A stretch of 64,000 nucleotides of DNA, taken from contig JAKQDQ010000093.1 in the NCBI GenBank assembly GCA_029573725.1, forward strand, positions 62,001 through 126,000, read 5' to 3'. The position numbers and the translations under genes were made by a program. The notes below the pieces were generated by a model. It searched no databases and was not told where the DNA came from. It was given only the letters and a program-made list of their open reading frames with translations. The stretch comes from Verrucomicrobiota bacterium. GTDB lineage: Bacteria; Verrucomicrobiota; Verrucomicrobiia; Limisphaerales; JADLHS01. Below are positions 1 to 64,000 of this stretch, piece after piece. Each line of letters opens with the position of its first letter. Position 1 is the first letter of the stretch.

Positions 1-54
1 AGCCATCAGGCCGCCGATGAGGCCCAGACCGAGAGTGAGCAGGAGACGACGCAT
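1..54 (-). CDS. N-terminus of an exported or membrane protein, truncated by window edge
   Basis: Only the first 18 codons lie in the window. They read MRRLLLTLGLGLIGGLMA on the minus strand, starting from an ATG at 54. Two arginines followed by an unbroken hydrophobic run is the layout of a signal peptide or first membrane helix. The rest of the gene lies to the left of the window, so no function can be given. The gene is transcribed away from the amphi-Trp gene, so the stretch between them is a divergent promoter region. Confidence 0.55.
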   Translation of the reverse strand, partial: MRRLLLTLGLGLIGGLMA

Positions 55-512
55 GATGCTCGATCAGGTCCGGCCACCTTCCGGGGCCGGGCTCCGCAGG
101 CCGCTGGTGGACGGGATTCGCTGGTGCATGAAAATCCCTGTACGCTTGAACGCCGGGCAAGGCAAGGGCTAATTTGGTCGCCCTTCACATCGGCCCCCCC
201 GGATCATCCCCTCGCCCCCACCACGAAATCCCACCGCCTGACCGGCTGACGGCCGCCTTTGCAACGTCGGAGCAAACGACTGCCCCGATTCCGGCTCGAC
301 AAAATTGAAGCATGTGCCATATAAGCGGCATGCGTCATGTCGGCGCTGGCAGCTCCGGTTGAGGTGGGGAAACGTGAGTCCCCCAGTCGGAGCGGCGGCG
401 GGAACAGCGCACGGAGGCCGGACATGAATCACACCGGCGGCAAAGCGGGGACATCGCCGGATGCGTTCCCGCAAAACCGGACTGATCCGGCGGCCTCCAT
501 CAAGGACACCTG
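55..512. other. divergent intergenic region without a credible gene
   Basis: This stretch separates the outgoing minus-strand gene at the left edge from the plus-strand amphi-Trp gene. The open frames inside it are arginine/proline/serine-rich with no recognisable domain, as expected for chance frames in GC-rich DNA. It should hold promoters for both flanking genes. I see no tRNA-like fold and no strong hairpin followed by a T-run. Confidence 0.5.
296..325 (+). promoter_or_regulatory. possible sigma-70-like promoter
   Basis: TCGACA (296-301) and TATAAG (320-325) are separated by 18 nt and each differs from the -35/-10 consensus at one position. The element lies about 190 nt upstream of the amphi-Trp gene and points towards it. 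In a 450-bp GC-rich region such a match could arise by chance, and promoter consensus in this phylum is poorly known. Confidence 0.25.
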
Positions 513-737
513 ATGACAACAGATTGCAAGCGCGACATAGAGAAGGCTTATCCGAAAGCGGATTTTGTTAAAAAATTACGACGTCTGGCTGACGCCATCG
601 AGAAGGGGGACCGCTTTGCCATACAAATCGCGGGCGAGAGAATCTTTGTTCCTGCCCACGCCGTCTGCAATATTGAGCATGAGCGATCCAGGAAAGCGGA
701 AGAAATCGAGTTTCAAATCAAATGGTCCAGGGCGTGA
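513..737 (+). CDS. amphi-Trp domain-containing small protein
   Basis: A 74-residue protein. From residue 18 on it matches the amphi-Trp domain pattern: FVKKLRRLADAIEKGD, then a short beta segment with AGERIFVPA, a charged stretch, and a closing amphipathic strand EIEFQIKW with the tryptophan near the C-terminus that names the family. The family consists of small soluble proteins of unknown function found in bacteria and archaea. The start is ATG at 513, with an AAGGA Shine-Dalgarno match about 6 nt upstream. It stands alone and is followed by about 370 bp without a gene. The domain assignment is from memory of the motif; no role can be assigned. Confidence 0.8.
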   Translation: MTTDCKRDIEKAYPKADFVKKLRRLADAIEKGDRFAIQIAGERIFVPAHAVCNIEHERSRKAEEIEFQIKWSRA

Positions 738-1110
738 GCGTAACGGCCCGCCCCGGGTTCTCCGCAGCGCTTTGACCGGAGGGAGCGGGGCGAGCGACGA
801 ATTCCAGCCGGGCTTTGCCGTGCGCCAATCTTCGCCACCTGCAGCGGACGCGAGCTGACGAGGACCGCGCTGCCTCCCGGACACCTGTTCCGACGTCGCC
901 GAAGTCATCCTTGGCGGCCGCGGGCAGCTGTCGGCGTTTTCCTCGGATAAGAACCTCACCGCGCGCCACTCGGCCACGTACGGGGAGCCGCGCGAATGGG
1001 TGCGCCATGCGCCGACGCGCCCGCCCGCGCGGGCGGAGCGGCGGAATCGGCTGGACAGCAGCCGGTGACGATGGAGATAGTACCCCTGCCGCGGCCGCAA
1101 CGAGCGGCGT
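738..1110. other. intergenic stretch with no supported gene
   Basis: Between the amphi-Trp gene and the MFS transporter. Open frames on both strands are low-complexity Arg/Ala/Pro-rich and overlap one another, and none shows a domain. I find no convincing terminator, RNA fold or promoter here, although the upstream promoter of the transporter presumably lies in it. Confidence 0.45.
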
Positions 1111-2475
1111 ATGAGCCAGACCCTCGCCACCAGCACTGCTGCCAACCGCGCCTTTCCGCCCGGACTGCACAACGCGTATTCCTTCTCCGCCTTCAACGCG
1201 CTCTCGTTCCAAATTGTGCTGGGGAGTCCGATGATTTTGTACGCGCAGACCCTTGAAGCAAGCGCCACGGTGCTGGGCATCATTGCGGGGATGATGCCGC
1301 TGCTGGTCATCTTTCAAATCCCCGCCGCCAGCCACATCAACCGCATTGGCTACCGGCGTTTTGTTCTGGCGGGCTGGGGCACGCGGGTGCTGTTCATCTT
1401 CGCCATGGCGCTCGTGCCGTTGACCAGCGGATTTCTCAACGTTGCCAACCGTCTCGCACTGCTGTTGGCGCTGCTGTTTTGCTTCAACCTGTCGCGCGGC
1501 ATTTCCAGTTGCGCCTGGCTGCCGTGGATTGCGCAGCTCGTGCCGGCGGAAGGACGCGGCCGCTACCTCGCCCGCGATGCGGCGGTGCAGAATCTGGCCA
1601 GCTTCGTCACCTTCCTGGTGGCGGCGGTAACGCTCTCGGGCAATACGCGGTCGTGGCAGTTTGGCGTGCTGTTCGCCTTCAGCGCCTGCATGGGGGCCAT
1701 CAGCCTGATTTTCCTCAAGCGGATTCCCGACGTGCCCATCACCGAACCGCCCGGGACCGCGCGCACGGCCGTTCCGTGGCTGGCCATGATTCGATACGCG
1801 CCCTTCAAAAAACTGCTCGCGGTCGCGGTGGGCTGGTCGGTGGCCTATGGGGGCATCAACGCGTTCACCGTGGCGTTTTTGAAAGCCGACGATGTTTTAT
1901 CGGAAGGCCAGATTTTGCTGATCAGTTCGGTGGCCTTTCTCGGTGGGGTAAGCAGTTTGTGGCTGCTCGGCTCACGTTTCGACCGCGTGGGCAGCAAACC
2001 GGTTCTGGGAGCGGCCTGTGTGGGCTGGTTGATGGTGCTGGCTGGCTGGGGCGCCCTGGCGGGGGACGCATTGCGTCCGGCGCTTGGGGTGATTCTGGGT
2101 CTGGAGTTTTTCATGGGCCTGCTGGCCGCCGCAGTCAGCATGGCCAACAACAAACTGGCCATGGGCATCGTGCCCGAAATGGGGCGCAACCATTTCTTTG
2201 CCATTTTTTCCGTGGTCTCCAATGTCACGCTGGGACTGGCCCCGATTGCCTGGGGGGTGTTGATTGACGCCATGGGCCCGCGCGCGCCTCGTCTGTTCGG
2301 GCTGCAATGGAATCGCTACACCGTATTCTTTGGAGGCGCGGCGGTGGCCTTTCTCATCCTCCTGGGCGTCATTCAGCGGCTGCACGAGCCCCGGGCCGCC
2401 AGCATGCAGGCGCTGTTGCGGGAAATTCTCATCCAATCGCCACAACGCTTCTGGCTGCGCTTCTGGCCGCGGTAA
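1111..2475 (+). CDS. MFS transporter
   Basis: A 454-residue polytopic membrane protein with the length and hydrophobic pattern of a 12-helix major facilitator. The first half contains a basic loop INRIGYRRF in the position of MFS motif A and a helix beginning LLLALLFCFNLSRG. A cytoplasmic linker (KRIPDVPITEPPGTA) separates the two six-helix halves, and the second half contains another arginine-bearing loop (GSRFDRVGSKP). Substrate is unknown. It is a single gene, convergent with the small minus-strand protein at 2497. ATG at 1111 has no clear Shine-Dalgarno sequence, but hydrophobic MFS homology begins shortly after, which supports it. Confidence 0.85.
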   Translation: MSQTLATSTAANRAFPPGLHNAYSFSAFNALSFQIVLGSPMILYAQTLEASATVLGIIAGMMPLLVIFQIPAASHINRIGYRRFVLAGWGTRVLFIFAMALVPLTSGFLNVANRLALLLALLFCFNLSRGISSCAWLPWIAQLVPAEGRGRYLARDAAVQNLASFVTFLVAAVTLSGNTRSWQFGVLFAFSACMGAISLIFLKRIPDVPITEPPGTARTAVPWLAMIRYAPFKKLLAVAVGWSVAYGGINAFTVAFLKADDVLSEGQILLISSVAFLGGVSSLWLLGSRFDRVGSKPVLGAACVGWLMVLAGWGALAGDALRPALGVILGLEFFMGLLAAAVSMANNKLAMGIVPEMGRNHFFAIFSVVSNVTLGLAPIAWGVLIDAMGPRAPRLFGLQWNRYTVFFGGAAVAFLILLGVIQRLHEPRAASMQALLREILIQSPQRFWLRFWPR

Positions 2476-2496
2476 GATGCTCCCGCCGCGCCGGCA

Positions 2497-2901
2497 CTAA
2501 GGTCCCAGCACCTTTTCCAGCTCCTTGACCTTGGGATACACGGGCGAGGACGAGGCGACGCGCTCCTTGACCGTCGCATACAGCTTTTTGGCCGCTGCGG
2601 GATTTTCCCGGATCAACGCCTTGCACAACTCGATTTCGATCCATGCCTTGCGCGGATCCGCCAGGTAGCGCTCGTTTTGGCTGAACCAATCCTGAAATGC
2701 CGCCGGCCCGCGGCTCCGGGCCTCGCGGTAGCTCAGTTCGAGCTGGGCGGGCATCCCGGCCAGTCCCTCCCCCGTCTCCACCGCGGCGCTTTGCCGGGGC
2801 CGGCTCTCGTGTTCCAGTCGCGCCTGATCCCATTGCTGGAACAGCCGGTAGCCGACGTAGGCGGCGACAACGAGGATCAACACCCAGATGGCTTTGGTCA
2901 T
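2497..2901 (-). CDS. small membrane-anchored protein coupled to murA
   Basis: A 134-residue protein with one N-terminal membrane helix (residues 4-20, AIWVLILVVAAYVGYRL). A soluble alpha-helical region follows with repeated AA/K-rich amphipathic helices (for example NPAAAKKLYATVKERV) that resembles a degenerate TPR-like arrangement. The start ATG overlaps the murA stop by four bases (ATGA), so it is probably translated by coupling to murA. I do not recognise the family. Co-translation with MurA suggests a role near the inner membrane or cell wall, but that is inference. Confidence 0.7.
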   Translation of the reverse strand: MTKAIWVLILVVAAYVGYRLFQQWDQARLEHESRPRQSAAVETGEGLAGMPAQLELSYREARSRGPAAFQDWFSQNERYLADPRKAWIEIELCKALIRENPAAAKKLYATVKERVASSSPVYPKVKELEKVLGP

Positions 2902-4160
2902 GATTCCTCGATGCGTTGGATGCGCGCGCCCAGGCGCCGGAGTTTGACATCCATTTGTTCATAACCGCGATCCAGATGGTACACCCGGTTGACCTGGGTC
3001 GTGCCCCGGGCCGCCAAACCGGCCACCACCAGCGCCGCCGAGGCGCGCAGATCACTCGCCATCACCGGCGCGCCGCTCAACGGCTTGCCCCCCTTGACAA
3101 TGGCGCTGGGCCCTTCAATTTCGATCTCCGCACCCAGCCGCGCCAGCTCGCTCACGTGCATGAAACGCGATTCAAAAATCCGCTCGGTAATAATGCTGAT
3201 GCCCGGCGTCAACGCCATCAGCGCCATCATCTGCGCCTGCACATCCGTCGGAAAACCGGCATACGGCAGCGTGGTGACGTCGACCGCTTGCAACCTGCCG
3301 TTGCGCCGCGCCACCAGATCGGCACCCCGGCGTTCCACCACCACCCCCGCCTCATTCAATTTGTCAATCACCGCGCGCAGATGATCCGCCCGCGCCCCTT
3401 TCAAGACGATCTCGCCATTGGTCGCGCCGGCGGCGATGGCAAAGGTCGCCGCCTCGATGCGATCCGGAATCACCTCATGTTCCGCACCGTGCAATTGCGA
3501 CACCCCGGTGATGGTGATGGTGGGACTGCCCGCGCCCTGGATTTTTGCGCCCATGGCGATGAGAAAATTGGCCAAATCCACCACTTCCGGCTCGCACGCG
3601 GCGCTTTCAATGAAGGTCACCCCCTCCGCCAGCACCGCCGCCATCATGGCGTTGGCCGTGCCCAGGACCGTCGAGCCGGCCCGCCCCCCGAGGAACATCG
3701 GGCCGCCCACCAATTTTTTCGCGCTGGCCTCCACGTAACCGCTCTCAATCCGGATTTTGGCCCCCAACGCCGCGAAGGCTTTCAAGTGCAGGTTGATGGG
3801 CCGCGCGCCGATGACGCACCCGCCCGGCAGGGAAACCACGGCCTTTCGCAGACGCCCCAGCAACGGTCCCATGATGCAAATGGAGCCGCGCATCTTCCGC
3901 ACGAGATCGTAATCGGCATGCCCCTTGATCCGGCGCGCTTCAATCCGGAGCGCGCCGCCGTCAAGCCGCGCCTTCGCCCCGAGCCATTCGAGGATTTGCG
4001 TCATGAAGCGGACATCGCTCAACTGCGGTACCCGGTGAATCACACACGGCTCGGGGGTCAACAACGTGGCCGCCATGATCGGCAGCACCGCGTTTTTCGC
4101 CCCGCTGATCTCAACCTCGCCGTGCAACGGCACCCCGCCTTTGATGAGAAAACTGTCCAT
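2898..4160 (-). CDS. murA: UDP-N-acetylglucosamine 1-carboxyvinyltransferase MurA
   Basis: Catalyses the first committed step of peptidoglycan synthesis in the cytoplasm: transfer of enolpyruvate from phosphoenolpyruvate to UDP-GlcNAc. The 420-residue length is normal for the EPSP synthase fold. The substrate-binding pair K22/N23 sits in ISGAKNAVLP. The catalytic cysteine falls at residue 115 in LPGGCVIGARP, the same number as in E. coli MurA, so the aspartate variant linked to natural fosfomycin resistance is absent. The gene ends in a four-base overlap with a small membrane-anchored protein. About 130 bp separate it from the OPT transporter gene upstream on the same strand. Confidence 0.97.
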   Translation of the reverse strand: MDSFLIKGGVPLHGEVEISGAKNAVLPIMAATLLTPEPCVIHRVPQLSDVRFMTQILEWLGAKARLDGGALRIEARRIKGHADYDLVRKMRGSICIMGPLLGRLRKAVVSLPGGCVIGARPINLHLKAFAALGAKIRIESGYVEASAKKLVGGPMFLGGRAGSTVLGTANAMMAAVLAEGVTFIESAACEPEVVDLANFLIAMGAKIQGAGSPTITITGVSQLHGAEHEVIPDRIEAATFAIAAGATNGEIVLKGARADHLRAVIDKLNEAGVVVERRGADLVARRNGRLQAVDVTTLPYAGFPTDVQAQMMALMALTPGISIITERIFESRFMHVSELARLGAEIEIEGPSAIVKGGKPLSGAPVMASDLRASAALVVAGLAARGTTQVNRVYHLDRGYEQMDVKLRRLGARIQRIEES

Positions 4161-4287
4161 GCAAAATTTGACCGCTGATCAACCCCGCCGTCCCGGACGA
4201 TCGGGAACTTGAGCCGGTGTCCAAGTCTAGTGCGCCGCCGGCGCCGCCACAAGCTCCGGGCCGGGGCGGCGGGCCTGCCCTTCCCGG

Positions 4288-6198
4288 TCAGGCGCCCAGC
4301 ACAAAATTCTCGAGCAAAATCACCGCAATGCCCGTCAACGCGCCCCCGGCGATCACGCCGCCGCAGATCGGTTCCTGATTTTGCACGATGATGCGGTTCG
4401 CCCGGGATCCCGGCTTTTTGAAGGTGCGCTCCGCCAGCCAGAAGAACAGGCTGCCCAGGAACATGGCCAGACAGGTGTTGAACGGGATCACCGCCGCCAG
4501 TCCCACTCCGACGCCCGACAACCAAAAGCGCCCTTTCGTGGCAAGCCGGAGACCTTCCAGGGCCAGTCCCAGCAGTCCGCCCGCCAGTGCCGCCCAGCGC
4601 GCGGACATGGCCAGATTGGAAAGGCCCTCGGTCAGCACCTCGGCGACCGCCTTCCAAATGCTCACGGCGGGCATGGGATACTGTTCTTGAATCATTTCGG
4701 ATGGACCGCCCTTGAGAAACACCCAATAGAAAACCGGCACGGACACCAGCGCGCCGGCAAAAATTCCCAGCACATGGCCGATGGCCTGCTGGCGTGGTTT
4801 CGCGCCCAGCATGTACCCGGGTTTGATGTCCATGAGCAGGTTGGCGGCGTTGCCGGCCACCTCGGCCGTGATGCCCGCCGTCATCAGGTTGGTTTTGATG
4901 TTCTTCGGGTCCAGCGCGCCAAAGGTCAACTGGGTCAGCTTGCCCATCGCCCCTGTCGGCGTGATGGAGGTCAGCGCGGTGGAATTCACGCCGATGAGCG
5001 TGAAGACGAACACGAGCGGCACGGCGATGATGCCCAGCCAGACGTTCACATCGAAAAAATAATGCGCCAGCAAGACCACAATCGTGCCGACGATGGGAAT
5101 GCCGATGACGAACACGCGCATGGGCAGTTCAATGTGGCGGAGCACGTCGTTGTCGGTTGCGCGACCTTTGCGGAACAGACCGCGAAACGCGCTGAACAGA
5201 ATTTGCGGCTTGGCAAAAAACGCCAGCAGCGACGCCGTCGTCATCATCGCCACGCCGCCCCACAGCGCCCACGCGGTGATGGCGCGAAAACCATAATGCG
5301 TGACGCCGTCCGCGCCCGTGTGCCCCACAATATCCCCGAGGGCAATGCCCCAGGGAGCGAGCAGCAGATAGTTGATGAGCGCGCCGATCAGCAGCGAAAC
5401 ACCGACCCGGATCCCCATCAAGCCGCCCGCCGCCATCATGACGAAATCCGTATCGGGTCGCACGGTCAGTTCGCGCAGTTCCACCCCGCCGATTTTGAGC
5501 GAGGTGAATTTGTAAATCCAACCGTCGAGATATTCCGGGACCAGGAGAAAACCCAGCTTGAGCTTTTCCAGAATCGCCTGGCTTTGCAGCAACTTGGCCA
5601 GCGCCGCCAATCCGCCCGCGGACAGCAACACCTTCGCCTTGAACATCCCGTCCGCCGCGTTGCCCGAATGCAGCGCGTCCATGACGATGCCCGCCGCGCG
5701 CCCCTCGGGAAAGGGATGCTGCTCGTCATTGATAAACCGCCGCTTCAAGGGAAAGGCAAACAGCACCCCGAGCACGGCGATCGCGATGATCCAGATCATC
5801 GTGGTGGCCATGGGAATGACGGTGTTCGTGACGAGCATGTACGCGCCCAGGCTCGAAATCATCGGCGCCGTCATGTACCCCGCCGCCGTGGCGATGGACT
5901 GCATACAGTTGTTTTCGAGGATGGTGTATTCCGAACCAATCTTCAGCGCCGAAAGGGCCTTAAACAACGCAAATGCGAGAATGACCGAGGTGATGCCCAC
6001 GCCGAGCGTCCAGCCGGTCTTCGCGCCCACGTAGAGATTGGTCAGCGACAAAATGCCGCCGAGACACATCCCCGTGAGCGCTGAACGGAGGGTCAGTTGC
6101 GGCATGTCTCCGCGCCAGACATGCTCAAACCACCAGCGGTCCTTTTGCTCCAGTGTCCAGGTGCGAATTTGTTCCGGGTCCAGCTGTTTGATGGCCAT
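4288..6198 (-). CDS. OPT family oligopeptide transporter
   Basis: A 636-residue polytopic membrane protein with the order of OPT family members: a short cytoplasmic N-terminus with a tryptophan-rich stretch (WTLEQKDRWWFEHVWRGDMP), a first helix with NLYVGAKTGW, FPEGRAAGIVMDAL after the early helices, and an extended C-terminal helical half. Bacterial OPT proteins are proton-coupled importers of peptides or metal complexes; the substrate is not known here. The open frame extends to 6255, but homology begins at MAIKQLDPEQ, so I use the ATG at 6198. It lies downstream of the GH84 and GNAT genes on the same strand with a 110-bp gap and may share their transcript. Confidence 0.9.
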   Translation of the reverse strand: MAIKQLDPEQIRTWTLEQKDRWWFEHVWRGDMPQLTLRSALTGMCLGGILSLTNLYVGAKTGWTLGVGITSVILAFALFKALSALKIGSEYTILENNCMQSIATAAGYMTAPMISSLGAYMLVTNTVIPMATTMIWIIAIAVLGVLFAFPLKRRFINDEQHPFPEGRAAGIVMDALHSGNAADGMFKAKVLLSAGGLAALAKLLQSQAILEKLKLGFLLVPEYLDGWIYKFTSLKIGGVELRELTVRPDTDFVMMAAGGLMGIRVGVSLLIGALINYLLLAPWGIALGDIVGHTGADGVTHYGFRAITAWALWGGVAMMTTASLLAFFAKPQILFSAFRGLFRKGRATDNDVLRHIELPMRVFVIGIPIVGTIVVLLAHYFFDVNVWLGIIAVPLVFVFTLIGVNSTALTSITPTGAMGKLTQLTFGALDPKNIKTNLMTAGITAEVAGNAANLLMDIKPGYMLGAKPRQQAIGHVLGIFAGALVSVPVFYWVFLKGGPSEMIQEQYPMPAVSIWKAVAEVLTEGLSNLAMSARWAALAGGLLGLALEGLRLATKGRFWLSGVGVGLAAVIPFNTCLAMFLGSLFFWLAERTFKKPGSRANRIIVQNQEPICGGVIAGGALTGIAVILLENFVLGA

Positions 6199-6308
6199 GC
6201 GCGGTTTTCGGTTGTTGCAATTGTGCGCGCCAGAGTGGCGGACCGCACGGCGCATTTCAATCCCGCAGGTGCATCGAGACCGGGTTTCCCGGCCGGCTCC
6301 CGCAGCGC

Positions 6309-6929
6309 TCAGGGCAGACGGCGCGCCAGATACAGCGTGTCGCTGGTCCGCAGCAGCTCGTAGAAGCCGAGTTTCTTGTAAAATCGCTCCGCCCGCGCGT
6401 TTTCCGGCGCCATCCCCAGATGCACGCCGGGGGTCCGGCGCGCCGTGAGCGCGGACAAAAGCACCTGCATCAATTCCCGGCCCAGGCCGCGGCCCTGCGC
6501 GCGCGGCATCAGATCAATGTGTAAATGGGACGGATATTCGGCGTAGGGCTCGGGACAAACGACGTCGGGATGATAGTATTGGTGATAAAGTTTTTGCGTG
6601 GGCGTCCATGCGGCCGGGTCGCCGGTCGGTTCGGGATGTTGCCGCCGCAACGGCGCCAGCCACTCCTCCGCGAACGCCCGGTAAAATTGCCGCGAATCCA
6701 GCGCCCCCAGAACATACCCGCACACTCCTTGCGGATCCTCAAGCACAAAGGCCAGTTCCGGTTCCAGATGGATATAGGGACCGACAAAGATGTTGCCCAG
6801 GGCCCGCGGGTCATCGCGATAGAGATGAGTCCCGTCGCGGCCGCCATCCCCCGTGGTCAGACATACCTGATACGCCGCCGCCTCGTCTTCGGGACGGCAC
6901 GGGCGAATTTGAAATCCTGCGGGCAACAT
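6309..6929 (-). CDS. GNAT acetyltransferase resembling the C-terminal domain of human O-GlcNAcase
   Basis: A 206-residue GNAT-fold protein. The acetyl-CoA pyrophosphate-binding motif R-x-x-G-x-G is intact (PRAQGRGLGRELM, about residue 150), and the last strand has the usual N-x-x-AxxFYxKLGF ending. The central part, with VCGYVLGALD, then an EEW helix, an HQYYHPD segment and YPSHLHIDL, resembles the pseudo-acetyltransferase domain of animal O-GlcNAcase in both order and wording. It starts 12 bp after the stop of the GH84 gene, the other half of the animal enzyme. Unlike the animal domain, this one keeps its cofactor motif and could be catalytically active. Acceptor substrate is unknown; an aminosugar released by the GH84 enzyme is a guess. 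Confidence 0.88.
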   Translation of the reverse strand: MLPAGFQIRPCRPEDEAAAYQVCLTTGDGGRDGTHLYRDDPRALGNIFVGPYIHLEPELAFVLEDPQGVCGYVLGALDSRQFYRAFAEEWLAPLRRQHPEPTGDPAAWTPTQKLYHQYYHPDVVCPEPYAEYPSHLHIDLMPRAQGRGLGRELMQVLLSALTARRTPGVHLGMAPENARAERFYKKLGFYELLRTSDTLYLARRLP

Positions 6930-6941
6930 GACGGAAATGGT

Positions 6942-8309
6942 TTACCGGGCCCGGCCCGATTTGGAAAGTGCAGAAGTAAAATGTCCGGCGGCATCCATGA
7001 CGAGCAGCTGCTGCAGGCCGGCCACCAAGCCACCGCGATACACTCCCGGCCGATGCTCCCCGGAAACGAAACCCGCCGCCAGCTCCGGCCGCGATTCCCG
7101 CCAGCGGAGGTACGCCTGCATCAAGGTGACTTCCTCCTTGAGATCCCACACGTGCCGGTAAAGCGCGTAGCAGAGATCGCGGTCCGCCAGCTCCGTCACG
7201 CTTGTCAGCAGCGCCGCCAATTCCCGGCAGGCGCGTTGCAAGCGCGGCCAGGTCCGCCCCCAGTACTCCGGCGGCGTCCGCAGCAGGGTGGCGTAATTCC
7301 GCAACAATTGCGCGGCTTGCGGGCCATGGGCAAACGGCAGGTGAAACACGTCGGTCAACCAGTGGAGATCGCGCGCCGTCATCCGATGGCGCGTCCGGCT
7401 GGCGAAGGCCGCACGCCATGCCGCGCGCGCCGCCTGGCCGGCGTTCCGCGGATTCCACGTCCGGCGCGCTCGCGTGTAGGTGGCAAAAGTCCGAAGCGGC
7501 ACATAGTTCAGCGGGAACTCGCAATTCGGGTTGCAAAGGATGCCGCGCACCTCGGAACGCAGCTGCGTCGGACGCCCCGCATACGGCCCGAGGTAAATCC
7601 GCCGCCGGTCGTAATCGTTGGCATGCAGGTTGTCCCAGATCAACGGCGGCCGGCGGAGAACCGTTTGCAATTCGCGAATCGAGGCCGGAGGAATCGTTTC
7701 GGAAACAATTTCCGGTCCGGTCCAGAAGATGTCAATCTGTGGCGCCAACCGCGCTCCGATTTCCCGCAAGTAAGCGGATTGCGCAACGGGGCCCGCCGCC
7801 ATGCGGCCGCAATAAATCGTGGGACAAAACCACAGCCGGCTGCCGGGCACCTCCTGCTGCAACCACGCGGACAGTTCGTTGGCGACGGAACTTTGGGCCG
7901 CGGCAAAACTGCCGAACCGGCGCGTGTCTGCGGCACGCATCCGTTGCGGAATGTCATCGAACAGGATGGCAAAGGCGCGCCCCCCCAGCCGCGCGACTTG
8001 TCGCAACTTGCGTTGCAACACCGGAAACTCCGTGGCGTAATGCAGGTCCAGTCCGGGCGCGAGGGCATAGACGAAATTGAGGCCGCGCCGGCGGCAATCC
8101 GCGACCAGGCTTTTCAATCCCGCCGCTTCCGCCCGGTCGTAAGGTGCGCGCCAGATCGCGCGATGTTTGAGGTCGTCCTTGGGCGCGTACATGTAGGTGT
8201 TCAAACCCCATTGTTGCAGCCAGCGGAACAGTTGCCGACGCTGTGCATCCGTCCAGGGACGGCCGTAGAATCCCTCGATCACGCCACTGATCCAGGCTGG
8301 TGTTTTCAT
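6942..8309 (-). CDS. GH84 beta-N-acetylglucosaminidase (O-GlcNAcase-like)
   Basis: A 455-residue protein that is essentially the GH84 catalytic TIM barrel plus a helical C-terminal extension. GH84 enzymes remove beta-linked GlcNAc with a substrate-assisted mechanism using an adjacent Asp pair. Here the pair is D118-D119 in ILFDDIPQRM. Other sugar-contact motifs known from human OGA are present in order: GVIEGFYGRPW, YAPKDD, CPTIYCG, WTGP, IWDNLHANDYD and NPNCEF. There is no signal peptide, so it should be cytoplasmic, unlike secreted hexosaminidases. The following gene is a GNAT protein like the second domain of human OGA. It is divergent from a PTS EIIC gene. Natural substrate could be GlcNAc on proteins, or short chitin or cell-wall fragments; the sequence does not decide. 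Confidence 0.93.
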   Translation of the reverse strand: MKTPAWISGVIEGFYGRPWTDAQRRQLFRWLQQWGLNTYMYAPKDDLKHRAIWRAPYDRAEAAGLKSLVADCRRRGLNFVYALAPGLDLHYATEFPVLQRKLRQVARLGGRAFAILFDDIPQRMRAADTRRFGSFAAAQSSVANELSAWLQQEVPGSRLWFCPTIYCGRMAAGPVAQSAYLREIGARLAPQIDIFWTGPEIVSETIPPASIRELQTVLRRPPLIWDNLHANDYDRRRIYLGPYAGRPTQLRSEVRGILCNPNCEFPLNYVPLRTFATYTRARRTWNPRNAGQAARAAWRAAFASRTRHRMTARDLHWLTDVFHLPFAHGPQAAQLLRNYATLLRTPPEYWGRTWPRLQRACRELAALLTSVTELADRDLCYALYRHVWDLKEEVTLMQAYLRWRESRPELAAGFVSGEHRPGVYRGGLVAGLQQLLVMDAAGHFTSALSKSGRAR

Positions 8310-8493
8310 GGCTGGAAACCCGTGTTCATCGTGCCGTCCATGATGGCGGGAAGCGCCGGTTTGTCAAAGCGTCGCCCGCGCCGGGGCCGGCGCGGCTGCT
8401 AATCCGCTTGCTCCGCGCCGGGCGGATGGGTTTGACTGTGCCCATGATCAGGCTGGTGACGGGGCGGACGCGCTCCCCGCGGAAGGAGGGCGT

Positions 8494-9756
8494 TTGAAGT
8501 CGGCGACGGATTTTCTAAACAAGCACTTGGTGCCGACGTTGACGGTGTTGAGTGAAAACACCTATCTGTCCGCCATTCGCGCCGGCATGGTGTCGGTGGT
8601 GCCGCTGACCATCATCGGCGGTTTGTTCATGGTGCTGGCCGAATTTCCCGTGGCCGCCTGGACGGAGTTCATTGCGCCCTGGCACCAACTGCTCGAATAC
8701 CCGTTCAAAGCCACGTTTGGCTTGCTGGCGGTGTTTGTCAGTTTTGCCATCGGTTATGACCTGGGCGCGCGGTTCAAACTGGACCCGCTGTCCAGCGCCT
8801 CCATCGCCACCCTGGTCTTTCTGCTGCTGCAACTGCATTTGGTGCCCGGCGAAGAACCGGTCATCGCGCTCAACACCGAGGGTCTGGGCTCAAACGGGTT
8901 GTTTACGGCCATCGTGGTGGCGTTGATTTGTGTGCGGGTGCAGAAATTCTTCACCGACCGCAACCTGGTGATCAAGCTCCCCGCCAGTGTGCCGGCGGTG
9001 GTCTATGAATCCTTTCTTTCCTTGATTCCGATGTGCGTGTTGGTGCTGGTGTTCTGGGGAATCCGGTTCGGCCTGGGCGTGGACATCAATCACCAGGTGC
9101 AACTGCTGTTCAAACCGCTGGTGTTCGCGTTGAACACGCTGCCCGGCATCCTGGTGTACGCCTTTTGTGTGACGTTGCTGTGGTCGGTGGGCATCAACGG
9201 CGACAATGCGATGGACGCCGTCGTGGCGCCGGTCTTTCTGGCGGGCTTGATGGCCAATGCCGAGGCCATGAACGCCGGACAGCCGTTGACCAACATTACC
9301 GCGCTCGGCTTCTTCACCACCTTCGTGAATGTCGGCGGCACCGGGGCAACCATTGCGCTGGCGCTGGTGATGATCAACTCCAAGGAGCCGGGCTTCCGCA
9401 AAGTCAGCCGGCTCTCGTTGCCGACGCAGATTTTCCAGATCAACGAGCCGATCTTCTTCGGCTTTCCCATCGTGTTGAACCCGATCTTCATGATGCCGTA
9501 CATCTTGAACGCGCTGATTCTCACCGCCAGCACCTATCTGCTGATGGATTGGGGAATCATCCAGAAACCATTCGTCAACGTACCCTGGACCACCCCGCCA
9601 ATCATCGGCCATTACCTGGTCTCCGGTGGCGACTGGCGGGCCGCGGTCTGGGGCGTGATCTCCATCGTCCTCGCCATGGCGATCTACTATCCCTTCGCCA
9701 AAGTCGCTGAGCGCCAACGGCTGAAAGCGGAAGCGGAAGGCAAAGCGCACGAGTAA
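8494..9756 (+). CDS. PTS sugar transporter EIIC, lactose/cellobiose family
   Basis: The membrane permease subunit of a phosphotransferase system, 420 residues. It starts with the family's usual N-terminus (FLNKHLVPTLTVLSENTYLSAIRAGM) and carries the conserved substrate-site loop INEPIFFGFPIVLNP (about residues 315-330). The family transports beta-disaccharides such as cellobiose, lactose and chitobiose. The start is a TTG at 8494, chosen because an unusually strong Shine-Dalgarno sequence (GGAAGGAGGG) ends 3 nt before it. No EIIA, EIIB, HPr or EI gene is adjacent. Divergence from a GH84 glucosaminidase gene suggests a chitobiose-like sugar, but the EIIC alone could also work as a facilitator or use distant partners. 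Confidence 0.92.
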   Translation: MKSATDFLNKHLVPTLTVLSENTYLSAIRAGMVSVVPLTIIGGLFMVLAEFPVAAWTEFIAPWHQLLEYPFKATFGLLAVFVSFAIGYDLGARFKLDPLSSASIATLVFLLLQLHLVPGEEPVIALNTEGLGSNGLFTAIVVALICVRVQKFFTDRNLVIKLPASVPAVVYESFLSLIPMCVLVLVFWGIRFGLGVDINHQVQLLFKPLVFALNTLPGILVYAFCVTLLWSVGINGDNAMDAVVAPVFLAGLMANAEAMNAGQPLTNITALGFFTTFVNVGGTGATIALALVMINSKEPGFRKVSRLSLPTQIFQINEPIFFGFPIVLNPIFMMPYILNALILTASTYLLMDWGIIQKPFVNVPWTTPPIIGHYLVSGGDWRAAVWGVISIVLAMAIYYPFAKVAERQRLKAEAEGKAHE

Positions 9757-9851
9757 CACCGCCCGGAACGGCCGGCAGCGAATCATCGCCCGCCCGGCCC
9801 GGACAACTCCATTTTTCCTGACATTCGATTGCAGGCTGCTACGGTGGGATT

Positions 9852-10844
9852 GTGACAAATTTACTTATCGCTGCGATCGGTGCAATCCTGGCCTCCAACC
9901 CGCCGGTGACAGTCAGCAATCTGATCCAAACCGCGACGGGCATTGCGGTGAGCGTGCCCGCCACCAATGACCCTGTGACCCAGGCCTTGTCGCGCCTGAT
10001 GCAGGAGGATGATGCCGCGCGCGCGGAAGTGGAAAAGTGGGTCGAGGATAATGAAAAGTTCGCCGCCCAAGGCGCGGGCCTGCCGCCGGCCGACATGCGT
10101 CGCCGCATACTGGCGCGTCTCGCGCCGGTGCGCGAGGGTTATGAGGCGTTGCTCCGGCAACACACCAACCGGGCGGACATCCGGATCGCCTACGCGAGCT
10201 ACCTGGGCGATCTCGGCGAGGAAATTCCGGCCATTGAACAACTGGAAAAGGCGCGGGCCCTCGATCCGCAGGACCCGGCCATCTGGAACAATCTCGCCAA
10301 TCTTTACGGTCACAACGGCGAAGTAACCAACGCGTTTGACTACTACACCAGGGCGATTGAACTCAATCCGCAGGAGCCGGTGTATTACCACAATTTCGGC
10401 ACCACGCTGTTCCTGTTTCGCAAGGACGCGCGGGAGCATTACCACATCAACGAACAGCAGGTCTTCGATCGGGCGCTCGCCCTGTACAGCAATGCGATGC
10501 GCCTGGATCCGCACGACTTCCAGCTCGCCGCCGACGTGGCGCAGACGTTCTATGGCATTCAACCGCCACGCGTGGACGACGCCCTGCGCGCCTGGACCAA
10601 CGCGTTCGCACTGGCCGGCAACGCGGAGGAACGTGAAGGCGTGCATCTGCATTTTGCCCGAATCAAGATCAAAGCCGGCCGCCTTGAGGAAGCGCAGTCC
10701 CATTTGAACCAGGTGACGGACACCAGTCACGAGGTGGTCAAAGGACGGTTGATCCGGATGCTGCAGCAGGCCCGTCCCGCCCCGCCGACCGCCACAAACG
10801 CCAGCCCGACCGGCCCCTCCCACGCTCCCACCAGCGCACCCTAG
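9852..10844 (+). CDS. exported TPR-repeat protein
   Basis: A 330-residue protein starting at GTG 9852, with a GGTGGGA ribosome-binding match just upstream. Residues 1-15 form a hydrophobic export signal or anchor (LLIAAIGAILAS). From about residue 110 there are tetratricopeptide repeats with recognisable consensus spacing (IEQLEKARALDPQDPAIWNNLANLY, then FDYYTRAIELNPQEPVYYHNFG, then further degenerate copies to about residue 290). The tail is proline-rich. TPR proteins hold protein complexes together; no partner is evident. It is followed 47 bp later by the SWIM-SNF2 helicase gene on the same strand, which may be cotranscribed but lacks an obvious functional link. Confidence 0.8.
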   Translation: MTNLLIAAIGAILASNPPVTVSNLIQTATGIAVSVPATNDPVTQALSRLMQEDDAARAEVEKWVEDNEKFAAQGAGLPPADMRRRILARLAPVREGYEALLRQHTNRADIRIAYASYLGDLGEEIPAIEQLEKARALDPQDPAIWNNLANLYGHNGEVTNAFDYYTRAIELNPQEPVYYHNFGTTLFLFRKDAREHYHINEQQVFDRALALYSNAMRLDPHDFQLAADVAQTFYGIQPPRVDDALRAWTNAFALAGNAEEREGVHLHFARIKIKAGRLEEAQSHLNQVTDTSHEVVKGRLIRMLQQARPAPPTATNASPTGPSHAPTSAP

Positions 10845-10891
10845 CCGCCGCCTTCGTCCACCTCCCACCCCGCATCCAGCGGCCCTTGCCC

Positions 10892-13800
10892 ATGCCCGTG
10901 GAACTGACCGAATCCTTGTTGCAAAAATGCGCCGGGTGGGACGTGGTCAAGCGCGCCCGCAGCTACGTGGCCGCGGGACAGGTCAGCCAATCCTCGTGGC
11001 AACCGCCACACCTCGAAGGGCTGGTGCAAAACCACGGCGTTGCGTACCGGGCCGGCCTGAAGATTGAAAGCGCGATTGATGTGGAAAACCTCTGTACGTG
11101 CCGCGAAGCGCGGGAGTGGGGCAAGATCTGCGCGCATAGCGTCGCGGTCGCCCTGCACTGGCTCGCCCCGCCAACACCAGCAACACGGACGCCCCAAACC
11201 CTCCCGAATCAACAGTCTCCTCCTGCCGGTCCGGACCGGGCAAAATCCAGTCGCAGCCTTCAGCGCGGCGCGAATGGTGATCCAGCCAAACTCTTCATCC
11301 TGTTTCCCCCAGACCTCGAGCCGGCGCTCGCCCGCGGCAAAATCATGCTGGTGTTCGAAGCGCAATGGGCGGACCGCCGCGCGCCGCTCAACGCATTACC
11401 CCGGGACCGTTCCTATGCCTTTCCGGCCGCGGACGCGCAGATCATTGACCGGTTGGAAGCTTGGACGGGCGGCGAAACTCCGGCCCTGTTGTCCCTTGAG
11501 CTCCGCGAGCTGGAAGCCCTGCTGCCGTTGCTGGTGGATCATCCCCGCCTCAGCCGCGGTCGGGATCAGGTGCTGCACGTGGCCGCGACGCCGTGCCGGA
11601 TCCCCCTGTGCGCGACGCTCGAAACCGACGGCGAAATTCGGATTGCAGCCGCGAACGCGGACTGGGCTGCAGGCGCCGACGGCGCACCCCGGATCGTGGG
11701 CAACTGGGTTTGGCGGCAGCCCACCTGGCAACCGCTCGGCCTGCCCGACAGTCTCCGCAACGTCACACGTGAATCCTGCCGGATTTCGCGCGCAGACGTG
11801 CCGCGCTTCCTGAGTCAGCATTGGCCGCAACTCCAGGCGGCGGGCGCGGTGGTGGCCAACTTTCAACCCACGGATTTTTCGCTCGACCCGCAAACGCCCC
11901 GGTTCGAGCTGGCGTTGCGCGGCGGCCTGGCGCAACTGCGCGCCACCCTGCGCTGCACCTACGGCACGCGCAGCCAGCCGCTCGGCCGGGCTCTCCCGAC
12001 GGAAGAACTCTGGTGGCCGGATCCGGACCACCCCAGACGCTACCTCGCCCGCGACCTGGCCGCCGAGCAGGCGGCCCAAGCCCGCCTGCAACGCAGCGGT
12101 TTCCAAGGTCCCGATGCGACGGACGAATGGCGGCTCGAAGGTCAGGATGCGGTGCTGAATTTTTTTGCGCGCGATTATCCGCACTGGCAGCACGAATGGC
12201 GCATCAGCCTGGACGAACACCTGACGCAACGCACCCTCCCGAACATTGAACGCATTGAGCCGCGTTTGGCAATTTCGTCCTCCGGGATGCAGTGGTTTGA
12301 CCTGGACCTGGCTTTTTCCAGCAGCGGCGGCACCAGCTTTTCGCCGGCGGAAATTCAACAATTGCTCCGCTCCGGCCGCAGTCACACCCGGCTCAAAAAC
12401 GGCAAATTCGCGGTCCTGGACACCGGCGCGGTCGAAGAACTCCAGGAAACATTGCTCGACTGCGCGCCGCAACAACACGCCCATGGCTATCGCATTCCGG
12501 CCCCGCAAGCGGGATTCCTGGAAGCCACCCTGCGGCAATATCCAACCTGGCAAGTGCAAGCGCCCGCCGCCTGGCGCGACCGTGCCGCCCGGCAATCAGG
12601 GGCGGCCATGCCGGCACCGCCGCCGCTGGGGCCGTTGGAGACGGTGCTCCGCCCCTACCAAAAACAGGGCGTGGCGTGGTTGCAGTTTCTGCGGCAAAAC
12701 CGCTTCGGCGGCATTCTGGCCGACGAAATGGGGCTGGGCAAAACCCTGCAGGCGCTGGCGCATCTGCAACTTTGCCGCCTGGAAAACCCGTTGCCGGCCG
12801 CCGGCCCGCGTCTGCCGCATTTGATTGTGTGCCCCACCAGTCTCGTTTTCAACTGGCTGGCCGAGGCCCGCAAGTTTGTGCCCGGCTTGCGCCTCCTCGC
12901 CCTGCACGGCCCGCAGCGCCATCGACAGTTCGAGCAGATTCCGGCCTGCGACCTGGTCGTGACCACCTATGCCCTGATCCGGCGCGACGCGGAGAAATAC
13001 CGCGGGCGGGAGTTCGACACGGTGATATTGGACGAGGCCCAACACATCAAAAACCGTCGCACCCAGAACGCGCAAGCGGTGAAGGCCATCCGGGCGGAGC
13101 ACCGGGTGGTGTTGACCGGCACGCCGCTGGAAAATTCCGTGCAGGATCTGTGGTCCATCTTCGACTTCCTGATGCCGGGCTACCTGGGTGGCGCCCGGGA
13201 TTTTCATGAGCGCTACGAAGTGCCCATCCTGAAGGCCAGGAGCACGGCCGCACAAACGCGCCTGGCGCGACGATTGCGGCCCTTTTTGCTCCGCCGCTTA
13301 AAGCGGGACGTCGCGCCGGACCTGCCGGCCAAATTGGAACAGGTGGCCTACTGCGAACTCACGACCGGCCAGCGCGCGGTCTATCAACAGGTTCTGACCG
13401 CCACGCGCCAGGAAGTGCTCACCGCCGCCGGCGCGGCGGATTTGCCCGCAAACCGCCTGCGGGTGTTGACGGCACTGCTACGGCTGCGCCAGATCTGTTG
13501 CGACCTGCGCCTGTTGCCGCAGACCCCGAACCCGCCGCCGCCGCCCTCGGGCAAGTTTGCCTTGTTCGCCGAGTTGGTGGAGCAAATCCTGGATGGCGGG
13601 CATCGGGCCCTGGTGTTCAGCCAGTTCGTGGAGATGTTACAGCTGTTGAAGGCGCATCTGGAGGCGGAGGGCATCGCCTATTGCTACCTCGACGGCACGA
13701 CGACGGAGCGCGCGCGGGTGGTGGAACAATTTCAGACGCAGCGCGACATCCCCCTGTTTCTTATCAGCCTGAAAGCCGGCGGCGTGGGCCTGAATCTGAC

Positions 13801-14053
13801 CGGCGCGGACACGGTGATTCATTTTGACCCGTGGTGGAATCCGGCGGTCGAGGATCAAGCCACCGATCGCGCGCATCGCCTCGGGCAACACCGGGTGGTG
13901 ACCAGTTACAAGCTCATTGCGCGGGATACCGTGGAGGAAAAAATCCTGCGGCTGCAACAGCGCAAGCGCGACCTGATTGCAGCGACGGTTGGCGGGGAGG
14001 CGGAGTTTGCCGCCACCTTGAGCTGGGAGGAAATCCAGGCGTTGCTGGCCTAG
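10892..14053 (+). CDS. SWIM zinc-finger SNF2-family DNA translocase
   Basis: A 1053-residue protein. Near residue 72 is a SWIM zinc finger of CxCx(n)CxH form (LCTC then ICAH), a DNA- or protein-binding module. The middle is a long beta-rich region typical of bacterial SNF2 proteins. The C-terminal 450 residues hold the two RecA-like lobes: Walker A DEMGLGKT near 610, the DEAQ box near 713, LTGTPLENS, and in the second lobe GGVGLNLTGADTVIHFDPWWNP and QATDRAHRLGQ. Such proteins are ATP-driven double-strand DNA translocases that act on protein-DNA complexes. An in-frame TTG lies six bases upstream; I prefer the ATG at 10892. It is not next to restriction or defence genes. Confidence 0.92.
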   Translation: MPVELTESLLQKCAGWDVVKRARSYVAAGQVSQSSWQPPHLEGLVQNHGVAYRAGLKIESAIDVENLCTCREAREWGKICAHSVAVALHWLAPPTPATRTPQTLPNQQSPPAGPDRAKSSRSLQRGANGDPAKLFILFPPDLEPALARGKIMLVFEAQWADRRAPLNALPRDRSYAFPAADAQIIDRLEAWTGGETPALLSLELRELEALLPLLVDHPRLSRGRDQVLHVAATPCRIPLCATLETDGEIRIAAANADWAAGADGAPRIVGNWVWRQPTWQPLGLPDSLRNVTRESCRISRADVPRFLSQHWPQLQAAGAVVANFQPTDFSLDPQTPRFELALRGGLAQLRATLRCTYGTRSQPLGRALPTEELWWPDPDHPRRYLARDLAAEQAAQARLQRSGFQGPDATDEWRLEGQDAVLNFFARDYPHWQHEWRISLDEHLTQRTLPNIERIEPRLAISSSGMQWFDLDLAFSSSGGTSFSPAEIQQLLRSGRSHTRLKNGKFAVLDTGAVEELQETLLDCAPQQHAHGYRIPAPQAGFLEATLRQYPTWQVQAPAAWRDRAARQSGAAMPAPPPLGPLETVLRPYQKQGVAWLQFLRQNRFGGILADEMGLGKTLQALAHLQLCRLENPLPAAGPRLPHLIVCPTSLVFNWLAEARKFVPGLRLLALHGPQRHRQFEQIPACDLVVTTYALIRRDAEKYRGREFDTVILDEAQHIKNRRTQNAQAVKAIRAEHRVVLTGTPLENSVQDLWSIFDFLMPGYLGGARDFHERYEVPILKARSTAAQTRLARRLRPFLLRRLKRDVAPDLPAKLEQVAYCELTTGQRAVYQQVLTATRQEVLTAAGAADLPANRLRVLTALLRLRQICCDLRLLPQTPNPPPPPSGKFALFAELVEQILDGGHRALVFSQFVEMLQLLKAHLEAEGIAYCYLDGTTTERARVVEQFQTQRDIPLFLISLKAGGVGLNLTGADTVIHFDPWWNPAVEDQATDRAHRLGQHRVVTSYKLIARDTVEEKILRLQQRKRDLIAATVGGEAEFAATLSWEEIQALLA

Positions 14054-14176
14054 CACGGCCCTTTCCGGAGACTGGGATTTCGCCCCCAAAAACCCGGAGA
14101 TAAAACTTGCCGACGGAAAATGGCAATGCTCTGCTGTGGACATTGAAATGCGCCGCCACATCCGCCCCCTAAACAT

Positions 14177-14989
14177 ATGAAAACCAAATTGCTGCTCCTG
14201 CTGGCCAGCGTCGGCCTGCTGCTGGCCTGGCCACCAACCGCCACCGCCGAGACGGGCGAAGTGAGCGAGGAAATGAAAGCCATTCTCACCAAGGTGCAAA
14301 CCAAGGTGAGGGCCGGAGACCGCGCCGAGGCCAACTTCACGGATGAATTGAAGGAACTCGACACCCTGCTGGAAAAACACAAAAACGAGAAAACGGATGA
14401 AGTCGCCCAAGTGTTGCTGATCAAATCCCAGTTATACTCGCAAATTTTCCACGACGAAAAGAAGGGTGAGGCGTATCTGGCACAATTGCTGAAGGAATTT
14501 CCGGACACCAAGCCGGCGGAGATGCTGCGCAAACAGGAGGCGGCCAAAAAAATTCGCGAGAGCCTGGTGGAAGGCGCGAAGTTCCCGGACTTTGAAGTGC
14601 AGGACCTGGACGGCAAACCTCTTTCCATCGCCGCGTACAAGGGCAAGGTGGTGCTGGTGGATTTTTGGGCGACCTGGTGCGGGCCGTGCGTGGCCGAACT
14701 GCCCAACGTCCTTAAAGCTTACGAGAAGCATCACGCCGCCGGTTTTGAGATCGTCGGCATCAGCCTGGACAGCGACCGCGCCAAGCTCGACAAGTTCATC
14801 AAAGATAAAAATATGCCGTGGCAGCAGTTCTTTGACGGACAGGGTTGGAACAACAAACTCTCCACAAAATACGGAGTGAACAGCATTCCCGCCACCTACC
14901 TCCTGGACGGCAACGGCATGATCCTCGCCAAGAACCTGCGCGGCGAAGCCCTCGAACAGGCTTTGGCCAAAGTATTGACCAAAAAATAA
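14177..14989 (+). CDS. TlpA/ResA-like periplasmic thioredoxin-fold protein
   Basis: A 270-residue exported protein with a Sec signal peptide ending near ATAEA at residue 25. A helical region (residues 26-130) with lysine-rich coiled segments precedes a TlpA-type thioredoxin domain from about residue 135. The active-site motif WCGPC gives redox cysteines C168 and C171, followed by the cis-proline segment NSIPATYLLD. TlpA-like proteins reduce disulfides in the periplasm, often for cytochrome or oxidase maturation. No such genes are adjacent. The architecture of a helical N-region plus thioredoxin domain is common in Bacteroidota and Verrucomicrobiota. ATG at 14177 is the only start before the signal peptide. 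Confidence 0.9.
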   Translation: MKTKLLLLLASVGLLLAWPPTATAETGEVSEEMKAILTKVQTKVRAGDRAEANFTDELKELDTLLEKHKNEKTDEVAQVLLIKSQLYSQIFHDEKKGEAYLAQLLKEFPDTKPAEMLRKQEAAKKIRESLVEGAKFPDFEVQDLDGKPLSIAAYKGKVVLVDFWATWCGPCVAELPNVLKAYEKHHAAGFEIVGISLDSDRAKLDKFIKDKNMPWQQFFDGQGWNNKLSTKYGVNSIPATYLLDGNGMILAKNLRGEALEQALAKVLTKK

Positions 14990-15077
14990 GTGAAACATTT
15001 TGTGCGGCGCAATCATCGTCCCGAGCCAGTGGCGCCGCGTTCATACCATTAACCAGCAACTCAAACTCCCTTCTCGC

Positions 15078-15689
15078 ATGAAAAAATCCCTTCTCGCTTT
15101 CACGTTAAGCCTTGCGGTCCTGGTGACCATTCAAGCCGCGGACGACGCCGGCTACAAACCCCTGTTTAACGGCAAGGATCTGTCCGGCTGGCAACTCCGC
15201 GATCCGAACGGGCATAACAGTTGGAAGGTCGAGAATGGCATTCTCAAGAACATCGTGAACCAGGGTGAACACGGCACGGATTTACTTACTGACCAGAAGT
15301 TCCAGAACTTTACCGTCAAATACGAATACCTCGTTCCGAACGATTCCAACAGCGGGTTCTATCTGCGGGGGCGCTACGAGATCCAAATCCTCGGCGACCA
15401 CGCGAGCGGAAAGCCCAGCAAAACCGGCAATGGCGCCCTCTACAACTTCAAGGCCCCGGACCAGTTCGTTTCCAAGCCGGGCGACCAATGGCAATCCGTG
15501 GAGGCCACGATCATCGGGAATCGCATCACGGTGACCCAAAACGGCATCAAGACCCACGACAACGTGGAGATTCACAAAGGCACGGGCGGCGAATTGGATC
15601 ACCATTACGATCAGCCGGGCCCGATCCTGTTGCAAGGCGACCACGGCACGGTGTGGTTTCGCAACCTGCGCATCAAGGAGCTGAAATAA
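15078..15689 (+). CDS. secreted DUF1080 (3-keto-disaccharide hydrolase-like) protein
   Basis: A 203-residue exported protein: signal peptide MKKSLLAFTLSLAVLVTIQA, then one DUF1080 beta-sandwich with its usual opening (FNGKDLSGWQL), SWKVENGILKN, FTVKYEYLVP, SGFYLRGRYEIQIL and a closing GPILLQGDHGTVWFRNLRI. The domain resembles the concanavalin/lectin glucanase fold; some members hydrolyse 3-keto-glycosides, others are of unknown activity. The open frame extends upstream to 15000, but the signal peptide fixes ATG 15078. It is convergent with the class V aminotransferase gene. Proteins of this family are numerous in Planctomycetes and Verrucomicrobia. Confidence 0.93.
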   Translation: MKKSLLAFTLSLAVLVTIQAADDAGYKPLFNGKDLSGWQLRDPNGHNSWKVENGILKNIVNQGEHGTDLLTDQKFQNFTVKYEYLVPNDSNSGFYLRGRYEIQILGDHASGKPSKTGNGALYNFKAPDQFVSKPGDQWQSVEATIIGNRITVTQNGIKTHDNVEIHKGTGGELDHHYDQPGPILLQGDHGTVWFRNLRIKELK

Positions 15690-15746
15690 TCCGCAGCGGC
15701 GGCCACGCCGTCCCGTCGTTCGGGGCGCCTGCGGGCTCCGGGCACA

Positions 15747-16898
15747 TTACAACTGCTCCAACACCCGGTGCAGTTCCGCATCGGTGTTGTAAAAGTGCGG
15801 GGAGAGCCGCAGGTAACGCTGTCCCTGCCGGTCGGCGCGCAACGAGGTGACGATGTGTGCCTGCTGCAGCCGCTGGTGACAGGCCGCCATGTCGGCACCC
15901 GGTTTGAAAAAGGTGACAATCCCGCTGGCGTTTTCAGGGGCGGCGTCGGCGTGCAAAACCACATATCCGCGGGCCTGCAGGGCGGGCACGAGCCAGGCGC
16001 GCTTGCGCAGCAGATCCGCCGCAATGTTCTCCACCCCCAGCTCCAACAGCAGGCGCAGCGCGGCATTCAATCCCACCAACCCGAGCAGATTCTGCGTGCC
16101 CGGCTCGAATTTTTTTGCGCCCGGATGAAATTCAATTTTCTCCTGCGTCACGAAGTTGGGACAACGCACATTGTGCCAGCCGTAAATCGGCGGATTGAGA
16201 TGCGGCTGCAGGTCCTGCTTCACAAACATCAAGCCGGCGCCGCACGGTCCGAGCAGCCACTTGTGCGCATCCGCCGCCAGCAAATCCACGGGCTGCACCG
16301 GCATGGGAAACGCCCCGACCGTCTGAATTCCATCCAGACAAAAAAGAATGTTGCGCTCCCGCAAGGCGGCGCCAATCGCCGCGTAATCCAGCCGGTAGCC
16401 ACTCACGAAATGACAACTGGCTAGGGCGACGAGCCGGGTCTGCTCATCCACCTGCCCCAGGACGTCCAGCGGGCGGATGGCCCCCAGCCCGCGGGTGTTG
16501 AGCAGCCGCACCTGGACCCCCTGCCCCGCCAGGGCCAGCCAGGGATAGACGTTGGAGGGATAATCATCCCAGTACACCAGCACATTGTCGCCCTTGCGAA
16601 ACTTCAATCCACTGGCAAACAAACTCAAGGCGAGCGAGGTCGGTCCGACCAGGGCCACCTCTTCCGGCGCGCAGCTCAGCAGCTGCGCCCCCAATGATCG
16701 TCCTTCCTCCACCACCTGCGGCCAGATGGCGGCCTCCTGATCGCCCGCTGCCGCATGCCACGCGTAGTCGGCAACCGCCTGGGCGACGCGTCGGGGCAGG
16801 GGGCAATCCCCCGCATGTCCGAGGAAAATTTTGTTTTTCACCACGGGAAACTCGTGCTGGCGCAACTCCTCATTATGCTGAAGTTCATCAATTTGCAT
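15747..16898 (-). CDS. class V aminotransferase (PLP-dependent)
   Basis: A 383-residue fold-type I PLP enzyme of the class V group (cysteine desulfurase / isopenicillin N epimerase-like). The Schiff-base lysine is K213 in AADAHKWLLGPCG, with the cofactor-contact residues D189 and Q192 in CLDGIQTVGAFPM. It lacks the catalytic cysteine loop expected of IscS/SufS-type desulfurases, so it is more likely an epimerase, lyase or aminotransferase of unknown substrate. No cofactor-synthesis or Fe-S genes are nearby. The ATG at 16898 is about 100 bp from the divergently transcribed pyrophosphatase gene, and a palindrome lies between them. Confidence 0.88.
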   Translation of the reverse strand: MQIDELQHNEELRQHEFPVVKNKIFLGHAGDCPLPRRVAQAVADYAWHAAAGDQEAAIWPQVVEEGRSLGAQLLSCAPEEVALVGPTSLALSLFASGLKFRKGDNVLVYWDDYPSNVYPWLALAGQGVQVRLLNTRGLGAIRPLDVLGQVDEQTRLVALASCHFVSGYRLDYAAIGAALRERNILFCLDGIQTVGAFPMPVQPVDLLAADAHKWLLGPCGAGLMFVKQDLQPHLNPPIYGWHNVRCPNFVTQEKIEFHPGAKKFEPGTQNLLGLVGLNAALRLLLELGVENIAADLLRKRAWLVPALQARGYVVLHADAAPENASGIVTFFKPGADMAACHQRLQQAHIVTSLRADRQGQRYLRLSPHFYNTDAELHRVLEQL

Positions 16899-16932
16899 TG
16901 CGGCAGGTTAGCGGCGGGGGAAAAGCGGAGCA

Positions 16933-16949
16933 ATAAACTAGCAGTTTAT
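16933..16949. promoter_or_regulatory. inverted repeat in divergent promoter region
   Basis: ATAAACTAGCAGTTTAT is a perfect 7-bp inverted repeat with a 3-bp centre, in the roughly 105 bp between the divergent aminotransferase and pyrophosphatase starts. Its size and AT-rich arms suit a dimeric repressor site or an overlapping promoter element, and it stands out in otherwise GC-rich DNA. The function is inferred from position only. Confidence 0.4.
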
Positions 16950-17003
16950 GATAAAAAATGCGTTGGCATTGACGGGCAACTCTCACATATTCACCGCGCT
17001 AAT

Positions 17004-19466
17004 ATGGCAACAAAAACACTACGATTCTGGAGCATATTCCTCTTTTGGGTCATCGGCGGGGCGTGCGGCGCGAATGCCAGTGAAGCGGACATCCACATTC
17101 CCGATCTGACCACCATCACCTTCGACGGGCTGGGCGGCGCCAGCGGCCCGCTGCTGATGTACCTTGGCATCGGCATCTGTCTGATCGGCGCGATTTTCGG
17201 TCTCGTGCAGTATCAACAAACCAAGGCGCTGGATGTGCATGCGAGCATGGCGCAGGTGTCGAACACCATCTGGGAAACCTGTAAAACCTACCTCTTCACA
17301 CAGGGAAAATTTCTGGCTGTGCTCTGGGCGTTGATCGCCGCCTGCATGGTTTATTACTTTGGATTTCTCACCGAACACAAGGATGCCGCGGGTCAGGCGT
17401 TGGGCACCGGAAAAGTGGCGTTCAACGTGGTGGTGATTTTGTTGTCTTCCATCCTGGGCATTCTGGGCAGTTACGGCGTCGCATGGTTCGGCATCCGGAT
17501 CAACACCGTGTCCAACTCGCGTGCCGCCTTTTCGGCGCTCAAGGGGAATCCGCTCCTGACCCTGGGCATTCCGTTGCGCTCCGGCATGAGTGTGGGCCTG
17601 CTCCTCGTGGCGGTGGAACTGTTTTTCATGATTTGCATCCTGATGTTCCTGCCGCGCGAACTGGTCGGCCCGTGCTTCATCGGCTTCGCCATCGGCGAAT
17701 CGCTCGGGGCCAGCGTGCTGCGCATCTGCGGCGGCATTTTCACCAAGATCGCCGACATCGGCTCGGACCTGATGAAAATCGTCTTCAAGCTGCCCGAAGA
17801 CGATCCCAAGAATCCCGGGGTCATCGCCGACTGCACGGGCGACAATGCGGGCGACTCGGTCGGACCGACAGCAGACGGCTTCGAGACGTATGGCGTGACC
17901 GGGGTGGCGTTGATCGCATTCCTGGCGCTGGCGCTGGCCACCAATCCCGTCATTTGCGGCACCCTGATCATCTGGCTCTTTGCCATGCGCGCGCTGATGA
18001 TCGTCACCTCGTTGGTCTCCTATTTTGTCAACGAGGGGTTGAGCCGGGTCAAGTATGCCGGGAAGAAGGATTTTGACTTCGAAGAACCGCTCACGCACCT
18101 GGTCTGGATTACTTCGGCGGTGTCCATCGGCATCACTTTTCTGGCAAGTTATTTTCTGCTTGCCCGGCAACCCGGGGTGCATCCGCAGCTTTGGTGGGTG
18201 CTCTCCATCATCATCAGCTGCGGCACGGTGGCCGGGGCGTTAATCCCCGAATTCACCAAGGTGTTCGTCAGCACGACCTCGCGCCATGTGAAAGAGGTCA
18301 CCAACTGCTCCCGGCACGGCGGCGCGTCACTGAACATCCTGTCGGGGTTTGTGGCGGGGAACATGTCGGCCTTCTGGATGGGACTGGTCATCATGCTGCT
18401 GATGTTCATCTCGTATTACTTCTCGCAGAATCCGGCGGTGCTCACGCTGATGCCGGAGCATTTCAAATTCGCCACCCCGATCTTTGCGTTCGGCCTGGTC
18501 GCGTTCGGTTTCCTTGGCATGGGCCCGGTGACGATTGCCGTGGACAGCTACGGTCCGGTGACGGACAACGCCCAATCCGTCTATGAACTCAGCCAGATCG
18601 AAGGCCGTCAGGACATCAAGGCGGAAATCAAGCGGGATTTCGGCTTCGATGCGGATTTCGAAAACGCCAAATACCAATTGGAAAAAGGCGACGGCGCGGG
18701 CAACACCTTCAAGGCCACCGCCAAGCCGGTGCTGATCGGCACCGCCGTCGTGGGGGCCACGACCATGGTGTTCGGCATCATCATCCTGCTGGAAAATCTC
18801 TTCGGCAACGTAATCGCCAAACTTTCCATCGTGAACCCGGAAATCATTCTTGGCCTCATCGCCGGTGGCGGCGTGATCTACTGGTTCACCGGCGCCAGCA
18901 CCCAGGCCGTCGTCACCGGCGCCTACCGCGCCGTGGTTTACATCAAGGAAAACATGAAGCTCGACGCCACGACGGCCAGCGACAAGGACAGCAAGGAGGT
19001 CGTGCGCATCTGCACCGAGTACGCCCAGAAAGGCATGTGGAACATCTTCATCGTGGTCTTCTGCTTCGCACTCGCGCTGCCGTTCTTCAATCCCTACTTC
19101 TTCATCGGTTACCTGATCGGCATCGCGTTCTTCGGCCTGTTCCAGGCCATTTTCATGGCCAACGCCGGCGGCGCGTGGGACAACGCCAAAAAAATCGTGG
19201 AGGTGGATCTCCGCCAAAAGGGGACCGAACTCCACGCCGCCACGGTGGTGGGCGACACCGTGGGCGATCCCTTCAAGGACACGAGTTCCGTGGCCATGAA
19301 CCCGGTGATCAAGTTCACCACGCTCTTCGGATTGCTGGCGGTGGAAATTGCGGTGACCATGCCGGATCAACGTGCGAAGACGATCATTGGCGCCTTCTTC
19401 TTCCTGGTGGCGTTGATTTTTGTCTATCGGTCGTTCTACGCCATGCGCATTCCGGAAAACAAATAA
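17004..19466 (+). CDS. hppA: membrane-bound ion-pumping pyrophosphatase, K+-independent type
   Basis: Hydrolyses cytoplasmic pyrophosphate and pumps ions, normally protons in this subtype, across the membrane. The 820-residue length is at the long end because of an N-terminal extension with a signal-like helix. Substrate motifs are intact: DDPKNPGVIADCTGDNAGDS near residue 265, the second Asp-rich site GGAWDNAKKIVE and GDTVGDPFKDTSS near the C-terminus. The motif GNTFKA (near 565) has lysine at the position that distinguishes K+-independent from K+-dependent enzymes, so I predict a K+-independent proton pump. The open frame reaches upstream to 16755, overlapping the aminotransferase gene; ATG 17004 is the plausible start. 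A strong terminator follows at 19487. Confidence 0.95.
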   Translation: MATKTLRFWSIFLFWVIGGACGANASEADIHIPDLTTITFDGLGGASGPLLMYLGIGICLIGAIFGLVQYQQTKALDVHASMAQVSNTIWETCKTYLFTQGKFLAVLWALIAACMVYYFGFLTEHKDAAGQALGTGKVAFNVVVILLSSILGILGSYGVAWFGIRINTVSNSRAAFSALKGNPLLTLGIPLRSGMSVGLLLVAVELFFMICILMFLPRELVGPCFIGFAIGESLGASVLRICGGIFTKIADIGSDLMKIVFKLPEDDPKNPGVIADCTGDNAGDSVGPTADGFETYGVTGVALIAFLALALATNPVICGTLIIWLFAMRALMIVTSLVSYFVNEGLSRVKYAGKKDFDFEEPLTHLVWITSAVSIGITFLASYFLLARQPGVHPQLWWVLSIIISCGTVAGALIPEFTKVFVSTTSRHVKEVTNCSRHGGASLNILSGFVAGNMSAFWMGLVIMLLMFISYYFSQNPAVLTLMPEHFKFATPIFAFGLVAFGFLGMGPVTIAVDSYGPVTDNAQSVYELSQIEGRQDIKAEIKRDFGFDADFENAKYQLEKGDGAGNTFKATAKPVLIGTAVVGATTMVFGIIILLENLFGNVIAKLSIVNPEIILGLIAGGGVIYWFTGASTQAVVTGAYRAVVYIKENMKLDATTASDKDSKEVVRICTEYAQKGMWNIFIVVFCFALALPFFNPYFFIGYLIGIAFFGLFQAIFMANAGGAWDNAKKIVEVDLRQKGTELHAATVVGDTVGDPFKDTSSVAMNPVIKFTTLFGLLAVEIAVTMPDQRAKTIIGAFFFLVALIFVYRSFYAMRIPENK

Positions 19467-19486
19467 CCCGCCCTGCGACGCTGCAT

Positions 19487-19513
19487 GCCGGAGCAGACTT
19501 CTGCTCCGGCTTT
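19487..19513 (+). terminator. intrinsic terminator after hppA
   Basis: GCCGGAGCAG (19487-19496), a four-base loop ACTT, and CTGCTCCGGC (19501-19510) form a perfect 10-bp stem followed by TTT. It begins 20 bp after the pyrophosphatase stop codon. It also supports starting the next gene (ada) downstream of this site. Confidence 0.8.
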
Positions 19514-19595
19514 GCCTGCGCCCCCCGCCATCAGATCGCGCCCGCCAGAAAGGCCGTGTCGCTTTTTCGGTGGACAGGCTTGCTATGCTGGAGGC

Positions 19596-20690
19596 GTGAA
19601 GAAAACCAAATGGATCCTGTCCCGGCGGGAAATGCTGACGGCCTGGCGACGGCGTGATGCCCGTTACGACGGGCTGTTCTGTTTTGGCGTCAAATCCACG
19701 GGCATTTTCTGCCGCCCCTCCTGTCCGTCGCAACCCCGGGAATCGCAGCTCGAATTTTTTCACCAGGCCGCCGCGGCCCGTCGCGCCGGTTACCGCCCCT
19801 GCAAACGCTGCCGGCCCGAACTGGCGCCCGGACAACCCCCGGCCTGGCTGGCGCCATTGTTGCGCCGCACCGCGGGGCCGACCGATTGCAAGCTCCCGGC
19901 CCGGGAACTGCGCCGGCTCCACCTTCCCCCCGAACGCGTGCGACGGTGGTTCCAAAAGCATCTCGGCCTGAGCTTCGCCGAATGGAATCGCAGCCAACGG
20001 CTCGCCCGGGCCTTCGCCGCCATTCATGCCGGCAGGCGCCTGGATTCGGTGGTCTTCGATCACGGTTACGAATCCTTCAGCGGTTTCCGCAGTGCGTTTC
20101 TGCGCGCCTTCGGCCAAACTCCGCGGCGGACCATGACCGGCGATCATCTCCGGGTGGCGTTATGTCCGACGCCACTGGGCCCGATGCTGGCCGTGGCCCG
20201 GGGAGACGCCCTCTGCCAGCTGGAATTTGCGGATGTGCGCAACTGGGAACACAGCCACCACGCATTGCGACGCCGTTTCAACCTCCCTGTCGTCCGCCTG
20301 GACAACGCCGTTTTGCAACAGCTCCGGAGCGAACTGGACCAATATTTTGCCGGAACCTTGAAAAAATTTACCGTCCCCGTGGTGTGGCACGGTTCGTCGT
20401 TTCAATCCCGCGTCTGGCGTGAATTGCGCAAAATTCCGTACGGCAAAATTGCGAGTTACACCGAGGTCGCCCGGCGCCTGGGTGTCCCCCGCGCCGCGCG
20501 CGCGGTCGCCCGGGCCAACGCCACCAATCGCCTTTACCTCCTGGTTCCGTGCCATCGCGTAGTGGCAAAAAATGGAACGCTCAGCGGGTACGGCGGTGGC
20601 GTCTGGCGCAAGCGCATGTTGTTGAACCTGGAACATGCGGGCCATCTGTCCGGCCAAACCACCGGCGAAGTCCCGGCTCAAGGCACGTAG
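19596..20690 (+). CDS. ada: Ada: alkylation-response regulator and O6-methylguanine-DNA methyltransferase
   Basis: A 364-residue protein with the full three-part Ada layout: N-terminal zinc/phosphotriester domain, AraC-type HTH, and C-terminal methyltransferase. The four zinc cysteines are C39, C43, C69 and C72 (FCRPSC and PCKRC), almost the E. coli numbering, with C39 as the methyl-phosphotriester acceptor. The HTH spans about residues 95-180 (VFDHGYESFSGFRSAF). The O6-methylguanine acceptor is C319 in LVPCHRVV. In the family, methylation of the N-domain switches Ada to an activator of repair genes. The open frame extends to 19485 but crosses the hppA terminator. I use GTG 19596; ATG 19632 is also possible. 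Confidence 0.93.
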   Translation: MKKTKWILSRREMLTAWRRRDARYDGLFCFGVKSTGIFCRPSCPSQPRESQLEFFHQAAAARRAGYRPCKRCRPELAPGQPPAWLAPLLRRTAGPTDCKLPARELRRLHLPPERVRRWFQKHLGLSFAEWNRSQRLARAFAAIHAGRRLDSVVFDHGYESFSGFRSAFLRAFGQTPRRTMTGDHLRVALCPTPLGPMLAVARGDALCQLEFADVRNWEHSHHALRRRFNLPVVRLDNAVLQQLRSELDQYFAGTLKKFTVPVVWHGSSFQSRVWRELRKIPYGKIASYTEVARRLGVPRAARAVARANATNRLYLLVPCHRVVAKNGTLSGYGGGVWRKRMLLNLEHAGHLSGQTTGEVPAQGT

Positions 20691-20773
20691 TCGCGCGCGG
20701 CCCCCCCTTTTCAGCGGTTCCGGTCGTCTGAAGATTGTGAAGCCGCCCTCCATCGGTTTATGTTTTGCGCGGC

Positions 20774-22252
20774 ATGTTGTCCACGCAACCGGCTCCAGCA
20801 GGTCCACAATCCACTCGCTTTATGCCGTGGATCGTGGCCGTTGCGATGTTCATGCTGCAACTGGATGGCACCATCGTGAACACGGCCGTGCCCACCATGG
20901 CGGCCAGCTTCCAGGTCGCGTCCCTCAGCCTGAAATCCGTCATCACCAGCTACACCCTGGGACTGGCCGTGTTCATCCCGCTCAGCGGCTGGGTGGCGGA
21001 CCGGTTTGGGACACGGCGCATATTCAACCTGGCCATCATCCTCTTCACCCTGGGTTCGCTGCTCTGCGGTCTCTCGCTCAATCTGCCCATGCTGGTCGCT
21101 TCCCGCATCCTGCAAGGCGCGGGTGCGGCCATCATGCTGCCGGTGGGACGCATTGCGTTGCTCCTCACGTTCCCGAAGTCCGAGATGATTCGAATCATGA
21201 ATTACGTGATCGTGCCGGCGCTGATCGGACCGTTGTTGGGCCCGGTCACCGGCGGCCTGATCGTGCACTGGATGCCGTGGCGGATGATTTTTTTGTTGAA
21301 CCTGCCCTTTGGGCTGCTCGGACTCTATCTGTCGCACCGGTTCATGCCTGAACACCGCAATCCGCACATCGGACGCTTCGACTTCCGCGGGTTTCTGCTG
21401 TTTGGGAGCGGCGTGGCCCTGCTCTCCTACGTTTTGGAAATCTTCGGGAAACATTTTCTGCCGCCAGCAGCCATTGGGGCGATGTTGGCGGCCGCCTTGA
21501 TCCTGCTGTTTGCCTATGCCTGGCATGCGCAATCGCGGCGGCATCCGCTCCTGACGCTCAACCTGTTTGGCCTGCGCACGTTCCGCATTTCGGTGGTGGG
21601 TGGCTTCGTGACGCGCCTGGGCATCAGCGGCATGCCATTCCTGTTGCCGCTCCTCTACCAGATCGGATTGGGCTACACCCCATGGCAGGCGGGCTTGCTG
21701 ACCATGCCTCAGGCAGCCGCCGCCATCGGCATGAAGCTCTGCACACAGCCGATTCTCGCCCGTTTCGGCCATCGCGTCATCTTGTTGCTGAACACCACAT
21801 TGATTGGTCTCACCATCATGATGTTTGCACTTGTGAAAATCGGCACTCCCGTCTGGATGATCCTGTCCTTAAGCCTGCTGCAAGGCTGTTTCTCGGCGCT
21901 CCAGTTCACGAGCATGAACACCTTGACGTTTGCCGATACCACCGACGCCCAAACGAGTGATGCCAGCACCATTGCGAGCACCGCCCAGCAACTCTCTGTC
22001 AGCATCGGAGTTGCCGGCGCTTCGCTGATCACCGGCTGGTTCTTGGGCGGCATCCAGCACTCGGACTCGCACCAGTTGATTCCGGCGCTGCACCATGCCT
22101 TCATCACCCTGGGCCTGCTTACGATTTTGAGCGCCTGGACGTTCACCCGCCTGCATCCCGCCGACGGCGACAGCGTCAGCAATCGCGGCACGGGAAGGCA
22201 GCGCCAGCCGGCAACCACCGCCAAAAGGGGACATTTTCATCGAGTCCAGTAG
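20774..22252 (+). CDS. DHA2-family (EmrB/QacA-type) drug:H+ antiporter
   Basis: A 492-residue membrane protein with the family's motifs: LDGTIVNTAVPTMAASF in helix 1, GWVADRFGTRR (motif A) after helix 2, and the antiporter motif IGPLLGPVTGGLIV in helix 5. The length and hydrophobic profile fit 14 helices. Such proteins expel drugs, bile salts or dyes using the proton gradient, often with an EmrA-type adaptor and TolC, neither of which is adjacent. It follows ada by about 80 bp on the same strand. An upstream in-frame TTG at 20765 is possible; ATG 20774 is preferred. Substrate is unknown. Confidence 0.9.
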   Translation: MLSTQPAPAGPQSTRFMPWIVAVAMFMLQLDGTIVNTAVPTMAASFQVASLSLKSVITSYTLGLAVFIPLSGWVADRFGTRRIFNLAIILFTLGSLLCGLSLNLPMLVASRILQGAGAAIMLPVGRIALLLTFPKSEMIRIMNYVIVPALIGPLLGPVTGGLIVHWMPWRMIFLLNLPFGLLGLYLSHRFMPEHRNPHIGRFDFRGFLLFGSGVALLSYVLEIFGKHFLPPAAIGAMLAAALILLFAYAWHAQSRRHPLLTLNLFGLRTFRISVVGGFVTRLGISGMPFLLPLLYQIGLGYTPWQAGLLTMPQAAAAIGMKLCTQPILARFGHRVILLLNTTLIGLTIMMFALVKIGTPVWMILSLSLLQGCFSALQFTSMNTLTFADTTDAQTSDASTIASTAQQLSVSIGVAGASLITGWFLGGIQHSDSHQLIPALHHAFITLGLLTILSAWTFTRLHPADGDSVSNRGTGRQRQPATTAKRGHFHRVQ

Positions 22253-22328
22253 GGGATATTCTCAAAGAGTCGGGACAATCCCCGGCACAAGAGTTGTGAT
22301 CCGGCGTCCGTTCGTTTACCTTGAATCC

Positions 22329-22346
22329 GCAGTTCGTCGCAACTGC
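22329..22346. promoter_or_regulatory. inverted repeat just upstream of the HTH-EIIA gene
   Basis: GCAGTTCGTCGCAACTGC is a perfect 6-bp inverted repeat (GCAGTT/AACTGC) with a 6-bp spacer, ending 14 bp before the start codon. In DNA it is a candidate operator, possibly for the HTH domain of the encoded protein itself. In RNA it would form a hairpin next to the ribosome-binding region. No Shine-Dalgarno sequence is visible downstream of it. Function is inferred. Confidence 0.4.
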
Positions 22347-22360
22347 ATTGGATTTCGTTT

Positions 22361-23089
22361 ATGTCATTTCAAATCCTCAATCTGGAAGCGGTGGCGGAGT
22401 ACCTGAATTTCACACCGGCGGAGGTTGAACAACGGGTCAAGGACCGGGTGATTCCTTTTGAGAAGCGCGGCGACCGGCTGATCTTCCGCAAGGGGGAAAT
22501 TGACGAGTGGGCCTCGCAGCGCATCCTGGGTTTTTCCACCGAGCGGCTGGCCGCCTACCACGAAAAATCCAGCCGGCGGGCCCGCAAAATCCTGGCGCAT
22601 GAAGCCATTTTACCCGAAATCCTCGCGGCGGGAACCATTGAACCCAGCCTGAAATCCCGGACCAAACCGGCCGTGTTGCACGACCTCGTCACCCTGGCCG
22701 ACCAGACCGGCAAGCTCAATGACCCCAAGTTGCTGCGGAGCAGCTTGGCGGCGCGGGAGGACCTCTGTTCCACCGGCATGCCGGGCGGCTTCGCCGTGCC
22801 ACATTTGCGGGTACAGGAGCCGTATCTGTTTGAGACCTCCTTTCTCGTGATGGGCCGGCTCGTCCGCCCCATTTATTTCGGCGCGCCGGATGATGAGCCG
22901 ACCGACCTGTTCTTTCTGCTTTGTTGTCAGGACGATCGGTTGCACCTGCACACCCTGGCGCGCTTGTGCATGGTCGCCGTTAAAACGGACGCCCTGGCGC
23001 AATTGCGCAATGCCCCGGACGCGTCCGTCATGCGCGACATCCTGCTCGCCGCCGAACAGGAGGTTTTGGCCGCCCAGAAATCGCCTTGA
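22361..23089 (+). CDS. HTH (excisionase/MerR-type) fused to PTS EIIA (PtsN-like) domain
   Basis: A 242-residue protein. Residues 5-57 form an excisionase/MerR-like helix-turn-helix (LEAVAEYLNFTPAEVEQRV, then the wing IPFEKRGDRLIFRKGEIDEW). A linker to about residue 80 precedes an EIIA domain of the fructose/nitrogen class. The phospho-acceptor is H148 in GGFAVPHLR, matching the IPHGK site of E. coli PtsN, and LHLHTLARL follows further on. The design suggests a regulator whose DNA binding responds to phosphorylation of the EIIA domain. No EIIB/EIIC is adjacent; the orphan EIIC gene at 8494 is 14 kb away. It has its own upstream region with a palindrome and a weak downstream terminator. Confidence 0.85.
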   Translation: MSFQILNLEAVAEYLNFTPAEVEQRVKDRVIPFEKRGDRLIFRKGEIDEWASQRILGFSTERLAAYHEKSSRRARKILAHEAILPEILAAGTIEPSLKSRTKPAVLHDLVTLADQTGKLNDPKLLRSSLAAREDLCSTGMPGGFAVPHLRVQEPYLFETSFLVMGRLVRPIYFGAPDDEPTDLFFLLCCQDDRLHLHTLARLCMVAVKTDALAQLRNAPDASVMRDILLAAEQEVLAAQKSP

Positions 23090-23129
23090 AGCCGGCAGGG
23101 GGGGCAAGCCGGGCCGCTTACGACGGGCG

Positions 23130-23152
23130 CGCCGGCCAAAACGGCGGTTTTT
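23130..23152 (+). terminator. weak intrinsic terminator after HTH-EIIA gene
   Basis: CGCCG (23130-23134) pairs with CGGCG (23142-23146) across a seven-base loop, followed after one G by TTTTT. It lies about 40 bp past the stop codon and before the convergent GH43 gene. The short stem makes it uncertain. Confidence 0.4.
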
Positions 23153-23161
23153 CCGGGGCTT

Positions 23162-24244
23162 CTACTTCTCTTCCGACGTGGTCGCCACGTCCCTCTGCGC
23201 GTCCACCACTGTGGCCTCGGGCCAGCCATCGGCATTCCAGCGCAACGGCATGATGGCCAGCGTGGCTTGCCCGTTCATCAACAGGTTGCCCTCGAAATCG
23301 GAGGTGAACCATGTGCGCCCTTTGGCGTCCAACATACTCGCGTGCCCGGGACCGATGAGCGGGCCGTTGGTCGTGGCCAGAAACACGGTGCCCCCCTTGT
23401 GCAGCATGTCCACGCCGGCCTTGTCAAGGTACGGTCCGGTGATCGTCCGGCTGCGTCCGATGCGGATGTTGTAGGTGCTCTTCGGTCCCTGACAGCACGT
23501 TCCCCAGTTCACGAACAAAAAATAGAAATCATTCTGCCGGCACAAAAACGCCGCCTCGATGGATTCATTGTAGGCAAGTGAATACAACTGCGCATCGGGC
23601 GTCAGGCGCAACCCCGTTTGCGGGTCGAGTTGCATCAGTTTGATGCCGCTCCAGTACGAGCCAAACACCATCCACAAGGTGCCGTCCACATCGCGAAAAA
23701 TCGCGGGATCAATCGCATTATATTGCGCGCCGGCCTGACCTTCCTGAGTGCGCACGACCGGACCATGATCCGTCCAATGATAGGCGGGATCCCCGGGGTC
23801 CAGGGTGGGATTGCTGGCCAGGCCGATGGCCGAGGTCATCTTGCCGAATGTGGATGCCGAATAGTAAAGCAGATAACGATCGCCCAGCTTGATGATGTCG
23901 GGCGCCCAATAGTTCAAGTGAGGATTTTTCGGAACGGCTTCCGCGATCCATGCGGGGGGCCGCTGAAATACTGGCGGACCGGGCACCCAGGTTTCCAGAT
24001 CCTTGGAACGATAGGACGGCACCCCGCGGCCGGTGTAAAAGACCCAGTATTCATCCTTGCACTGGATGATGGTGGACGGATCGCGAGTCACGATGCCGCG
24101 ACTGGCAGACTTTTCCAACGACTGCGCCGGATAGGCGGGCGGGACAAGGCCGGTCTGCGCCGGAAGACCCGGCGCCAGACAGATCATCAGCGCCCCCCAG
24201 CCGGGCCAGGACCGTTGCAGCAACCGCCGGTACTGAGAGTTCAT
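23162..24244 (-). CDS. GH43 glycosidase (endo-arabinanase-like), secreted
   Basis: A 360-residue secreted protein with the five-bladed beta-propeller motifs of GH43. The predicted catalytic residues are the base Asp in TRDPSTI, the pKa-modulating Asp in NAIDPAIF and the acid Glu in ESIEAAFL. NYWAPDI and GPGHASML are further family markers. The closest family picture is alpha-1,5-L-arabinan endo-hydrolase, so it likely trims plant pectic side chains outside the cytoplasm. The open frame extends to 24316, but the signal peptide begins at MNSQYRRLLQRSWPGWGALM, so ATG 24244 is chosen. It lies downstream of a large secreted protein on the same strand. Confidence 0.9.
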   Translation of the reverse strand: MNSQYRRLLQRSWPGWGALMICLAPGLPAQTGLVPPAYPAQSLEKSASRGIVTRDPSTIIQCKDEYWVFYTGRGVPSYRSKDLETWVPGPPVFQRPPAWIAEAVPKNPHLNYWAPDIIKLGDRYLLYYSASTFGKMTSAIGLASNPTLDPGDPAYHWTDHGPVVRTQEGQAGAQYNAIDPAIFRDVDGTLWMVFGSYWSGIKLMQLDPQTGLRLTPDAQLYSLAYNESIEAAFLCRQNDFYFLFVNWGTCCQGPKSTYNIRIGRSRTITGPYLDKAGVDMLHKGGTVFLATTNGPLIGPGHASMLDAKGRTWFTSDFEGNLLMNGQATLAIMPLRWNADGWPEATVVDAQRDVATTSEEK

Positions 24245-24355
24245 CGCGCTTAGTGTGTGTGGGTACCGGCCCCGATGCAAGCCCCCCGCCACCACGGCTT
24301 TCTCCTCCGGCGCCACCCCGGGAAGCCGCCCGCATCCCGACCATCAGACGAACGG

Positions 24356-26527
24356 CTATTGATAATTCAAAACGACGTTGCCGCCCGAAAGCTGCACGCT
24401 CTGAATGTGGACGGCCTGCTGCCAGCCAATGCGGTAGAAGCGCGTCGCCCCGTTTTGCGGAACAATGATGCGCCTGGCGGCCGCATCCACCAGCGCATGC
24501 AGCTCGGCGGTATAGGGTCCTGCGGCCGTCGCGGCGGAGAAAACCTGCGGTGCGGCTGGCACAAAAACCAGGTAGTTCATGGTCAGGCCGTCCCGGTAGG
24601 CTTCGTTGTCTTCTCCATCAATCGTCGCGCGTAGGGTGTGGACGCCATTGAGATTCACCACCGCCAGCCCCCCCCCCGGCTGCACCAGTGGCGTATAGCG
24701 ATAGTTGTGCGTGAAGAAGGTGCTGGGTACCTGGAAGCTTCCCAGGGCATTGGTGGATGATCCGGCGGCAATGCGATCCAGGCGCACCGGCATGGCCAGC
24801 CCGGCCGCGGCGCGCAAGTAAACGTTGTAGTATTTTGTCCCATCGAAGGTCCGCGTGTAATTCAACCACTCGCCGCCGCGCACCCGGGTCACCAGATATT
24901 CCTGCAACGTGGCATTCAGACCCGAGTATTTGCTGCGTTGCGTGTCGTAATGCCGTGAAATGCCGTAACCGATCGGGCCGAGGTCCGCATCCGCATCTCC
25001 ATAGACATAATCGCCCGTGTTACCCTGCTGGGTGCCGACGGGATCATAATGCCGGTATTGACTGTTCAGACTCCTCGGACCGTAGTCCGTATCGTAAAAA
25101 TCCGTCGCCGGCTCCCCAACCTGGTCAACGTAACCCACCCCCGAATTGATCAGCGTGCCCGCGTCATAAGCCGGGTCGTAGTCGTAATATCCTGATGCCG
25201 GCGGGTCGTTGAGATACGCGCCTCCATTAAAATCATAATCCTCGGACTCAATGACCTTGACCGCGGAACTGGCCAGAAAGGCGTCGGAGAACGTATCGAA
25301 AGTCCATTCATTCGTGGTGCGCCGCTGCAATACATCCTCCACCACAATCCGCGCGTCATACACCACGTTCGACGCCAGTCCGTTAAACGACACGCTCACA
25401 TTTGTCGCAGGCCCGGTCAGGACCAGGTCCTCCGACACATCCACGCCATTGAGGTATAACCTGATGGCGCCGGGATTGATGTTGTTGGTCGGGGTCAGGG
25501 TGGTGGCATGGAACGTAATCCCACTGGCCGCCGGATGGAAATTTTTGAAGGACGCCGGCGTCCGGTTCACGACCTGCGGCACTCCCGGTTTCCCGTGCGC
25601 AATGGCCGGCGCGGCGACCGGGCCGGGCGGAGCGGTCTCTCCCACGTAAAAATTGTCGAAAGTCACGTCCACATTTGAGATGTAGTCATTGTTCGCCAGC
25701 TTGTAGGCAAACACCCCTACGCAACCGTAACGCGGAGTGAGATTGTAGCCGCCATTGTATTGGTAGGACGTATCCCCGGTCATGCTCAGAAGCGGCGCGG
25801 TCAGGTCGTTCACGTCGTAGATGCTGGCCGTATAAACAGCGGGATTGGCGTCCAGGGCATTGGTATTGGACAACACGAGTCGATAGGTCCGGCCGGGCAC
25901 CCAACGGAAGCGGGACTGCGTCACGGCAACCGGCAGGCCCAGGCTGGAACGGTATTGAAAAATGTCGTAATTGACGGTCCAGATGCTCATCTGGTCGGCA
26001 TGCCCCAATGGTCCCAGGTTGCCCGGACCGGTATAACTCCGGTTGTTATGCAGCCGGACATTGAAAGTGATGCCGTTGGGAGCATCTGGATTCAGCGGAT
26101 CGGTGGAGTAGAACCAGCTGCTTTGGGGAAGGGCATCATTGCCCGCCACCCGGGCAATCAATCCCACCACCAGATCACTGTCCTGGCTGGTATCCCAGGC
26201 CACGACATCCACCGCCGCGTAAAAGTTGGTGTACACCCGGTTCGTAAACAGCGCATACACCCGCGCGTTGGTGTCCGAGCCGGAGAGCATGGGCGTTCCC
26301 TGCAACCGATAAGCCTTCCCTCCCAGACCATCGGCGGGAAAGGTGACAGTGGCGGGATGTTCCGTGGACTTCAACCAGCCGGTATCGCTGCCGCTGTCGA
26401 AATCATAATACACCTGGGCGAGCAACCCGCCGGCATACAGCCACCCCGCCGCAACCACCAGCAGTGTTAATCGGCGGACGCGGGAGAGATCCACGCTGCG
26501 ACCGGGAAATTTTGTGTTGGTTTTCAT
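24356..26527 (-). CDS. large secreted multidomain beta-sandwich protein
   Basis: A 723-residue exported protein (signal peptide to about residue 38). Residues 40-300 form a concanavalin-like region opening with YYDFDSGSDTGW. Residues 310-420 resemble an Ig-like or fibronectin-like domain (TLTPTNNINPGAIRLYLNGVDVS). From about 425 a CBM6-like region follows, including ESEDYDFNGGAYL and the carbohydrate-binding signature VRGGEWLNYTRTF. The tail ends in the short FYRIGW segment common in secreted Verrucomicrobiota proteins. The middle is very rich in Tyr and Asp. It is probably a polysaccharide-binding surface or secreted protein partnered with the downstream GH43 gene; no catalytic residues can be assigned. 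A terminator separates it from the PEP-CTERM gene upstream. Confidence 0.75.
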   Translation of the reverse strand: MKTNTKFPGRSVDLSRVRRLTLLVVAAGWLYAGGLLAQVYYDFDSGSDTGWLKSTEHPATVTFPADGLGGKAYRLQGTPMLSGSDTNARVYALFTNRVYTNFYAAVDVVAWDTSQDSDLVVGLIARVAGNDALPQSSWFYSTDPLNPDAPNGITFNVRLHNNRSYTGPGNLGPLGHADQMSIWTVNYDIFQYRSSLGLPVAVTQSRFRWVPGRTYRLVLSNTNALDANPAVYTASIYDVNDLTAPLLSMTGDTSYQYNGGYNLTPRYGCVGVFAYKLANNDYISNVDVTFDNFYVGETAPPGPVAAPAIAHGKPGVPQVVNRTPASFKNFHPAASGITFHATTLTPTNNINPGAIRLYLNGVDVSEDLVLTGPATNVSVSFNGLASNVVYDARIVVEDVLQRRTTNEWTFDTFSDAFLASSAVKVIESEDYDFNGGAYLNDPPASGYYDYDPAYDAGTLINSGVGYVDQVGEPATDFYDTDYGPRSLNSQYRHYDPVGTQQGNTGDYVYGDADADLGPIGYGISRHYDTQRSKYSGLNATLQEYLVTRVRGGEWLNYTRTFDGTKYYNVYLRAAAGLAMPVRLDRIAAGSSTNALGSFQVPSTFFTHNYRYTPLVQPGGGLAVVNLNGVHTLRATIDGEDNEAYRDGLTMNYLVFVPAAPQVFSAATAAGPYTAELHALVDAAARRIIVPQNGATRFYRIGWQQAVHIQSVQLSGGNVVLNYQ

Positions 26528-26602
26528 GATGATGCGGAAATTGAAGATGGGGTGTTGATGGATGGTTGTGTCACCGCAATGCCTCCCGGCCGCCGGACGA
26601 TG

Positions 26603-26627
26603 AAAAGCCGCCTCTCAACGAGGCGGC
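26603..26627 (-). terminator. intrinsic terminator of the PEP-CTERM gene
   Basis: Read on the minus strand, GCCGCCTC, a five-base loop GTTGA and GAGGCGGC form a perfect 8-bp stem followed at once by TTTT. It sits 36 bp past the PEP-CTERM stop codon and before the next minus-strand gene, so the two are probably separate transcripts. Confidence 0.8.
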
Positions 26628-26662
26628 CTTCCGAGAATATCCTTGAGCCGGGGTTCGAACAT

Positions 26663-27445
26663 TCAGGGTTTACGGCGGCTCCGCAAACCGAACAAGCCCG
26701 CAACTCCCAGACCCACCAGCGCCAACGCCGAAGGCTCGGGCACCGTGGCCACAATCACACCGTTCCACAACTCGCTCCGATTTGAACCGGTCGTGGCCAG
26801 AGAAACCGGGAGGATCAAGGTGTCGCCATAAAGTCCCGTCCCGGTCAACGACACCAACGCCGCCGAAGTGTTGGCCGCGTCATTGCCATTATTGAGCGGC
26901 GACGTGCTAAGATCGACCTGGTATGGGCTGCCGTTGATGTAAATGCTATAATCGAGCGCGCCGGAATCAAACCCGAAGGTCATTCCCGCCGGCGCAACCC
27001 CATCCTGCGCCGTGCCGCCCGTAATATCGAATACGATGTCCCGATAGACGCCATAAATCTGCGCGAAACCATAGCCGGGAACGGCTCCCTGACCGACCAT
27101 GCCGTAGTTTTCAACTCCATTTACAGTGTTGTTCGGCGGCCAAGTGAACGGAGCGGCCGGATTCACCAGGGCGGTAATGCTGCTGCCGCCACTGAAGGTC
27201 AACACCCCTCCACTCAAGCTGGCTTTGATGGCGCCGCTGAAATGCGCGACATCCCCTCCGGGCGCCAGCGGGGCAAAGTTCAGGCCAAAGGCCTGTCCCG
27301 AAAGCGTAATGGTGCTCAACGAACTGTTGATGTAATACACCGTTTCCTCCACAACAGAGGCTGGACTTGAGAGCGGTGCCGTTACGACGGCGCAAGCCAT
27401 CAAACCACCGGTCACGCCGGCCAGTCTGGATTTAAATTTTTTCAT
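26663..27445 (-). CDS. PEP-CTERM sorting-domain exported protein
   Basis: A 260-residue protein with an N-terminal Sec signal peptide (residues 1-30). The soluble part is rich in Gly, Ser and Thr and likely beta-structured. The C-terminus is a classic PEP-CTERM tag: the motif VPEPSALALVG, a single hydrophobic helix, and the basic end LRSRRKP. The tag directs proteins to an EpsH/exosortase-type system that removes it and attaches or releases the protein at the cell surface. No exosortase gene is in this window. The mature domain is not recognised. A clear terminator lies just downstream. Confidence 0.88.
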   Translation of the reverse strand: MKKFKSRLAGVTGGLMACAVVTAPLSSPASVVEETVYYINSSLSTITLSGQAFGLNFAPLAPGGDVAHFSGAIKASLSGGVLTFSGGSSITALVNPAAPFTWPPNNTVNGVENYGMVGQGAVPGYGFAQIYGVYRDIVFDITGGTAQDGVAPAGMTFGFDSGALDYSIYINGSPYQVDLSTSPLNNGNDAANTSAALVSLTGTGLYGDTLILPVSLATTGSNRSELWNGVIVATVPEPSALALVGLGVAGLFGLRSRRKP

Positions 27446-27981
27446 AATATGCCTGTTGAAATATGGGTTCGATCTTCTGTGGTGACTGCGTTTATTCTTG
27501 GGTTCCGGTTTAATTCCGAGTATGGGCGGACCCTAATGAACATCCATCGTCATGTCAAGATTTTTCCTGGTCGCGCGAGCGGACGGAGACCTGCCACCAT
27601 CAGGTGCATCGCCCTGGGAAGCCGCCGCCGGTTTCAACACGCAAATCGCTCGCTGCAGCAATGCCGGTGTGTCCCGCCAGGTGTTCTTCAATCCTGCGCC
27701 TGAACTCTTGGGCCATGCCGGCGGGCCCACCCGGGCCCACGCGGGCCGCGGGCGTAGGCCCGGCAGACCAAATTCACCCAACCTCCGGCTGCTCCGCGCA
27801 CGACTCCGTCCGCAACGGCTCGTCGCCACCAGCAACCCGGCCAGGACGCCGACGGTCACCGCGGCGGAAGCCCCCTATGGGTGGCCACGAATTGGCGTGT
27901 TCAGCAAAACCAACCGGCGTGAACCGCCTTTTCCGTTTTTTACTTGAACCCGGTCCTTCAGACGCGTAGGAGAATCGCAAC
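27446..27981. other. intergenic region with no supported gene
   Basis: Separates the minus-strand PEP-CTERM gene from the plus-strand metallophosphoesterase gene and should carry both promoters. It includes a very GC-rich patch with repeated GGGCCCAC-like words near 27720-27765. Several overlapping open frames exist but share no domain. A 38-codon minus-strand frame at 27600-27716 looks somewhat protein-like (amphipathic Arg/Glu-rich start), but it is too short to claim. Confidence 0.45.
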
Positions 27982-28893
27982 ATGCCGATTCATTTGCCGC
28001 CGTTCTCGCGTCGCGCTTTTCTGAAGCGATCAATGCTCGCTGGAGCCGGTCTGGCGCTGGCCCCGTCGCTGACGCTCGCGGAGCAAGCTGCAGAGACCGA
28101 GTCGTGGGCGCTGTTGTCCGATCCCCACATCGCCACGGATGCCGCCAGGGTGGTGCGGGGCATCAACATGACCGGGCATTTAATCGCCGTCGGCAAAGAA
28201 GTGTTGGAACGGCCGGAGCGCCCCGCGGGCCTGCTGATCTGCGGCGATCTGGCCTACAACCAGGGGACGCCCGGTGATTACGCCCAATTGCTCACCCTGC
28301 TGCATCCGATGCGGGCGGCGGGATTGCCCATGCACCTGGCTCTCGGCAATCATGATCACCGGACAAATTTCTGGACCGCCTTGCCGGCGGAGGACCCAAC
28401 CCCACGTCCGGTCGCGGACAAACAGACCGCCCTGCTCCAGACGCGGAAGCTGAATTGGTTCATGCTCGATTCGCTGGAGAAAACGCGGCAAACCCCGGGG
28501 GAGCTGGGTGCCGCGCAATTGCACTGGTTGCAGACAACGTTGGACGCCCACCCGGCCAAACCCGCGGTAATTTTCGTCCACCATAATCCGGGCTCGGCCG
28601 AAAACACCGGAGCCCTGAAGGACACGGCAGCACTGCTGGAGGTGATCCGACCGCGACGTCAAGTCAAGGCCTGGATTTTCGGACATACCCACGTTTGGAA
28701 GCTGGCCGAAGATTCCAGTGGCATTCATTTGGTGAACCTGCCCGCAGTCGGATATGTGTTCCGGCCGGACGCCCCCTCGGGCTGGGTGCATGCGACGGTG
28801 CGCGACGACGGCCTGTCCGTGGAACTGCGCAGCTTGGACGGCCAACACCCTGATCATGGCCGGAAGTTCAATCTCGTCTGGCGCCCGGCATAA
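27982..28893 (+). CDS. Tat-exported calcineurin-like metallophosphoesterase
   Basis: A 303-residue protein with a Tat signal (SRRAFLKRSMLAGAGLALA) and then the complete metallophosphoesterase motif series: LSDPHI (D-x-H), CGDLAYNQG (G-D-x), LGNHDH (GNHD), VFVHHNPG and FGHTHVW (GHTH). Two metal ions bound by these residues cleave phosphomonoesters or diesters. The substrate is unknown. Tat export implies folding with its metals in the cytoplasm. ATG 27982 has AGGAGA about 9 nt upstream. The next gene downstream, also Tat-exported, is a Gfo/Idh/MocA oxidoreductase. Confidence 0.92.
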   Translation: MPIHLPPFSRRAFLKRSMLAGAGLALAPSLTLAEQAAETESWALLSDPHIATDAARVVRGINMTGHLIAVGKEVLERPERPAGLLICGDLAYNQGTPGDYAQLLTLLHPMRAAGLPMHLALGNHDHRTNFWTALPAEDPTPRPVADKQTALLQTRKLNWFMLDSLEKTRQTPGELGAAQLHWLQTTLDAHPAKPAVIFVHHNPGSAENTGALKDTAALLEVIRPRRQVKAWIFGHTHVWKLAEDSSGIHLVNLPAVGYVFRPDAPSGWVHATVRDDGLSVELRSLDGQHPDHGRKFNLVWRPA

Positions 28894-29078
28894 GCCGGGT
28901 TCCAATTTTCCCCTGGTTGGTGAAATTTAAACTCGCCTCCTCCACCAAATGCTGCTTTCCTTGCCCCGCAGCAGCAGCGTGGCAACTCATTGAACACGGT
29001 GACAAAGCTGCGCGGTTAATTGTGGGGAGTGTGCTTTTGCCCGTCCCGTGGTGAATTCCGGTCGGAAACGTTGATTTT

Positions 29079-30422
29079 ATGAACAAAATTTCATCTCCAA
29101 ATTCCTCCACGCTTTCTCGTCGCGATTTTGTGCGCACCACCGCCCTGGCAGCCGGCGCGGTGGCATTGAGCGGACCGTTCATTCGCACGGCCCGCGCCGG
29201 AGAGCCGGGGGCCAACTCCAAAGTGCGCGCCGGGCTGATTGGCTGTGGAGGCATGGGCAGCGGCGACCTTGAGTGCTTCTTCCTCAATCCGGAGGTGGAC
29301 TGTGCGGTGATTGCCGACATTGATGACAGCCACCTGGCGAACGGCGCCAAACTATGTGAAAAGCATTCCCGCCCGAAACCGGATTTGGTGCGCGATTTTC
29401 GCCGCGTACTCGACCGCAAGGACGTAGACTTGGTGATCATTGCCACGCCGGACCACTGGCATGCGTTGCCAACGGTCATGGCCTGCCAGGCGGGCAAGGA
29501 TGTGTACGTGGAAAAGCCGCTGGCCACCACGGTGGACGAGGGCCGGGCGATGCTGACGGCGGCGCAGAAACACAACCGGATCGTGCAGATGGGGTCCCAG
29601 TGGAAGAGTTGCACGCACATCATCGAGGCGGCGGAATTCGTGAAATCCGGCAAACTCGGCCCCGTCAGCATGGTGCGGGCGTGGGCGTGGCTGGACTGGC
29701 AGCCGCAACTGGAAGCACTTCCCGATGGCCTGCCTCCCGCCGGAGTGGATTACGATTTCTGGTTGGGCCCCGCCCCCAAGCGCCCGTTCAATCCCAATCG
29801 CTTTCATTACAATTTCCGCTGGTTCTGGGATTATGCCGGCGGGTTGATGACCGATTGGGGCGTGCATTTGATCAACATGGCTTTGATGGGCATGCCGCCG
29901 GTGCCGCCCAAAACCGTCTGCTCCAGTGGCGGCACCTTCGTGCAACGCGACTCGCGCGAAACGCCGGACTCCCAAATCGCCCTGTATGAATTCCCCGATT
30001 TCATTTTGGAATGGGAGCACAAGAGCGGGGTCGGGGTCGGCTTGAACAACCGCTCGTGGGGCGTCTCGTGGAGCGGCACCGAAGGCACGATTCTGCTCAA
30101 CGACGCCGGTTGGGAATTGGTGATCGAAAAGCGCAAGGCCAATCTCGAACCGGAAAAACACAAAAGCAGCGGCGATCCGCGCCCGGCCCATGTCCGCAAT
30201 TTCCTCGATTGCGTGGTGTCCCGCAAACCGCCAGTGCTGAATTTGGAGCTCGCGCATCACGTTTCCACGGTGGCGCACCTGGGCAACATCGCGTTCCGCA
30301 GCGGCAGCAAACTGGTGTGGGACGCGGAGAAGGAACGGATTACGAATGATTCCCGCGCCGACAAACTGCTCGGTGTGAAATATCGCAAACCGTGGAAGCT
30401 GCCCTACGCAAAGCGCGCCTGA
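29079..30422 (+). CDS. Tat-exported Gfo/Idh/MocA family oxidoreductase
   Basis: A 447-residue protein with a twin-arginine signal (LSRRDFVRTTALAAGAVAL). A Rossmann NAD(P)-binding motif IGCGGMGSG, then the family's EKPLATTVDEG motif (the Lys is catalytic in relatives) and an extended alpha/beta substrate domain follow. Members oxidise or reduce sugars, inositols or keto-sugars, with tightly bound nucleotide in exported forms. Many Planctomycete and Verrucomicrobial genomes carry dozens of such Tat-exported copies with DUF1080 proteins, pointing to periplasmic carbohydrate processing. The substrate is not predictable here. About 185 bp separate it from the metallophosphoesterase gene. Confidence 0.92.
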   Translation: MNKISSPNSSTLSRRDFVRTTALAAGAVALSGPFIRTARAGEPGANSKVRAGLIGCGGMGSGDLECFFLNPEVDCAVIADIDDSHLANGAKLCEKHSRPKPDLVRDFRRVLDRKDVDLVIIATPDHWHALPTVMACQAGKDVYVEKPLATTVDEGRAMLTAAQKHNRIVQMGSQWKSCTHIIEAAEFVKSGKLGPVSMVRAWAWLDWQPQLEALPDGLPPAGVDYDFWLGPAPKRPFNPNRFHYNFRWFWDYAGGLMTDWGVHLINMALMGMPPVPPKTVCSSGGTFVQRDSRETPDSQIALYEFPDFILEWEHKSGVGVGLNNRSWGVSWSGTEGTILLNDAGWELVIEKRKANLEPEKHKSSGDPRPAHVRNFLDCVVSRKPPVLNLELAHHVSTVAHLGNIAFRSGSKLVWDAEKERITNDSRADKLLGVKYRKPWKLPYAKRA

Positions 30423-30810
30423 GCAGTTTGCCCCCGCGATTCCCGCAGACCCCGTCCGTGGCCGAACCGGGGAGAACAGACTGCTGGGGCGCGTCACGCA
30501 AAGCGACCGTCCGTCCGGACTGATTTCAGGGAACACCGGGGGGCGCGGCCAGCCGGGTTGCCCACCCTCGTAACGCCAGGCGCAGTCCTCCGGCTGGCGG
30601 AGCACCTGTTCGTCGTGAATGGACCGACGCAACGCGGTCGGCGAAAGGTCCAGCACGGGAGTGCTCCCGGCACTGACCAACGCCAGCAAGCCCCACCCGC
30701 CCTGCGGGCGCCCCGCCAACGGCGCGACCGTTCTCGCGACTGGCTGCGGGAGGAATCGGAAGACCAGCGCGCAGCGGCAACCGCAACCCGGCGCCGGGCG
30801 GCATCGTCGC
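30423..30810. other. convergent intergenic region with no supported gene
   Basis: Lies between the 3' ends of the oxidoreductase gene (plus) and clpX (minus). The open frames are Arg/Gly/Ala/Pro-rich with no domain. No hairpin with a clear T-run was found for either gene. I see nothing else in it. Confidence 0.45.
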
Positions 30811-32109
30811 TCAGGCGGCGGCCTGATTTTCTTTCCGGCGAATGATGGGTTTGCCTTCCCCAAGCACCGCCGGCCGGGTGATTTTGATGTGGAAGATGTC
30901 GGGGCTGCCCGGGACCTCGTACATCACTTCGAGCATGATCTTTTCAATCAACGCCCGCAGCGCGCGCGCCCCCGTGCCTTTTTTGTGCGCCTGCGCGGCG
31001 AGTTCCGCCTTGGCCTCGGCGGTGAATTCCAGTTTCACGCCATCCATGGAGAGGAGTTTGGCATACTGCTTGGTCAGGGCGTTGCGCGGCTCGGTGAGGA
31101 TGGTGACGAGTTGTTCCTCGGAAAGCTCGGCCAGGGTGGTGATGACGGGGAGTCGCCCCACGAATTCCGGGATGAATCCGTATTGCAATAAATCCTCCGG
31201 CTCCACGTGGGTCAAAATTTCGTCGCGACCTGCCGCCGCCATTTTTTGCGCCTGCTGCACCGCCGCGAAGCCCATGGTGTGGCGGCCCAGCCGGCGCTGG
31301 ATGATTTTCTCCAGGCCGATGAACGCGCCCCCACAGATAAACAGCACGTTGCCGGTGTTGACGCGAATGTATTCCTGTTGCGGATGCTTGCGGCCGCCCT
31401 GCGGCGGCACGTTGCAGATCGTGCCTTCCAGAATCTTCAACAGCGCCTGCTGGACACCCTCGCCGCTGACATCCCGGGTGATGGATGGCCCCTCGCTCTT
31501 GCGGGTGATTTTGTCGATTTCATCAATGTAAACAATGCCGCGCTGGGCGCGCTTCACATCATAGTCGGCACTTTGCAGCAGGCGGAGGATGATGTTCTCC
31601 ACATCCTCCCCCACGTAGCCGGCTTCGGTCAGGGTGGTGGCATCGGCAATGGCAAAGGGGACATCCAGAATTTTGGCCAGGGTGCGGGCGAGCAGGGTTT
31701 TGCCGGAGCCCGTGGGGCCGATCATGAGAATGTTGCTCTTCTCGATTTCCACATCCGCCAGGGCGCGGGAGGCGGACTCGCCGGCCTCGTTGCCTTGGTC
31801 CGCGGGGGGCACCGCCGGGAGTTGAATCCGTTTGTAGTGGTTATGCACGGCGACGGCCAGGGTTTTCTTGGCCTGCTCCTGACCGATGCAATGCAGATCC
31901 AGCTGATGCTTGATCTCCGCCGGCTTGGGGACGGTGAGGCGCGGATGTTTCTTTTGTTCCTGCAACTGCGTCTCCCGATCGAGGACGTTTTTGCAGAGAA
32001 TGATGCAGTTGTCGCAGATGTACACGCCCGGCCCGGCGATCAGCTTCTTCACTTCGGCGTGCGATTTGCCGCAGAAGCTGCACATCGTGAGATTGGTGGG
32101 TCGGGCCAT
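30811..32109 (-). CDS. clpX: ATP-dependent Clp protease ATP-binding subunit ClpX
   Basis: A 432-residue AAA+ unfoldase that selects substrates and feeds them to ClpP. The N-terminal C4 zinc-binding domain is present (CSFCGKSH...CDNC). The AAA+ module carries Walker [12 protein letters not shown], Walker [10 protein letters not shown], the pore loop GYVGED and the sensor region. The C-terminal lid ends with a lysine/alanine-rich tail. The insert between zinc domain and AAA+ core is slightly long (residues 85-105, Asp/Glu/Ala-rich). ATG 32109 has AGGAG seven bases upstream. It follows clpP by 14 bp on the same strand, the usual operon, but no trigger-factor gene is next to it. Confidence 0.97.
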
Positions 32110-32123
32110 GCGCCGGCTCCTGC

Positions 32124-32756
32124 TCAATGCTTCTCTGCGCCTGGAATCTCCTTGCGTGATTGCACCACGTGATCCACCAGCCCGTAATTCCGGGCCTCTT
32201 CGGCGCTCATAAAATTGTCACGGTCGCAGTCTTTTTCCACCTGGTCCGCCGGTTTGCCCGTGTGTTTGGCGAGGATCTGGTTGAGCGTGGCTTTCAGCTT
32301 GAGCATGTGTTTGACGCGAATTTCCACGTCGCTGGCGGGGCCTTCCGCGCCGCCCAGCACCTGATGAATCATGATGTTCGAGTTGGGGAGGGCGTATCGC
32401 TTGCCTTTTGCGCCCGCGGCAAGCAACACGGCGCCCATGCTGGCGGCCTGGCCCACGCAATAGGTGTTCACATCGCAGGTCATGTATTGCATGGTGTCGT
32501 AAATGGCCAGGCCCGCCGTGACGCTCCCGCCCGGCGAATTGATGTAAAGATGCACGTCCTTTTTGGGGTCCGCCATTTGCAGGAACAGCAACTGGGCGAT
32601 CACGATGTTGGCGACCTGGTCGTCCACCGGCGTGCCGAGGAACAGGATGCGATCCACCAGCAAACGTGAATAAATGTCCCAGCTGCGTTCGCCGCGGCCG
32701 GTCTGTTCCACCACGATGGGAACGAGAAAATTGTTTGGCTCAACTAAGTTGCTCAT
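32124..32756 (-). CDS. clpP: ATP-dependent Clp protease proteolytic subunit ClpP
   Basis: A 210-residue serine protease subunit that assembles into the double-heptamer chamber capped by ClpX. The catalytic triad is S106 ([11 protein letters not shown]), H131 (NIMIHQ) and D180, each offset by nine from mature E. coli ClpP. The N-terminus [23 protein letters not shown] holds the axial-pore and processing region. The open frame runs upstream to 33848 antisense to a transporter gene, but homology starts at [10 protein letters not shown], giving ATG 32756. clpX follows directly. Confidence 0.97.
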
Positions 32757-32909
32757 TCGCGTCGGCAAGCTACTGGAGGGGCGGGAGAGCGTCAAGGCCG
32801 GGCGAAATCCGCTCCGAAACGCCGAACGAAAGTTTGACCTGCGCCGCCGGAGTGGATTAGTATCCGCCGAAATTACGGCCGGACGGGCGGAAACGCCGTC
32901 GCATCTTCC

Positions 32910-34445
32910 ATGGAAATATATTTTGTACTCCTCTGTCTGGCGGCCGTCATTGGACTTTACTTCTACAACAACCCCCTTGGACACGGCAATTGGTTCCTGC
33001 TGCGCCGGTTCATCAACTGGTTTCCGCTGGGGATGACGTACGCGTTCCTCTACATGGGACGCTACAACCTGCAGGTTTCCAAAAACGCGCTGGGCACCCT
33101 GATGAGCAAGGAGGACTTCGGCATCATTTTCGGGGCGGGCACGTTCGTCTATGCGTTCTCGTTTCTGGTCAACGGTCCGCTGGTGGACAAGCTCGGCGGC
33201 AAATTCGGCATTCTCATCGCCGCGCTCGGTTCCGCCGCGGCCAACATGGTTCTGGGAGGGCTCACGTACTTCGTAGTTTTGGGCAGGCTCCAGGTCAACC
33301 TGGTGCTGGCCTACGCCGTGGTTTACGCGGTCAACATGTATTTCCAGAGCTACGGGGCGGTCTCCATCATCAAGGTGAAGGCCTACTGGTTCCATGTGCG
33401 GGAACGCGGCGTGTTCGGGGCGATTTTCGGCACGCTGATTTCCTTTGGCATCTATTTCGCCTTTGATTGGGGGGCGGCCATTGTCAACCTGACCAAGGCG
33501 GGGCCATTGGAATCCGCCGGATGGCTCCATCGGCTGCTGCGCCAGGTTTTTGCGGTGGACACCGCCGCGGTGGACGCGACGTGGGCGGTCTTTTTCATTC
33601 CGGCCGTCATCCTGCTTTTCTGGGCGGCCCTGGATTGGTGGTTGATCAAGGACACGCCGGAGGAGGCTGGATTTCCCTATCTGGACACCCACGATGCGTC
33701 CTCGGGGGAAATGCACCTTCAACTCACCACCATGGATTTGTTGAAACGGATCTTCGCCAGCAAGCTGATGCTGGTGATCGCCGCGGTGGAGCTGACTTCC
33801 GGGGTGCTGCGCAACGGCATCATTCAATGGTACACCATTTTTGCGCACGAGGTGCCGCAGGCGGGGGCAAAATATTTTCAGGACAACTGGGGATTTTTAC
33901 TCTGCGTGTTCGGCATCGCCGGCGGATTCACGGGGGGATTGGTGTCGGACAAACTGTTTCAGTCCCGACGGGGGCCGCCCGCGGCCCTGTTGGGCGCGGT
34001 GATGTTTCTGCTGACGAGCCTGATGGTGGTCTTCTTGTTTCGCTCCGCGGTCGCCGTCGCCCTGCTGGCGTTGCTGATGTCGGCCGCGGTGATTGGAGTG
34101 CATTCGCTCATGTCCGGAACGGCGGCGGCGGATTTTGGCGGGCGCAAGGCCACGGCGACCTGTTCCGGCATCGTGGATGGTTTCGTGTATCTGGGCAGCA
34201 CCATCCAATCGCTCGGCATCGGTTTTTTGACGCCGGAAGTCCACGCGCCCAGCCCCACGGCCCACGCCGTGTTCAGCTTCAGCGAACTGGCGGGACGCAG
34301 CTGGTATTGGTGGCCGGTGTTCTTGATTCCATTCGCCATCCTCGGCACGTTGCTGGCCGGGTTCATCTGGTACGAATTGCCGGCGGCCACGCGGAAATAC
34401 CTGGCGCAGTTGCAACCGAAAGCGGCGCCGCCGCAAAAGGAGTAA
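32910..34445 (+). CDS. MFS transporter of the organophosphate:Pi antiporter (GlpT/UhpT-like) type
   Basis: A 511-residue membrane protein. After an unusual short N-terminal helix ([19 protein letters not shown]), the region [28 protein letters not shown] corresponds to the arginine-bearing first helix of OPA family members such as GlpT and UhpT. The remaining sequence has 12-helix MFS character with a central loop ([21 protein letters not shown]) also typical of GlpT relatives. It may exchange phosphate for sugar-phosphates or glycerol-3-phosphate, but many OPA-like bacterial proteins are untested. It is divergent from clpP across 153 bp. Confidence 0.85.
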
Positions 34446-34463
34446 GCCCCGGGCCGCCGCGCT

Positions 34464-34967
34464 TCAGCAGCAGCGGATGTTTTCCACCGCCAACAATTTG
34501 CGCTTCCAATCCAACCCGCCCCCGAAGCCGCCCAGCCGGTGATGGGCCCCGAGGACCCGGTGGCAGGGAATCAGCAACGGAATGGGATTGGCGCCACAGG
34601 CGCTCCCGACTGCGCGCACCGCCTTGGGGCGTCCGATCGTTGCCGCCACTTCGCCATAACTTCGCGTCTGGCCGAGGGGGATGTTCGCGAGCGCGCACCA
34701 GACGGCCCGTTGGAATGCCGTGCCCTGCGCAAGGTCCAGAGGGGGCAGGACCGCGGGCGGGCGTCCGCTCAAAACCGCCTTTACCGCCGCGGCGGTCTGA
34801 CGCTGCCAGGCGCGAATTTGCGGCGGCAGACGGCCCGGGGTCGGCGTCGGGGGCATGGCCGCACCAGGAAAGCGCAAACCCGCCAAACCGACCCCCGAGT
34901 AGCTCGCGAGAAAGTCACCAGTGTTCGTGACGATGGGAAGGCAGTAGTAGGGCGGCACGGCGCGCAA
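34464..34967 (-). CDS. ogt: methylated-DNA-[protein]-cysteine S-methyltransferase
   Basis: A 167-residue suicide repair protein that takes methyl groups from O6-methylguanine. The acceptor is C135 in LLIPCHRVLG, with the recognition helix YGEVAATIGRPKAVRAVGSACGANPIP before it and the RLGGFGGGLDWKRKLLAVE end after it. It is the second such activity in the window besides Ada, but has no regulator domains. The start is uncertain: the frame opens with a TTG at 34967, and a GTG three codons later is possible; neither has a clear ribosome-binding site. It lies 12 bp downstream of a tail-anchored protein gene, so it is likely in the same transcript. Confidence 0.9.
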   Translation of the reverse strand: MRAVPPYYCLPIVTNTGDFLASYSGVGLAGLRFPGAAMPPTPTPGRLPPQIRAWQRQTAAAVKAVLSGRPPAVLPPLDLAQGTAFQRAVWCALANIPLGQTRSYGEVAATIGRPKAVRAVGSACGANPIPLLIPCHRVLGAHHRLGGFGGGLDWKRKLLAVENIRCC

Positions 34968-34979
34968 GGGTTTGCAAGG

Positions 34980-35516
34980 TCAGCGGTGATGGAGGTACCA
35001 CCACAGTGTCCCGAACAAAACGATGAACAGGACGGCGGCAAAGAAGATGAAGCGGTTACGGGCGATCCGCCGCTCCTTGCGCAGGGGACGTAATCCCTGC
35101 ACTCCGCCTGCAGCCAGATAGTTCACCAGTTGGGGATTGCTGGTGTTTGGCCCGGTGAAGAAGCGGCGGAGTTTCTGGAGCAGCGCGGGGACATTCAGTT
35201 TGCGCGTGCCGAACTCGTTGAAGTGCTCGGGGAGGTTGGGCATTTCATTCTCCGTGGTGATGCGCTCCTGGCTGATTTCTTCAAAAACCGGCTCAGGATT
35301 GGGTGCGGCTGGCGACCGGGTCGTGGCGGTTGGCAGCGCATGCATCACAGTGACGCCCCGGGGCACCGCGGTCGAGCGCAGCCGCGGCACGCGGTCCGGC
35401 GCCTGGTGGAGCTGCTGATCAAGTCGTTGAATTTCCGCTTCAAGCGCGGCAATCTTTACGTTCAGCTCCTGCGCCCGATCGGAAATCGGGTCCGGTTTTT
35501 TCTTCCACCAACTCAT
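34980..35516 (-). CDS. tail-anchored coiled-coil membrane protein
   Basis: A 178-residue protein of unknown family. Residues 14-40 form a short coiled coil (ELNVKIAALEAEIQRLDQQL). A proline/threonine-rich linker follows, and near the C-terminus is one hydrophobic helix (FIFFAAVLFIVLFGTLWWYL) ending in HHR. There is no signal peptide, so most of the protein should face the cytoplasm. The neighbour upstream (24 bp away) has the same layout, which suggests two subunits of one inner-membrane assembly. The ATG at 35516 begins MSWWKKKPDP. Confidence 0.65.
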   Translation of the reverse strand: MSWWKKKPDPISDRAQELNVKIAALEAEIQRLDQQLHQAPDRVPRLRSTAVPRGVTVMHALPTATTRSPAAPNPEPVFEEISQERITTENEMPNLPEHFNEFGTRKLNVPALLQKLRRFFTGPNTSNPQLVNYLAAGGVQGLRPLRKERRIARNRFIFFAAVLFIVLFGTLWWYLHHR

Positions 35517-35540
35517 GCGTCGCGACGGTCTGCCGGGGGG

Positions 35541-36209
35541 TCAGCGCGGTCCCCACAGCATCGCCACCAACACGCCCAGTGCGAGCAATGCGATCATTGC
35601 CAGCGGCCAGGTGAGGGCCAGCCCCATCTTGCAAAGTTGCCCGAAACTGAGCGTCGTCAAGTCAGGTCGCCCGGCGGCGGAACGCCCCGGCGCCTCCCTG
35701 GATTGCGCGGTGTTTTCGTTGGCCAGAACGTCAAATTTCAACCGTGCTCCGTTCCATTCCAGCCGCGCGTTTTCAATCGTGGTCAGGGCCCGGGTGAGTT
35801 CGACGTTGAACTGCTCCTTGGACCAGCCCTCTTCGTTGATGCCGCGCACCTTGACCAGGGCGTCACGCAGGTTGGCAACGGTTTTGTTCATCTGCTCGGC
35901 ATCGCGGCGGGCGGCGAACTCCGCCTCCTCGAGCAACCCCAGTCCCCGGGTCAGGTTCTGGATCAACTCCTGGCGTCCGGTTTGAAATTCCGTCTGGCGG
36001 CGGCGCACTTCCTCGAGCGCGGCGCGCTCACGTTCCAGCTCCTCCTGGGCGCGTTTCAGATCCGCCAGCTTGCGCTGCGCTTCGGCAACCCGCGAGTCCA
36101 CCTCCTCCCGCGAAGGCGCGCGCGTCCCTCCGGCGACACTGTGGGCGGGAGACGACTGGTGGATGAAATCCGCATCGACAAACTCCGTGGCATCATATTC
36201 CGTCGGCAT
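35541..36209 (-). CDS. tail-anchored protein with long coiled coil
   Basis: A 222-residue protein of unknown family. Residues 30-75 are a strong coiled coil of Ala/Glu/Arg/Leu heptads (REEVDSRVAEAQRKLADLKR and onward). Further helices follow (residues 90-150), including a NLRDALVKVRGINEEGWS segment, and one C-terminal membrane helix ends in AMLWGPR. It is first in a minus-strand set with the second tail-anchored protein and ogt. The open frame reaches 36275, but ATG 36209 (MPTEYDATEF) avoids a poor low-complexity extension. It may act as a membrane-tethered scaffold; that is inference. Confidence 0.65.
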   Translation of the reverse strand: MPTEYDATEFVDADFIHQSSPAHSVAGGTRAPSREEVDSRVAEAQRKLADLKRAQEELERERAALEEVRRRQTEFQTGRQELIQNLTRGLGLLEEAEFAARRDAEQMNKTVANLRDALVKVRGINEEGWSKEQFNVELTRALTTIENARLEWNGARLKFDVLANENTAQSREAPGRSAAGRPDLTTLSFGQLCKMGLALTWPLAMIALLALGVLVAMLWGPR

Positions 36210-36349
36210 GCGGCGACTGTATGTCCACCGGGAAAAACTGTAAAGGAATGTATTGGCCGAAAATGACTCCTGCACTGGCGCGCGCGTTGGGCATCCGGAT
36301 TGAATTAGGCTGTGCGGACCGGGACATAATTGCTATGGTTTGTCCGGGC

Positions 36350-36425
36350 GGCCCCGTAGCTCAAATGGATAGAGCAGCGGTTTCCTAAACCGTTGATTCC
36401 AGTTCAATTCTGGACGGGGCTACCA
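36350..36425 (+). tRNA. tRNA-Arg (anticodon CCT), CCA encoded
   Basis: A 76-nt cloverleaf folds cleanly. Acceptor stem GGCCCCG pairs with CGGGGCT (one G-T pair), and T8/A9 are followed by a D-arm with GCTC/GAGC. The anticodon stem GCGGT/ACCGT carries the loop TTCCTAA, so the anticodon is CCT for AGG codons. The T-arm stem TCCAG/CTGGA has loop TTCAATT. Discriminator A is followed by genomic CCA (36423-36425). Confidence 0.95.
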
Positions 36426-36534
36426 TCGGCCGAAGCCTCGCTCCATGGGGCTCTGGGGAGGGATGGTGAATACCCCCGGTGACGGGGCGTCTATCCCTTG
36501 ACAGATGAGGGAACTGTGCAACAAAGGTAAAGTT

Positions 36535-38703
36535 ATGAAAAGCCGCCATTTTCTCCGCTACGTTTTGATGGGCACGGGCGTTGCAGTGCTGGCGCTCTCC
36601 GGCTGCAGGCAGCAGAGCGCGCGCGGCTCCTCCCCCTACTACGTTACCAGTGAAACGGTGGTGGCCGACGCCCTCCCCTCCGTTGCGTCCCCGATGCCGC
36701 CGGCCGCGTCAACTACAGTCCCGGCAAATGACGCAAACGTTCCGCCCCCGGCCACGACGGAAGCCCCGGCAGTCGCATCACGCCCTGCTCCAGCGGCTGC
36801 GCCCGCCGCGTTGATCATCAGCAATGCTCCGGTCCCGGTGGTCCCCGAGAGGTTGCGGGTTTCCCAGGCGCTGAGTGACGTCATTGACATGGCGCAATCC
36901 GGCGTGGATGAACAGGTGATTTTGACCTACGTGACCAACTCCTCGGCAGCGTTTCTTCTGGGGGCGGAGGAAATCATTTATCTCAAGGATCTGGGTGTTT
37001 CCAGCGAAATCATTACCTCCATGATGGAGCGCGATCAGAGTTTGAAGACGGTATGGGGAATCCAGACGCCTCCCTCGGTCGCCAGTGTTCCCGCGGGAGA
37101 GGAAACGGCGACGGCCGCGGCCCCCACGTACGTGTCCCCGCCCCAGCCGGCGTCCGAGCCGGCAGCGCCAGCGCCGGTCGAAGCCACGGATGAGTATTTT
37201 GATGCCGCACTTTCACCCTATGGCACCTGGGTGACGATTGACGGTTACGGCCGGGTCTGGCGGCCGACAATTGTGGTGCGGCATCCGGGATGGCGGCCTT
37301 ATTCCGACGGTGGACGCTGGGTTTACACCGACTTCGGCTGGTATTGGATGTCGGATTACTCGTGGGGATCGGTGGTGTTCCATTATGGGCGGTGGTTCAA
37401 TGATCCGCGGTGGGGTTGGTGCTGGTGGCCCAACCGGGTCTGGGGGCCTTCATGGGTGTCCTGGCGTTACGATAATGACTATTGTGGCTGGGCGCCGTTG
37501 CCGCCGAATTCCCTTTACACTCCGGGGGTCGGCTTCAGCTATTTCGGCAGCTCCGTCGGGGCCAGTTTTGGGTTCCATCTGGGCGTTGGCTCGTGGTTGT
37601 TTGTCCCGTGGGCACGTTTCTGCGACCCTCATCCCTATCGCTACCACCTGTCGAGCGCCCGGTCGGTCGCCATCTTCAATCAAACCACCATCGTCAACAA
37701 TTATGGCAGCGGCAACCACACCACAGTCATCAACCGGGGCATTTCCCCGGATCGGGTGCGGGAGCGGGCGCGGACGGAAGTGCGCACCGTCAGCTTGCGA
37801 AGCGAACCGGCGAGCCAGGGCGGAATCCGCAGCGACCGGTTCGAGAATGGGGGGCGCACCCTGGTGGTGGAGCGTCCTGCGCTGTCCCGGCCCGCACGGG
37901 GAGCCATCGCCGAGTCCGTCACCCCGGCTGCCCGGCAATTCCGTTCCCCGCGGGATGTCTCGGAAAACCGGACTGAACTGAACCGCGAAAATCGCCCGGC
38001 GGCTGGAGCGAAAACGTTTGAGGGAATTTCATCCGGGGCGGCGCGCGCCGATCGGAATCTTCTTGTTCGCGACCACGAACCGCACACCAGCCTCCAGCCG
38101 GCCAAGCCGGCGCCGAGTGTTTCCCAACAGTCACCGGCAACACCGGCAACACCGGCAACCCGCCCGACGCCGATCTTCGACAAACCCGTTACCGTGAGGC
38201 CTCAGCCCACCCGGCCGCAATCTGTTGCCCCGGTCCCGCGCAGTTCGGCACCAACGGTCATCGGAGGAACACCACGCTCCTCCGGGCGGGATTATTCGGT
38301 CTGGAGCACGCCAGGCAGCCAGCCGCAACGCAACTGGAATCAACCGGCAAACCGTGCGGACGGAAATCCCGGAACCGAGGGGCGGTTAACCCCCAATGGA
38401 AATCCGCGTCCTCAGATCAATCGTACGTTCACCCCCCCATCACGCGAGACGCCGTCCGACCGCTGGCAATCGTCACCCAGAACGCTCAGCCCCCGGATTG
38501 AGCCGCGCTACACGCGGCCGAATTATTCCTCCCCGCGAGTTGCCGAATCACGTGCGTTTACTCCCCACCCGGTGAATCCGCCAGCGACCTTTGCGCCATC
38601 GGCACCCTCCCGCCCCACCTTCAATCCGGCGCCCGCGGCTCCGGCCCGGCCGGCAGCACCGGTCCCGTCAGAAGGTCGGAGCGCACGCCCGGGAGGTCGT
38701 TAA
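36535..38703 (+). CDS. lipoprotein with DUF6600-like tryptophan-rich domain and long disordered tail
   Basis: A 722-residue predicted lipoprotein: the signal peptide ends in the lipobox LALSGC, with C24 as lipid site. Residues 25-100 are Pro/Ala-rich. Residues 105-180 form a helical segment (SQALSDVIDMAQSGVDEQVI). From about residue 218 to 325 lies a Trp/Tyr-rich repeated module (SPYGTWVTIDGYGRVW, WVYTDFGWYWMSDY, HYGRWFNDPRWGWCWWP, YCGWAPLPP) that matches the DUF6600 pattern. The last 300 residues are Pro/Arg/Ser/Thr-rich, low complexity and probably disordered. Function is unknown. It is likely outer-membrane anchored. ATG 36535 has AAAGGT upstream; the frame extends to 36505. Confidence 0.82.
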   Translation: MKSRHFLRYVLMGTGVAVLALSGCRQQSARGSSPYYVTSETVVADALPSVASPMPPAASTTVPANDANVPPPATTEAPAVASRPAPAAAPAALIISNAPVPVVPERLRVSQALSDVIDMAQSGVDEQVILTYVTNSSAAFLLGAEEIIYLKDLGVSSEIITSMMERDQSLKTVWGIQTPPSVASVPAGEETATAAAPTYVSPPQPASEPAAPAPVEATDEYFDAALSPYGTWVTIDGYGRVWRPTIVVRHPGWRPYSDGGRWVYTDFGWYWMSDYSWGSVVFHYGRWFNDPRWGWCWWPNRVWGPSWVSWRYDNDYCGWAPLPPNSLYTPGVGFSYFGSSVGASFGFHLGVGSWLFVPWARFCDPHPYRYHLSSARSVAIFNQTTIVNNYGSGNHTTVINRGISPDRVRERARTEVRTVSLRSEPASQGGIRSDRFENGGRTLVVERPALSRPARGAIAESVTPAARQFRSPRDVSENRTELNRENRPAAGAKTFEGISSGAARADRNLLVRDHEPHTSLQPAKPAPSVSQQSPATPATPATRPTPIFDKPVTVRPQPTRPQSVAPVPRSSAPTVIGGTPRSSGRDYSVWSTPGSQPQRNWNQPANRADGNPGTEGRLTPNGNPRPQINRTFTPPSRETPSDRWQSSPRTLSPRIEPRYTRPNYSSPRVAESRAFTPHPVNPPATFAPSAPSRPTFNPAPAAPARPAAPVPSEGRSARPGGR

Positions 38704-38721
38704 GTCAGAATAAGGCATTCC

Positions 38722-39699
38722 ATGAAAAATGGGGCATTGTTGTTTGCGGCCGTTTTGGCGGTTTGGTGCGGTTCAACCGGCGGTCGGGCCGCGACCACGA
38801 ATCTGTTCTCGACTGGATTTGAAGCGGCGGAAGGATATTCAACGGATCAGGATCTGGCTGGACAACAAAACTGGCAATCGGAAGGCTCCGGGGGCAACGG
38901 CATCATTCCCGGCGCATTACAAGAACAGTCGGCATACATTGGCTTTTCCCCGCCGGAGCCGGCCGATGCGAGTCTGGTGTTGTGGCAGCCCATTAATTTT
39001 GCTCCGCTCACCGCCGGCCGGCCCTTGGTGAAATTCCGGGTGCTGGTGAACATTTCCGATTCGTCAAACGGCGAGTACGACATTTTCCGCTGGAGCGTCT
39101 ATAATCACCAGGTCAACCGGTTGTTTTCCATTGATCTGGACAATCTGTATCTCGACGTGAGTTACCGGCTGGATGGCACGAACGCCACCGTGTTCACCTC
39201 GATCCCGTTTGTCAACAACAGCAATTATCTGCTGACGGTCACGATGGACTTCGCGGCCAACCGCTGGAGCGCCACCTGGAACGACGCGATCATTGCCACC
39301 AATCAACCGCTCACCACCACCAACGCGCCGCTGACGTTGGGCGACATTGATGCCATCTGGCTGTTCAATCGGACCGCCATCACCAACAGTCAGGGACAAA
39401 TCGAATACGTCAACGCGCCGGGCGACAATTACATGCTGTTCGACAATTATCAGATCACCGCCGAAGCCCTGCCGCCGCCACAAGCGCAGCTGCAACTGCT
39501 GGGACGCACCGCCGCGGGCTGGGGGTTGCTCCGCGTCTTGGGACGCACGGGGGATCGCTGGGCGGTGGAGGCCACCACGGATTTCACGGCCTGGAGTCCG
39601 CTCAAAACCAACATCATCTCGGATGGCTCGTTTGACGCCGTGGACACCCATTCCGGCTCGTTGGACCGGCGCTTTTATCGGGCGCGTTTCGTGCCCTGA
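38722..39699 (+). CDS. secreted concanavalin-like beta-sandwich protein
   Basis: A 325-residue exported protein with a signal peptide (residues 1-24). The body opens with NLFSTGFEAAEGYSTDQDLAGQQNW, the usual first strands of LamG/DUF1080-like secreted domains, and is rich in Thr/Asn. The C-terminus (WAVEATTDFTAWSPLKTN...RRFYRARFVP) is the short beta tail that ends many secreted Verrucomicrobiota proteins. It probably binds polysaccharide or a surface; no catalytic residues can be proposed. It starts 18 bp after the DUF6600 lipoprotein stop, so the two are likely cotranscribed and both reach the envelope. It is convergent with tolC. Confidence 0.75.
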   Translation: MKNGALLFAAVLAVWCGSTGGRAATTNLFSTGFEAAEGYSTDQDLAGQQNWQSEGSGGNGIIPGALQEQSAYIGFSPPEPADASLVLWQPINFAPLTAGRPLVKFRVLVNISDSSNGEYDIFRWSVYNHQVNRLFSIDLDNLYLDVSYRLDGTNATVFTSIPFVNNSNYLLTVTMDFAANRWSATWNDAIIATNQPLTTTNAPLTLGDIDAIWLFNRTAITNSQGQIEYVNAPGDNYMLFDNYQITAEALPPPQAQLQLLGRTAAGWGLLRVLGRTGDRWAVEATTDFTAWSPLKTNIISDGSFDAVDTHSGSLDRRFYRARFVP

Positions 39700-41340
39700 T
39701 CAACGCAGCTTGAGTTCCACACCGTGGCGTTCCAGCGTGCTCCCCTCAAAACGTGCCAGCCGCGCCAGGGCGATGTTGTAGTCGGCCAGGGCGCGGATTT
39801 CCGCCGAGCGGGCGGCGGTCAATTTGCTTTGCAGGTCCAGGACGACGAAGCTGGTGCTCTTTCCCTTTTCAAGTTTCATCTCTTCAGCGCGTAAAGCCTC
39901 CTCGGCGTAGGCCCGCGCCTGCCTGGTGGCATCCACCCGCTCCAGACTGGAGCGCGCCACGGCGATGGCGTTCTCGATTTCAATCATCGCATTTTGCTCC
40001 AGTTGTTTGAGCACCAACTCCAATTGATCGCGGGTGGTGCGCGCCGCCTTGTAATTATTGCGCGCGCCGATGTTCCCCAGCGGAATGGTCAGCTGGGCGC
40101 CATAGGCGTAATAAGTGTTGTCCAGATTCCGCACCTGTTTGAACGCCTGACCGGTGTTCCGGGCCGAGCCGGCGTAACCTATGTCCCCCACCAGATCCAA
40201 TTGCGGATAGCGTTGATTGTCGGCATAGACCACCCGCTTCTCCTGCATCTGCACGTCAATGCGCGCCTGCTGCAAATCCGGACGATCCGCCATGCCGCGC
40301 CGCCAGCTGTCCTGCAAACTCAACGGCTGCGGCACGGCGCGGAGCGTGTCAGTGGGATGGATTTCCGTGGTCAACCACGCCGCGTAATCATCGCTGAGCA
40401 GATTCTTGAGGGCCCGCTGCTGGGTGCCCCGATTGGAACGGGCCTCGAGTAAATCCGCCTGGCGCGAGGCCGCCTCGGACTCGGCCTGTCGTTCGTCCAG
40501 CGGCGCGAGCGCGCCCACCTCCACGCGGCGGCGATTTTCGGCCACCAACCGTTGGGCGAGCTCCAGCGCCTTCTCCTGCACCTTCACCGTTTCCTCGGAA
40601 TAAATGAAATTGTAATAGGCCTCTTCGACGGCGGTGATGGTCTGGATGATTTGACTGCGCAACTGCACTTCCGAGCGTTGCAGGTTCTTGCGGTTCAAAA
40701 AAATCTGCAGGCGTGTGCCGTCCACCCAGAAATCCTTCAACAACGGCTGGCGCAGTTCAAAGAAACCCACATTGGCCGCGGCGTTCTCGAACGGGTTGCG
40801 CGTGGGCAGCGTGCCGTAATTGGTGCTGTAGAGGTAGCCGGACGGCAGGCCGGTGTTGATGTCGTAAATGGCATTTGTGGTGATGAAGGAGTTGCCGGGG
40901 TCAATCACGGCTCCGGGGGAATTCCCCGAGCGGTCACTCACCGTCGCGCCAAACGTATAGCGCGTCCCCCAGGGAAGCAACCCGCCAAGGGAACCGTTGA
41001 AACTGTCAATCTCGCTTTCGGTGCCGGTGTACGCCCGGCTTTGCTCGTCCAGGCCGCCAGGCGACAACTCGTAATTATGCCGGCCACTCAACGAGAAGGT
41101 GGGATCGTAACCCGCATAGGCGCTTTTGAGGGAGAAACCCGCGATCTCCGGATCCATCCGGCTGATCTGCACGTCGAGATTATGTTCCAGCGCAATGCGG
41201 ATGCAGTCGCCCAACGACAACATCCGGTGTTGCACCTCCAATCGTTTTTCCATGGTGGTGCGGACCTGCTGCTCCAGGTCATCGGCCATCACGGCCGCGG
41301 AGATCAGAACCAGCAGGCCAGCCAAGGTTAATTTTCTCAT
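39700..41340 (-). CDS. TolC-family outer-membrane efflux protein
   Basis: A 546-residue outer-membrane channel protein with a signal peptide (residues 1-19) and the family's opening helix LSLGDCIRIALEHNLDVQISR. Two related helical repeats are visible, each with long Ala/Glu/Arg-rich coiled helices (for example VQEKALELAQRLVAENRRRVEVGALAPLDE and the second half from YGAQLTIPLGNIGARNNYKAARTT). TolC-type trimers form the exit duct for efflux pumps or type I secretion. No membrane fusion protein or pump gene is adjacent. The upstream neighbour is the threonylcarbamoyl-AMP synthase gene, 34 bp away on the same strand. ATG 41340 is fixed by the signal peptide. Confidence 0.9.
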   Translation of the reverse strand: MRKLTLAGLLVLISAAVMADDLEQQVRTTMEKRLEVQHRMLSLGDCIRIALEHNLDVQISRMDPEIAGFSLKSAYAGYDPTFSLSGRHNYELSPGGLDEQSRAYTGTESEIDSFNGSLGGLLPWGTRYTFGATVSDRSGNSPGAVIDPGNSFITTNAIYDINTGLPSGYLYSTNYGTLPTRNPFENAAANVGFFELRQPLLKDFWVDGTRLQIFLNRKNLQRSEVQLRSQIIQTITAVEEAYYNFIYSEETVKVQEKALELAQRLVAENRRRVEVGALAPLDERQAESEAASRQADLLEARSNRGTQQRALKNLLSDDYAAWLTTEIHPTDTLRAVPQPLSLQDSWRRGMADRPDLQQARIDVQMQEKRVVYADNQRYPQLDLVGDIGYAGSARNTGQAFKQVRNLDNTYYAYGAQLTIPLGNIGARNNYKAARTTRDQLELVLKQLEQNAMIEIENAIAVARSSLERVDATRQARAYAEEALRAEEMKLEKGKSTSFVVLDLQSKLTAARSAEIRALADYNIALARLARFEGSTLERHGVELKLR

Positions 41341-41374
41341 GGTCAATCCAGTGTGAGGAACTTGTCCAGTTGCG

Positions 41375-42400
41375 TCAATCTGACGCGGCACGATTCAGAC
41401 GATCCACGATGCCGCGCCATTCAGGTCCCGCCGGCAAAGCTTCCACAATAATCAACGCCACGCCTGCCGCATCGCAGCGGTGCAGCTCGGCATAAATGGC
41501 GCGCGCATAAGCCGCCGCATCCACAGGAATCACGCTGACTCCCGCCAATCCCGCGTCGGACGGGATCCGTGTGTGCGCAATCACTTGAATTTTCGCGCGC
41601 GGAAATGGAAGCGCGCCGAGCTGTTGATGCAGGTCCGCCGTGTCGTGCCACGTGCGCACCAGCAACCTGGCCTTCGGGGCGTAGTGCTTGGGCAACTGGC
41701 CCGGACTGCGCAGCCCCCGGTGCTCCGAAGCGGCACCGGACGCGTCTGCCGCCGGGGCGGAAGGCGGATGCCCCACGGCCCGTATGGCCTCTTCAGAAAT
41801 CATGCCCGGTCGCAGCACCCGCCACGGCAGTGTGGTCAAATCCACAACCGTGCTTTCAATGCCGACTCCGGCCGCACCGCCGTCCACGATCAGTGGAAGG
41901 CGTCCGGCAAATTGTTTGTGAACATGCTCCGCCGTGGTCGGCGATACCAAGTTGGCCGGATTGGCGCTGGGCGCCGCCAGCGGAAACCCGCAGGCGCGAA
42001 TGACCGCCTGCATCAAGGGATGGTCCGGCCAGCGCACTCCCACCGTCGGCCCGCCGGCGGTGACAATATCCGGAATTTGCCGGGAACGCGGCAACACGAG
42101 CGTCAGCGGCCCGGGCCAGAATTGATGCGCCAGTTGTGCCGCCGACCCGGGCCATGCGGTGACACACTGTTGGGCAAGCTCCAGGCCGGCCACATGAACA
42201 ATGATGGGATTATGTGCCGGCCGCCCCTTGAGCTCGTAGAGTTTGGCGACGGCGACGGGATCCAGCGCATTGGCCGCCAGCCCGTAAACGGTTTCGGTCG
42301 GCAACGCCACCACCGCTCCGCGCCGCAACCAATCGGCGGCCTGTTGCACCGCCGCGTCAAACAGGGCCAGCGTGTGGGTCGGAAGAATTGCGGTCCTCAT
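41375..42400 (-). CDS. L-threonylcarbamoyladenylate synthase (Sua5/YwlC type)
   Basis: Makes threonylcarbamoyl-AMP from threonine, bicarbonate and ATP, the first step of the universal t6A37 modification of ANN-decoding tRNAs. The 341 residues contain a YrdC domain (LPTETVYGLAANA, KGRPAHNPIIVHV, PSANPANLVSPTT, ESTVVDLT) and a C-terminal Sua5 domain from about residue 230 (LRSPGQLPKHYAPKARL), which distinguishes it from the single-domain TsaC. The open frame extends to 42691, but ATG 42400 matches where homology starts and has GGGGA upstream. A short open frame upstream ends in a four-base overlap with this start. Confidence 0.93.
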   Translation of the reverse strand: MRTAILPTHTLALFDAAVQQAADWLRRGAVVALPTETVYGLAANALDPVAVAKLYELKGRPAHNPIIVHVAGLELAQQCVTAWPGSAAQLAHQFWPGPLTLVLPRSRQIPDIVTAGGPTVGVRWPDHPLMQAVIRACGFPLAAPSANPANLVSPTTAEHVHKQFAGRLPLIVDGGAAGVGIESTVVDLTTLPWRVLRPGMISEEAIRAVGHPPSAPAADASGAASEHRGLRSPGQLPKHYAPKARLLVRTWHDTADLHQQLGALPFPRAKIQVIAHTRIPSDAGLAGVSVIPVDAAAYARAIYAELHRCDAAGVALIIVEALPAGPEWRGIVDRLNRAASD

Positions 42401-42666
42401 TTGGTCCCCGAAACTCCACGGAAAGCGCGTGTGACCACTGTTCCGGCCGGAGGAAACCCGCCGGTTCCATGAATCTCGGGCGGCCGCCATCCGGCCCTCC
42501 TGAAAATTTGTGCCGGCATTGCCCGCGCCGTCCGGACCACGGGAAATTCCGGTTGCTTGCGTGCCACCATCTCCGGGCATCGCCCGGGCACCGCCCACAC
42601 TCCGCGCGCCCGCAGCGCGGCGAGGCAAACCTGCCGGCACGCATTCGATGTTCGGTTCTCGTCCAT
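42397..42666 (-). CDS. possible small protein overlapping the Sua5 start
   Basis: An 89-codon frame whose TGA overlaps the ATG of the threonylcarbamoyl-AMP synthase gene in an ATGA arrangement typical of coupled genes. It starts with ATG at 42666, has no domain I recognise, and is rich in Arg, Pro and Ala, including ACRQVCLAALRARGVWAVPG near its start. The overlap geometry is the only support; it may be a chance frame in the promoter region. Confidence 0.25.
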   Translation of the reverse strand: MDENRTSNACRQVCLAALRARGVWAVPGRCPEMVARKQPEFPVVRTARAMPAQIFRRAGWRPPEIHGTGGFPPAGTVVTRAFRGVSGTK

Positions 42667-42950
42667 GATCCTGACCGTGCATTAGACGCACAAACCGGGG
42701 AGGCCGTCAAAAACTTCCGTCCCGCTTGACCACGGGGCCGCGCGAGCCCGCTTCATCTGAAATTGCCGGAAATCGCCCAGCCGCCACCCTGCGACTGGAG
42801 CTCCCGGTGCGCCCCCGCCTCCGGCACCCAACGGACACACCAGGCTGGACAATCGTCCGGAGCAGCCGGCAACGGGGAAGGTCCGCCCAGCCGGGTTCGG
42901 CAACGACAGTTTCCGCTTTGTTCACGCGCCCGCCTGCTTATCCTTGCCCG
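42667..42950. other. divergent promoter region between sua5-like gene and trpD
   Basis: No supported gene. Overlapping Arg/Gly/Pro-rich open frames on both strands look like chance frames in GC-rich DNA. The region should contain promoters for trpD and for the minus-strand genes. I see no leader-peptide attenuator with tandem Trp codons upstream of trpD. Confidence 0.4.
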
Positions 42951-44024
42951 ATGCTGGATGCATGGACCGCACAACTGCAACGCGCCGAACCGTTGACGGC
43001 GACACAAATCAGCGCGGCGGTGACGCAGCTCACTACTGAGGCCGTGCCGGTGGAAACCAAGGCAGAGTTTCTCACGGCCCTGGCGCGCAAGGGAGAGACA
43101 CTGGAAGAGATTGCGGCGTTTGCGGCGGCGCTGCTGGAGCGTTCGGTGCGGGTGCCCCTGGACGCCGCAACGCGGGCCCGGGAAATTCTGGACGTCTGCG
43201 GCACGGGAGGCGATCACCTGGGAACGTTCAACATATCCACCACGGTCGCCTTGGTCTGCGCCGCCGCGGGCGTCACCGTGGCCAAGCACGGGAATCGCGC
43301 GGTCACTTCTAAAACGGGCAGCGCCGACGTGCTGGAATCCCTGGGCATCCGGATTGACCTCACGCCCGAGGAGGCGGCGGCGGCACTGCGCGATCATGGC
43401 TTCGCCTTTTTCTTTGCGCCCAATTATCATCCCGCCTTCAAGCACATCATTCCCATCCGCAAGTTGTGCGCCTCCCGCGGACAACGCACGATCTTCAACT
43501 TTCTCGGGCCGCTGTTAAACCCCGCGCGGCCCACCGCCCAGCTGCTGGGCGTGCCCAAGCCGGAACTGTGCAAACCGCTGGCCCAGGCGTTGCAATCACT
43601 GGGCTTGCGCCGGGCAATGGTGGTTTCGGGGGCGGTGCCCGATCCGGCCGCGCCCACCCACGACCCGGAGCTTGGCGTGCGCAGTCTGGATGAAATTTCC
43701 ACGCTCGGCCCGAGCACCGTGGCCGAATTTTACCAGGCGCGCGCACTGGCCATTTCCCAGTTGCACCCGGAGACCTTCCCGTTGCAGCCGGTGGCGTTCG
43801 CGGATTTGAGCGGCGGCGATCGGGACGCCAATGCAGAAATCATCCGCCAGATTTTGCGGGGACGGGACCGGGGGCCGCGCGCCGATGCGGTCAAATTGAA
43901 TGCCGGGGCGGCGCTGTTCGTGGCCGGGCGGGTGCGTTCGATCAGTGAGGGCTGGGAACTGACGGACACCCTCATCCATGACGGGCGTGCCTGGGCGAAA
44001 CTGGAACAACTGCGGAGCAAATAA
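42951..44024 (+). CDS. trpD: anthranilate phosphoribosyltransferase TrpD
   Basis: Second step of tryptophan synthesis: anthranilate plus phosphoribosyl pyrophosphate to phosphoribosyl-anthranilate. The 357 residues contain the glycine-rich phosphate loop CGTGGDHLGTFNIST (near residue 83), the KHGNRAVTSKTGSADVLESLG substrate segment, and the IFNFLGPLLNPARP hinge. The open frame begins at 42726, but homology starts at MLDAWTAQL, giving ATG 42951. No other trp gene is in the window, so the pathway is dispersed in this organism. Confidence 0.95.
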   Translation: MLDAWTAQLQRAEPLTATQISAAVTQLTTEAVPVETKAEFLTALARKGETLEEIAAFAAALLERSVRVPLDAATRAREILDVCGTGGDHLGTFNISTTVALVCAAAGVTVAKHGNRAVTSKTGSADVLESLGIRIDLTPEEAAAALRDHGFAFFFAPNYHPAFKHIIPIRKLCASRGQRTIFNFLGPLLNPARPTAQLLGVPKPELCKPLAQALQSLGLRRAMVVSGAVPDPAAPTHDPELGVRSLDEISTLGPSTVAEFYQARALAISQLHPETFPLQPVAFADLSGGDRDANAEIIRQILRGRDRGPRADAVKLNAGAALFVAGRVRSISEGWELTDTLIHDGRAWAKLEQLRSK

Positions 44025-44102
44025 ACTGTTTTCCGCGCTTGCTTAAAACCGGTCCAGCCATTACGGATTACAGCAACAACGGCGGTTCACCTTCCAGTGG
44101 CC

Positions 44103-44549
44103 ATGTATAAAATTGTCGGAGCGGACGGTAAAGAATACGGGCCGGCAACCCGGGAACAACTGCAGGAGTGGCGGCGCCAGGGGCGCGTCAATCTGCAGAC
44201 TCCGGTGCGACCAGAAACGGGGGGCGACTGGCGGCCCTTCGTGACCTATGCGGAATTGAATCTGGGCTCCGATCTGCCGCCGCTCCCGCCGCCGGTCCTC
44301 AACGGGCGCGCGGCAGTAAAAATCCCCGCCGGCATTTGCGGGATTTTAATCGGCGCCCTGGGCATCCATAAATTCATTCTGGGGTACACCGGCACGGGCT
44401 TGATCATGTTGCTGGTTTCCGTGCTCACCTGCGGAATGGCCGCTCCCGTCATCGGGTTGATTGGGCTGATCGAAGGCATTATTTACCTCACCAAGGCGGA
44501 TGATGAATTTGTGCAAATTTATGTGCAGAACCGGAAGGAATGGTTTTGA
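44103..44549 (+). CDS. GYF_2 domain fused to TM2 domain membrane protein
   Basis: A 148-residue protein. Residues 1-55 form a GYF_2 domain, beginning MYKIVGADGKEYGPATREQL with the later GGDWRPF. A proline-rich linker (LPPLPPPVL) leads to a TM2 domain from about residue 70: AGICGILIGALGIHKFILGYTGTG with a second hydrophobic helix and a short basic tail. TM2 proteins are two-helix membrane proteins with a conserved short loop; GYF domains bind proline-rich peptides. It is the first gene of a tight operon of small membrane proteins. A GTG two codons upstream is possible. It has a close relative of its TM2 half at 47350. Confidence 0.88.
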   Translation: MYKIVGADGKEYGPATREQLQEWRRQGRVNLQTPVRPETGGDWRPFVTYAELNLGSDLPPLPPPVLNGRAAVKIPAGICGILIGALGIHKFILGYTGTGLIMLLVSVLTCGMAAPVIGLIGLIEGIIYLTKADDEFVQIYVQNRKEWF

Positions 44550-44575
44550 CCCCGAAATCCACCCCCCACACGACC

Positions 44576-45037
44576 ATGTATAAAATTATCGGCGCCGATG
44601 GAAATGAATACGGACCGGTTGCGCTTGAGCAACTGAAGCAATGGATCGCCGAAGGGCGGGCCAACCATCAATCCAAAGTCCTGCGCGAAGGCGAAGGGGA
44701 ATGGAAGACCATCGCGGAGCTGCCCGAGCTGTCCGGCGCGGCGCTGCCGCCCTTGACCGCCCCTGCGCGCCCGCAGTGGAGCGGCGGCGAAGTGCCCAAC
44801 TATCTCTGGCAATCCATCGTGGTCACGCTGTGCTGCTGCATCCCGTTCGGCGTCGTGGCCATCATTTATGCCGCGCAGGTGCGGACAAAACTGAGCGTGG
44901 GGGATCTGGCGGGTGCGCAGGAAGCCTCGGCCAAGGCAAAAATGTGGTGCTGGATCGGATTCATTGTCGGCATCGCGACCAACATCATTGGAGGCGTGAT
45001 CCAGTTCGTGGCGATGCGGGCGGCCAGTGGGAATTGA
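44576..45037 (+). CDS. GYF_2 domain fused to CD225/dispanin-type membrane domain
   Basis: A 153-residue protein. The first 55 residues are a GYF_2 domain very similar to that of the preceding gene (MYKIIGADGNEYGPVALEQL). From residue 85 is a CD225/dispanin-like module: PNYLWQSIVVTLCCCIPFGVVAIIYAAQV, a hydrophilic loop with AGAQEASAKAK, then a second helix. In vertebrates CD225 proteins include the IFITM antiviral factors; bacterial members are uncharacterised. The triple cysteine before the first helix resembles the palmitoylated site of IFITMs, although bacteria lack that modification. It starts 26 bp after the GYF_2-TM2 gene and is followed 4 bp later by a DUF2752 gene. Confidence 0.85.
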   Translation: MYKIIGADGNEYGPVALEQLKQWIAEGRANHQSKVLREGEGEWKTIAELPELSGAALPPLTAPARPQWSGGEVPNYLWQSIVVTLCCCIPFGVVAIIYAAQVRTKLSVGDLAGAQEASAKAKMWCWIGFIVGIATNIIGGVIQFVAMRAASGN

Positions 45038-45041
45038 ATCA

Positions 45042-45482
45042 ATGCGAATGTCTCATTCAACGGTCTCCGCCGCGCCACCGCGTCAACCGGGCTGGAAGTG
45101 GCTCTGCCTTGGTTCGGTGACCGGTGCGGCGCTAGCGGTTTTATACTGCTTTGCCCGTTTTGATCCGAGTGAACATTCATTTTTCCCGCGCTGTCTTTTC
45201 CATACGCTCAGCGGGCTGGACTGTCCCGGCTGCGGTGGCCAGCGCGCGTTACACCAGTTGTTGCACGGCCACTTGAACCTGGCGTTGCAAAGCAATGCGT
45301 TGTTCGTATTCCTGTTGCCGCTTGGGGCGTGGGTCGGATGCGGATTTTTGTTCCGGACGCTATTGGGGGTCCGTCTTCCCAGGTTCTTTGCGCACCACCT
45401 CTGGCCGTGGGCGCTTTGCGGCTTGGTAATCGGCTTCGCCATCGCGCGGAATTTGCCGGGCTGTGATTGGTTGCGGCCTTGA
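45042..45482 (+). CDS. DUF2752 membrane protein
   Basis: A 146-residue protein with three predicted membrane helices. It carries the DUF2752 signature: FHTLSGLDCPGCGGQRALHQLLHGHL, a CPGCGGxRA motif between helices, then AIARNLPGC near the end. Function of the family is unknown; the conserved cysteines could bind metal. It begins 4 bp after the GYF_2-CD225 gene stop, so the two are translated together. ATG 45042 is chosen over the one six bases later. DUF2752 and TM2/CD225 small proteins are often found together in my recollection, which would suggest a common membrane role; this is unverified. Confidence 0.85.
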   Translation: MRMSHSTVSAAPPRQPGWKWLCLGSVTGAALAVLYCFARFDPSEHSFFPRCLFHTLSGLDCPGCGGQRALHQLLHGHLNLALQSNALFVFLLPLGAWVGCGFLFRTLLGVRLPRFFAHHLWPWALCGLVIGFAIARNLPGCDWLRP

Positions 45483-45492
45483 GGTTGCGTTC

Positions 45493-45894
45493 ATGAAATT
45501 TAACCTGCGCCTGGGCGATGGCCGGAACCTCACGGCAGCCGATGCCTGGGCTTGTTGCACCGGCAATTGCGCGTTTCCCGGCAGCGGCTCATTACTGGCT
45601 GGACGCAGGATTGGTTACGCACAAAGCCTGCTGGCGGGGATTGGCTTTGTTCTGACGCTGTGGTTCGGCAGCCGTTTTCTCGCCTGGGGTGTGCGACATT
45701 GGTCGGAATTGATGCATCCCTCGGGCGATCCACTGGATTTTCTGGAAAGTCTGTGGCAAGGCGTGCGCGGCACGCTATTCGGCATTGGCATCTTTGCGTT
45801 TAGCTGGACTTGGGCCCTGCTGACCAGTCTGTCCATTCTCCGTGCCGCCCGTCAGCGGGAGAAAGCCATTCACAAACCGCCGGTGATCCATTAA
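45493..45894 (+). CDS. small membrane protein of unknown family
   Basis: A 133-residue protein with two or three hydrophobic segments (LAGIGFVLTLWFGSRFLAW and GTLFGIGIFAFSWTWALLTSL) and a basic tail. Near the N-terminus CAFPGSGSLLAGRRIGYAQ resembles the loop-plus-glycine signature seen in small two-helix membrane proteins of the TM2 type. It starts 10 bp after the DUF2752 gene and is followed 64 bp later by yraN. I do not recognise a named family. Its place in the run of small membrane-protein genes is the only clue to its role. Confidence 0.7.
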   Translation: MKFNLRLGDGRNLTAADAWACCTGNCAFPGSGSLLAGRRIGYAQSLLAGIGFVLTLWFGSRFLAWGVRHWSELMHPSGDPLDFLESLWQGVRGTLFGIGIFAFSWTWALLTSLSILRAARQREKAIHKPPVIH

Positions 45895-45958
45895 ACGCCC
45901 CACTGGTTTACGGGCGTCATGGGGGATCGGCAATCACGGGTTCGCAGATGCTTGATGT

Positions 45959-46390
45959 ATGAACTGGTTGCGGCACATTCAGGCTTGGTTGGGTTGGAGT
46001 GACCAAGCAACACCCGAACACTTGCGCCGCGGTCAATTGGGCGAGCGGGCGGCGAAGCGACAACTGCAAAAGCTCGGTCTGAAATACCTCACTACCAACT
46101 TTCGCTCGGACCGTGGGGAAATTGATCTGATTTTTCGCGACCGCGATTGCCTCGTGTTTATCGAAGTAAAAACCCGTTCTTCCGAAGAGTGGACTCGACC
46201 GGCGGCCGCGGTGGACGCGGGCAAGCGGCGCCGCCTTTCCCAAACCGCGTTGGACTATCTGCGGCTGCTGAAGCAGCCCGAGGTCAAAATCCGTTTTGAC
46301 ATCGTGGAAGTGTTGTTGACCGACGGCGAGGTGCGCGAGGTGCGGCACCTGCCAAATGCGTTTTCGTTAAGCCGGCCCTATCGATATTGA
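45959..46390 (+). CDS. YraN family (UPF0102) nuclease-fold protein
   Basis: A 143-residue soluble protein with the YraN core: GERAAKRQLQKLGLKYLTTNFRSDRGEIDLI, then LVFIEVKTR, which form a PD-(D/E)xK-type nuclease active site (Asp in GEID, E-x-K in EVK). The family is widespread, often next to rnhB or DNA processing genes; its activity in cells is not settled. Here it ends the small-membrane-protein operon rather than joining DNA genes. It is convergent with the MnmD-like methyltransferase gene. Confidence 0.92.
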   Translation: MNWLRHIQAWLGWSDQATPEHLRRGQLGERAAKRQLQKLGLKYLTTNFRSDRGEIDLIFRDRDCLVFIEVKTRSSEEWTRPAAAVDAGKRRRLSQTALDYLRLLKQPEVKIRFDIVEVLLTDGEVREVRHLPNAFSLSRPYRY

Positions 46391-46455
46391 AGATCGCGGT
46401 ACGTCGGGCGGGAGAATTGCTTCAAGCCACTTTGCTATCGGTCCCGTTTGGTTGT

Positions 46456-47328
46456 TCACGGGTTGAATTGGCGATGCGATTGAAGCTTTATCCAAGATTC
46501 AGTCGCGAGTGCCGCCCGTGAATATGTGGACGCGCATAATGGTTCGGCACAGTCGGAACGGCGCGCGCGTTCCAACCAGCGGTGATCCAATGGTGCGGCA
46601 ATCAACTTCAGCGTGTTGGCGGCTACGGTCGTTTCCTCCTTCATTCCCGCCGCGCCCCCGCGCCCCACAAAAAATCCCGCCAGCAGCAACGTGACGCGAA
46701 TCATGGTGCTGCGGGAGTACGTCGCCAGATTGCAGGGGCGCTCCGGATCGAGCGCCTGGAATAAATTCGTGAACAGTGGCAGCGTCCACATCGCTGGATT
46801 GCGCGCCGGTGAGAAGGCATCGAACATGATGGCGTGGGGGGCCGGCACGCCGGACAGTTGCGGCGCCGCCAGCCAGGCCGGGAAATCCCCCAATTGCAGT
46901 TGCCAGGATACATCGTGCGCGCCATCGGTGAACCGGAGTTGCCCGGTCTCCGCGAGAGCCTGCAGGGCGGGCCCGTAGGGATGCACATATCCCAACGCCT
47001 CCTGATGCTGCAAGGCAAACCGCAAAGGTTCGAGGGTGTTGTCGAAGCTGATCAACCGCAACGGACAGGACAGTTCCCGTGTGGCCCGCAGCACGGCGAT
47101 GGCATTGGCGGCGGCGCCAAGTCCCACGTCCCAAATGACGAATTCCCCCGTCGCGGCGCGCAGGCGCTCCGCGACCTGCAATTGCCGGACATGCAGCGCC
47201 TCCGCTTCCGCGGCCGGGCCGGCGCCGGGATGCATCTTCTCGGCGTAGGCGGCGGCGTAAACCGCAGACGCGCCCCCGGCCACCCGAACGAGCTGGTAGC
47301 TCGCGTGAGTGGATGGCGGACTCACCAC
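46456..47328 (-). CDS. MnmD-like tRNA wobble-uridine methyltransferase
   Basis: A 290-residue SAM-dependent methyltransferase matching the methyltransferase half of MnmC. The SAM loop is FVIWDVGLGAAANAIAVLRA, and the family signature is FDAFSPARNPAMWTLPLFTNLF followed by a LATYSRSTMIRVTLLLAGF segment. Stand-alone MnmD enzymes methylate 5-aminomethyl-2-thiouridine at tRNA position 34 and occur without the FAD-dependent half, as here. The last 40 residues are less conserved. It is transcribed in the same direction as the small TM2 gene 21 bp upstream. Confidence 0.85.
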   Translation of the reverse strand: MVSPPSTHASYQLVRVAGGASAVYAAAYAEKMHPGAGPAAEAEALHVRQLQVAERLRAATGEFVIWDVGLGAAANAIAVLRATRELSCPLRLISFDNTLEPLRFALQHQEALGYVHPYGPALQALAETGQLRFTDGAHDVSWQLQLGDFPAWLAAPQLSGVPAPHAIMFDAFSPARNPAMWTLPLFTNLFQALDPERPCNLATYSRSTMIRVTLLLAGFFVGRGGAAGMKEETTVAANTLKLIAAPLDHRWLERARRSDCAEPLCASTYSRAALATESWIKLQSHRQFNP

Positions 47329-47349
47329 AACGCAGCCGGCGGGCCGGAT

Positions 47350-47613
47350 TTAGAACCAGCCTCTCTTGTTCTGGACGTAGGTGCGCGAGAATTCCTCGTC
47401 GCTCTTGGTCAGGTAAAGGATGCCTTCAATCAATCCGATGATGGCCACGATCCAGGCGCCGAGTCCCAGCGTCAGAATGGACACGAGCAGCATGATGATG
47501 CCTTGGGTGGTGTAACCCAGGATGAACTTGTGGATGCCCAGCGCGCCAAGGAGAATGCCGCAGATGCCCGCCGCGATTTTCTTGTCGGCACCCGGGGGTT
47601 TGTTGTCGCTCAT
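47350..47613 (-). CDS. TM2 domain membrane protein
   Basis: An 87-residue protein made almost entirely of a TM2 domain: AAGICGILLGALGIHKFILGYTTQG, second helix, IEGILYLTKSDEEF and a basic C-terminus ending NKRGWF. It is nearly word-for-word the same as the TM2 half of the protein at 44103, so these are recent paralogues or strongly constrained copies. A hydrophilic N-terminus (MSDNKPPGADKK) replaces the GYF_2 domain. The frame extends to 47652, but ATG 47613 gives the usual size. Confidence 0.9.
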   Translation of the reverse strand: MSDNKPPGADKKIAAGICGILLGALGIHKFILGYTTQGIIMLLVSILTLGLGAWIVAIIGLIEGILYLTKSDEEFSRTYVQNKRGWF

Positions 47614-47725
47614 GATTTTTTGAGTGTTGAATTTTCGGCAAACGACCCTCACCGCTTAGCGAATGCGGTCTCCAACGTCAACACGATTTTAACAAATTAA
47701 CAAATCAACCGGGCCCGGGCGGCCG

Positions 47726-47869
47726 TCAGAACTGCGTCATGACGTCATCCAACCCGGCGAACAACTGGTTCATCGTGGCCATGGTTTCGTCGCCCATGTT
47801 GGAGATGCGGAAGATCCTGCCCCCGATTTTACCGCAGCCTCCGTCAATCAGAAGGCCCTGGACTCTGGT
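47726..47869 (-). pseudogene. remnant of aminotransferase gene 3' end
   Basis: A 47-codon minus-strand frame ending in TGA, preceded in frame by another TGA (47870-47872), so it cannot begin a protein. Its translation (QGLLIDGGCGKIGGRIF, RISNMGDETMATMNQLF, DDVMTQF) aligns without gaps to the last 47 residues of the aminotransferase at 49078. By my hand count 32 of 47 residues are identical. It stops abruptly at the upstream end. The intervening 1.2 kb holds the pseudopilin gene. It looks like the surviving tail of a second, divergent aminotransferase copy. Confidence 0.8.
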
Positions 47870-48029
47870 TCATTACTGTCGTTTCGTTACACTCACCATG
47901 CGGTCCACCAGCGAGATCCGGGCACGCGGACCTTTGAAGGTCTCACCCGACGTTAACCCGCCAAAACGGTCAGAGACAAAGACAATCTTGGTTGGCGTCA
48001 CCAGCGGCAGGTTTGTGCTTCCGTGCGGG
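47870..48029. other. short intergenic stretch with an open but startless frame
   Basis: Between the aminotransferase remnant and the pseudopilin gene. On the minus strand a frame of about 57 codons is open from a TAA that overlaps the last codons of the pseudopilin gene to TAA at 47873. It contains the peptide VTPTKIVFVSDRFGG but has no start codon. It may be a second gene remnant or a chance frame. Confidence 0.35.
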
Positions 48030-48947
48030 TCAGCGGTTAAATGGATCGTTTAGACCGTTCCAGTTGCCGTTGTCCCGTATGCCATCGCGGTTGGAGTCGT
48101 CAATTTCCTTGATTCCCATGGCCTCGGCGTGGCAATCGACAAAGACAAACTCCGGCCTGCCGTTGTTACGAGGAGCGGGATAGGCGCGCACCTTCCAATC
48201 GTACGGACCGGAGCTGGGCGTTTCAATCATGCCGTCGGCACCTTCGTAATATCCGGTAAGTTTCGCGCCCAGATTCAGGGAAGGCAGCGGCGGGTCGAGC
48301 ACGTAAGGCGCCTCAGGCTTGCCGGTGAAAGTGCCGCCGTGTGATTTCGAGCCGGCGGTATCCCCCACGAGCACCGTACTGGTTGTCTGGCGGATGTCGG
48401 CGTTCAGCCGGGCGTTATATCCGGGCTTCCCATGCTCGCCGGTGGCATACCCCAGGTAGTGCAGGTTGTAACCATAACCGCCGTAAATGTACTGCCGATA
48501 CCCGTCGATGCCGAACGGCCGGGAAAAACCCTCACTGGCAATTTGCTCGGTAGTCAGAAATGGACTCAGGAACACCTTGGGCTGGGGTGCGTAGCGGACC
48601 ATTTGGTCGGGCCAGTGAGTTTTGGCCGTTTTATCCAGTCCCAGGTTCTTTCCCTCCTGGCGGTCGATGATCGCCCCTTGGTAGTAATAGCCTTCGTGCT
48701 GGGCAAAATACCCTTTGTTGTCGTCGAGGTACATCTGGTTGGCGATGCCAATTTGCCGCAGGTTGTTGAGGCTCGATATCCCCTTGGCGGCGTTTTTTGC
48801 ACGGGCCAGCGCGGGTAGCAGCAATGCGGCCAGGATGGCGATAATGCCGATGACTACCAGTAGCTCGATCAAGGTAAAGCCCCGTAGCTGCAAGCGGCGA
48901 CAGTTGATTTGCGGGACAGTTATATCAATAAACTTCACGCCACTCAC
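48030..48947 (-). CDS. type II secretion-like pseudopilin (prepilin-type N-terminal methylation domain)
   Basis: A 305-residue protein. After a 22-residue basic leader, the type IV prepilin peptidase site reads RG^[28 protein letters not shown], with the glycine-phenylalanine cleavage site and Glu at mature position 5. The body includes [18 protein letters not shown], and the C-terminal part has [11 protein letters not shown], a variant of the H-x9-DG-type ending seen in the pseudopilin paralogues that are abundant in Planctomycetes and Verrucomicrobia. These are exported by a type IV pilus/T2SS-like route; the individual role is unknown. The gene stands between the aminotransferase and its remnant. 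Confidence 0.9.
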
Positions 48948-49077
48948 CGTAACCAGCTTAAGTTGACCGTCGCCGTCCGCAAGCTCTAGTTTTCTGGCCG
49001 AGCTTGTGCATTAAAAGCCGAGGCGGGATCGGAGGCGGGCGGGGTCCCACGAGGGCGCGGTCCAGTGCTTAGGCTGA

Positions 49078-50166
49078 TTACAACTGGCCCATGGCCTGGT
49101 CCAGCGCGCTGAGCAATTGGTTCATGGTGGCTTCGGTCTCGTCACCCATGTTGGAAATGCGGAAGGTCTTGCCTTTGATTTTGCCGTAGCCGCCATCAAT
49201 CAAAAAGCCCTGTTCCTTGGTGAGCTGCTGGAGCTTGGGCACTTCCACCACCCGGCCGCCGGCCTTGGCGCCATTATTGACGCAGCATAGCGTCAGGGAT
49301 TCGGATCCAGTTTCAGGAAACAGCGTGAATCCATGTTTCGCCGCCCAGTCCCGGGTCATTTGATTGGTCCGGCGATGCCGCGCAAAGCGCTGCTCCAAAC
49401 CCTCCGCAAAAAATTCATCCAGCTTCGAGCTGAGCGCGTACGTGTGCGCAATGCTTGGCGTGCTGGGCGTCATGTTTTGTTCCGCATTTTTCTGGAATTC
49501 CAGAAAGTCGAAATAATAGCCGCGATCCCGGATCGTCGCGGCCCTGGCCAGCGCGGCGGCGGAGCAGGTGAACACCGCAAAACCCGGCGGCAACGCAAAG
49601 GCTTTCTGGGTGCCGGCCAGCAACACGTCAATGCCCAGTTCATCGAATTTGATCGGCACGGCCGTCATGGAGCTGACTGCATCCACGATGAACATGACGT
49701 CGGGGTATTTTTTCTTCAGTGCCGCGATTTCGGCGAGCGGGCTCATGACGCCGGTCGAGGTTTCGTTGTGAATCAGTGTCAACGCGTCGAACTGGCCGGT
49801 GGCCAGCTTTTGGTCCACGGCCTCGGCGCGGATGGGCGAACCCCAGTCCACCTGCAAGGCCTCCGCGTCCTTGCCGCAACGCCGGGCGACATCACACCAT
49901 TTGTCGGAGAACGCGCCGCACATGCAGTTGAGGACTTTTTTTGCGACGAGGTTGCGAATGGCGCCCTCCATCACCCCCCAGGCGGAGGAAGTGGCCAGGT
50001 ACACGAGGCGCCGGGTGGCGAGCAGCTGCTGGAGCTGCGGCTGAATTTTCGCGACGAGATCCTTGTAGCTCTGGCTGCGATGCCCGACCATCGGCTGACA
50101 GAACGCGCGGAAGGTTTTCTCACTGACTTCGACCGGTCCGGGGATGTGCAATTTAAGGTGTCCCAT
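49078..50166 (-). CDS. alanine-glyoxylate / serine-pyruvate-type aminotransferase
   Basis: A 362-residue PLP enzyme of the small class V group. Its start, HIPGPVEVSEKTFRAFCQPMVGHRS, is the usual opening of this subgroup. The Schiff-base lysine is K188 in LAGTQKAFALPPG, and D162 in FIVDAVSSM binds the pyridine nitrogen. The C-terminus carries RISNMGDET, the carboxylate-binding arginine region. Members include serine-glyoxylate, alanine-glyoxylate and phosphonopyruvate-forming transaminases; the substrate is not decided by sequence. The frame is open to 50943, but ATG 50166 fits the homology. A decayed copy of its 3' end lies at 47726. Confidence 0.9.
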   Translation of the reverse strand: MGHLKLHIPGPVEVSEKTFRAFCQPMVGHRSQSYKDLVAKIQPQLQQLLATRRLVYLATSSAWGVMEGAIRNLVAKKVLNCMCGAFSDKWCDVARRCGKDAEALQVDWGSPIRAEAVDQKLATGQFDALTLIHNETSTGVMSPLAEIAALKKKYPDVMFIVDAVSSMTAVPIKFDELGIDVLLAGTQKAFALPPGFAVFTCSAAALARAATIRDRGYYFDFLEFQKNAEQNMTPSTPSIAHTYALSSKLDEFFAEGLEQRFARHRRTNQMTRDWAAKHGFTLFPETGSESLTLCCVNNGAKAGGRVVEVPKLQQLTKEQGFLIDGGYGKIKGKTFRISNMGDETEATMNQLLSALDQAMGQL

Positions 50167-50268
50167 AAGACGGCACATGCTTTCAAAAAGGCGGAGGGCA
50201 GGCAAGCGCCGGTTCGCCGGAGGGGAATATGATTGCCAAATCGGTCCGCGCGAATAAAAAATTCCCGC

Positions 50269-52071
50269 ATGCCAGAATTGCAACCGCTCCCTGCTCATTT
50301 GATCGGAGGAAATTTCCTCCTCACGGAAACCGACCCCGGCCGGGTGTTCACGCCGGAAGATCTGACGGCGGAACAACGGCTGATGGCGCAGACCGCCGAA
50401 AAGTTCATGGAAAAGGAGGTGCTGCCCCATCTCGAAGCGTTGGAACATCAGGAGGGAGATTGGTCGCGCCGGCTGTTCCGCCAGGCGGGCGGGCTGGGTT
50501 TGCTGGGCATGGGCGTACCGGCCGATTACGACGGCCTCGAGCTGGATCGCGCCACGATCGTGGGGGTGGAAGAACAACTGACGCGCCTGGGCGGATTTGG
50601 TGTGACCTGCGGCGCGCACAGCGGCATCGGCAGCCAGCCGCTGCAATACTTCGGCACGGAGGCGCAAAAGAAAAAATATCTCGCGAAACTCGCCAGCGGC
50701 CAGTGGATGGGCGCCTACGCCCTGAGTGAAGCGGGATCGGGCTCGGACGCGCTGGGGTTGCGCACCAAAGCCGAGCTTTCTGCCGACGGCAAACATTACA
50801 TCCTCAACGGCACCAAGATGTGGATTTCGAACGCAGCCTGGGCGGATTTGTTCACGGTTTTTGCCAGGGTGGACGGCCAGCAGGTCACCGCGTTTCTGGT
50901 GGAGCGAACCTTCCCCGGCGTCTCCACCGGCAAAGAGGAGCACAAACTGGGGATCAAGTCGTCCTCAACCCGCCGCGTGATTCTCGAAGACGCGAAGGTG
51001 CCGGTGGAAAACCTGCTCGGCGGGGTCGGCAAAGGGGCTTACATCGCGTTCAACATTCTCAACTCGGGCCGCTTCAAGCTGGGGGCGGGCGCGATGGGCG
51101 CGGCCAAGGAGGCGTTGCGCGGGGCGACGCAATACGCGTTGGAGCGTCACCAGTTTGGCCGGCCCCTGGCCGGGTTCGGGTTGATCCAGCAGAAGCTGGC
51201 AGAAATGGCCGTGCGCATTTTTGCCGGGGAAAGCGCCGTCTACCGGACGGCCGCGATGATGGACGCGGTGTTTGCGACCGGGGAAACCCTGGCGGCCACG
51301 GAGCCGCCATTTCCGCGCGGCCTGGAAGAATTTGCCCTCGAGTGTTCCATCATCAAAGTGGCGTGCAGCGAAATCCTGGACGACGTGGCAGATGAATCGT
51401 TGCAGATTCATGGCGGTTACGGCTACACGGAGGAATTCTCCGCCGCGCGGACCGTCCGGGATTCGCGCATCAACCGGATTTTTGAGGGCACCAACGAGAT
51501 CAACCGGCTGTTCATTCCCGGCCTGCTGCTGCGACGCGCCCAGCGCGGTCGATTGCCGTTGATCGGCGCCATCACCAAGGTCACCCAGGACCTCCTGAGC
51601 CCCGCGCCACTGGAAGATCAGTCCGGCGAGGACCTGCTCTCCGCTGCGCGCGGGCTGCTGGGAAACGCCAAAAAGCTCACCTTGTTCATCGCGGGCGTGG
51701 CGCACCAGAAATTCGGCGACAAAATGATTGAGGAACAGGAGGTCGGCGCGGCGTTGAGTGATTTGATCATTGACGTGTACCTGGGGGAAAGCGCCTGGCT
51801 GCGAACAGCCAAGGCCCGTTCGACCCGGCGGGAGACGTCCGTACTGGCGGATTTGACCTTGCAATTCATCAATGACGCGGTCGGACGGATGGAAGGGCAC
51901 GCCCGCCGGGCGCTCGCCGCCCTTTCACAGGGTGACGAGTTGCGGGCGCAGCTGGGGATGGTGCGGCGCTTGCTGCGCTGGACTCCATTGAACACCGTGG
52001 CACGCGGTCGTTCCATCGCCCGACGACTGTGCGAACGGGGCAGTTACCCGGCGTTGCTTGCCGCCCCGTAA
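50269..52071 (+). CDS. acyl-CoA dehydrogenase, long (VLCAD-like) form
   Basis: First oxidation of beta-oxidation: FAD-dependent formation of trans-2-enoyl-CoA, passing electrons to EtfAB. The 600-residue length, with about 200 residues beyond the dehydrogenase core, matches the VLCAD/ACAD9-like group. Core motifs are present: GAYALSEAGSGSDALGLRT, LNGTKMWISNA, LERHQFGRPL, and the catalytic Glu region RINRIFEGTNEINR. It heads a plus-strand block containing acyl-CoA ligase, FadN, FadA, EtfB, EtfA and a membrane quinone reductase. ATG 50269 is chosen where homology begins (MPELQPLPAHLIGG); the frame extends to 50233. Confidence 0.93.
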   Translation: MPELQPLPAHLIGGNFLLTETDPGRVFTPEDLTAEQRLMAQTAEKFMEKEVLPHLEALEHQEGDWSRRLFRQAGGLGLLGMGVPADYDGLELDRATIVGVEEQLTRLGGFGVTCGAHSGIGSQPLQYFGTEAQKKKYLAKLASGQWMGAYALSEAGSGSDALGLRTKAELSADGKHYILNGTKMWISNAAWADLFTVFARVDGQQVTAFLVERTFPGVSTGKEEHKLGIKSSSTRRVILEDAKVPVENLLGGVGKGAYIAFNILNSGRFKLGAGAMGAAKEALRGATQYALERHQFGRPLAGFGLIQQKLAEMAVRIFAGESAVYRTAAMMDAVFATGETLAATEPPFPRGLEEFALECSIIKVACSEILDDVADESLQIHGGYGYTEEFSAARTVRDSRINRIFEGTNEINRLFIPGLLLRRAQRGRLPLIGAITKVTQDLLSPAPLEDQSGEDLLSAARGLLGNAKKLTLFIAGVAHQKFGDKMIEEQEVGAALSDLIIDVYLGESAWLRTAKARSTRRETSVLADLTLQFINDAVGRMEGHARRALAALSQGDELRAQLGMVRRLLRWTPLNTVARGRSIARRLCERGSYPALLAAP

Positions 52072-52150
52072 GCCGGCCGTGTCCAGGCGGACGCAAAACT
52101 TCTTGCGGGTCCGGGGCATGGATGTCAGATTGCCGCACCATTCCAAGAAC

Positions 52151-53782
52151 ATGACGTATCCGAACCTCTCTCTGCCCGAACTGGTGGAACGCGCCCAAAC
52201 CCGGGTGCCGGATCGCCCCGCGTTAATCTACTTTGGGGGTGCAATCACATACGCCCAGCTCGCCCGCCATGTGGCCCGGGTGGCGGCCGCGCTGCGCGCG
52301 CTGGGCGTCACCAAAGGCGACCGCGTGGCCCTGATGATGCCCAACTGCCCGCAGTTTGTGATCGCATTTTTTGCCGCGCTGCGGGCGGGGGCCATCGTCA
52401 CCGCCACCAGCGCCATGTACACCGCCCGCGAGGTGGAACATCAATGGCGCGATGCCGGGGTCAAGCTGGCGATTGTGGACCGGCACTTCCAGCGCATCAT
52501 CCGCGCGGTCGCCCCTCAGGTGTCCACCCTGCAGCACGTCGTCCGCACGGGATTGCGGCAATACGCCCCAGCCCAATTCGCGCGACTGGACCGCCAGTGG
52601 CACACCCCTCCCTCGGCAGCGCCCGGCACGGCTGCGGGCAGGCCGCACCGGCTGCGTTCCACCGGCGTGCAGTCGCATGAATGGACGGAATTGCTGGAGC
52701 CGGCGGGGGAACTCGCCGACGATGGCCCCCAACCGTCGGACATTGCCTGCCTGCAATACACCGGCGGCACGACGGGCATCTCCAAGGGCGCCATTCTAAC
52801 GCACCGCAACCTGGTCACCAATGCCGCCCAGGCCATGAACTGGCTGACGGGGGGCGACGAACGCGAGGAGACGTTTGTCGCCAGCCTGCCGTTGTTTCAT
52901 ATTTACGCGCTGACCTGCGTGATGATTTCCTCCATCTACATGGGCGGTTGCACGCTCCTGCTGCCGCGCTTCCAACTGCGCGCCGCCCTGAATCTCATCC
53001 GCAAATACCGTCCGACCATTTACCACGGGGTGCCGACAATGTACGTCGCCTTCAACAACACCCCGAACGTGCGCCGTTACGGTTTTGATTCGCTCCGGGT
53101 TTGCATGAGCGGCGGCGGCCCCCTGCCCGTCGAGGTAAAACAGAAATTTGAAGCGTTGACCGGCGGCAAACTGGTGGAAGGCTACGGCCTGACCGAAACC
53201 TCGCCGGTGACGCACATCAATCCCCTGACGGGGACGCCAAGGGTGGGAAGCATCGGGCTGCCGATTGCCGATACGGAAGCGCGGATCATGGACTTGGTGG
53301 AGGGCGGACGTGAAATGCCCGTCGGCGAGATTGGCGAAATCGCCATCCGCGGCCCCCAGGTGATGCAGGGCTACTGGAACAAGCCGGAGGAAACGGCGCA
53401 GGTGCTGCGTGAGGGCTGGTTCTACACCGGCGACGTCGCCCGGAAGGACGCCGACGGATTTTATTACATTGTGGATCGCAAGAAGGACATGATTATCGCC
53501 GGCGGCTACAATATCTATCCGCGCGAGGTTGAGGAGGTCCTGTTTGAGTGTCCGAAAGTCAAGGAAGCGGTGGTCATTGGCGTGCCGGACGGATACCGTG
53601 GTGAAACCGTCAAGGCCTTCATCGTGCTGAAGGACGGCATGAGCGCCACGGCGGAGGAGGTCATCGGATTTTGCCGCGGACGGATTGCCAATTACAAAAT
53701 CCCCCGGCTGGTCACCTTTCGGGATTCCCTGCCGAAATCGGGCGTGGGCAAATATCTGCGGCGGGAGCTGCGGAACTTGTGA
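52151..53782 (+). CDS. long-chain fatty-acyl-CoA ligase (AMP-forming)
   Basis: Activates fatty acids to acyl-CoA through an acyl-adenylate. The 543 residues carry the AMP-binding signature YTGGTTGISKGAILTHRN, the GYGLTETSPVTHINP motif, and the C-terminal hinge and lysine region GWFYTGDVARKDADGFYYIVDRKKDMIIAGGYNIYPREVEE, with a final catalytic lysine near LPKSGVGKYLRR. The frame starts at 52058; ATG 52151 (MTYPNLSLPELVE) fits the family's start. It lies 79 bp after the acyl-CoA dehydrogenase gene and feeds its product to the rest of the block. Confidence 0.94.
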   Translation: MTYPNLSLPELVERAQTRVPDRPALIYFGGAITYAQLARHVARVAAALRALGVTKGDRVALMMPNCPQFVIAFFAALRAGAIVTATSAMYTAREVEHQWRDAGVKLAIVDRHFQRIIRAVAPQVSTLQHVVRTGLRQYAPAQFARLDRQWHTPPSAAPGTAAGRPHRLRSTGVQSHEWTELLEPAGELADDGPQPSDIACLQYTGGTTGISKGAILTHRNLVTNAAQAMNWLTGGDEREETFVASLPLFHIYALTCVMISSIYMGGCTLLLPRFQLRAALNLIRKYRPTIYHGVPTMYVAFNNTPNVRRYGFDSLRVCMSGGGPLPVEVKQKFEALTGGKLVEGYGLTETSPVTHINPLTGTPRVGSIGLPIADTEARIMDLVEGGREMPVGEIGEIAIRGPQVMQGYWNKPEETAQVLREGWFYTGDVARKDADGFYYIVDRKKDMIIAGGYNIYPREVEEVLFECPKVKEAVVIGVPDGYRGETVKAFIVLKDGMSATAEEVIGFCRGRIANYKIPRLVTFRDSLPKSGVGKYLRRELRNL

Positions 53783-54031
53783 TCGCCAGCCCCCGCACCG
53801 CGTCACGGACCGCCCGGCCATGCATGCCCCAAGGAGTTGGCGTAATCGCGCAAGCCGGGCGCCGCGGCATCGGCCCGGCATTCACCGGCCATCAACAAAA
53901 CCCGGTTGGTGCCGGCGATTGTTTGACTTGTCCGCCAACTTGACGGCAGACTGTTTCAGTCAACCCTCATGGGCCGCGCGGAGATCGCGTGAGGGAGATT
54001 GCGTCGCAGAAGGCCGGAACAGATTGAAACC

Positions 54032-56440
54032 ATGCTGACTATTCGCAAAGCCGCCATCATCGGCGCGGGAAACATGGGTGCGCAAATTGCCGCGCATCTT
54101 GCCAATGTGGGCATTCCGTCACTGCTGATGGATGTCGCGCCCACGGAATTGTTGCCGGAGGAACAGGCGCGCGAACTTACGCTGCAATCACCGGCAGTGC
54201 GCAACCGGGTTACGCAGACGTTATTCGCGCGGATGCAGAAATTAAAGCCGGCACCGCTGTTCACACCCGAAGCCGCCAGCCTGATTCGCATCGGCAACGT
54301 CGAGGACAATCTGGCCGAGATTGGAGACGCCGATTGGATCATTGAAGCGATTCTGGAACGGATGGAGTTGAAGCGGGCCATGCACGCCCGGATCGCGGCA
54401 CAGGCGCGACCCGACGCGTTGGTTTCCACAAACACTTCCGGTTTGTCCATTGCGGGCATGACCCAGGACCTGCCGCTGGAATATCGCCGGCGTTTCTTCG
54501 GAACGCATTTCTTCAATCCGCCGCGTTACATGCGGTTGCTCGAAGTGATTCCCACGCCGGATACGGACCGGGCGTTGCTCAAAGCCTTCGCCGCGTTCGG
54601 CGAAGCCGTCCTGGGCAAGGGCATCGTCATGGCCCGGGACACCCCCGGCTTCGTGGCCAATCGCATTGGGTGTTTCGACCTCCAGCACGCCACCCTGCTG
54701 ATGCTCGAGCAAGGTCTGACCATTGACGAGGTGGACGCGATCACCGGGCCGGCGATCGGCCGCCCCAAAAGCGCCACCTTCCGCCTGGGCGACATCGTGG
54801 GCGTGGATTTGCTCGCGCAAATGGGCCGCAATCTGCGCGGATTGCTGGGCCACGATCCACACCACGAAAGTTTCCGCGAAATCCCATTCATCGAGGACAT
54901 GGTCAAACGAGGGTGGTGGGGCGAGAAAAAAGGACAGGGTTTTTACCGGCGCGTCAAAGCGGACCAGGGCCGGCAAATTCTGACGCTGGATTACCGGACG
55001 ATGGAGTACGGGCCGCAACAAAAACCGCGTTTTGCCTCGCTGGAAGCCGCCCGCAAAATCAGCGATCGCCGTGAACGGATTCGCGCGTTGTGCGCCGCCA
55101 CCGACCGGGCCGGCACCTTCGCGTGGAAGCATCTGAGTGCGGTGCTGAGTTATGCCGCGGACCGGCTGACCGAGATTGCCGATGACGTGGTCACCGTGGA
55201 TAACGCCATGAAGTGGGGGTACAACTGGGAGCTCGGACCGTTTGAGACCTGGGACGCACTCGGGGTGCGGGAGACGGTGGAGCGGCTGCACGCCGAGGGG
55301 CGCGCGGTGCCGGCGGCCGCGCAGGACTTGCTGGCGGCCGGCCAGACCTCGTTTTACGCACTGGCCAACGGCCGGCGCTCCTTCTTCGATTTTGGCGCGC
55401 GGGCCTACGCGCCGGAAGTCGAGGCGCCCCAGGTCATCCATCTGCCGTGGCTGCATCAGGCCAACAAGATCATCCGCAGCAATCCCGGCGCGAGCCTGGT
55501 GGACTTGGGCGACGGGGTCGCGTGCCTGGAATTTCACGTGAAGATGAACGTCATCGGCGGCGATCAGTTGGGGCTGCTCAAACAATCCTTGGAAGTCGTG
55601 CGCCAGAATTTCGCCGGACTGGTGATTGGCAATCAAGGGCCGCATTTTTCCGCCGGCGCAAATCTTTTGCTGCTGGCCACGCAAATTCAAAACCAGGATT
55701 GGGATGAGATTGATCTGATGATCCGGACGTTTCAAACCGCCACCAGCACCTTGCGCCAATTCGGGAAGCCGGTGGTGGCCGCCTGTCACGGCTACACCCT
55801 GGGCGGGGGCACGGAACTTTCCATGGGCTGCGACCACATCGTGCTGGCGGCGGAAACCTACATGGGCCTGCCGGAAGTGGGCGTGGGCCTGATTCCCGGC
55901 GCGCAAGGCACGAAGGAAATGTTGATCCGCAGCACGGAGGGCATCATTCGCGATGCCGGCGTGGATTATTTTCCCGGTGTGCGACATGCGTGGGAGACCA
56001 TCGGCCTGGCCAAGGTGGGCACGAGTGCGGCCGAGGCGTTGAAATTGCGTTATCTGCGGCCGGAGGAAACCACCATCGTGTTGAATCCGGACTGGCTGAT
56101 CGGCACCGCCAAGGCCCAGGTGTTGCACCTGGCGGCGCAGGGCTACCGTCCGCGGCCGCCGCGCGCGGATCTGCCCGCCGTTGGCGCCAGCGGCATCGCC
56201 CTCTGCCAGTTGCAACTGCAACAGATGCGGGCCGCGGGTCAGATCAGCGCGCACGATGAGAAGATCGGCAACAAGCTGGCCGGCATCTTGTGCGGCGGCC
56301 CCCTGAGTTCCCTGCACTACGTGACCGAACAATACATTTTGGATTTGGAACGGGAGGCTTTCCTCAGCCTGTGCGGCGAGCCCAAGACGCTGGAACGCAT
56401 CACCCACACGCTGAAAACCGGAAAGCCGTTGAGAAACTGA
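54032..56440 (+). CDS. fadN: 3-hydroxyacyl-CoA dehydrogenase/enoyl-CoA hydratase fusion (FadN-like)
   Basis: Carries two steps of beta-oxidation in one 802-residue protein, with dehydrogenase first and hydratase last, the reverse of E. coli FadB and the order seen in Bacillus FadN (YusL). The NAD-binding site GAGNMGAQIAAHLA opens the protein, and the catalytic His lies in GTHFFNPPRYMRLLEV. Two 3HCDH C-domains follow. The crotonase domain from about residue 480 has the oxyanion loop FSAGANL and both glutamates, in GGGTELSMGCD and MGLPEVGVGLIPG. The thiolase gene starts five bases after its stop. The frame begins at 53999; ATG 54032 is chosen at the homology start. Confidence 0.93.
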   Translation: MLTIRKAAIIGAGNMGAQIAAHLANVGIPSLLMDVAPTELLPEEQARELTLQSPAVRNRVTQTLFARMQKLKPAPLFTPEAASLIRIGNVEDNLAEIGDADWIIEAILERMELKRAMHARIAAQARPDALVSTNTSGLSIAGMTQDLPLEYRRRFFGTHFFNPPRYMRLLEVIPTPDTDRALLKAFAAFGEAVLGKGIVMARDTPGFVANRIGCFDLQHATLLMLEQGLTIDEVDAITGPAIGRPKSATFRLGDIVGVDLLAQMGRNLRGLLGHDPHHESFREIPFIEDMVKRGWWGEKKGQGFYRRVKADQGRQILTLDYRTMEYGPQQKPRFASLEAARKISDRRERIRALCAATDRAGTFAWKHLSAVLSYAADRLTEIADDVVTVDNAMKWGYNWELGPFETWDALGVRETVERLHAEGRAVPAAAQDLLAAGQTSFYALANGRRSFFDFGARAYAPEVEAPQVIHLPWLHQANKIIRSNPGASLVDLGDGVACLEFHVKMNVIGGDQLGLLKQSLEVVRQNFAGLVIGNQGPHFSAGANLLLLATQIQNQDWDEIDLMIRTFQTATSTLRQFGKPVVAACHGYTLGGGTELSMGCDHIVLAAETYMGLPEVGVGLIPGAQGTKEMLIRSTEGIIRDAGVDYFPGVRHAWETIGLAKVGTSAAEALKLRYLRPEETTIVLNPDWLIGTAKAQVLHLAAQGYRPRPPRADLPAVGASGIALCQLQLQQMRAAGQISAHDEKIGNKLAGILCGGPLSSLHYVTEQYILDLEREAFLSLCGEPKTLERITHTLKTGKPLRN

Positions 56441-56445
56441 AAGCT

Positions 56446-57627
56446 ATGAATGAAGTCTTCATTGTCGCGGCCGCGCGCACACCGGTGGGCAAGGCGCCCA
56501 ACGGAAAATTGCGCACCGTCCGCCCGGACGATCTGGCCGCCCTGGTGCTGCAGGGCGCGCTGGCGCGGGTGCCGCAATTGCCCGTGGAACAGATTGAGGA
56601 TGTGATTCTGGGTTGCGCCATGCCGGAGGCGGCGCAGGGCATGAACCTCGCCCGCCTGGCGGGACAGCTGGCCGGATGGCCGGATGGGGTGCCGGGAGTC
56701 ACCATCAACCGCTTTTGCGCCTCCGGCCTGGAAGCCATTGCCATGGGGGCGCAACGGATTCTGAGCGGCATGGCCGGGGTGATCGTGGCCGGCGGGGTGG
56801 AAAGCATGAGCCAGGTACCGATGGGCGGTTTCAAGCTGTCCCCCAACCCGCGGCTCGTGGAGCAGATGCCGGACGCCTATCTTTCGATGGGGTTGACGGC
56901 CGAAAAGCTGGCTGCTCAATTCAAAATTTCGCGCGAGGACGCGGACCGTTTCGCTTTGGAAAGCCATCAGAAAGCCCTCGCCGCACTCGCTGCCGGACGA
57001 TTCAAGGACGAATGCATTCCGGTGCCGGTGCGTGAAGTGACTTTGGACCCTGCCGGCAAACGCAGCACCCGCGAGTATGAGTTTACGGCCGATGAGGGGC
57101 CGCGGCGCGATACGTCGCTGGATCGGCTGGCAGCGTTGAAACCGGCGTTCGGCCCGCGAGGGGTGGTGACCGCCGGCAACGCCTCACAACGCAGCGACGG
57201 GGCCGCCGCCGTGGTGCTGATGTCCGCCGCAAAGGTGAAGGAGCTGGGGGCGCAGCCCCTGGCGCGGTTTGTCACCTATGCCGTGGGCGGCGTGCCGCCG
57301 GGGATCATGGGCATCGGCCCGGTGGAGGCCATCCCCAAAGCCCTCCAGCGCGCCGGACTGCAGCTCGCCGATCTCGACGTGATCGAATTGAACGAGGCCT
57401 TCGCCTGCCAGGCGCTGGCCGTCATGCGCCAGCTCGAACTGCCGGCGGACCGCATCAACGTCAATGGCGGCGCGGTCGCGCTCGGCCATCCCCTCGGCGC
57501 CACGGGCGCAAAATTGACGGTCTCCATTCTCAACGAACTCCGGCGCCGCAAGGGGCGGTACGGATTGGTAACCATGTGCGTGGGGGGCGGCATGGGCGGC
57601 GCGGGAATTTTTGAAATGTGCCAATGA
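56446..57627 (+). CDS. fadA: acetyl-CoA C-acyltransferase (thiolase)
   Basis: Final step of beta-oxidation: thiolytic release of acetyl-CoA. The 393-residue thiolase has its nucleophile C91 in INRFCASGLEAI, the active-site His in GGAVALGHPLGATGAKL, and the second cysteine in CVGGGMGGAG. NEAFACQALA is the usual third motif. It starts five bases after fadN and ends in an ATGA overlap with the EtfB gene, so translation of the three is probably coupled. The frame extends upstream within fadN to 56290, but ATG 56446 (MNEVFIVAAARTPVG) is the clear start. Confidence 0.96.
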   Translation: MNEVFIVAAARTPVGKAPNGKLRTVRPDDLAALVLQGALARVPQLPVEQIEDVILGCAMPEAAQGMNLARLAGQLAGWPDGVPGVTINRFCASGLEAIAMGAQRILSGMAGVIVAGGVESMSQVPMGGFKLSPNPRLVEQMPDAYLSMGLTAEKLAAQFKISREDADRFALESHQKALAALAAGRFKDECIPVPVREVTLDPAGKRSTREYEFTADEGPRRDTSLDRLAALKPAFGPRGVVTAGNASQRSDGAAAVVLMSAAKVKELGAQPLARFVTYAVGGVPPGIMGIGPVEAIPKALQRAGLQLADLDVIELNEAFACQALAVMRQLELPADRINVNGGAVALGHPLGATGAKLTVSILNELRRRKGRYGLVTMCVGGGMGGAGIFEMCQ

Positions 57628-58379
57628 AAATTCTAGTTCCCCTCAAACGCGTGCCCGATCCCGACACGAAAATCCGGCTCAAGCCCGACGGCACGGGCGT
57701 GGAGACGGACGGCGTCAAATTCTCCGTGAACCCTTTCGACGCGATCGCCCTGGAAGAGGCGCTGCGCCTGGAGGAAAAACTCGGCGAAATGGACATCGTG
57801 GTCGTCAGCATCGGCGGTGAGGCCTCCATCGAGCAGTTGCGCGTCGGACTGGCGATGGGCGCCCAGCGCGCCCTGCTGATCAAGACCGGGGCCGCGCTGG
57901 ATTCGCTGGCCGTGGCCAAGATTCTCGCCGCGGTCTATCAACGCGAGCAACCCGATTTCGTGCTGATGGGCAAACAGGCGATTGATGATGATGCGAACCA
58001 GACCGGTCAGATGCTCGCCGCGTTGCTGGGCATCGGCCAGGCGACTTTCGTTTCCCGGCTCGAGCTTGTGGAGCAGCGCACCCGGGCCCGCTGCGCGCGG
58101 GAAACCGACGCGGGACTGGAAAGCATTACCGTCAAACTGCCCGCAATCATCACCGCCGATCTGCGTCTGAACGAACCCCGTTACGTTTCGCTGCCCGGCA
58201 TCATGAAGGCCAAAAAGAAGCCTTTGGAAGAACTGGAACTGGAAGCGCTGGGCGTCGCCGCCGTCGCGCGCACGACCGTCCTGCACTACGAAGCGCCACC
58301 GTCCCGCCAGGCCGGGGTGCGTGTGCCCACGGTGGAGGCACTGGTGGACAAACTGAAAAATGAGGCAAAAGTGATTTGA
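57624..58379 (+). CDS. etfB: electron transfer flavoprotein subunit beta
   Basis: The AMP-binding partner of EtfA; together they accept electrons from acyl-CoA dehydrogenase. The 251 residues begin MKILVPLKRVPDPDTKIRL and contain the nucleotide-contact stretch LMGKQAIDDDANQTGQMLAALLG and the signature VSLPGIMKAKKKPLEE that marks this subunit. The start ATG overlaps the thiolase stop by ATGA; an in-frame GTG six bases earlier is less likely. EtfA follows 88 bp later. Confidence 0.96.
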   Translation: MKILVPLKRVPDPDTKIRLKPDGTGVETDGVKFSVNPFDAIALEEALRLEEKLGEMDIVVVSIGGEASIEQLRVGLAMGAQRALLIKTGAALDSLAVAKILAAVYQREQPDFVLMGKQAIDDDANQTGQMLAALLGIGQATFVSRLELVEQRTRARCARETDAGLESITVKLPAIITADLRLNEPRYVSLPGIMKAKKKPLEELELEALGVAAVARTTVLHYEAPPSRQAGVRVPTVEALVDKLKNEAKVI

Positions 58380-58467
58380 CCCGCCGCCAGCTCCTCCGCG
58401 CCGCCCCGGCGATTGCACAGGCGCAGGTTGATGCAGCGACGGACAGCAACGGGTTGGACAAAGCATC

Positions 58468-59439
58468 ATGGCAAACATTTTGGTCATTGCAGAACACGAC
58501 GCAGGCCAGCTGAAGCTGGCAACGCTCTCCGCCCTCGGTTTCGCCGCGCAGACGGCGGCGACGACCCACGGAGTTTACGACGTGCTGGTCATCGGCGCGC
58601 AGATGGGAACAACGGCTGAATCCCTGCGTGCTTATGGGGCGCGCCAGGTGTTGGTGGCGGATGCGGCCCCGCTCCAATCGCCACTTGCCGACCGCCATGC
58701 CTGGGTGATCGAGGCGGTGGTGAAGCAGCGGGATTACGGAATCGTCGTTGCCGCCGCTTCCACTTTCACCAAGGACATTCTGCCCCGGGCGGCGGCGCTG
58801 CTGGACGCGGGGATGTTGAGCGACGTGGTGGGGGTGAGCCGGACGGACGATGATCTGGTCTTCAAGCGCGTGATGTATGCGGGCAACGTCCTGGCCACCG
58901 TCACCCTGGCCGGTGATCTGAAATTCCTGACGATCCGTGCCGCGGCGTTTGCCCCGGTGGTTGCAGGAACGACCCTCTCCCCGGTGGAGCAGATCCCGCT
59001 GCCGGCCGGGCCGATGCCGGATTTGGCGGAATACGGCGGGCGCGAAGCGAAAGTGGCGGGGCGTCCGGATGCCACGGAAGCGCGCGTGGTGGTTTCCGGC
59101 GGACGCGCGATCAAAAACGCGGAGGACTTTGAACGACTGGTGGGAGGACTGGCGGATGCGCTGGGCGGAGCGGTCGGTTCGTCCCGGGCCCTGGTGGACA
59201 GCGGCATCACCCCCAATTCCCTGCAGATTGGGCAGACGGGAAAGATTGTGGCTCCCGACCTCTACCTCGCCGTGGGCATTTCGGGGGCCATTCAACATCT
59301 GGCGGGGATCAAGGACAGCAAGGTGATTGTGGCGATCAACAAGGACGCCGATGCGCCAATCTTCGAAATCGCGGATTACGGTTTGGTCGCGGATGTTTAC
59401 ACCGCCGTGCCGGAGCTGACGGCTCAATTGAAGCAGTGA
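58468..59439 (+). CDS. etfA: electron transfer flavoprotein subunit alpha
   Basis: Holds the redox-active FAD of the Etf heterodimer. The 323 residues start MANILVIAEHD and contain the C-terminal FAD-binding run: GGAVGSSRALVDSGITPNSLQIGQTGKIVAPDLY, LAVGISGAIQHLAGIKDSKVIVAINKDADAPIF. This is the canonical, non-bifurcating layout, and the neighbouring acyl-CoA dehydrogenase and quinone-type reductase point to ordinary beta-oxidation electron flow. It is followed 12 bp later by the membrane Fe-S oxidoreductase gene, its likely electron acceptor. Confidence 0.96.
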   Translation: MANILVIAEHDAGQLKLATLSALGFAAQTAATTHGVYDVLVIGAQMGTTAESLRAYGARQVLVADAAPLQSPLADRHAWVIEAVVKQRDYGIVVAAASTFTKDILPRAAALLDAGMLSDVVGVSRTDDDLVFKRVMYAGNVLATVTLAGDLKFLTIRAAAFAPVVAGTTLSPVEQIPLPAGPMPDLAEYGGREAKVAGRPDATEARVVVSGGRAIKNAEDFERLVGGLADALGGAVGSSRALVDSGITPNSLQIGQTGKIVAPDLYLAVGISGAIQHLAGIKDSKVIVAINKDADAPIFEIADYGLVADVYTAVPELTAQLKQ

Positions 59440-59451
59440 CGCGTCGTTGCC

Positions 59452-61518
59452 ATGATTCCCACGCGCGAAACTTTCGGCAACATCCCGCCGGCATCCATCC
59501 TCCTCTTTTACCTGCTGACCATCATCTCCCTGGCGATCTTTGCGCATGGCGTGTGGCGGCGGTTCAAGTTGTGGCGGCAGGGCGTTTCGATTGATGTCGA
59601 ACACCTGTTTCGCGGCGGCTTTAAACAAGTTTGCGCACGGCTGAAGCCGGGATTGCTGCGACTCTGGACGGACGCTTTGGGGCAGCAACGCGTGCGCGGG
59701 CGCGGCCTGGCCTCGCTGGCGCACATCTGGTTGTTTGCCGGATTCATGATGTTGTTCCTGGGCACGACGATGCTGGAGGTGGACAACATCGCCAGTTGGA
59801 TTTCCAAGTCGCTGCACTTTCATCAAGGCACCTACTACGTCATCTACGAGTTTACGTTGGATGCGTTCGGGCTGCTGTTTCTGGCGGGATGTGTGATGTT
59901 TGTCTGGCGGCGCACCCGCCGCCCGCCCAGCCTGGGTCATAACGCTGCGGATTGGTATGTGCTGATTTCGTTTCTGGCCATTGGAATCACCGGCTACCTC
60001 GTCGAGGCGTTGCGCATCGTCTGGCAGCAGCCCGAGGGCATTGGGGCCAAATGCTCGTTCGTCGGGTTATGGATGGCGCACTGGTTTTCCGGCCTGACCG
60101 AGGCCGGCGCGCGTTCCACGCATCTGGTCGTGTGGTGGGTGCATAGTCTGCTGGTGTTCCTCTTCATTGCCACCATCCCCTACACGCGGCTGATGCACAT
60201 CATCCTCGGCCCGTTGAACTTGTTCTTCGCCCCCGCCGTGCTGGGCCGGATGAAACCGATCACGATGGAGGAAGTGGAACAGACCGAGCGCATCGGTGTG
60301 GCCGCCATCGAGCATTATGATCAACAACAGCTGCTCAGCCTCGATGCGTGCATGGAATGTGGCCGGTGCGAGGAGGCGTGTCCGGCGTTCGCCTCCGGCA
60401 AACCGCTCTCCCCCAAGCGCGTGGTGCAGGATTTGAAGGGGCTCATGACGGCGAATCTCAGTTTGGTCGCGCCTGCGGCTGCCGCCGGCGCGCCGGGAGC
60501 CAAATCCTTTCTGCGCGCGTTGCACGATGAAACCATCCTGGCGGAAACGCTGTGGGCCTGCACGGCGTGCAGCGCCTGCGTGCAGGTTTGCCCGGTGCGC
60601 ATTGATCAACTGACATTGATCACCGACCTGCGCCGCAACCGCGTAGGTGAAGGCGCGCTGAGCGGCACGGCCGCCACCGCGCTGCGCCGCATGCAGGCGA
60701 GCGGCAATCCGTGGGGTTTGCCCCCGACGGAACGCGGAAACTGGGCGGAGGGACTGCGCGCGCCGACAGTGCGGGAGAATCCCAATTTCGAGTGGCTCTA
60801 CTGGATCGGTTGCGCCGGCGCGTACGACCGCCGGGCGCAACGCGTCGCCCGCGCCATGGTGAAACTGCTGAATCACGCCCAAGTCAACTTTGCCATTCTG
60901 GGCCGCGAAGAAAAATGCACGGGCGACTCCGCGCGCCGTTTGGGCGAGGAATTCCTCTTTCAAGAACTGGCGCAGGCCAACATCGCCACCCTGACAAAAT
61001 ACAAGGTACGAAAGATCCTCACCCATTGTCCGCACGGTTTGAATGCCTTCCTGAAGGATTACCCGCAGTTTGGCGGACATTATGAAGTGGTGCATCATTC
61101 GCAATTGCTCGAGCAACTGATTGCCGCCGGCCGCCTGAAGGTGCCGGCCGCCGCATCCGGCGCTGATGCCATCACCTACCACGACCCCTGCTATCTCGCC
61201 CGCGTCAACCGCATTCACGACGCCCCCCGCTCGGTCCTGTCGGCGAGCACGAAGGATTTGCGTGAGATGGGACGCCGGCGGGAAAAGACCTTCTGTTGCG
61301 GGGCGGGCGGCGGACGCATCTGGATGGAAGAGGATCCGAAGCAGCGCGTGTCCACCTTGCGCGCCAGGGAGGCCTTGGGGACGGGTGCCAAAACGGTGGC
61401 GGTCAGCTGCCCGTTCTGCCTCACGATGATGACCGACGGCATCGCCGCCCAGTCAAGCACCACCCGCGTCCTGGACATTGCGGAAATTCTGGCCGACAAA
61501 TTGTCCCTCCCCGATTGA
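59452..61518 (+). CDS. membrane Fe-S oxidoreductase, EtfAB:quinone reductase type (FadF/EMO-like)
   Basis: A 688-residue protein with three parts. Residues 1-270 form a NarI-like membrane domain of about six helices with several histidines suited to heme b binding (LAHIWLF, FHQGTYYVIYEF, THLVVWWVHSLLVF, RLMHIIL). Residues 300-385 hold two 4Fe-4S clusters (CMECGRCEEACPA and CTACSACVQVCPV). The rest contains two CCG-type domains; the second is complete (HDPCYLAR, CCGAGGG, CPFC), while the first has CPHG where the family usually has CPHC. Homologues pass electrons from EtfAB to menaquinone in beta-oxidising bacteria. Its place straight after etfA supports that role. A terminator follows at 61584. 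Confidence 0.9.
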   Translation: MIPTRETFGNIPPASILLFYLLTIISLAIFAHGVWRRFKLWRQGVSIDVEHLFRGGFKQVCARLKPGLLRLWTDALGQQRVRGRGLASLAHIWLFAGFMMLFLGTTMLEVDNIASWISKSLHFHQGTYYVIYEFTLDAFGLLFLAGCVMFVWRRTRRPPSLGHNAADWYVLISFLAIGITGYLVEALRIVWQQPEGIGAKCSFVGLWMAHWFSGLTEAGARSTHLVVWWVHSLLVFLFIATIPYTRLMHIILGPLNLFFAPAVLGRMKPITMEEVEQTERIGVAAIEHYDQQQLLSLDACMECGRCEEACPAFASGKPLSPKRVVQDLKGLMTANLSLVAPAAAAGAPGAKSFLRALHDETILAETLWACTACSACVQVCPVRIDQLTLITDLRRNRVGEGALSGTAATALRRMQASGNPWGLPPTERGNWAEGLRAPTVRENPNFEWLYWIGCAGAYDRRAQRVARAMVKLLNHAQVNFAILGREEKCTGDSARRLGEEFLFQELAQANIATLTKYKVRKILTHCPHGLNAFLKDYPQFGGHYEVVHHSQLLEQLIAAGRLKVPAAASGADAITYHDPCYLARVNRIHDAPRSVLSASTKDLREMGRRREKTFCCGAGGGRIWMEEDPKQRVSTLRAREALGTGAKTVAVSCPFCLTMMTDGIAAQSSTTRVLDIAEILADKLSLPD

Positions 61519-61583
61519 GCGCGGATGGGTTGGGCCGACCCAGCCAACCAAGCCCGCCCCCCATGCCGCCGCCGGGGCGATGC

Positions 61584-61605
61584 GCCCTCCGCTGCGGAGG
61601 GCTTT
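61584..61605 (+). terminator. intrinsic terminator after the beta-oxidation block
   Basis: GCCCTCC (61584-61590), loop GCTGC, and GGAGGGC (61596-61602) form a 7-bp stem that can extend by two pairs, followed by TTT. It lies 66 bp past the Fe-S oxidoreductase stop and before the glycosidase gene, marking the likely end of the seven-gene transcription unit. Confidence 0.7.
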
Positions 61606-61681
61606 GCTGTCCGCCCGCGGCGGCAACCGGGATCGTTTCGACCTCGCCGCTTCCACTCCTGTCGTGGCAGGCGGGCATTGA

Positions 61682-64000
61682 ATGTTCCGGCAGGACGTCT
61701 TATGCTCGGACGTGTTTCAGCACTGCTCCAATGCGCGTTCGGTCTCCTGGCTGATCTGGTGGCTGGCCGGAATGCTGGTCGTTCCGCCACTGTCCGCCTT
61801 GGAGGTTGTCCCTTTGAATGCGCCCGCGCCCTGGCAACGGCTCGAGTTCCGCATTGCCGGTGTGCCCACCGTAACCAATCCCTTCGATCCGGACCTCATC
61901 CGTGTTGAGGCCACGTTCCAGCCGCCGACCGGGCCGGCGCTGGTCGTTCCCGGCTTTTGGTATCAAGCCTGGCAACGCCATCTCACCGGCAACCGCGAGA
62001 AGTTGAGTGCCACCCAAGCGCCGGAGTGGCGTCTGCGCTTCGCGCCGCCCGCGGCCGGCAATTATTCGGTGAGCGTGACCGTGTTCACCAACCATCAACC
62101 CACCGGACTGACCGGCAGCACAAATTTCTCCGTCCCGGAGGAGGCGCCGCCGCGCAGCGGTTACGTGCGCATCGCCGCCAGCGGGCAGTATTTCGAAACG
62201 GGTGACGGCCAGCCGTTGCGGTTGATTGGCGCCAATGTGTGCTGGCACGGCAGCCGCGGCACCTACGATTATGACGACTGGCTCCCGGCCATGCAGGCGG
62301 CCGGCGAAAATTATTTCCGGCTCTGGATGTGTCCGTGGTCGTTTGGTTTGGAAACCGCAACCAATTCGCTTAACCGGTACCGTCTTGATGAGGCCTGGCG
62401 TCTGGATTACGTCCTGCAACAAGCCGAGCAGCGCGGATTCTACGTCGAGCTGTGTTTGGACTATCACGGCATGTTTGCCTCCGAGCCGGACTATTGGGGC
62501 GGCAACAACTTTTGGCCCAGTCACCCGTACCACGTCGCGCAAGGCGGACCGTGCGCGACCCCCAACGCCTTCTTCACCAACGCCGCCGCGCGTGCGCTCT
62601 ATCAAAAACGGCTGCGCTATCTCGTGGCGCGTTATGGCTACAGCCCGAGCCTGTTGTCCTGGCAATTCTTCAACGAGATTGACAATGTCTATTCCGTGCT
62701 GAACGCCCATGACGTGGCTGTGTGGCACGCCCTCATGGGCGATTGGCTGCGCGCCCATGATCCGTTCCGGCATTTGCGCACCACCAGTTTCACCACGGCC
62801 GAACCGCGCGCCGAGATGTGGTCGCTGCCGCAAATTGATTACGTATGCGTTCATGCCTACGGGCCGGGCCGGCCGGCGCGGGCGTTGCGCGACGCCACGC
62901 AGAAGTTATGGCGGCAATTCGCCAAACCCGTCCTCATAGATGAATACGGCACGAGCTGGCAGGGTTGGAATCGTGCCGCCGATCCGCACCTGCGTGGTTT
63001 TCGTCAGGGACTCTGGGGCGGCGCACTGGGTGGTTCGGCCGGCACGAGCATGTCCTGGTGGTGGGAGCACCTCCACAGCGAAAATGTCTATCCGGCCTAC
63101 ACGGCCCTGGGCCAAATCTTAAATCGCACCGGCTGGGGCCAGGGCGACTGGACCAATCTGGTGTTCAACCCGGTGTTGACCCCGCCGCCGACCGTCGGCG
63201 GGCCGTTGCCGCACGGACAACCGTTCGACGTCACCCTGCCGCTTGATCCGCGCTGGGGTGCCCTGCTGTCCGGTGAGGTCGCCGTGCCCAATCCGGGCGC
63301 CGCCAGCTATTCCGCCAGTGCGCTCAACAGTTTTGTCCACGGCACCACCCATTCCAACTTGCGGATTCCCTTTCGCCTCAGCGCCTGGTTGACCAACGAG
63401 GCGCGGCTGATCATGCATTTGAATTCGGTTTCTTGGAATTCCGCACTTGTCGTCCGCGCCAATGGCGTGCAGCTCTATCGCACCAACCTCGCCAACCTGG
63501 ATGGTGGTTACGCGGTGAATCACGAATACGATGCCGACCTGACCGTGGACCTGCCCGCCGGCCAATGCCTGATTGAAATTCTCAACGCGGGCGGAGACTG
63601 GTTTCATCTGGACTGGGTGCGGTTGGAGCGCGCGTTGCCCGCCACCTACACCAATGACTGGCAGCCCCCGTGCGAACCGATCGGACTGGCCGGCGCGCGG
63701 GAAGCGTTGTTGTACGTCGTCGCACCCGGCGCCGCCTTCCCCGGCGGCGCCACCGAACCGACCCTGCCCATGCAGTCGGGCCAGTCCATCACGCTCAGCA
63801 ACTGGCCGGCGGGCAATTATCTGGCTGAATGGTATGATCCGGCAACCGCCAATCGCCTGGGCCAGACCCGGGCCACCACCAGCAACACGGTCCTGCGGCT
63901 GCCCCTGCCCGACTTCAGCGTTGATCTGGCGGGCATTCTCCACCCACCACCGCGCCTGGCCCTGCCCGGTTATGATGCCAACACCGGTTACCACTTCGCC
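61682..64000 (+). CDS. secreted GH5-like glycosidase with DUF5060-type N-domain, truncated by window edge
   Basis: 773 codons are visible from ATG 61682 and the frame is open to the end of the window. A signal anchor (SWLIWWLAGMLVVPPLSALE) ends near residue 40. Residues 45-155 form a beta-sandwich resembling DUF5060. A TIM barrel follows: GQPLRLIGANVCWHGS, NYFRLWMCPWSFGLE, VELCLDYHGMF, with the acid/base Glu in SWQFFNEIDN (about residue 335) and the nucleophile Glu in VLIDEYGTSWQGW (about 420). Beyond 500 are beta-rich, probably carbohydrate-binding domains. It likely cleaves beta-mannan, cellulose or a similar polysaccharide. Such genes are often in polysaccharide-use loci; no partner is visible here. 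Confidence 0.85.
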   Translation, partial: MFRQDVLCSDVFQHCSNARSVSWLIWWLAGMLVVPPLSALEVVPLNAPAPWQRLEFRIAGVPTVTNPFDPDLIRVEATFQPPTGPALVVPGFWYQAWQRHLTGNREKLSATQAPEWRLRFAPPAAGNYSVSVTVFTNHQPTGLTGSTNFSVPEEAPPRSGYVRIAASGQYFETGDGQPLRLIGANVCWHGSRGTYDYDDWLPAMQAAGENYFRLWMCPWSFGLETATNSLNRYRLDEAWRLDYVLQQAEQRGFYVELCLDYHGMFASEPDYWGGNNFWPSHPYHVAQGGPCATPNAFFTNAAARALYQKRLRYLVARYGYSPSLLSWQFFNEIDNVYSVLNAHDVAVWHALMGDWLRAHDPFRHLRTTSFTTAEPRAEMWSLPQIDYVCVHAYGPGRPARALRDATQKLWRQFAKPVLIDEYGTSWQGWNRAADPHLRGFRQGLWGGALGGSAGTSMSWWWEHLHSENVYPAYTALGQILNRTGWGQGDWTNLVFNPVLTPPPTVGGPLPHGQPFDVTLPLDPRWGALLSGEVAVPNPGAASYSASALNSFVHGTTHSNLRIPFRLSAWLTNEARLIMHLNSVSWNSALVVRANGVQLYRTNLANLDGGYAVNHEYDADLTVDLPAGQCLIEILNAGGDWFHLDWVRLERALPATYTNDWQPPCEPIGLAGAREALLYVVAPGAAFPGGATEPTLPMQSGQSITLSNWPAGNYLAEWYDPATANRLGQTRATTSNTVLRLPLPDFSVDLAGILHPPPRLALPGYDANTGYHFA

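Follow-up and report, generated by a model that had tools for sequence, protein, structure and literature searches.

What does an acetyltransferase-like protein do beside a β-N-acetylglucosaminidase of the animal O-GlcNAcase (OGA) type, and could such a bacterial gene pair be the ancestral two-gene state of animal OGA? The question is raised by two adjacent genes, encoding a GH84 hydrolase and a GNAT-family protein, in a 64,000-nucleotide stretch of a Verrucomicrobiota genome (order Limisphaerales; positions 62,001 to 126,000 of contig JAKQDQ010000093.1), hereafter the window (Table 1). The spacing, strand and order of the two genes given in the original prediction agree with the sequence, and the order is that of the domains in animal OGA. 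The same prediction regarded the adjacency as a new observation, which it is not, because Rao et al. 2013 described this gene order, and the likeness to human OGA, in Oceanicola granulosus (PMC3814719). As in OgOGA and OgpAT of that species (2XSA, 3ZJ0), a stalked GH84 is followed directly by a GNAT of the acetyl-CoA-binding kind, with the same GNAT insertions, in the animal-OGA order, and the GNATs are 46% identical over the aligned fold; no permease is described there, whereas we find order-wide recurrence, a PTS EIIC permease and natural fusions.

Table 1. Features of the locus, in window positions
Feature	Position	Strand	Description and basis
OgpAT/OGA-pHAT-type GNAT acetyltransferase	6309..6929	-	206 aa, ATG start; phmmer, AF2 fold, residue conservation
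Spacer from the GH84 stop codon to the GNAT start codon	6930..6941	-	12 bp; sequence
OGA-type GH84 beta-N-acetylglucosaminidase	6942..8309	-	455 aa, ATG start; Pfam NAGidase, human OGA match
Divergent intergenic region	8310..8493	.	184 bp, between the GH84-GNAT pair and EIIC; sequence
Lactose/cellobiose-family PTS EIIC permease	8494..9756	+	TTG start after AAGGAGG; divergent from GH84

The GH84 protein matched Pfam NAGidase (PF07555) over residues 8–294 at 4.6e-81 (272.8 bits against a cut-off of 25), and its best solved matches were to human OGA (2e-118). It consists of a bare TIM barrel (residues ~6–300) and a stalk-like C-terminal part (~307–445), of which residues 307–442 match the isolated human OGA stalk chain 5uhk_B at 1e-19. 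The catalytic pair is D118-D119, as originally assigned; it aligns to the human LFDDI and is invariant across 13 relatives, together with K44, W225, N227, D232 and N260. Because the domain begins at residue 6–8, leaving no leader, and an in-frame upstream start codon is absent, the protein has no signal peptide, again as proposed, and is predicted to be cytoplasmic.

In the GNAT protein, the domain PF00583 was recognized by Pfam at 1.2e-8. A phmmer search matched it to OgpAT (3zj0, 1e-49), to SsAT of Streptomyces sviceus (4bmh, 1e-40) and to the animal domains of Trichoplax OGA (pHAT, 9e-32) and human OGA (about 1e-25); the next-best other GNAT reached only 0.004. An AF2 model, built from sequences of the window and related loci only (pLDDT 97.3), had its best fold matches in 3zj0 (Z 31.3), 4bmh (28.8) and Trichoplax pHAT 6r45 (25.6), each over 200–202 residues, and all other GNAT folds remained at Z ≤19.7 over ~150 residues (152 for the top one). 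The matches to 3zj0 (202 residues) and 6r45 (201) are full-length and cover a fold with two extra insertions. The phmmer ranking and the fold scores of the model agree in supporting the proposed likeness to the OGA pseudo-HAT, and on this basis the protein is firmly assigned to the OgpAT/animal-OGA pseudo-HAT family by sequence and predicted fold. Placement in an unrelated acetyltransferase family, named as a refutation in the original prediction, was not returned by the profile and sequence searches.

We then aligned the GNAT with OgpAT, from which the residue roles were taken (T26 threonine, H137 general base and P-loop; PMC3814719). The acetyl-CoA site is kept: T26, H137, I138, D139, Q145-GRGLG150, N177 and Y184. 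T26, H137, I138, D139, G146 and G150 are invariant among 32 family members, and N177 occurs in 31 of them, with a gap in the remaining one. H137, D139 and N177 are the equivalents of OgpAT His135, Asp137 and Asn175, and the P-loop in the form used by Rao (Q/R-x-x-G-x-G/A) reads Q145-G-R-G148-L-G150. VCGYVLGALD, FYKKLGF and RAQGRGLG, the motifs first noticed in this protein, are all found, and the intact R-x-x-G-x-G reads correctly from R143. Judged from these residues, the site for acetyl-CoA is intact. In the animal domain, the P-loop and the general base have been lost and acetyl-CoA is not bound (PMC3814719, PMC12494797); since the same region reads SLIKMDIHKKVTDPS in human OGA and SHLEARFDSSVPEK in Trichoplax, the contrast with the intact bacterial motif holds. 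Both domains apparently exist in active versions in the bacterial pair.

Recurrence of the pair in related genomes, on which the original prediction depended, was surveyed at several depths. Among 57 relatives, 25 have both GH84 and GNAT and 29 have neither (Fisher 9e-13); two have only the GNAT, one of them as a fragment, and one has only a GH84, which is larger and of a different type. Across 293 genomes of the order, OGA-type GH84 was present in 110, the GNAT in 123 and both in 108 (Fisher 1e-60, kinship uncorrected), so that GH84 was absent from 15 of the GNAT-bearing genomes. In 88 of the 110, the GNAT is the next gene after GH84 and shares its strand; in four it lies slightly further downstream, in 16 the two are on separate contigs (in some cases at the ends of contigs) and two have no GNAT. 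These results indicate that the adjacency is far beyond chance and that pairing is near-obligatory in this large bacterial order. Among the species genomes, the GNAT came next in 30 of the 36 OGA-type loci with downstream room, in one of them fused; the other six belong to Trueperaceae, Neomarinimicrobiota, Deinococcales and others. In 17 of 29 unfused pairs from species-genome loci, the two genes overlap by 4 bp of the ATGA type. Record titles of OGA-type loci include Verrucomicrobiota, Planctomycetota and Acidobacteriota, labels which may err for MAGs. A phylum-wide profile search, in which at most nine candidates were scored per genome, added six weak matches in 337 and is not a count; by this weak search, few members of the phylum outside the order have the pair.

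Several loci depart from the common arrangement. An ORF (L036:7500-8120) lies between GH84 and GNAT in one of them, and in another an OGA-type GH84 is part of a 907-aa open frame (G571:C33:75814-76692), with the GNAT on another contig. Four actinobacterial loci (L092, L093, L101 and L102) have a GH84 of another type together with a GNAT of the present family, encoded on the other strand ~1.4–2.6 kb upstream; this linkage is looser and separate.

In two loci, the pair is naturally fused. A single ORF from a genome of the same order (L009:40-2139; G024:C2) encodes GH84, a Pro/Gly-rich linker of ~30 residues and a GNAT with RAQGRGWG; the second fusion, from the Planctomycetia MAG WB4_3_0930 (L052:3495-5492), has a shorter linker and RAQGQGLG. 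The HID motif and the P-loop are intact in both, and the domain order is that of animal OGA. The fusions rest on assemblies, and a frameshift artefact yielding a clean in-frame linker is unlikely. The GH84 tree sets the two apart; because the test did not reject a single origin (p 0.124), we claim one or two fusion events, and two independent events were set aside as a firm claim.

To place animal OGA, we used a GH84 tree of 52 rows that included one animal GH84, and a GNAT tree with two animal pHATs. Human OGA fell inside a clade (100/99, 32 rows) of bacterial OGA-type GH84s, apart from the other sampled bacterial GH84s; one long-branch outgroup row (L076) also fell inside this clade. Its neighbour was L005, a paired GH84 from the same taxonomic order as the window and 50% identical (95/82). 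Moving human OGA outside every bacterial OGA-type row gave a tree 1.95 log units worse, which was not rejected (AU p 0.447), and in the GNAT tree the animal pHATs sat on long branches without a resolved place. Animal OGA (human, Trichoplax) and the bacterial pair share GH84, stalk and pHAT fold in the same order, the GH84 clade, and a GNAT fold at Z 25.6 to the Trichoplax pHAT; they differ in that the genes are separate in the window and its genome has no GT41, whereas animals have GT41. Of the proposed ancestral two-gene state, the GH84 affinity stands; given the AU result, the long pHAT branches and the few animal rows, that the bacterial pair represents this state is possible only.

We next focused on the gene divergent from the pair. 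The EIIC protein (P0004) matched Pfam PTS_EIIC at 3.9e-42 and TIGR00410 with 325 bits (cut-off 236), and its nearest solved structure is 3qnq (8e-72, full-length alignment). The intergenic region is a possible shared control region of the pair and EIIC. Of the 39 OGA-type loci, 17 have a homologue 57–73% identical, which in most comes right after the GNAT and in one lies upstream; the arrangements thus include downstream, upstream (L060, G032) and divergent (window). Among the 57 relatives, EIIC is present in 17 of the 25 with the pair versus one of the 32 others (p 1e-7, kinship uncorrected); in seven of these 17 it lies near the pair on its contig, and in ten on other contigs. EIIC therefore recurs as the third gene of the set. 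About a third of the pair-bearing relatives have no EIIC, which counts against a three-gene module, as does its location on another contig in others; among loci without it, four have sugar ABC genes and a few have SSF symporters.

A complete phosphorylating PTS of the Lac/Cel type was not found in the window's own genome: there was no match to Lac-type IIA (PF02255), and the only PF02302 match was a fructose-type IIB on another contig. Compared with the ChbC-type EIIC (3QNQ), the window EIIC keeps the glutamate of the NEP motif and aligns over its full length; the cognate IIA is absent and the only IIB is fructose-type, and the GIHG motif is GxNG (His to Asn), as in 16 of 17 linked homologues. 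We take the GIHG histidine (His250 of ChbC) to lie near the phosphorylated hydroxyl, and its replacement by Asn leads us to propose a non-phosphorylating carrier; that EIIC carries sugar without phosphorylation is a guess from sequence. That fructose-type IIB precedes an HPr-EI-IIA fusion (L147:5162-8013, contig C145), so a PTS phosphoryl chain exists in this genome, and the window has, separate from the EIIC gene, a PTS EIIA_2 of the fructose/nitrogen type with an N-terminal extension of 86 residues (22361-23086, plus strand).

Relatives of the GNAT on annotated plasmids (35–43% identity) have no adjoining GH84, and no alphaproteobacterial OGA-type GH84 was among the best matches listed in the plasmid search. 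On the Falsirhodobacter algicola plasmid NZ_CP047292.1 (L143:1711-7202), genes for a NagK-like kinase, a ROK regulator, a DMT transporter, the GNAT, nagB (TIGR00502 above cut-off) and a nagA-like protein stand in a row, and in Duffyella (L140) the GNAT is accompanied by a sugar ABC transporter, a ROK regulator and a NagK-like kinase. Standalone relatives thus sit in GlcNAc catabolic clusters in these two genera. The Agrobacterium relative (L139) has ROK and Gfo/Idh neighbours; the contexts in Mesorhizobium (L141) and Streptomyces (L138) were uninformative, the latter being a close relative of SsAT, which belongs to the same GNAT family (4BMH, Z 28.8, 1e-40), and having no adjoining GH84. Neither nagA nor nagB nor a kinase gene turned up among the pair's annotated window neighbours or the 25 commonest families of pooled neighbours, so the connection with GlcNAc catabolism is drawn from divergent relatives of the GNAT (35–40% identity).

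How might a permease, an acetyltransferase and a hydrolase act together? GH84 enzymes work by neighbouring-group participation, with the 2-acetamido group of the substrate itself as the nucleophile (PMC4263850). De-N-acetylated glucosaminides should therefore resist cleavage, and an acetyl group restored by the neighbouring acetyltransferase would license hydrolysis. In the reading we prefer, the pair and EIIC form a cytoplasmic amino-sugar scavenging module in which acetylation precedes hydrolysis; we give it a probability of about 0.45, with acceptor, cargo and order of steps as we infer them. The permease, or elsewhere a sugar ABC or SSF transporter, would import small sugars or conjugates with beta-linked GlcN/GlcNAc. 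With acetyl-CoA as donor, the GNAT would N-acetylate glucosamine or a non-reducing-end glucosaminide at its free 2-amino group, and GH84 would then release GlcNAc through the restored nucleophile. On this reading, what animal OGA carries as its pseudo-HAT would be a relative of this kind of amino-sugar acetyltransferase that has lost its activity. The frequent sugar permease beside the pair suggests that amino sugars rather than proteins are handled, and OgpAT has a deep narrow tunnel (PMC3814719), which would fit a small acceptor. A precedent by analogy is RmNag, a fungal GH3–GNAT fusion whose GNAT need not be a close relative of this family; it acetylates glucosamine, and its cleavage of (GlcN)2 depends on acetyl-CoA (PMC4680927). 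That paper also cites a glucosaminide acetyltransferase from bacteria that serves the same purpose. RmNag and Ngs1 resemble the fusions described here in having a GlcNAc hydrolase domain and then an acetyltransferase domain in one chain, and differ in that their hydrolase is an unrelated GH3 and that Ngs1 acts on histones (PMC4680927, PMC5063960). Some amino sugar as acceptor, all amino-sugar versions taken together, is our best guess and quite probable. The most specific version, in which permease, GNAT and GH84 acetylate and then hydrolyse, the animal pseudo-HAT is the remnant of a glucosamine(ide) N-acetyltransferase and not of a HAT, and the orphan EIIC is non-phosphorylating, is doubtful as a whole. 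We know of no acceptor on record for OgpAT, SsAT or any other family member, which counts against the module, as do the 15 GNAT genomes without GH84, the six OGA-type loci with downstream room and no GNAT, and the want of nag and kinase genes beside the pair.

Other readings use much of the same evidence. If the GNAT acted after hydrolysis, on free GlcN (or GlcN-6-P), adjacency would reflect shared regulation only; relatives in nag clusters without GH84 and the 15 genomes with a GNAT and no GH84 speak for such salvage, which taken alone leaves the strict order, the start–stop overlap and the fusions unexplained, although shared regulation could still yield them, and we consider it unlikely. 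An OPT oligopeptide transporter gene (4291-6195, also minus strand) follows the GNAT at a distance of ~113 bp. This gene and MurA, also downstream in the window, would suit cell-wall recycling, with GH84 in the role of NagZ on GlcNAc-muropeptide fragments and the GNAT repairing de-N-acetylated residues; de-N-acetylated peptidoglycan fragments are known to be acted on by glucosaminide acetyltransferases (cited in PMC4680927). However, neither MurA nor OPT is among the recurrent families of pooled neighbours, so both were rejected as partners, and no amidase, MurNAc kinase or etherase was seen beside the pair, making this role improbable. Amino-sugar biosynthesis, in which the GNAT would acetylate the product of a DegT/DnrJ/EryC1-type aminotransferase and GH84 would trim, draws on the aminotransferase gene adjoining the set in eight of 39 loci (for example L044:7885-9291 and L048:4822-6078); this gene is absent from the window neighbourhood and most loci, and an import-type permease is better suited to catabolism, so we hold this reading to be very improbable.

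The remaining alternative is protein O-GlcNAc cycling, with GH84 as the eraser and the GNAT as a protein acetyltransferase partner, as was reportedly once proposed for OGA. In its favour, human OGA is the closest solved GH84 and the stalk is common to both, and T. terrenum has GH84 together with GT41 (PMC4683255). GT41 (OGT), however, was not found in the window's own genome, which is 96% complete, and occurs in two of the 57 relatives and in one of the 25 with the pair. This near absence disfavours an O-GlcNAc-type role for the pair, and cycling was rejected; the permease, the nag context of relatives and the deep narrow tunnel of OgpAT, which suits small acceptors better (PMC3814719), also argue against it, and we regard it as the least probable reading of all.

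Our literature search, mainly of openly accessible papers, returned no survey of the pair in Verrucomicrobiota and no link to EIIC. As far as searched, the order-wide recurrence, the fusions with an intact site and EIIC as a third gene are new, as are the scarcity of GT41 and the GNAT relatives in GlcNAc clusters.

Taken together, these bacteria offer many intact versions of both domains for comparison with animal OGA and its dead acetyltransferase domain; two of them are natural fusions, and nearly all of the genomes lack an O-GlcNAc transferase. The permease and the nag context of relatives make amino sugars the candidate acceptor, which would provide a simple assay for the OgpAT/SsAT family.
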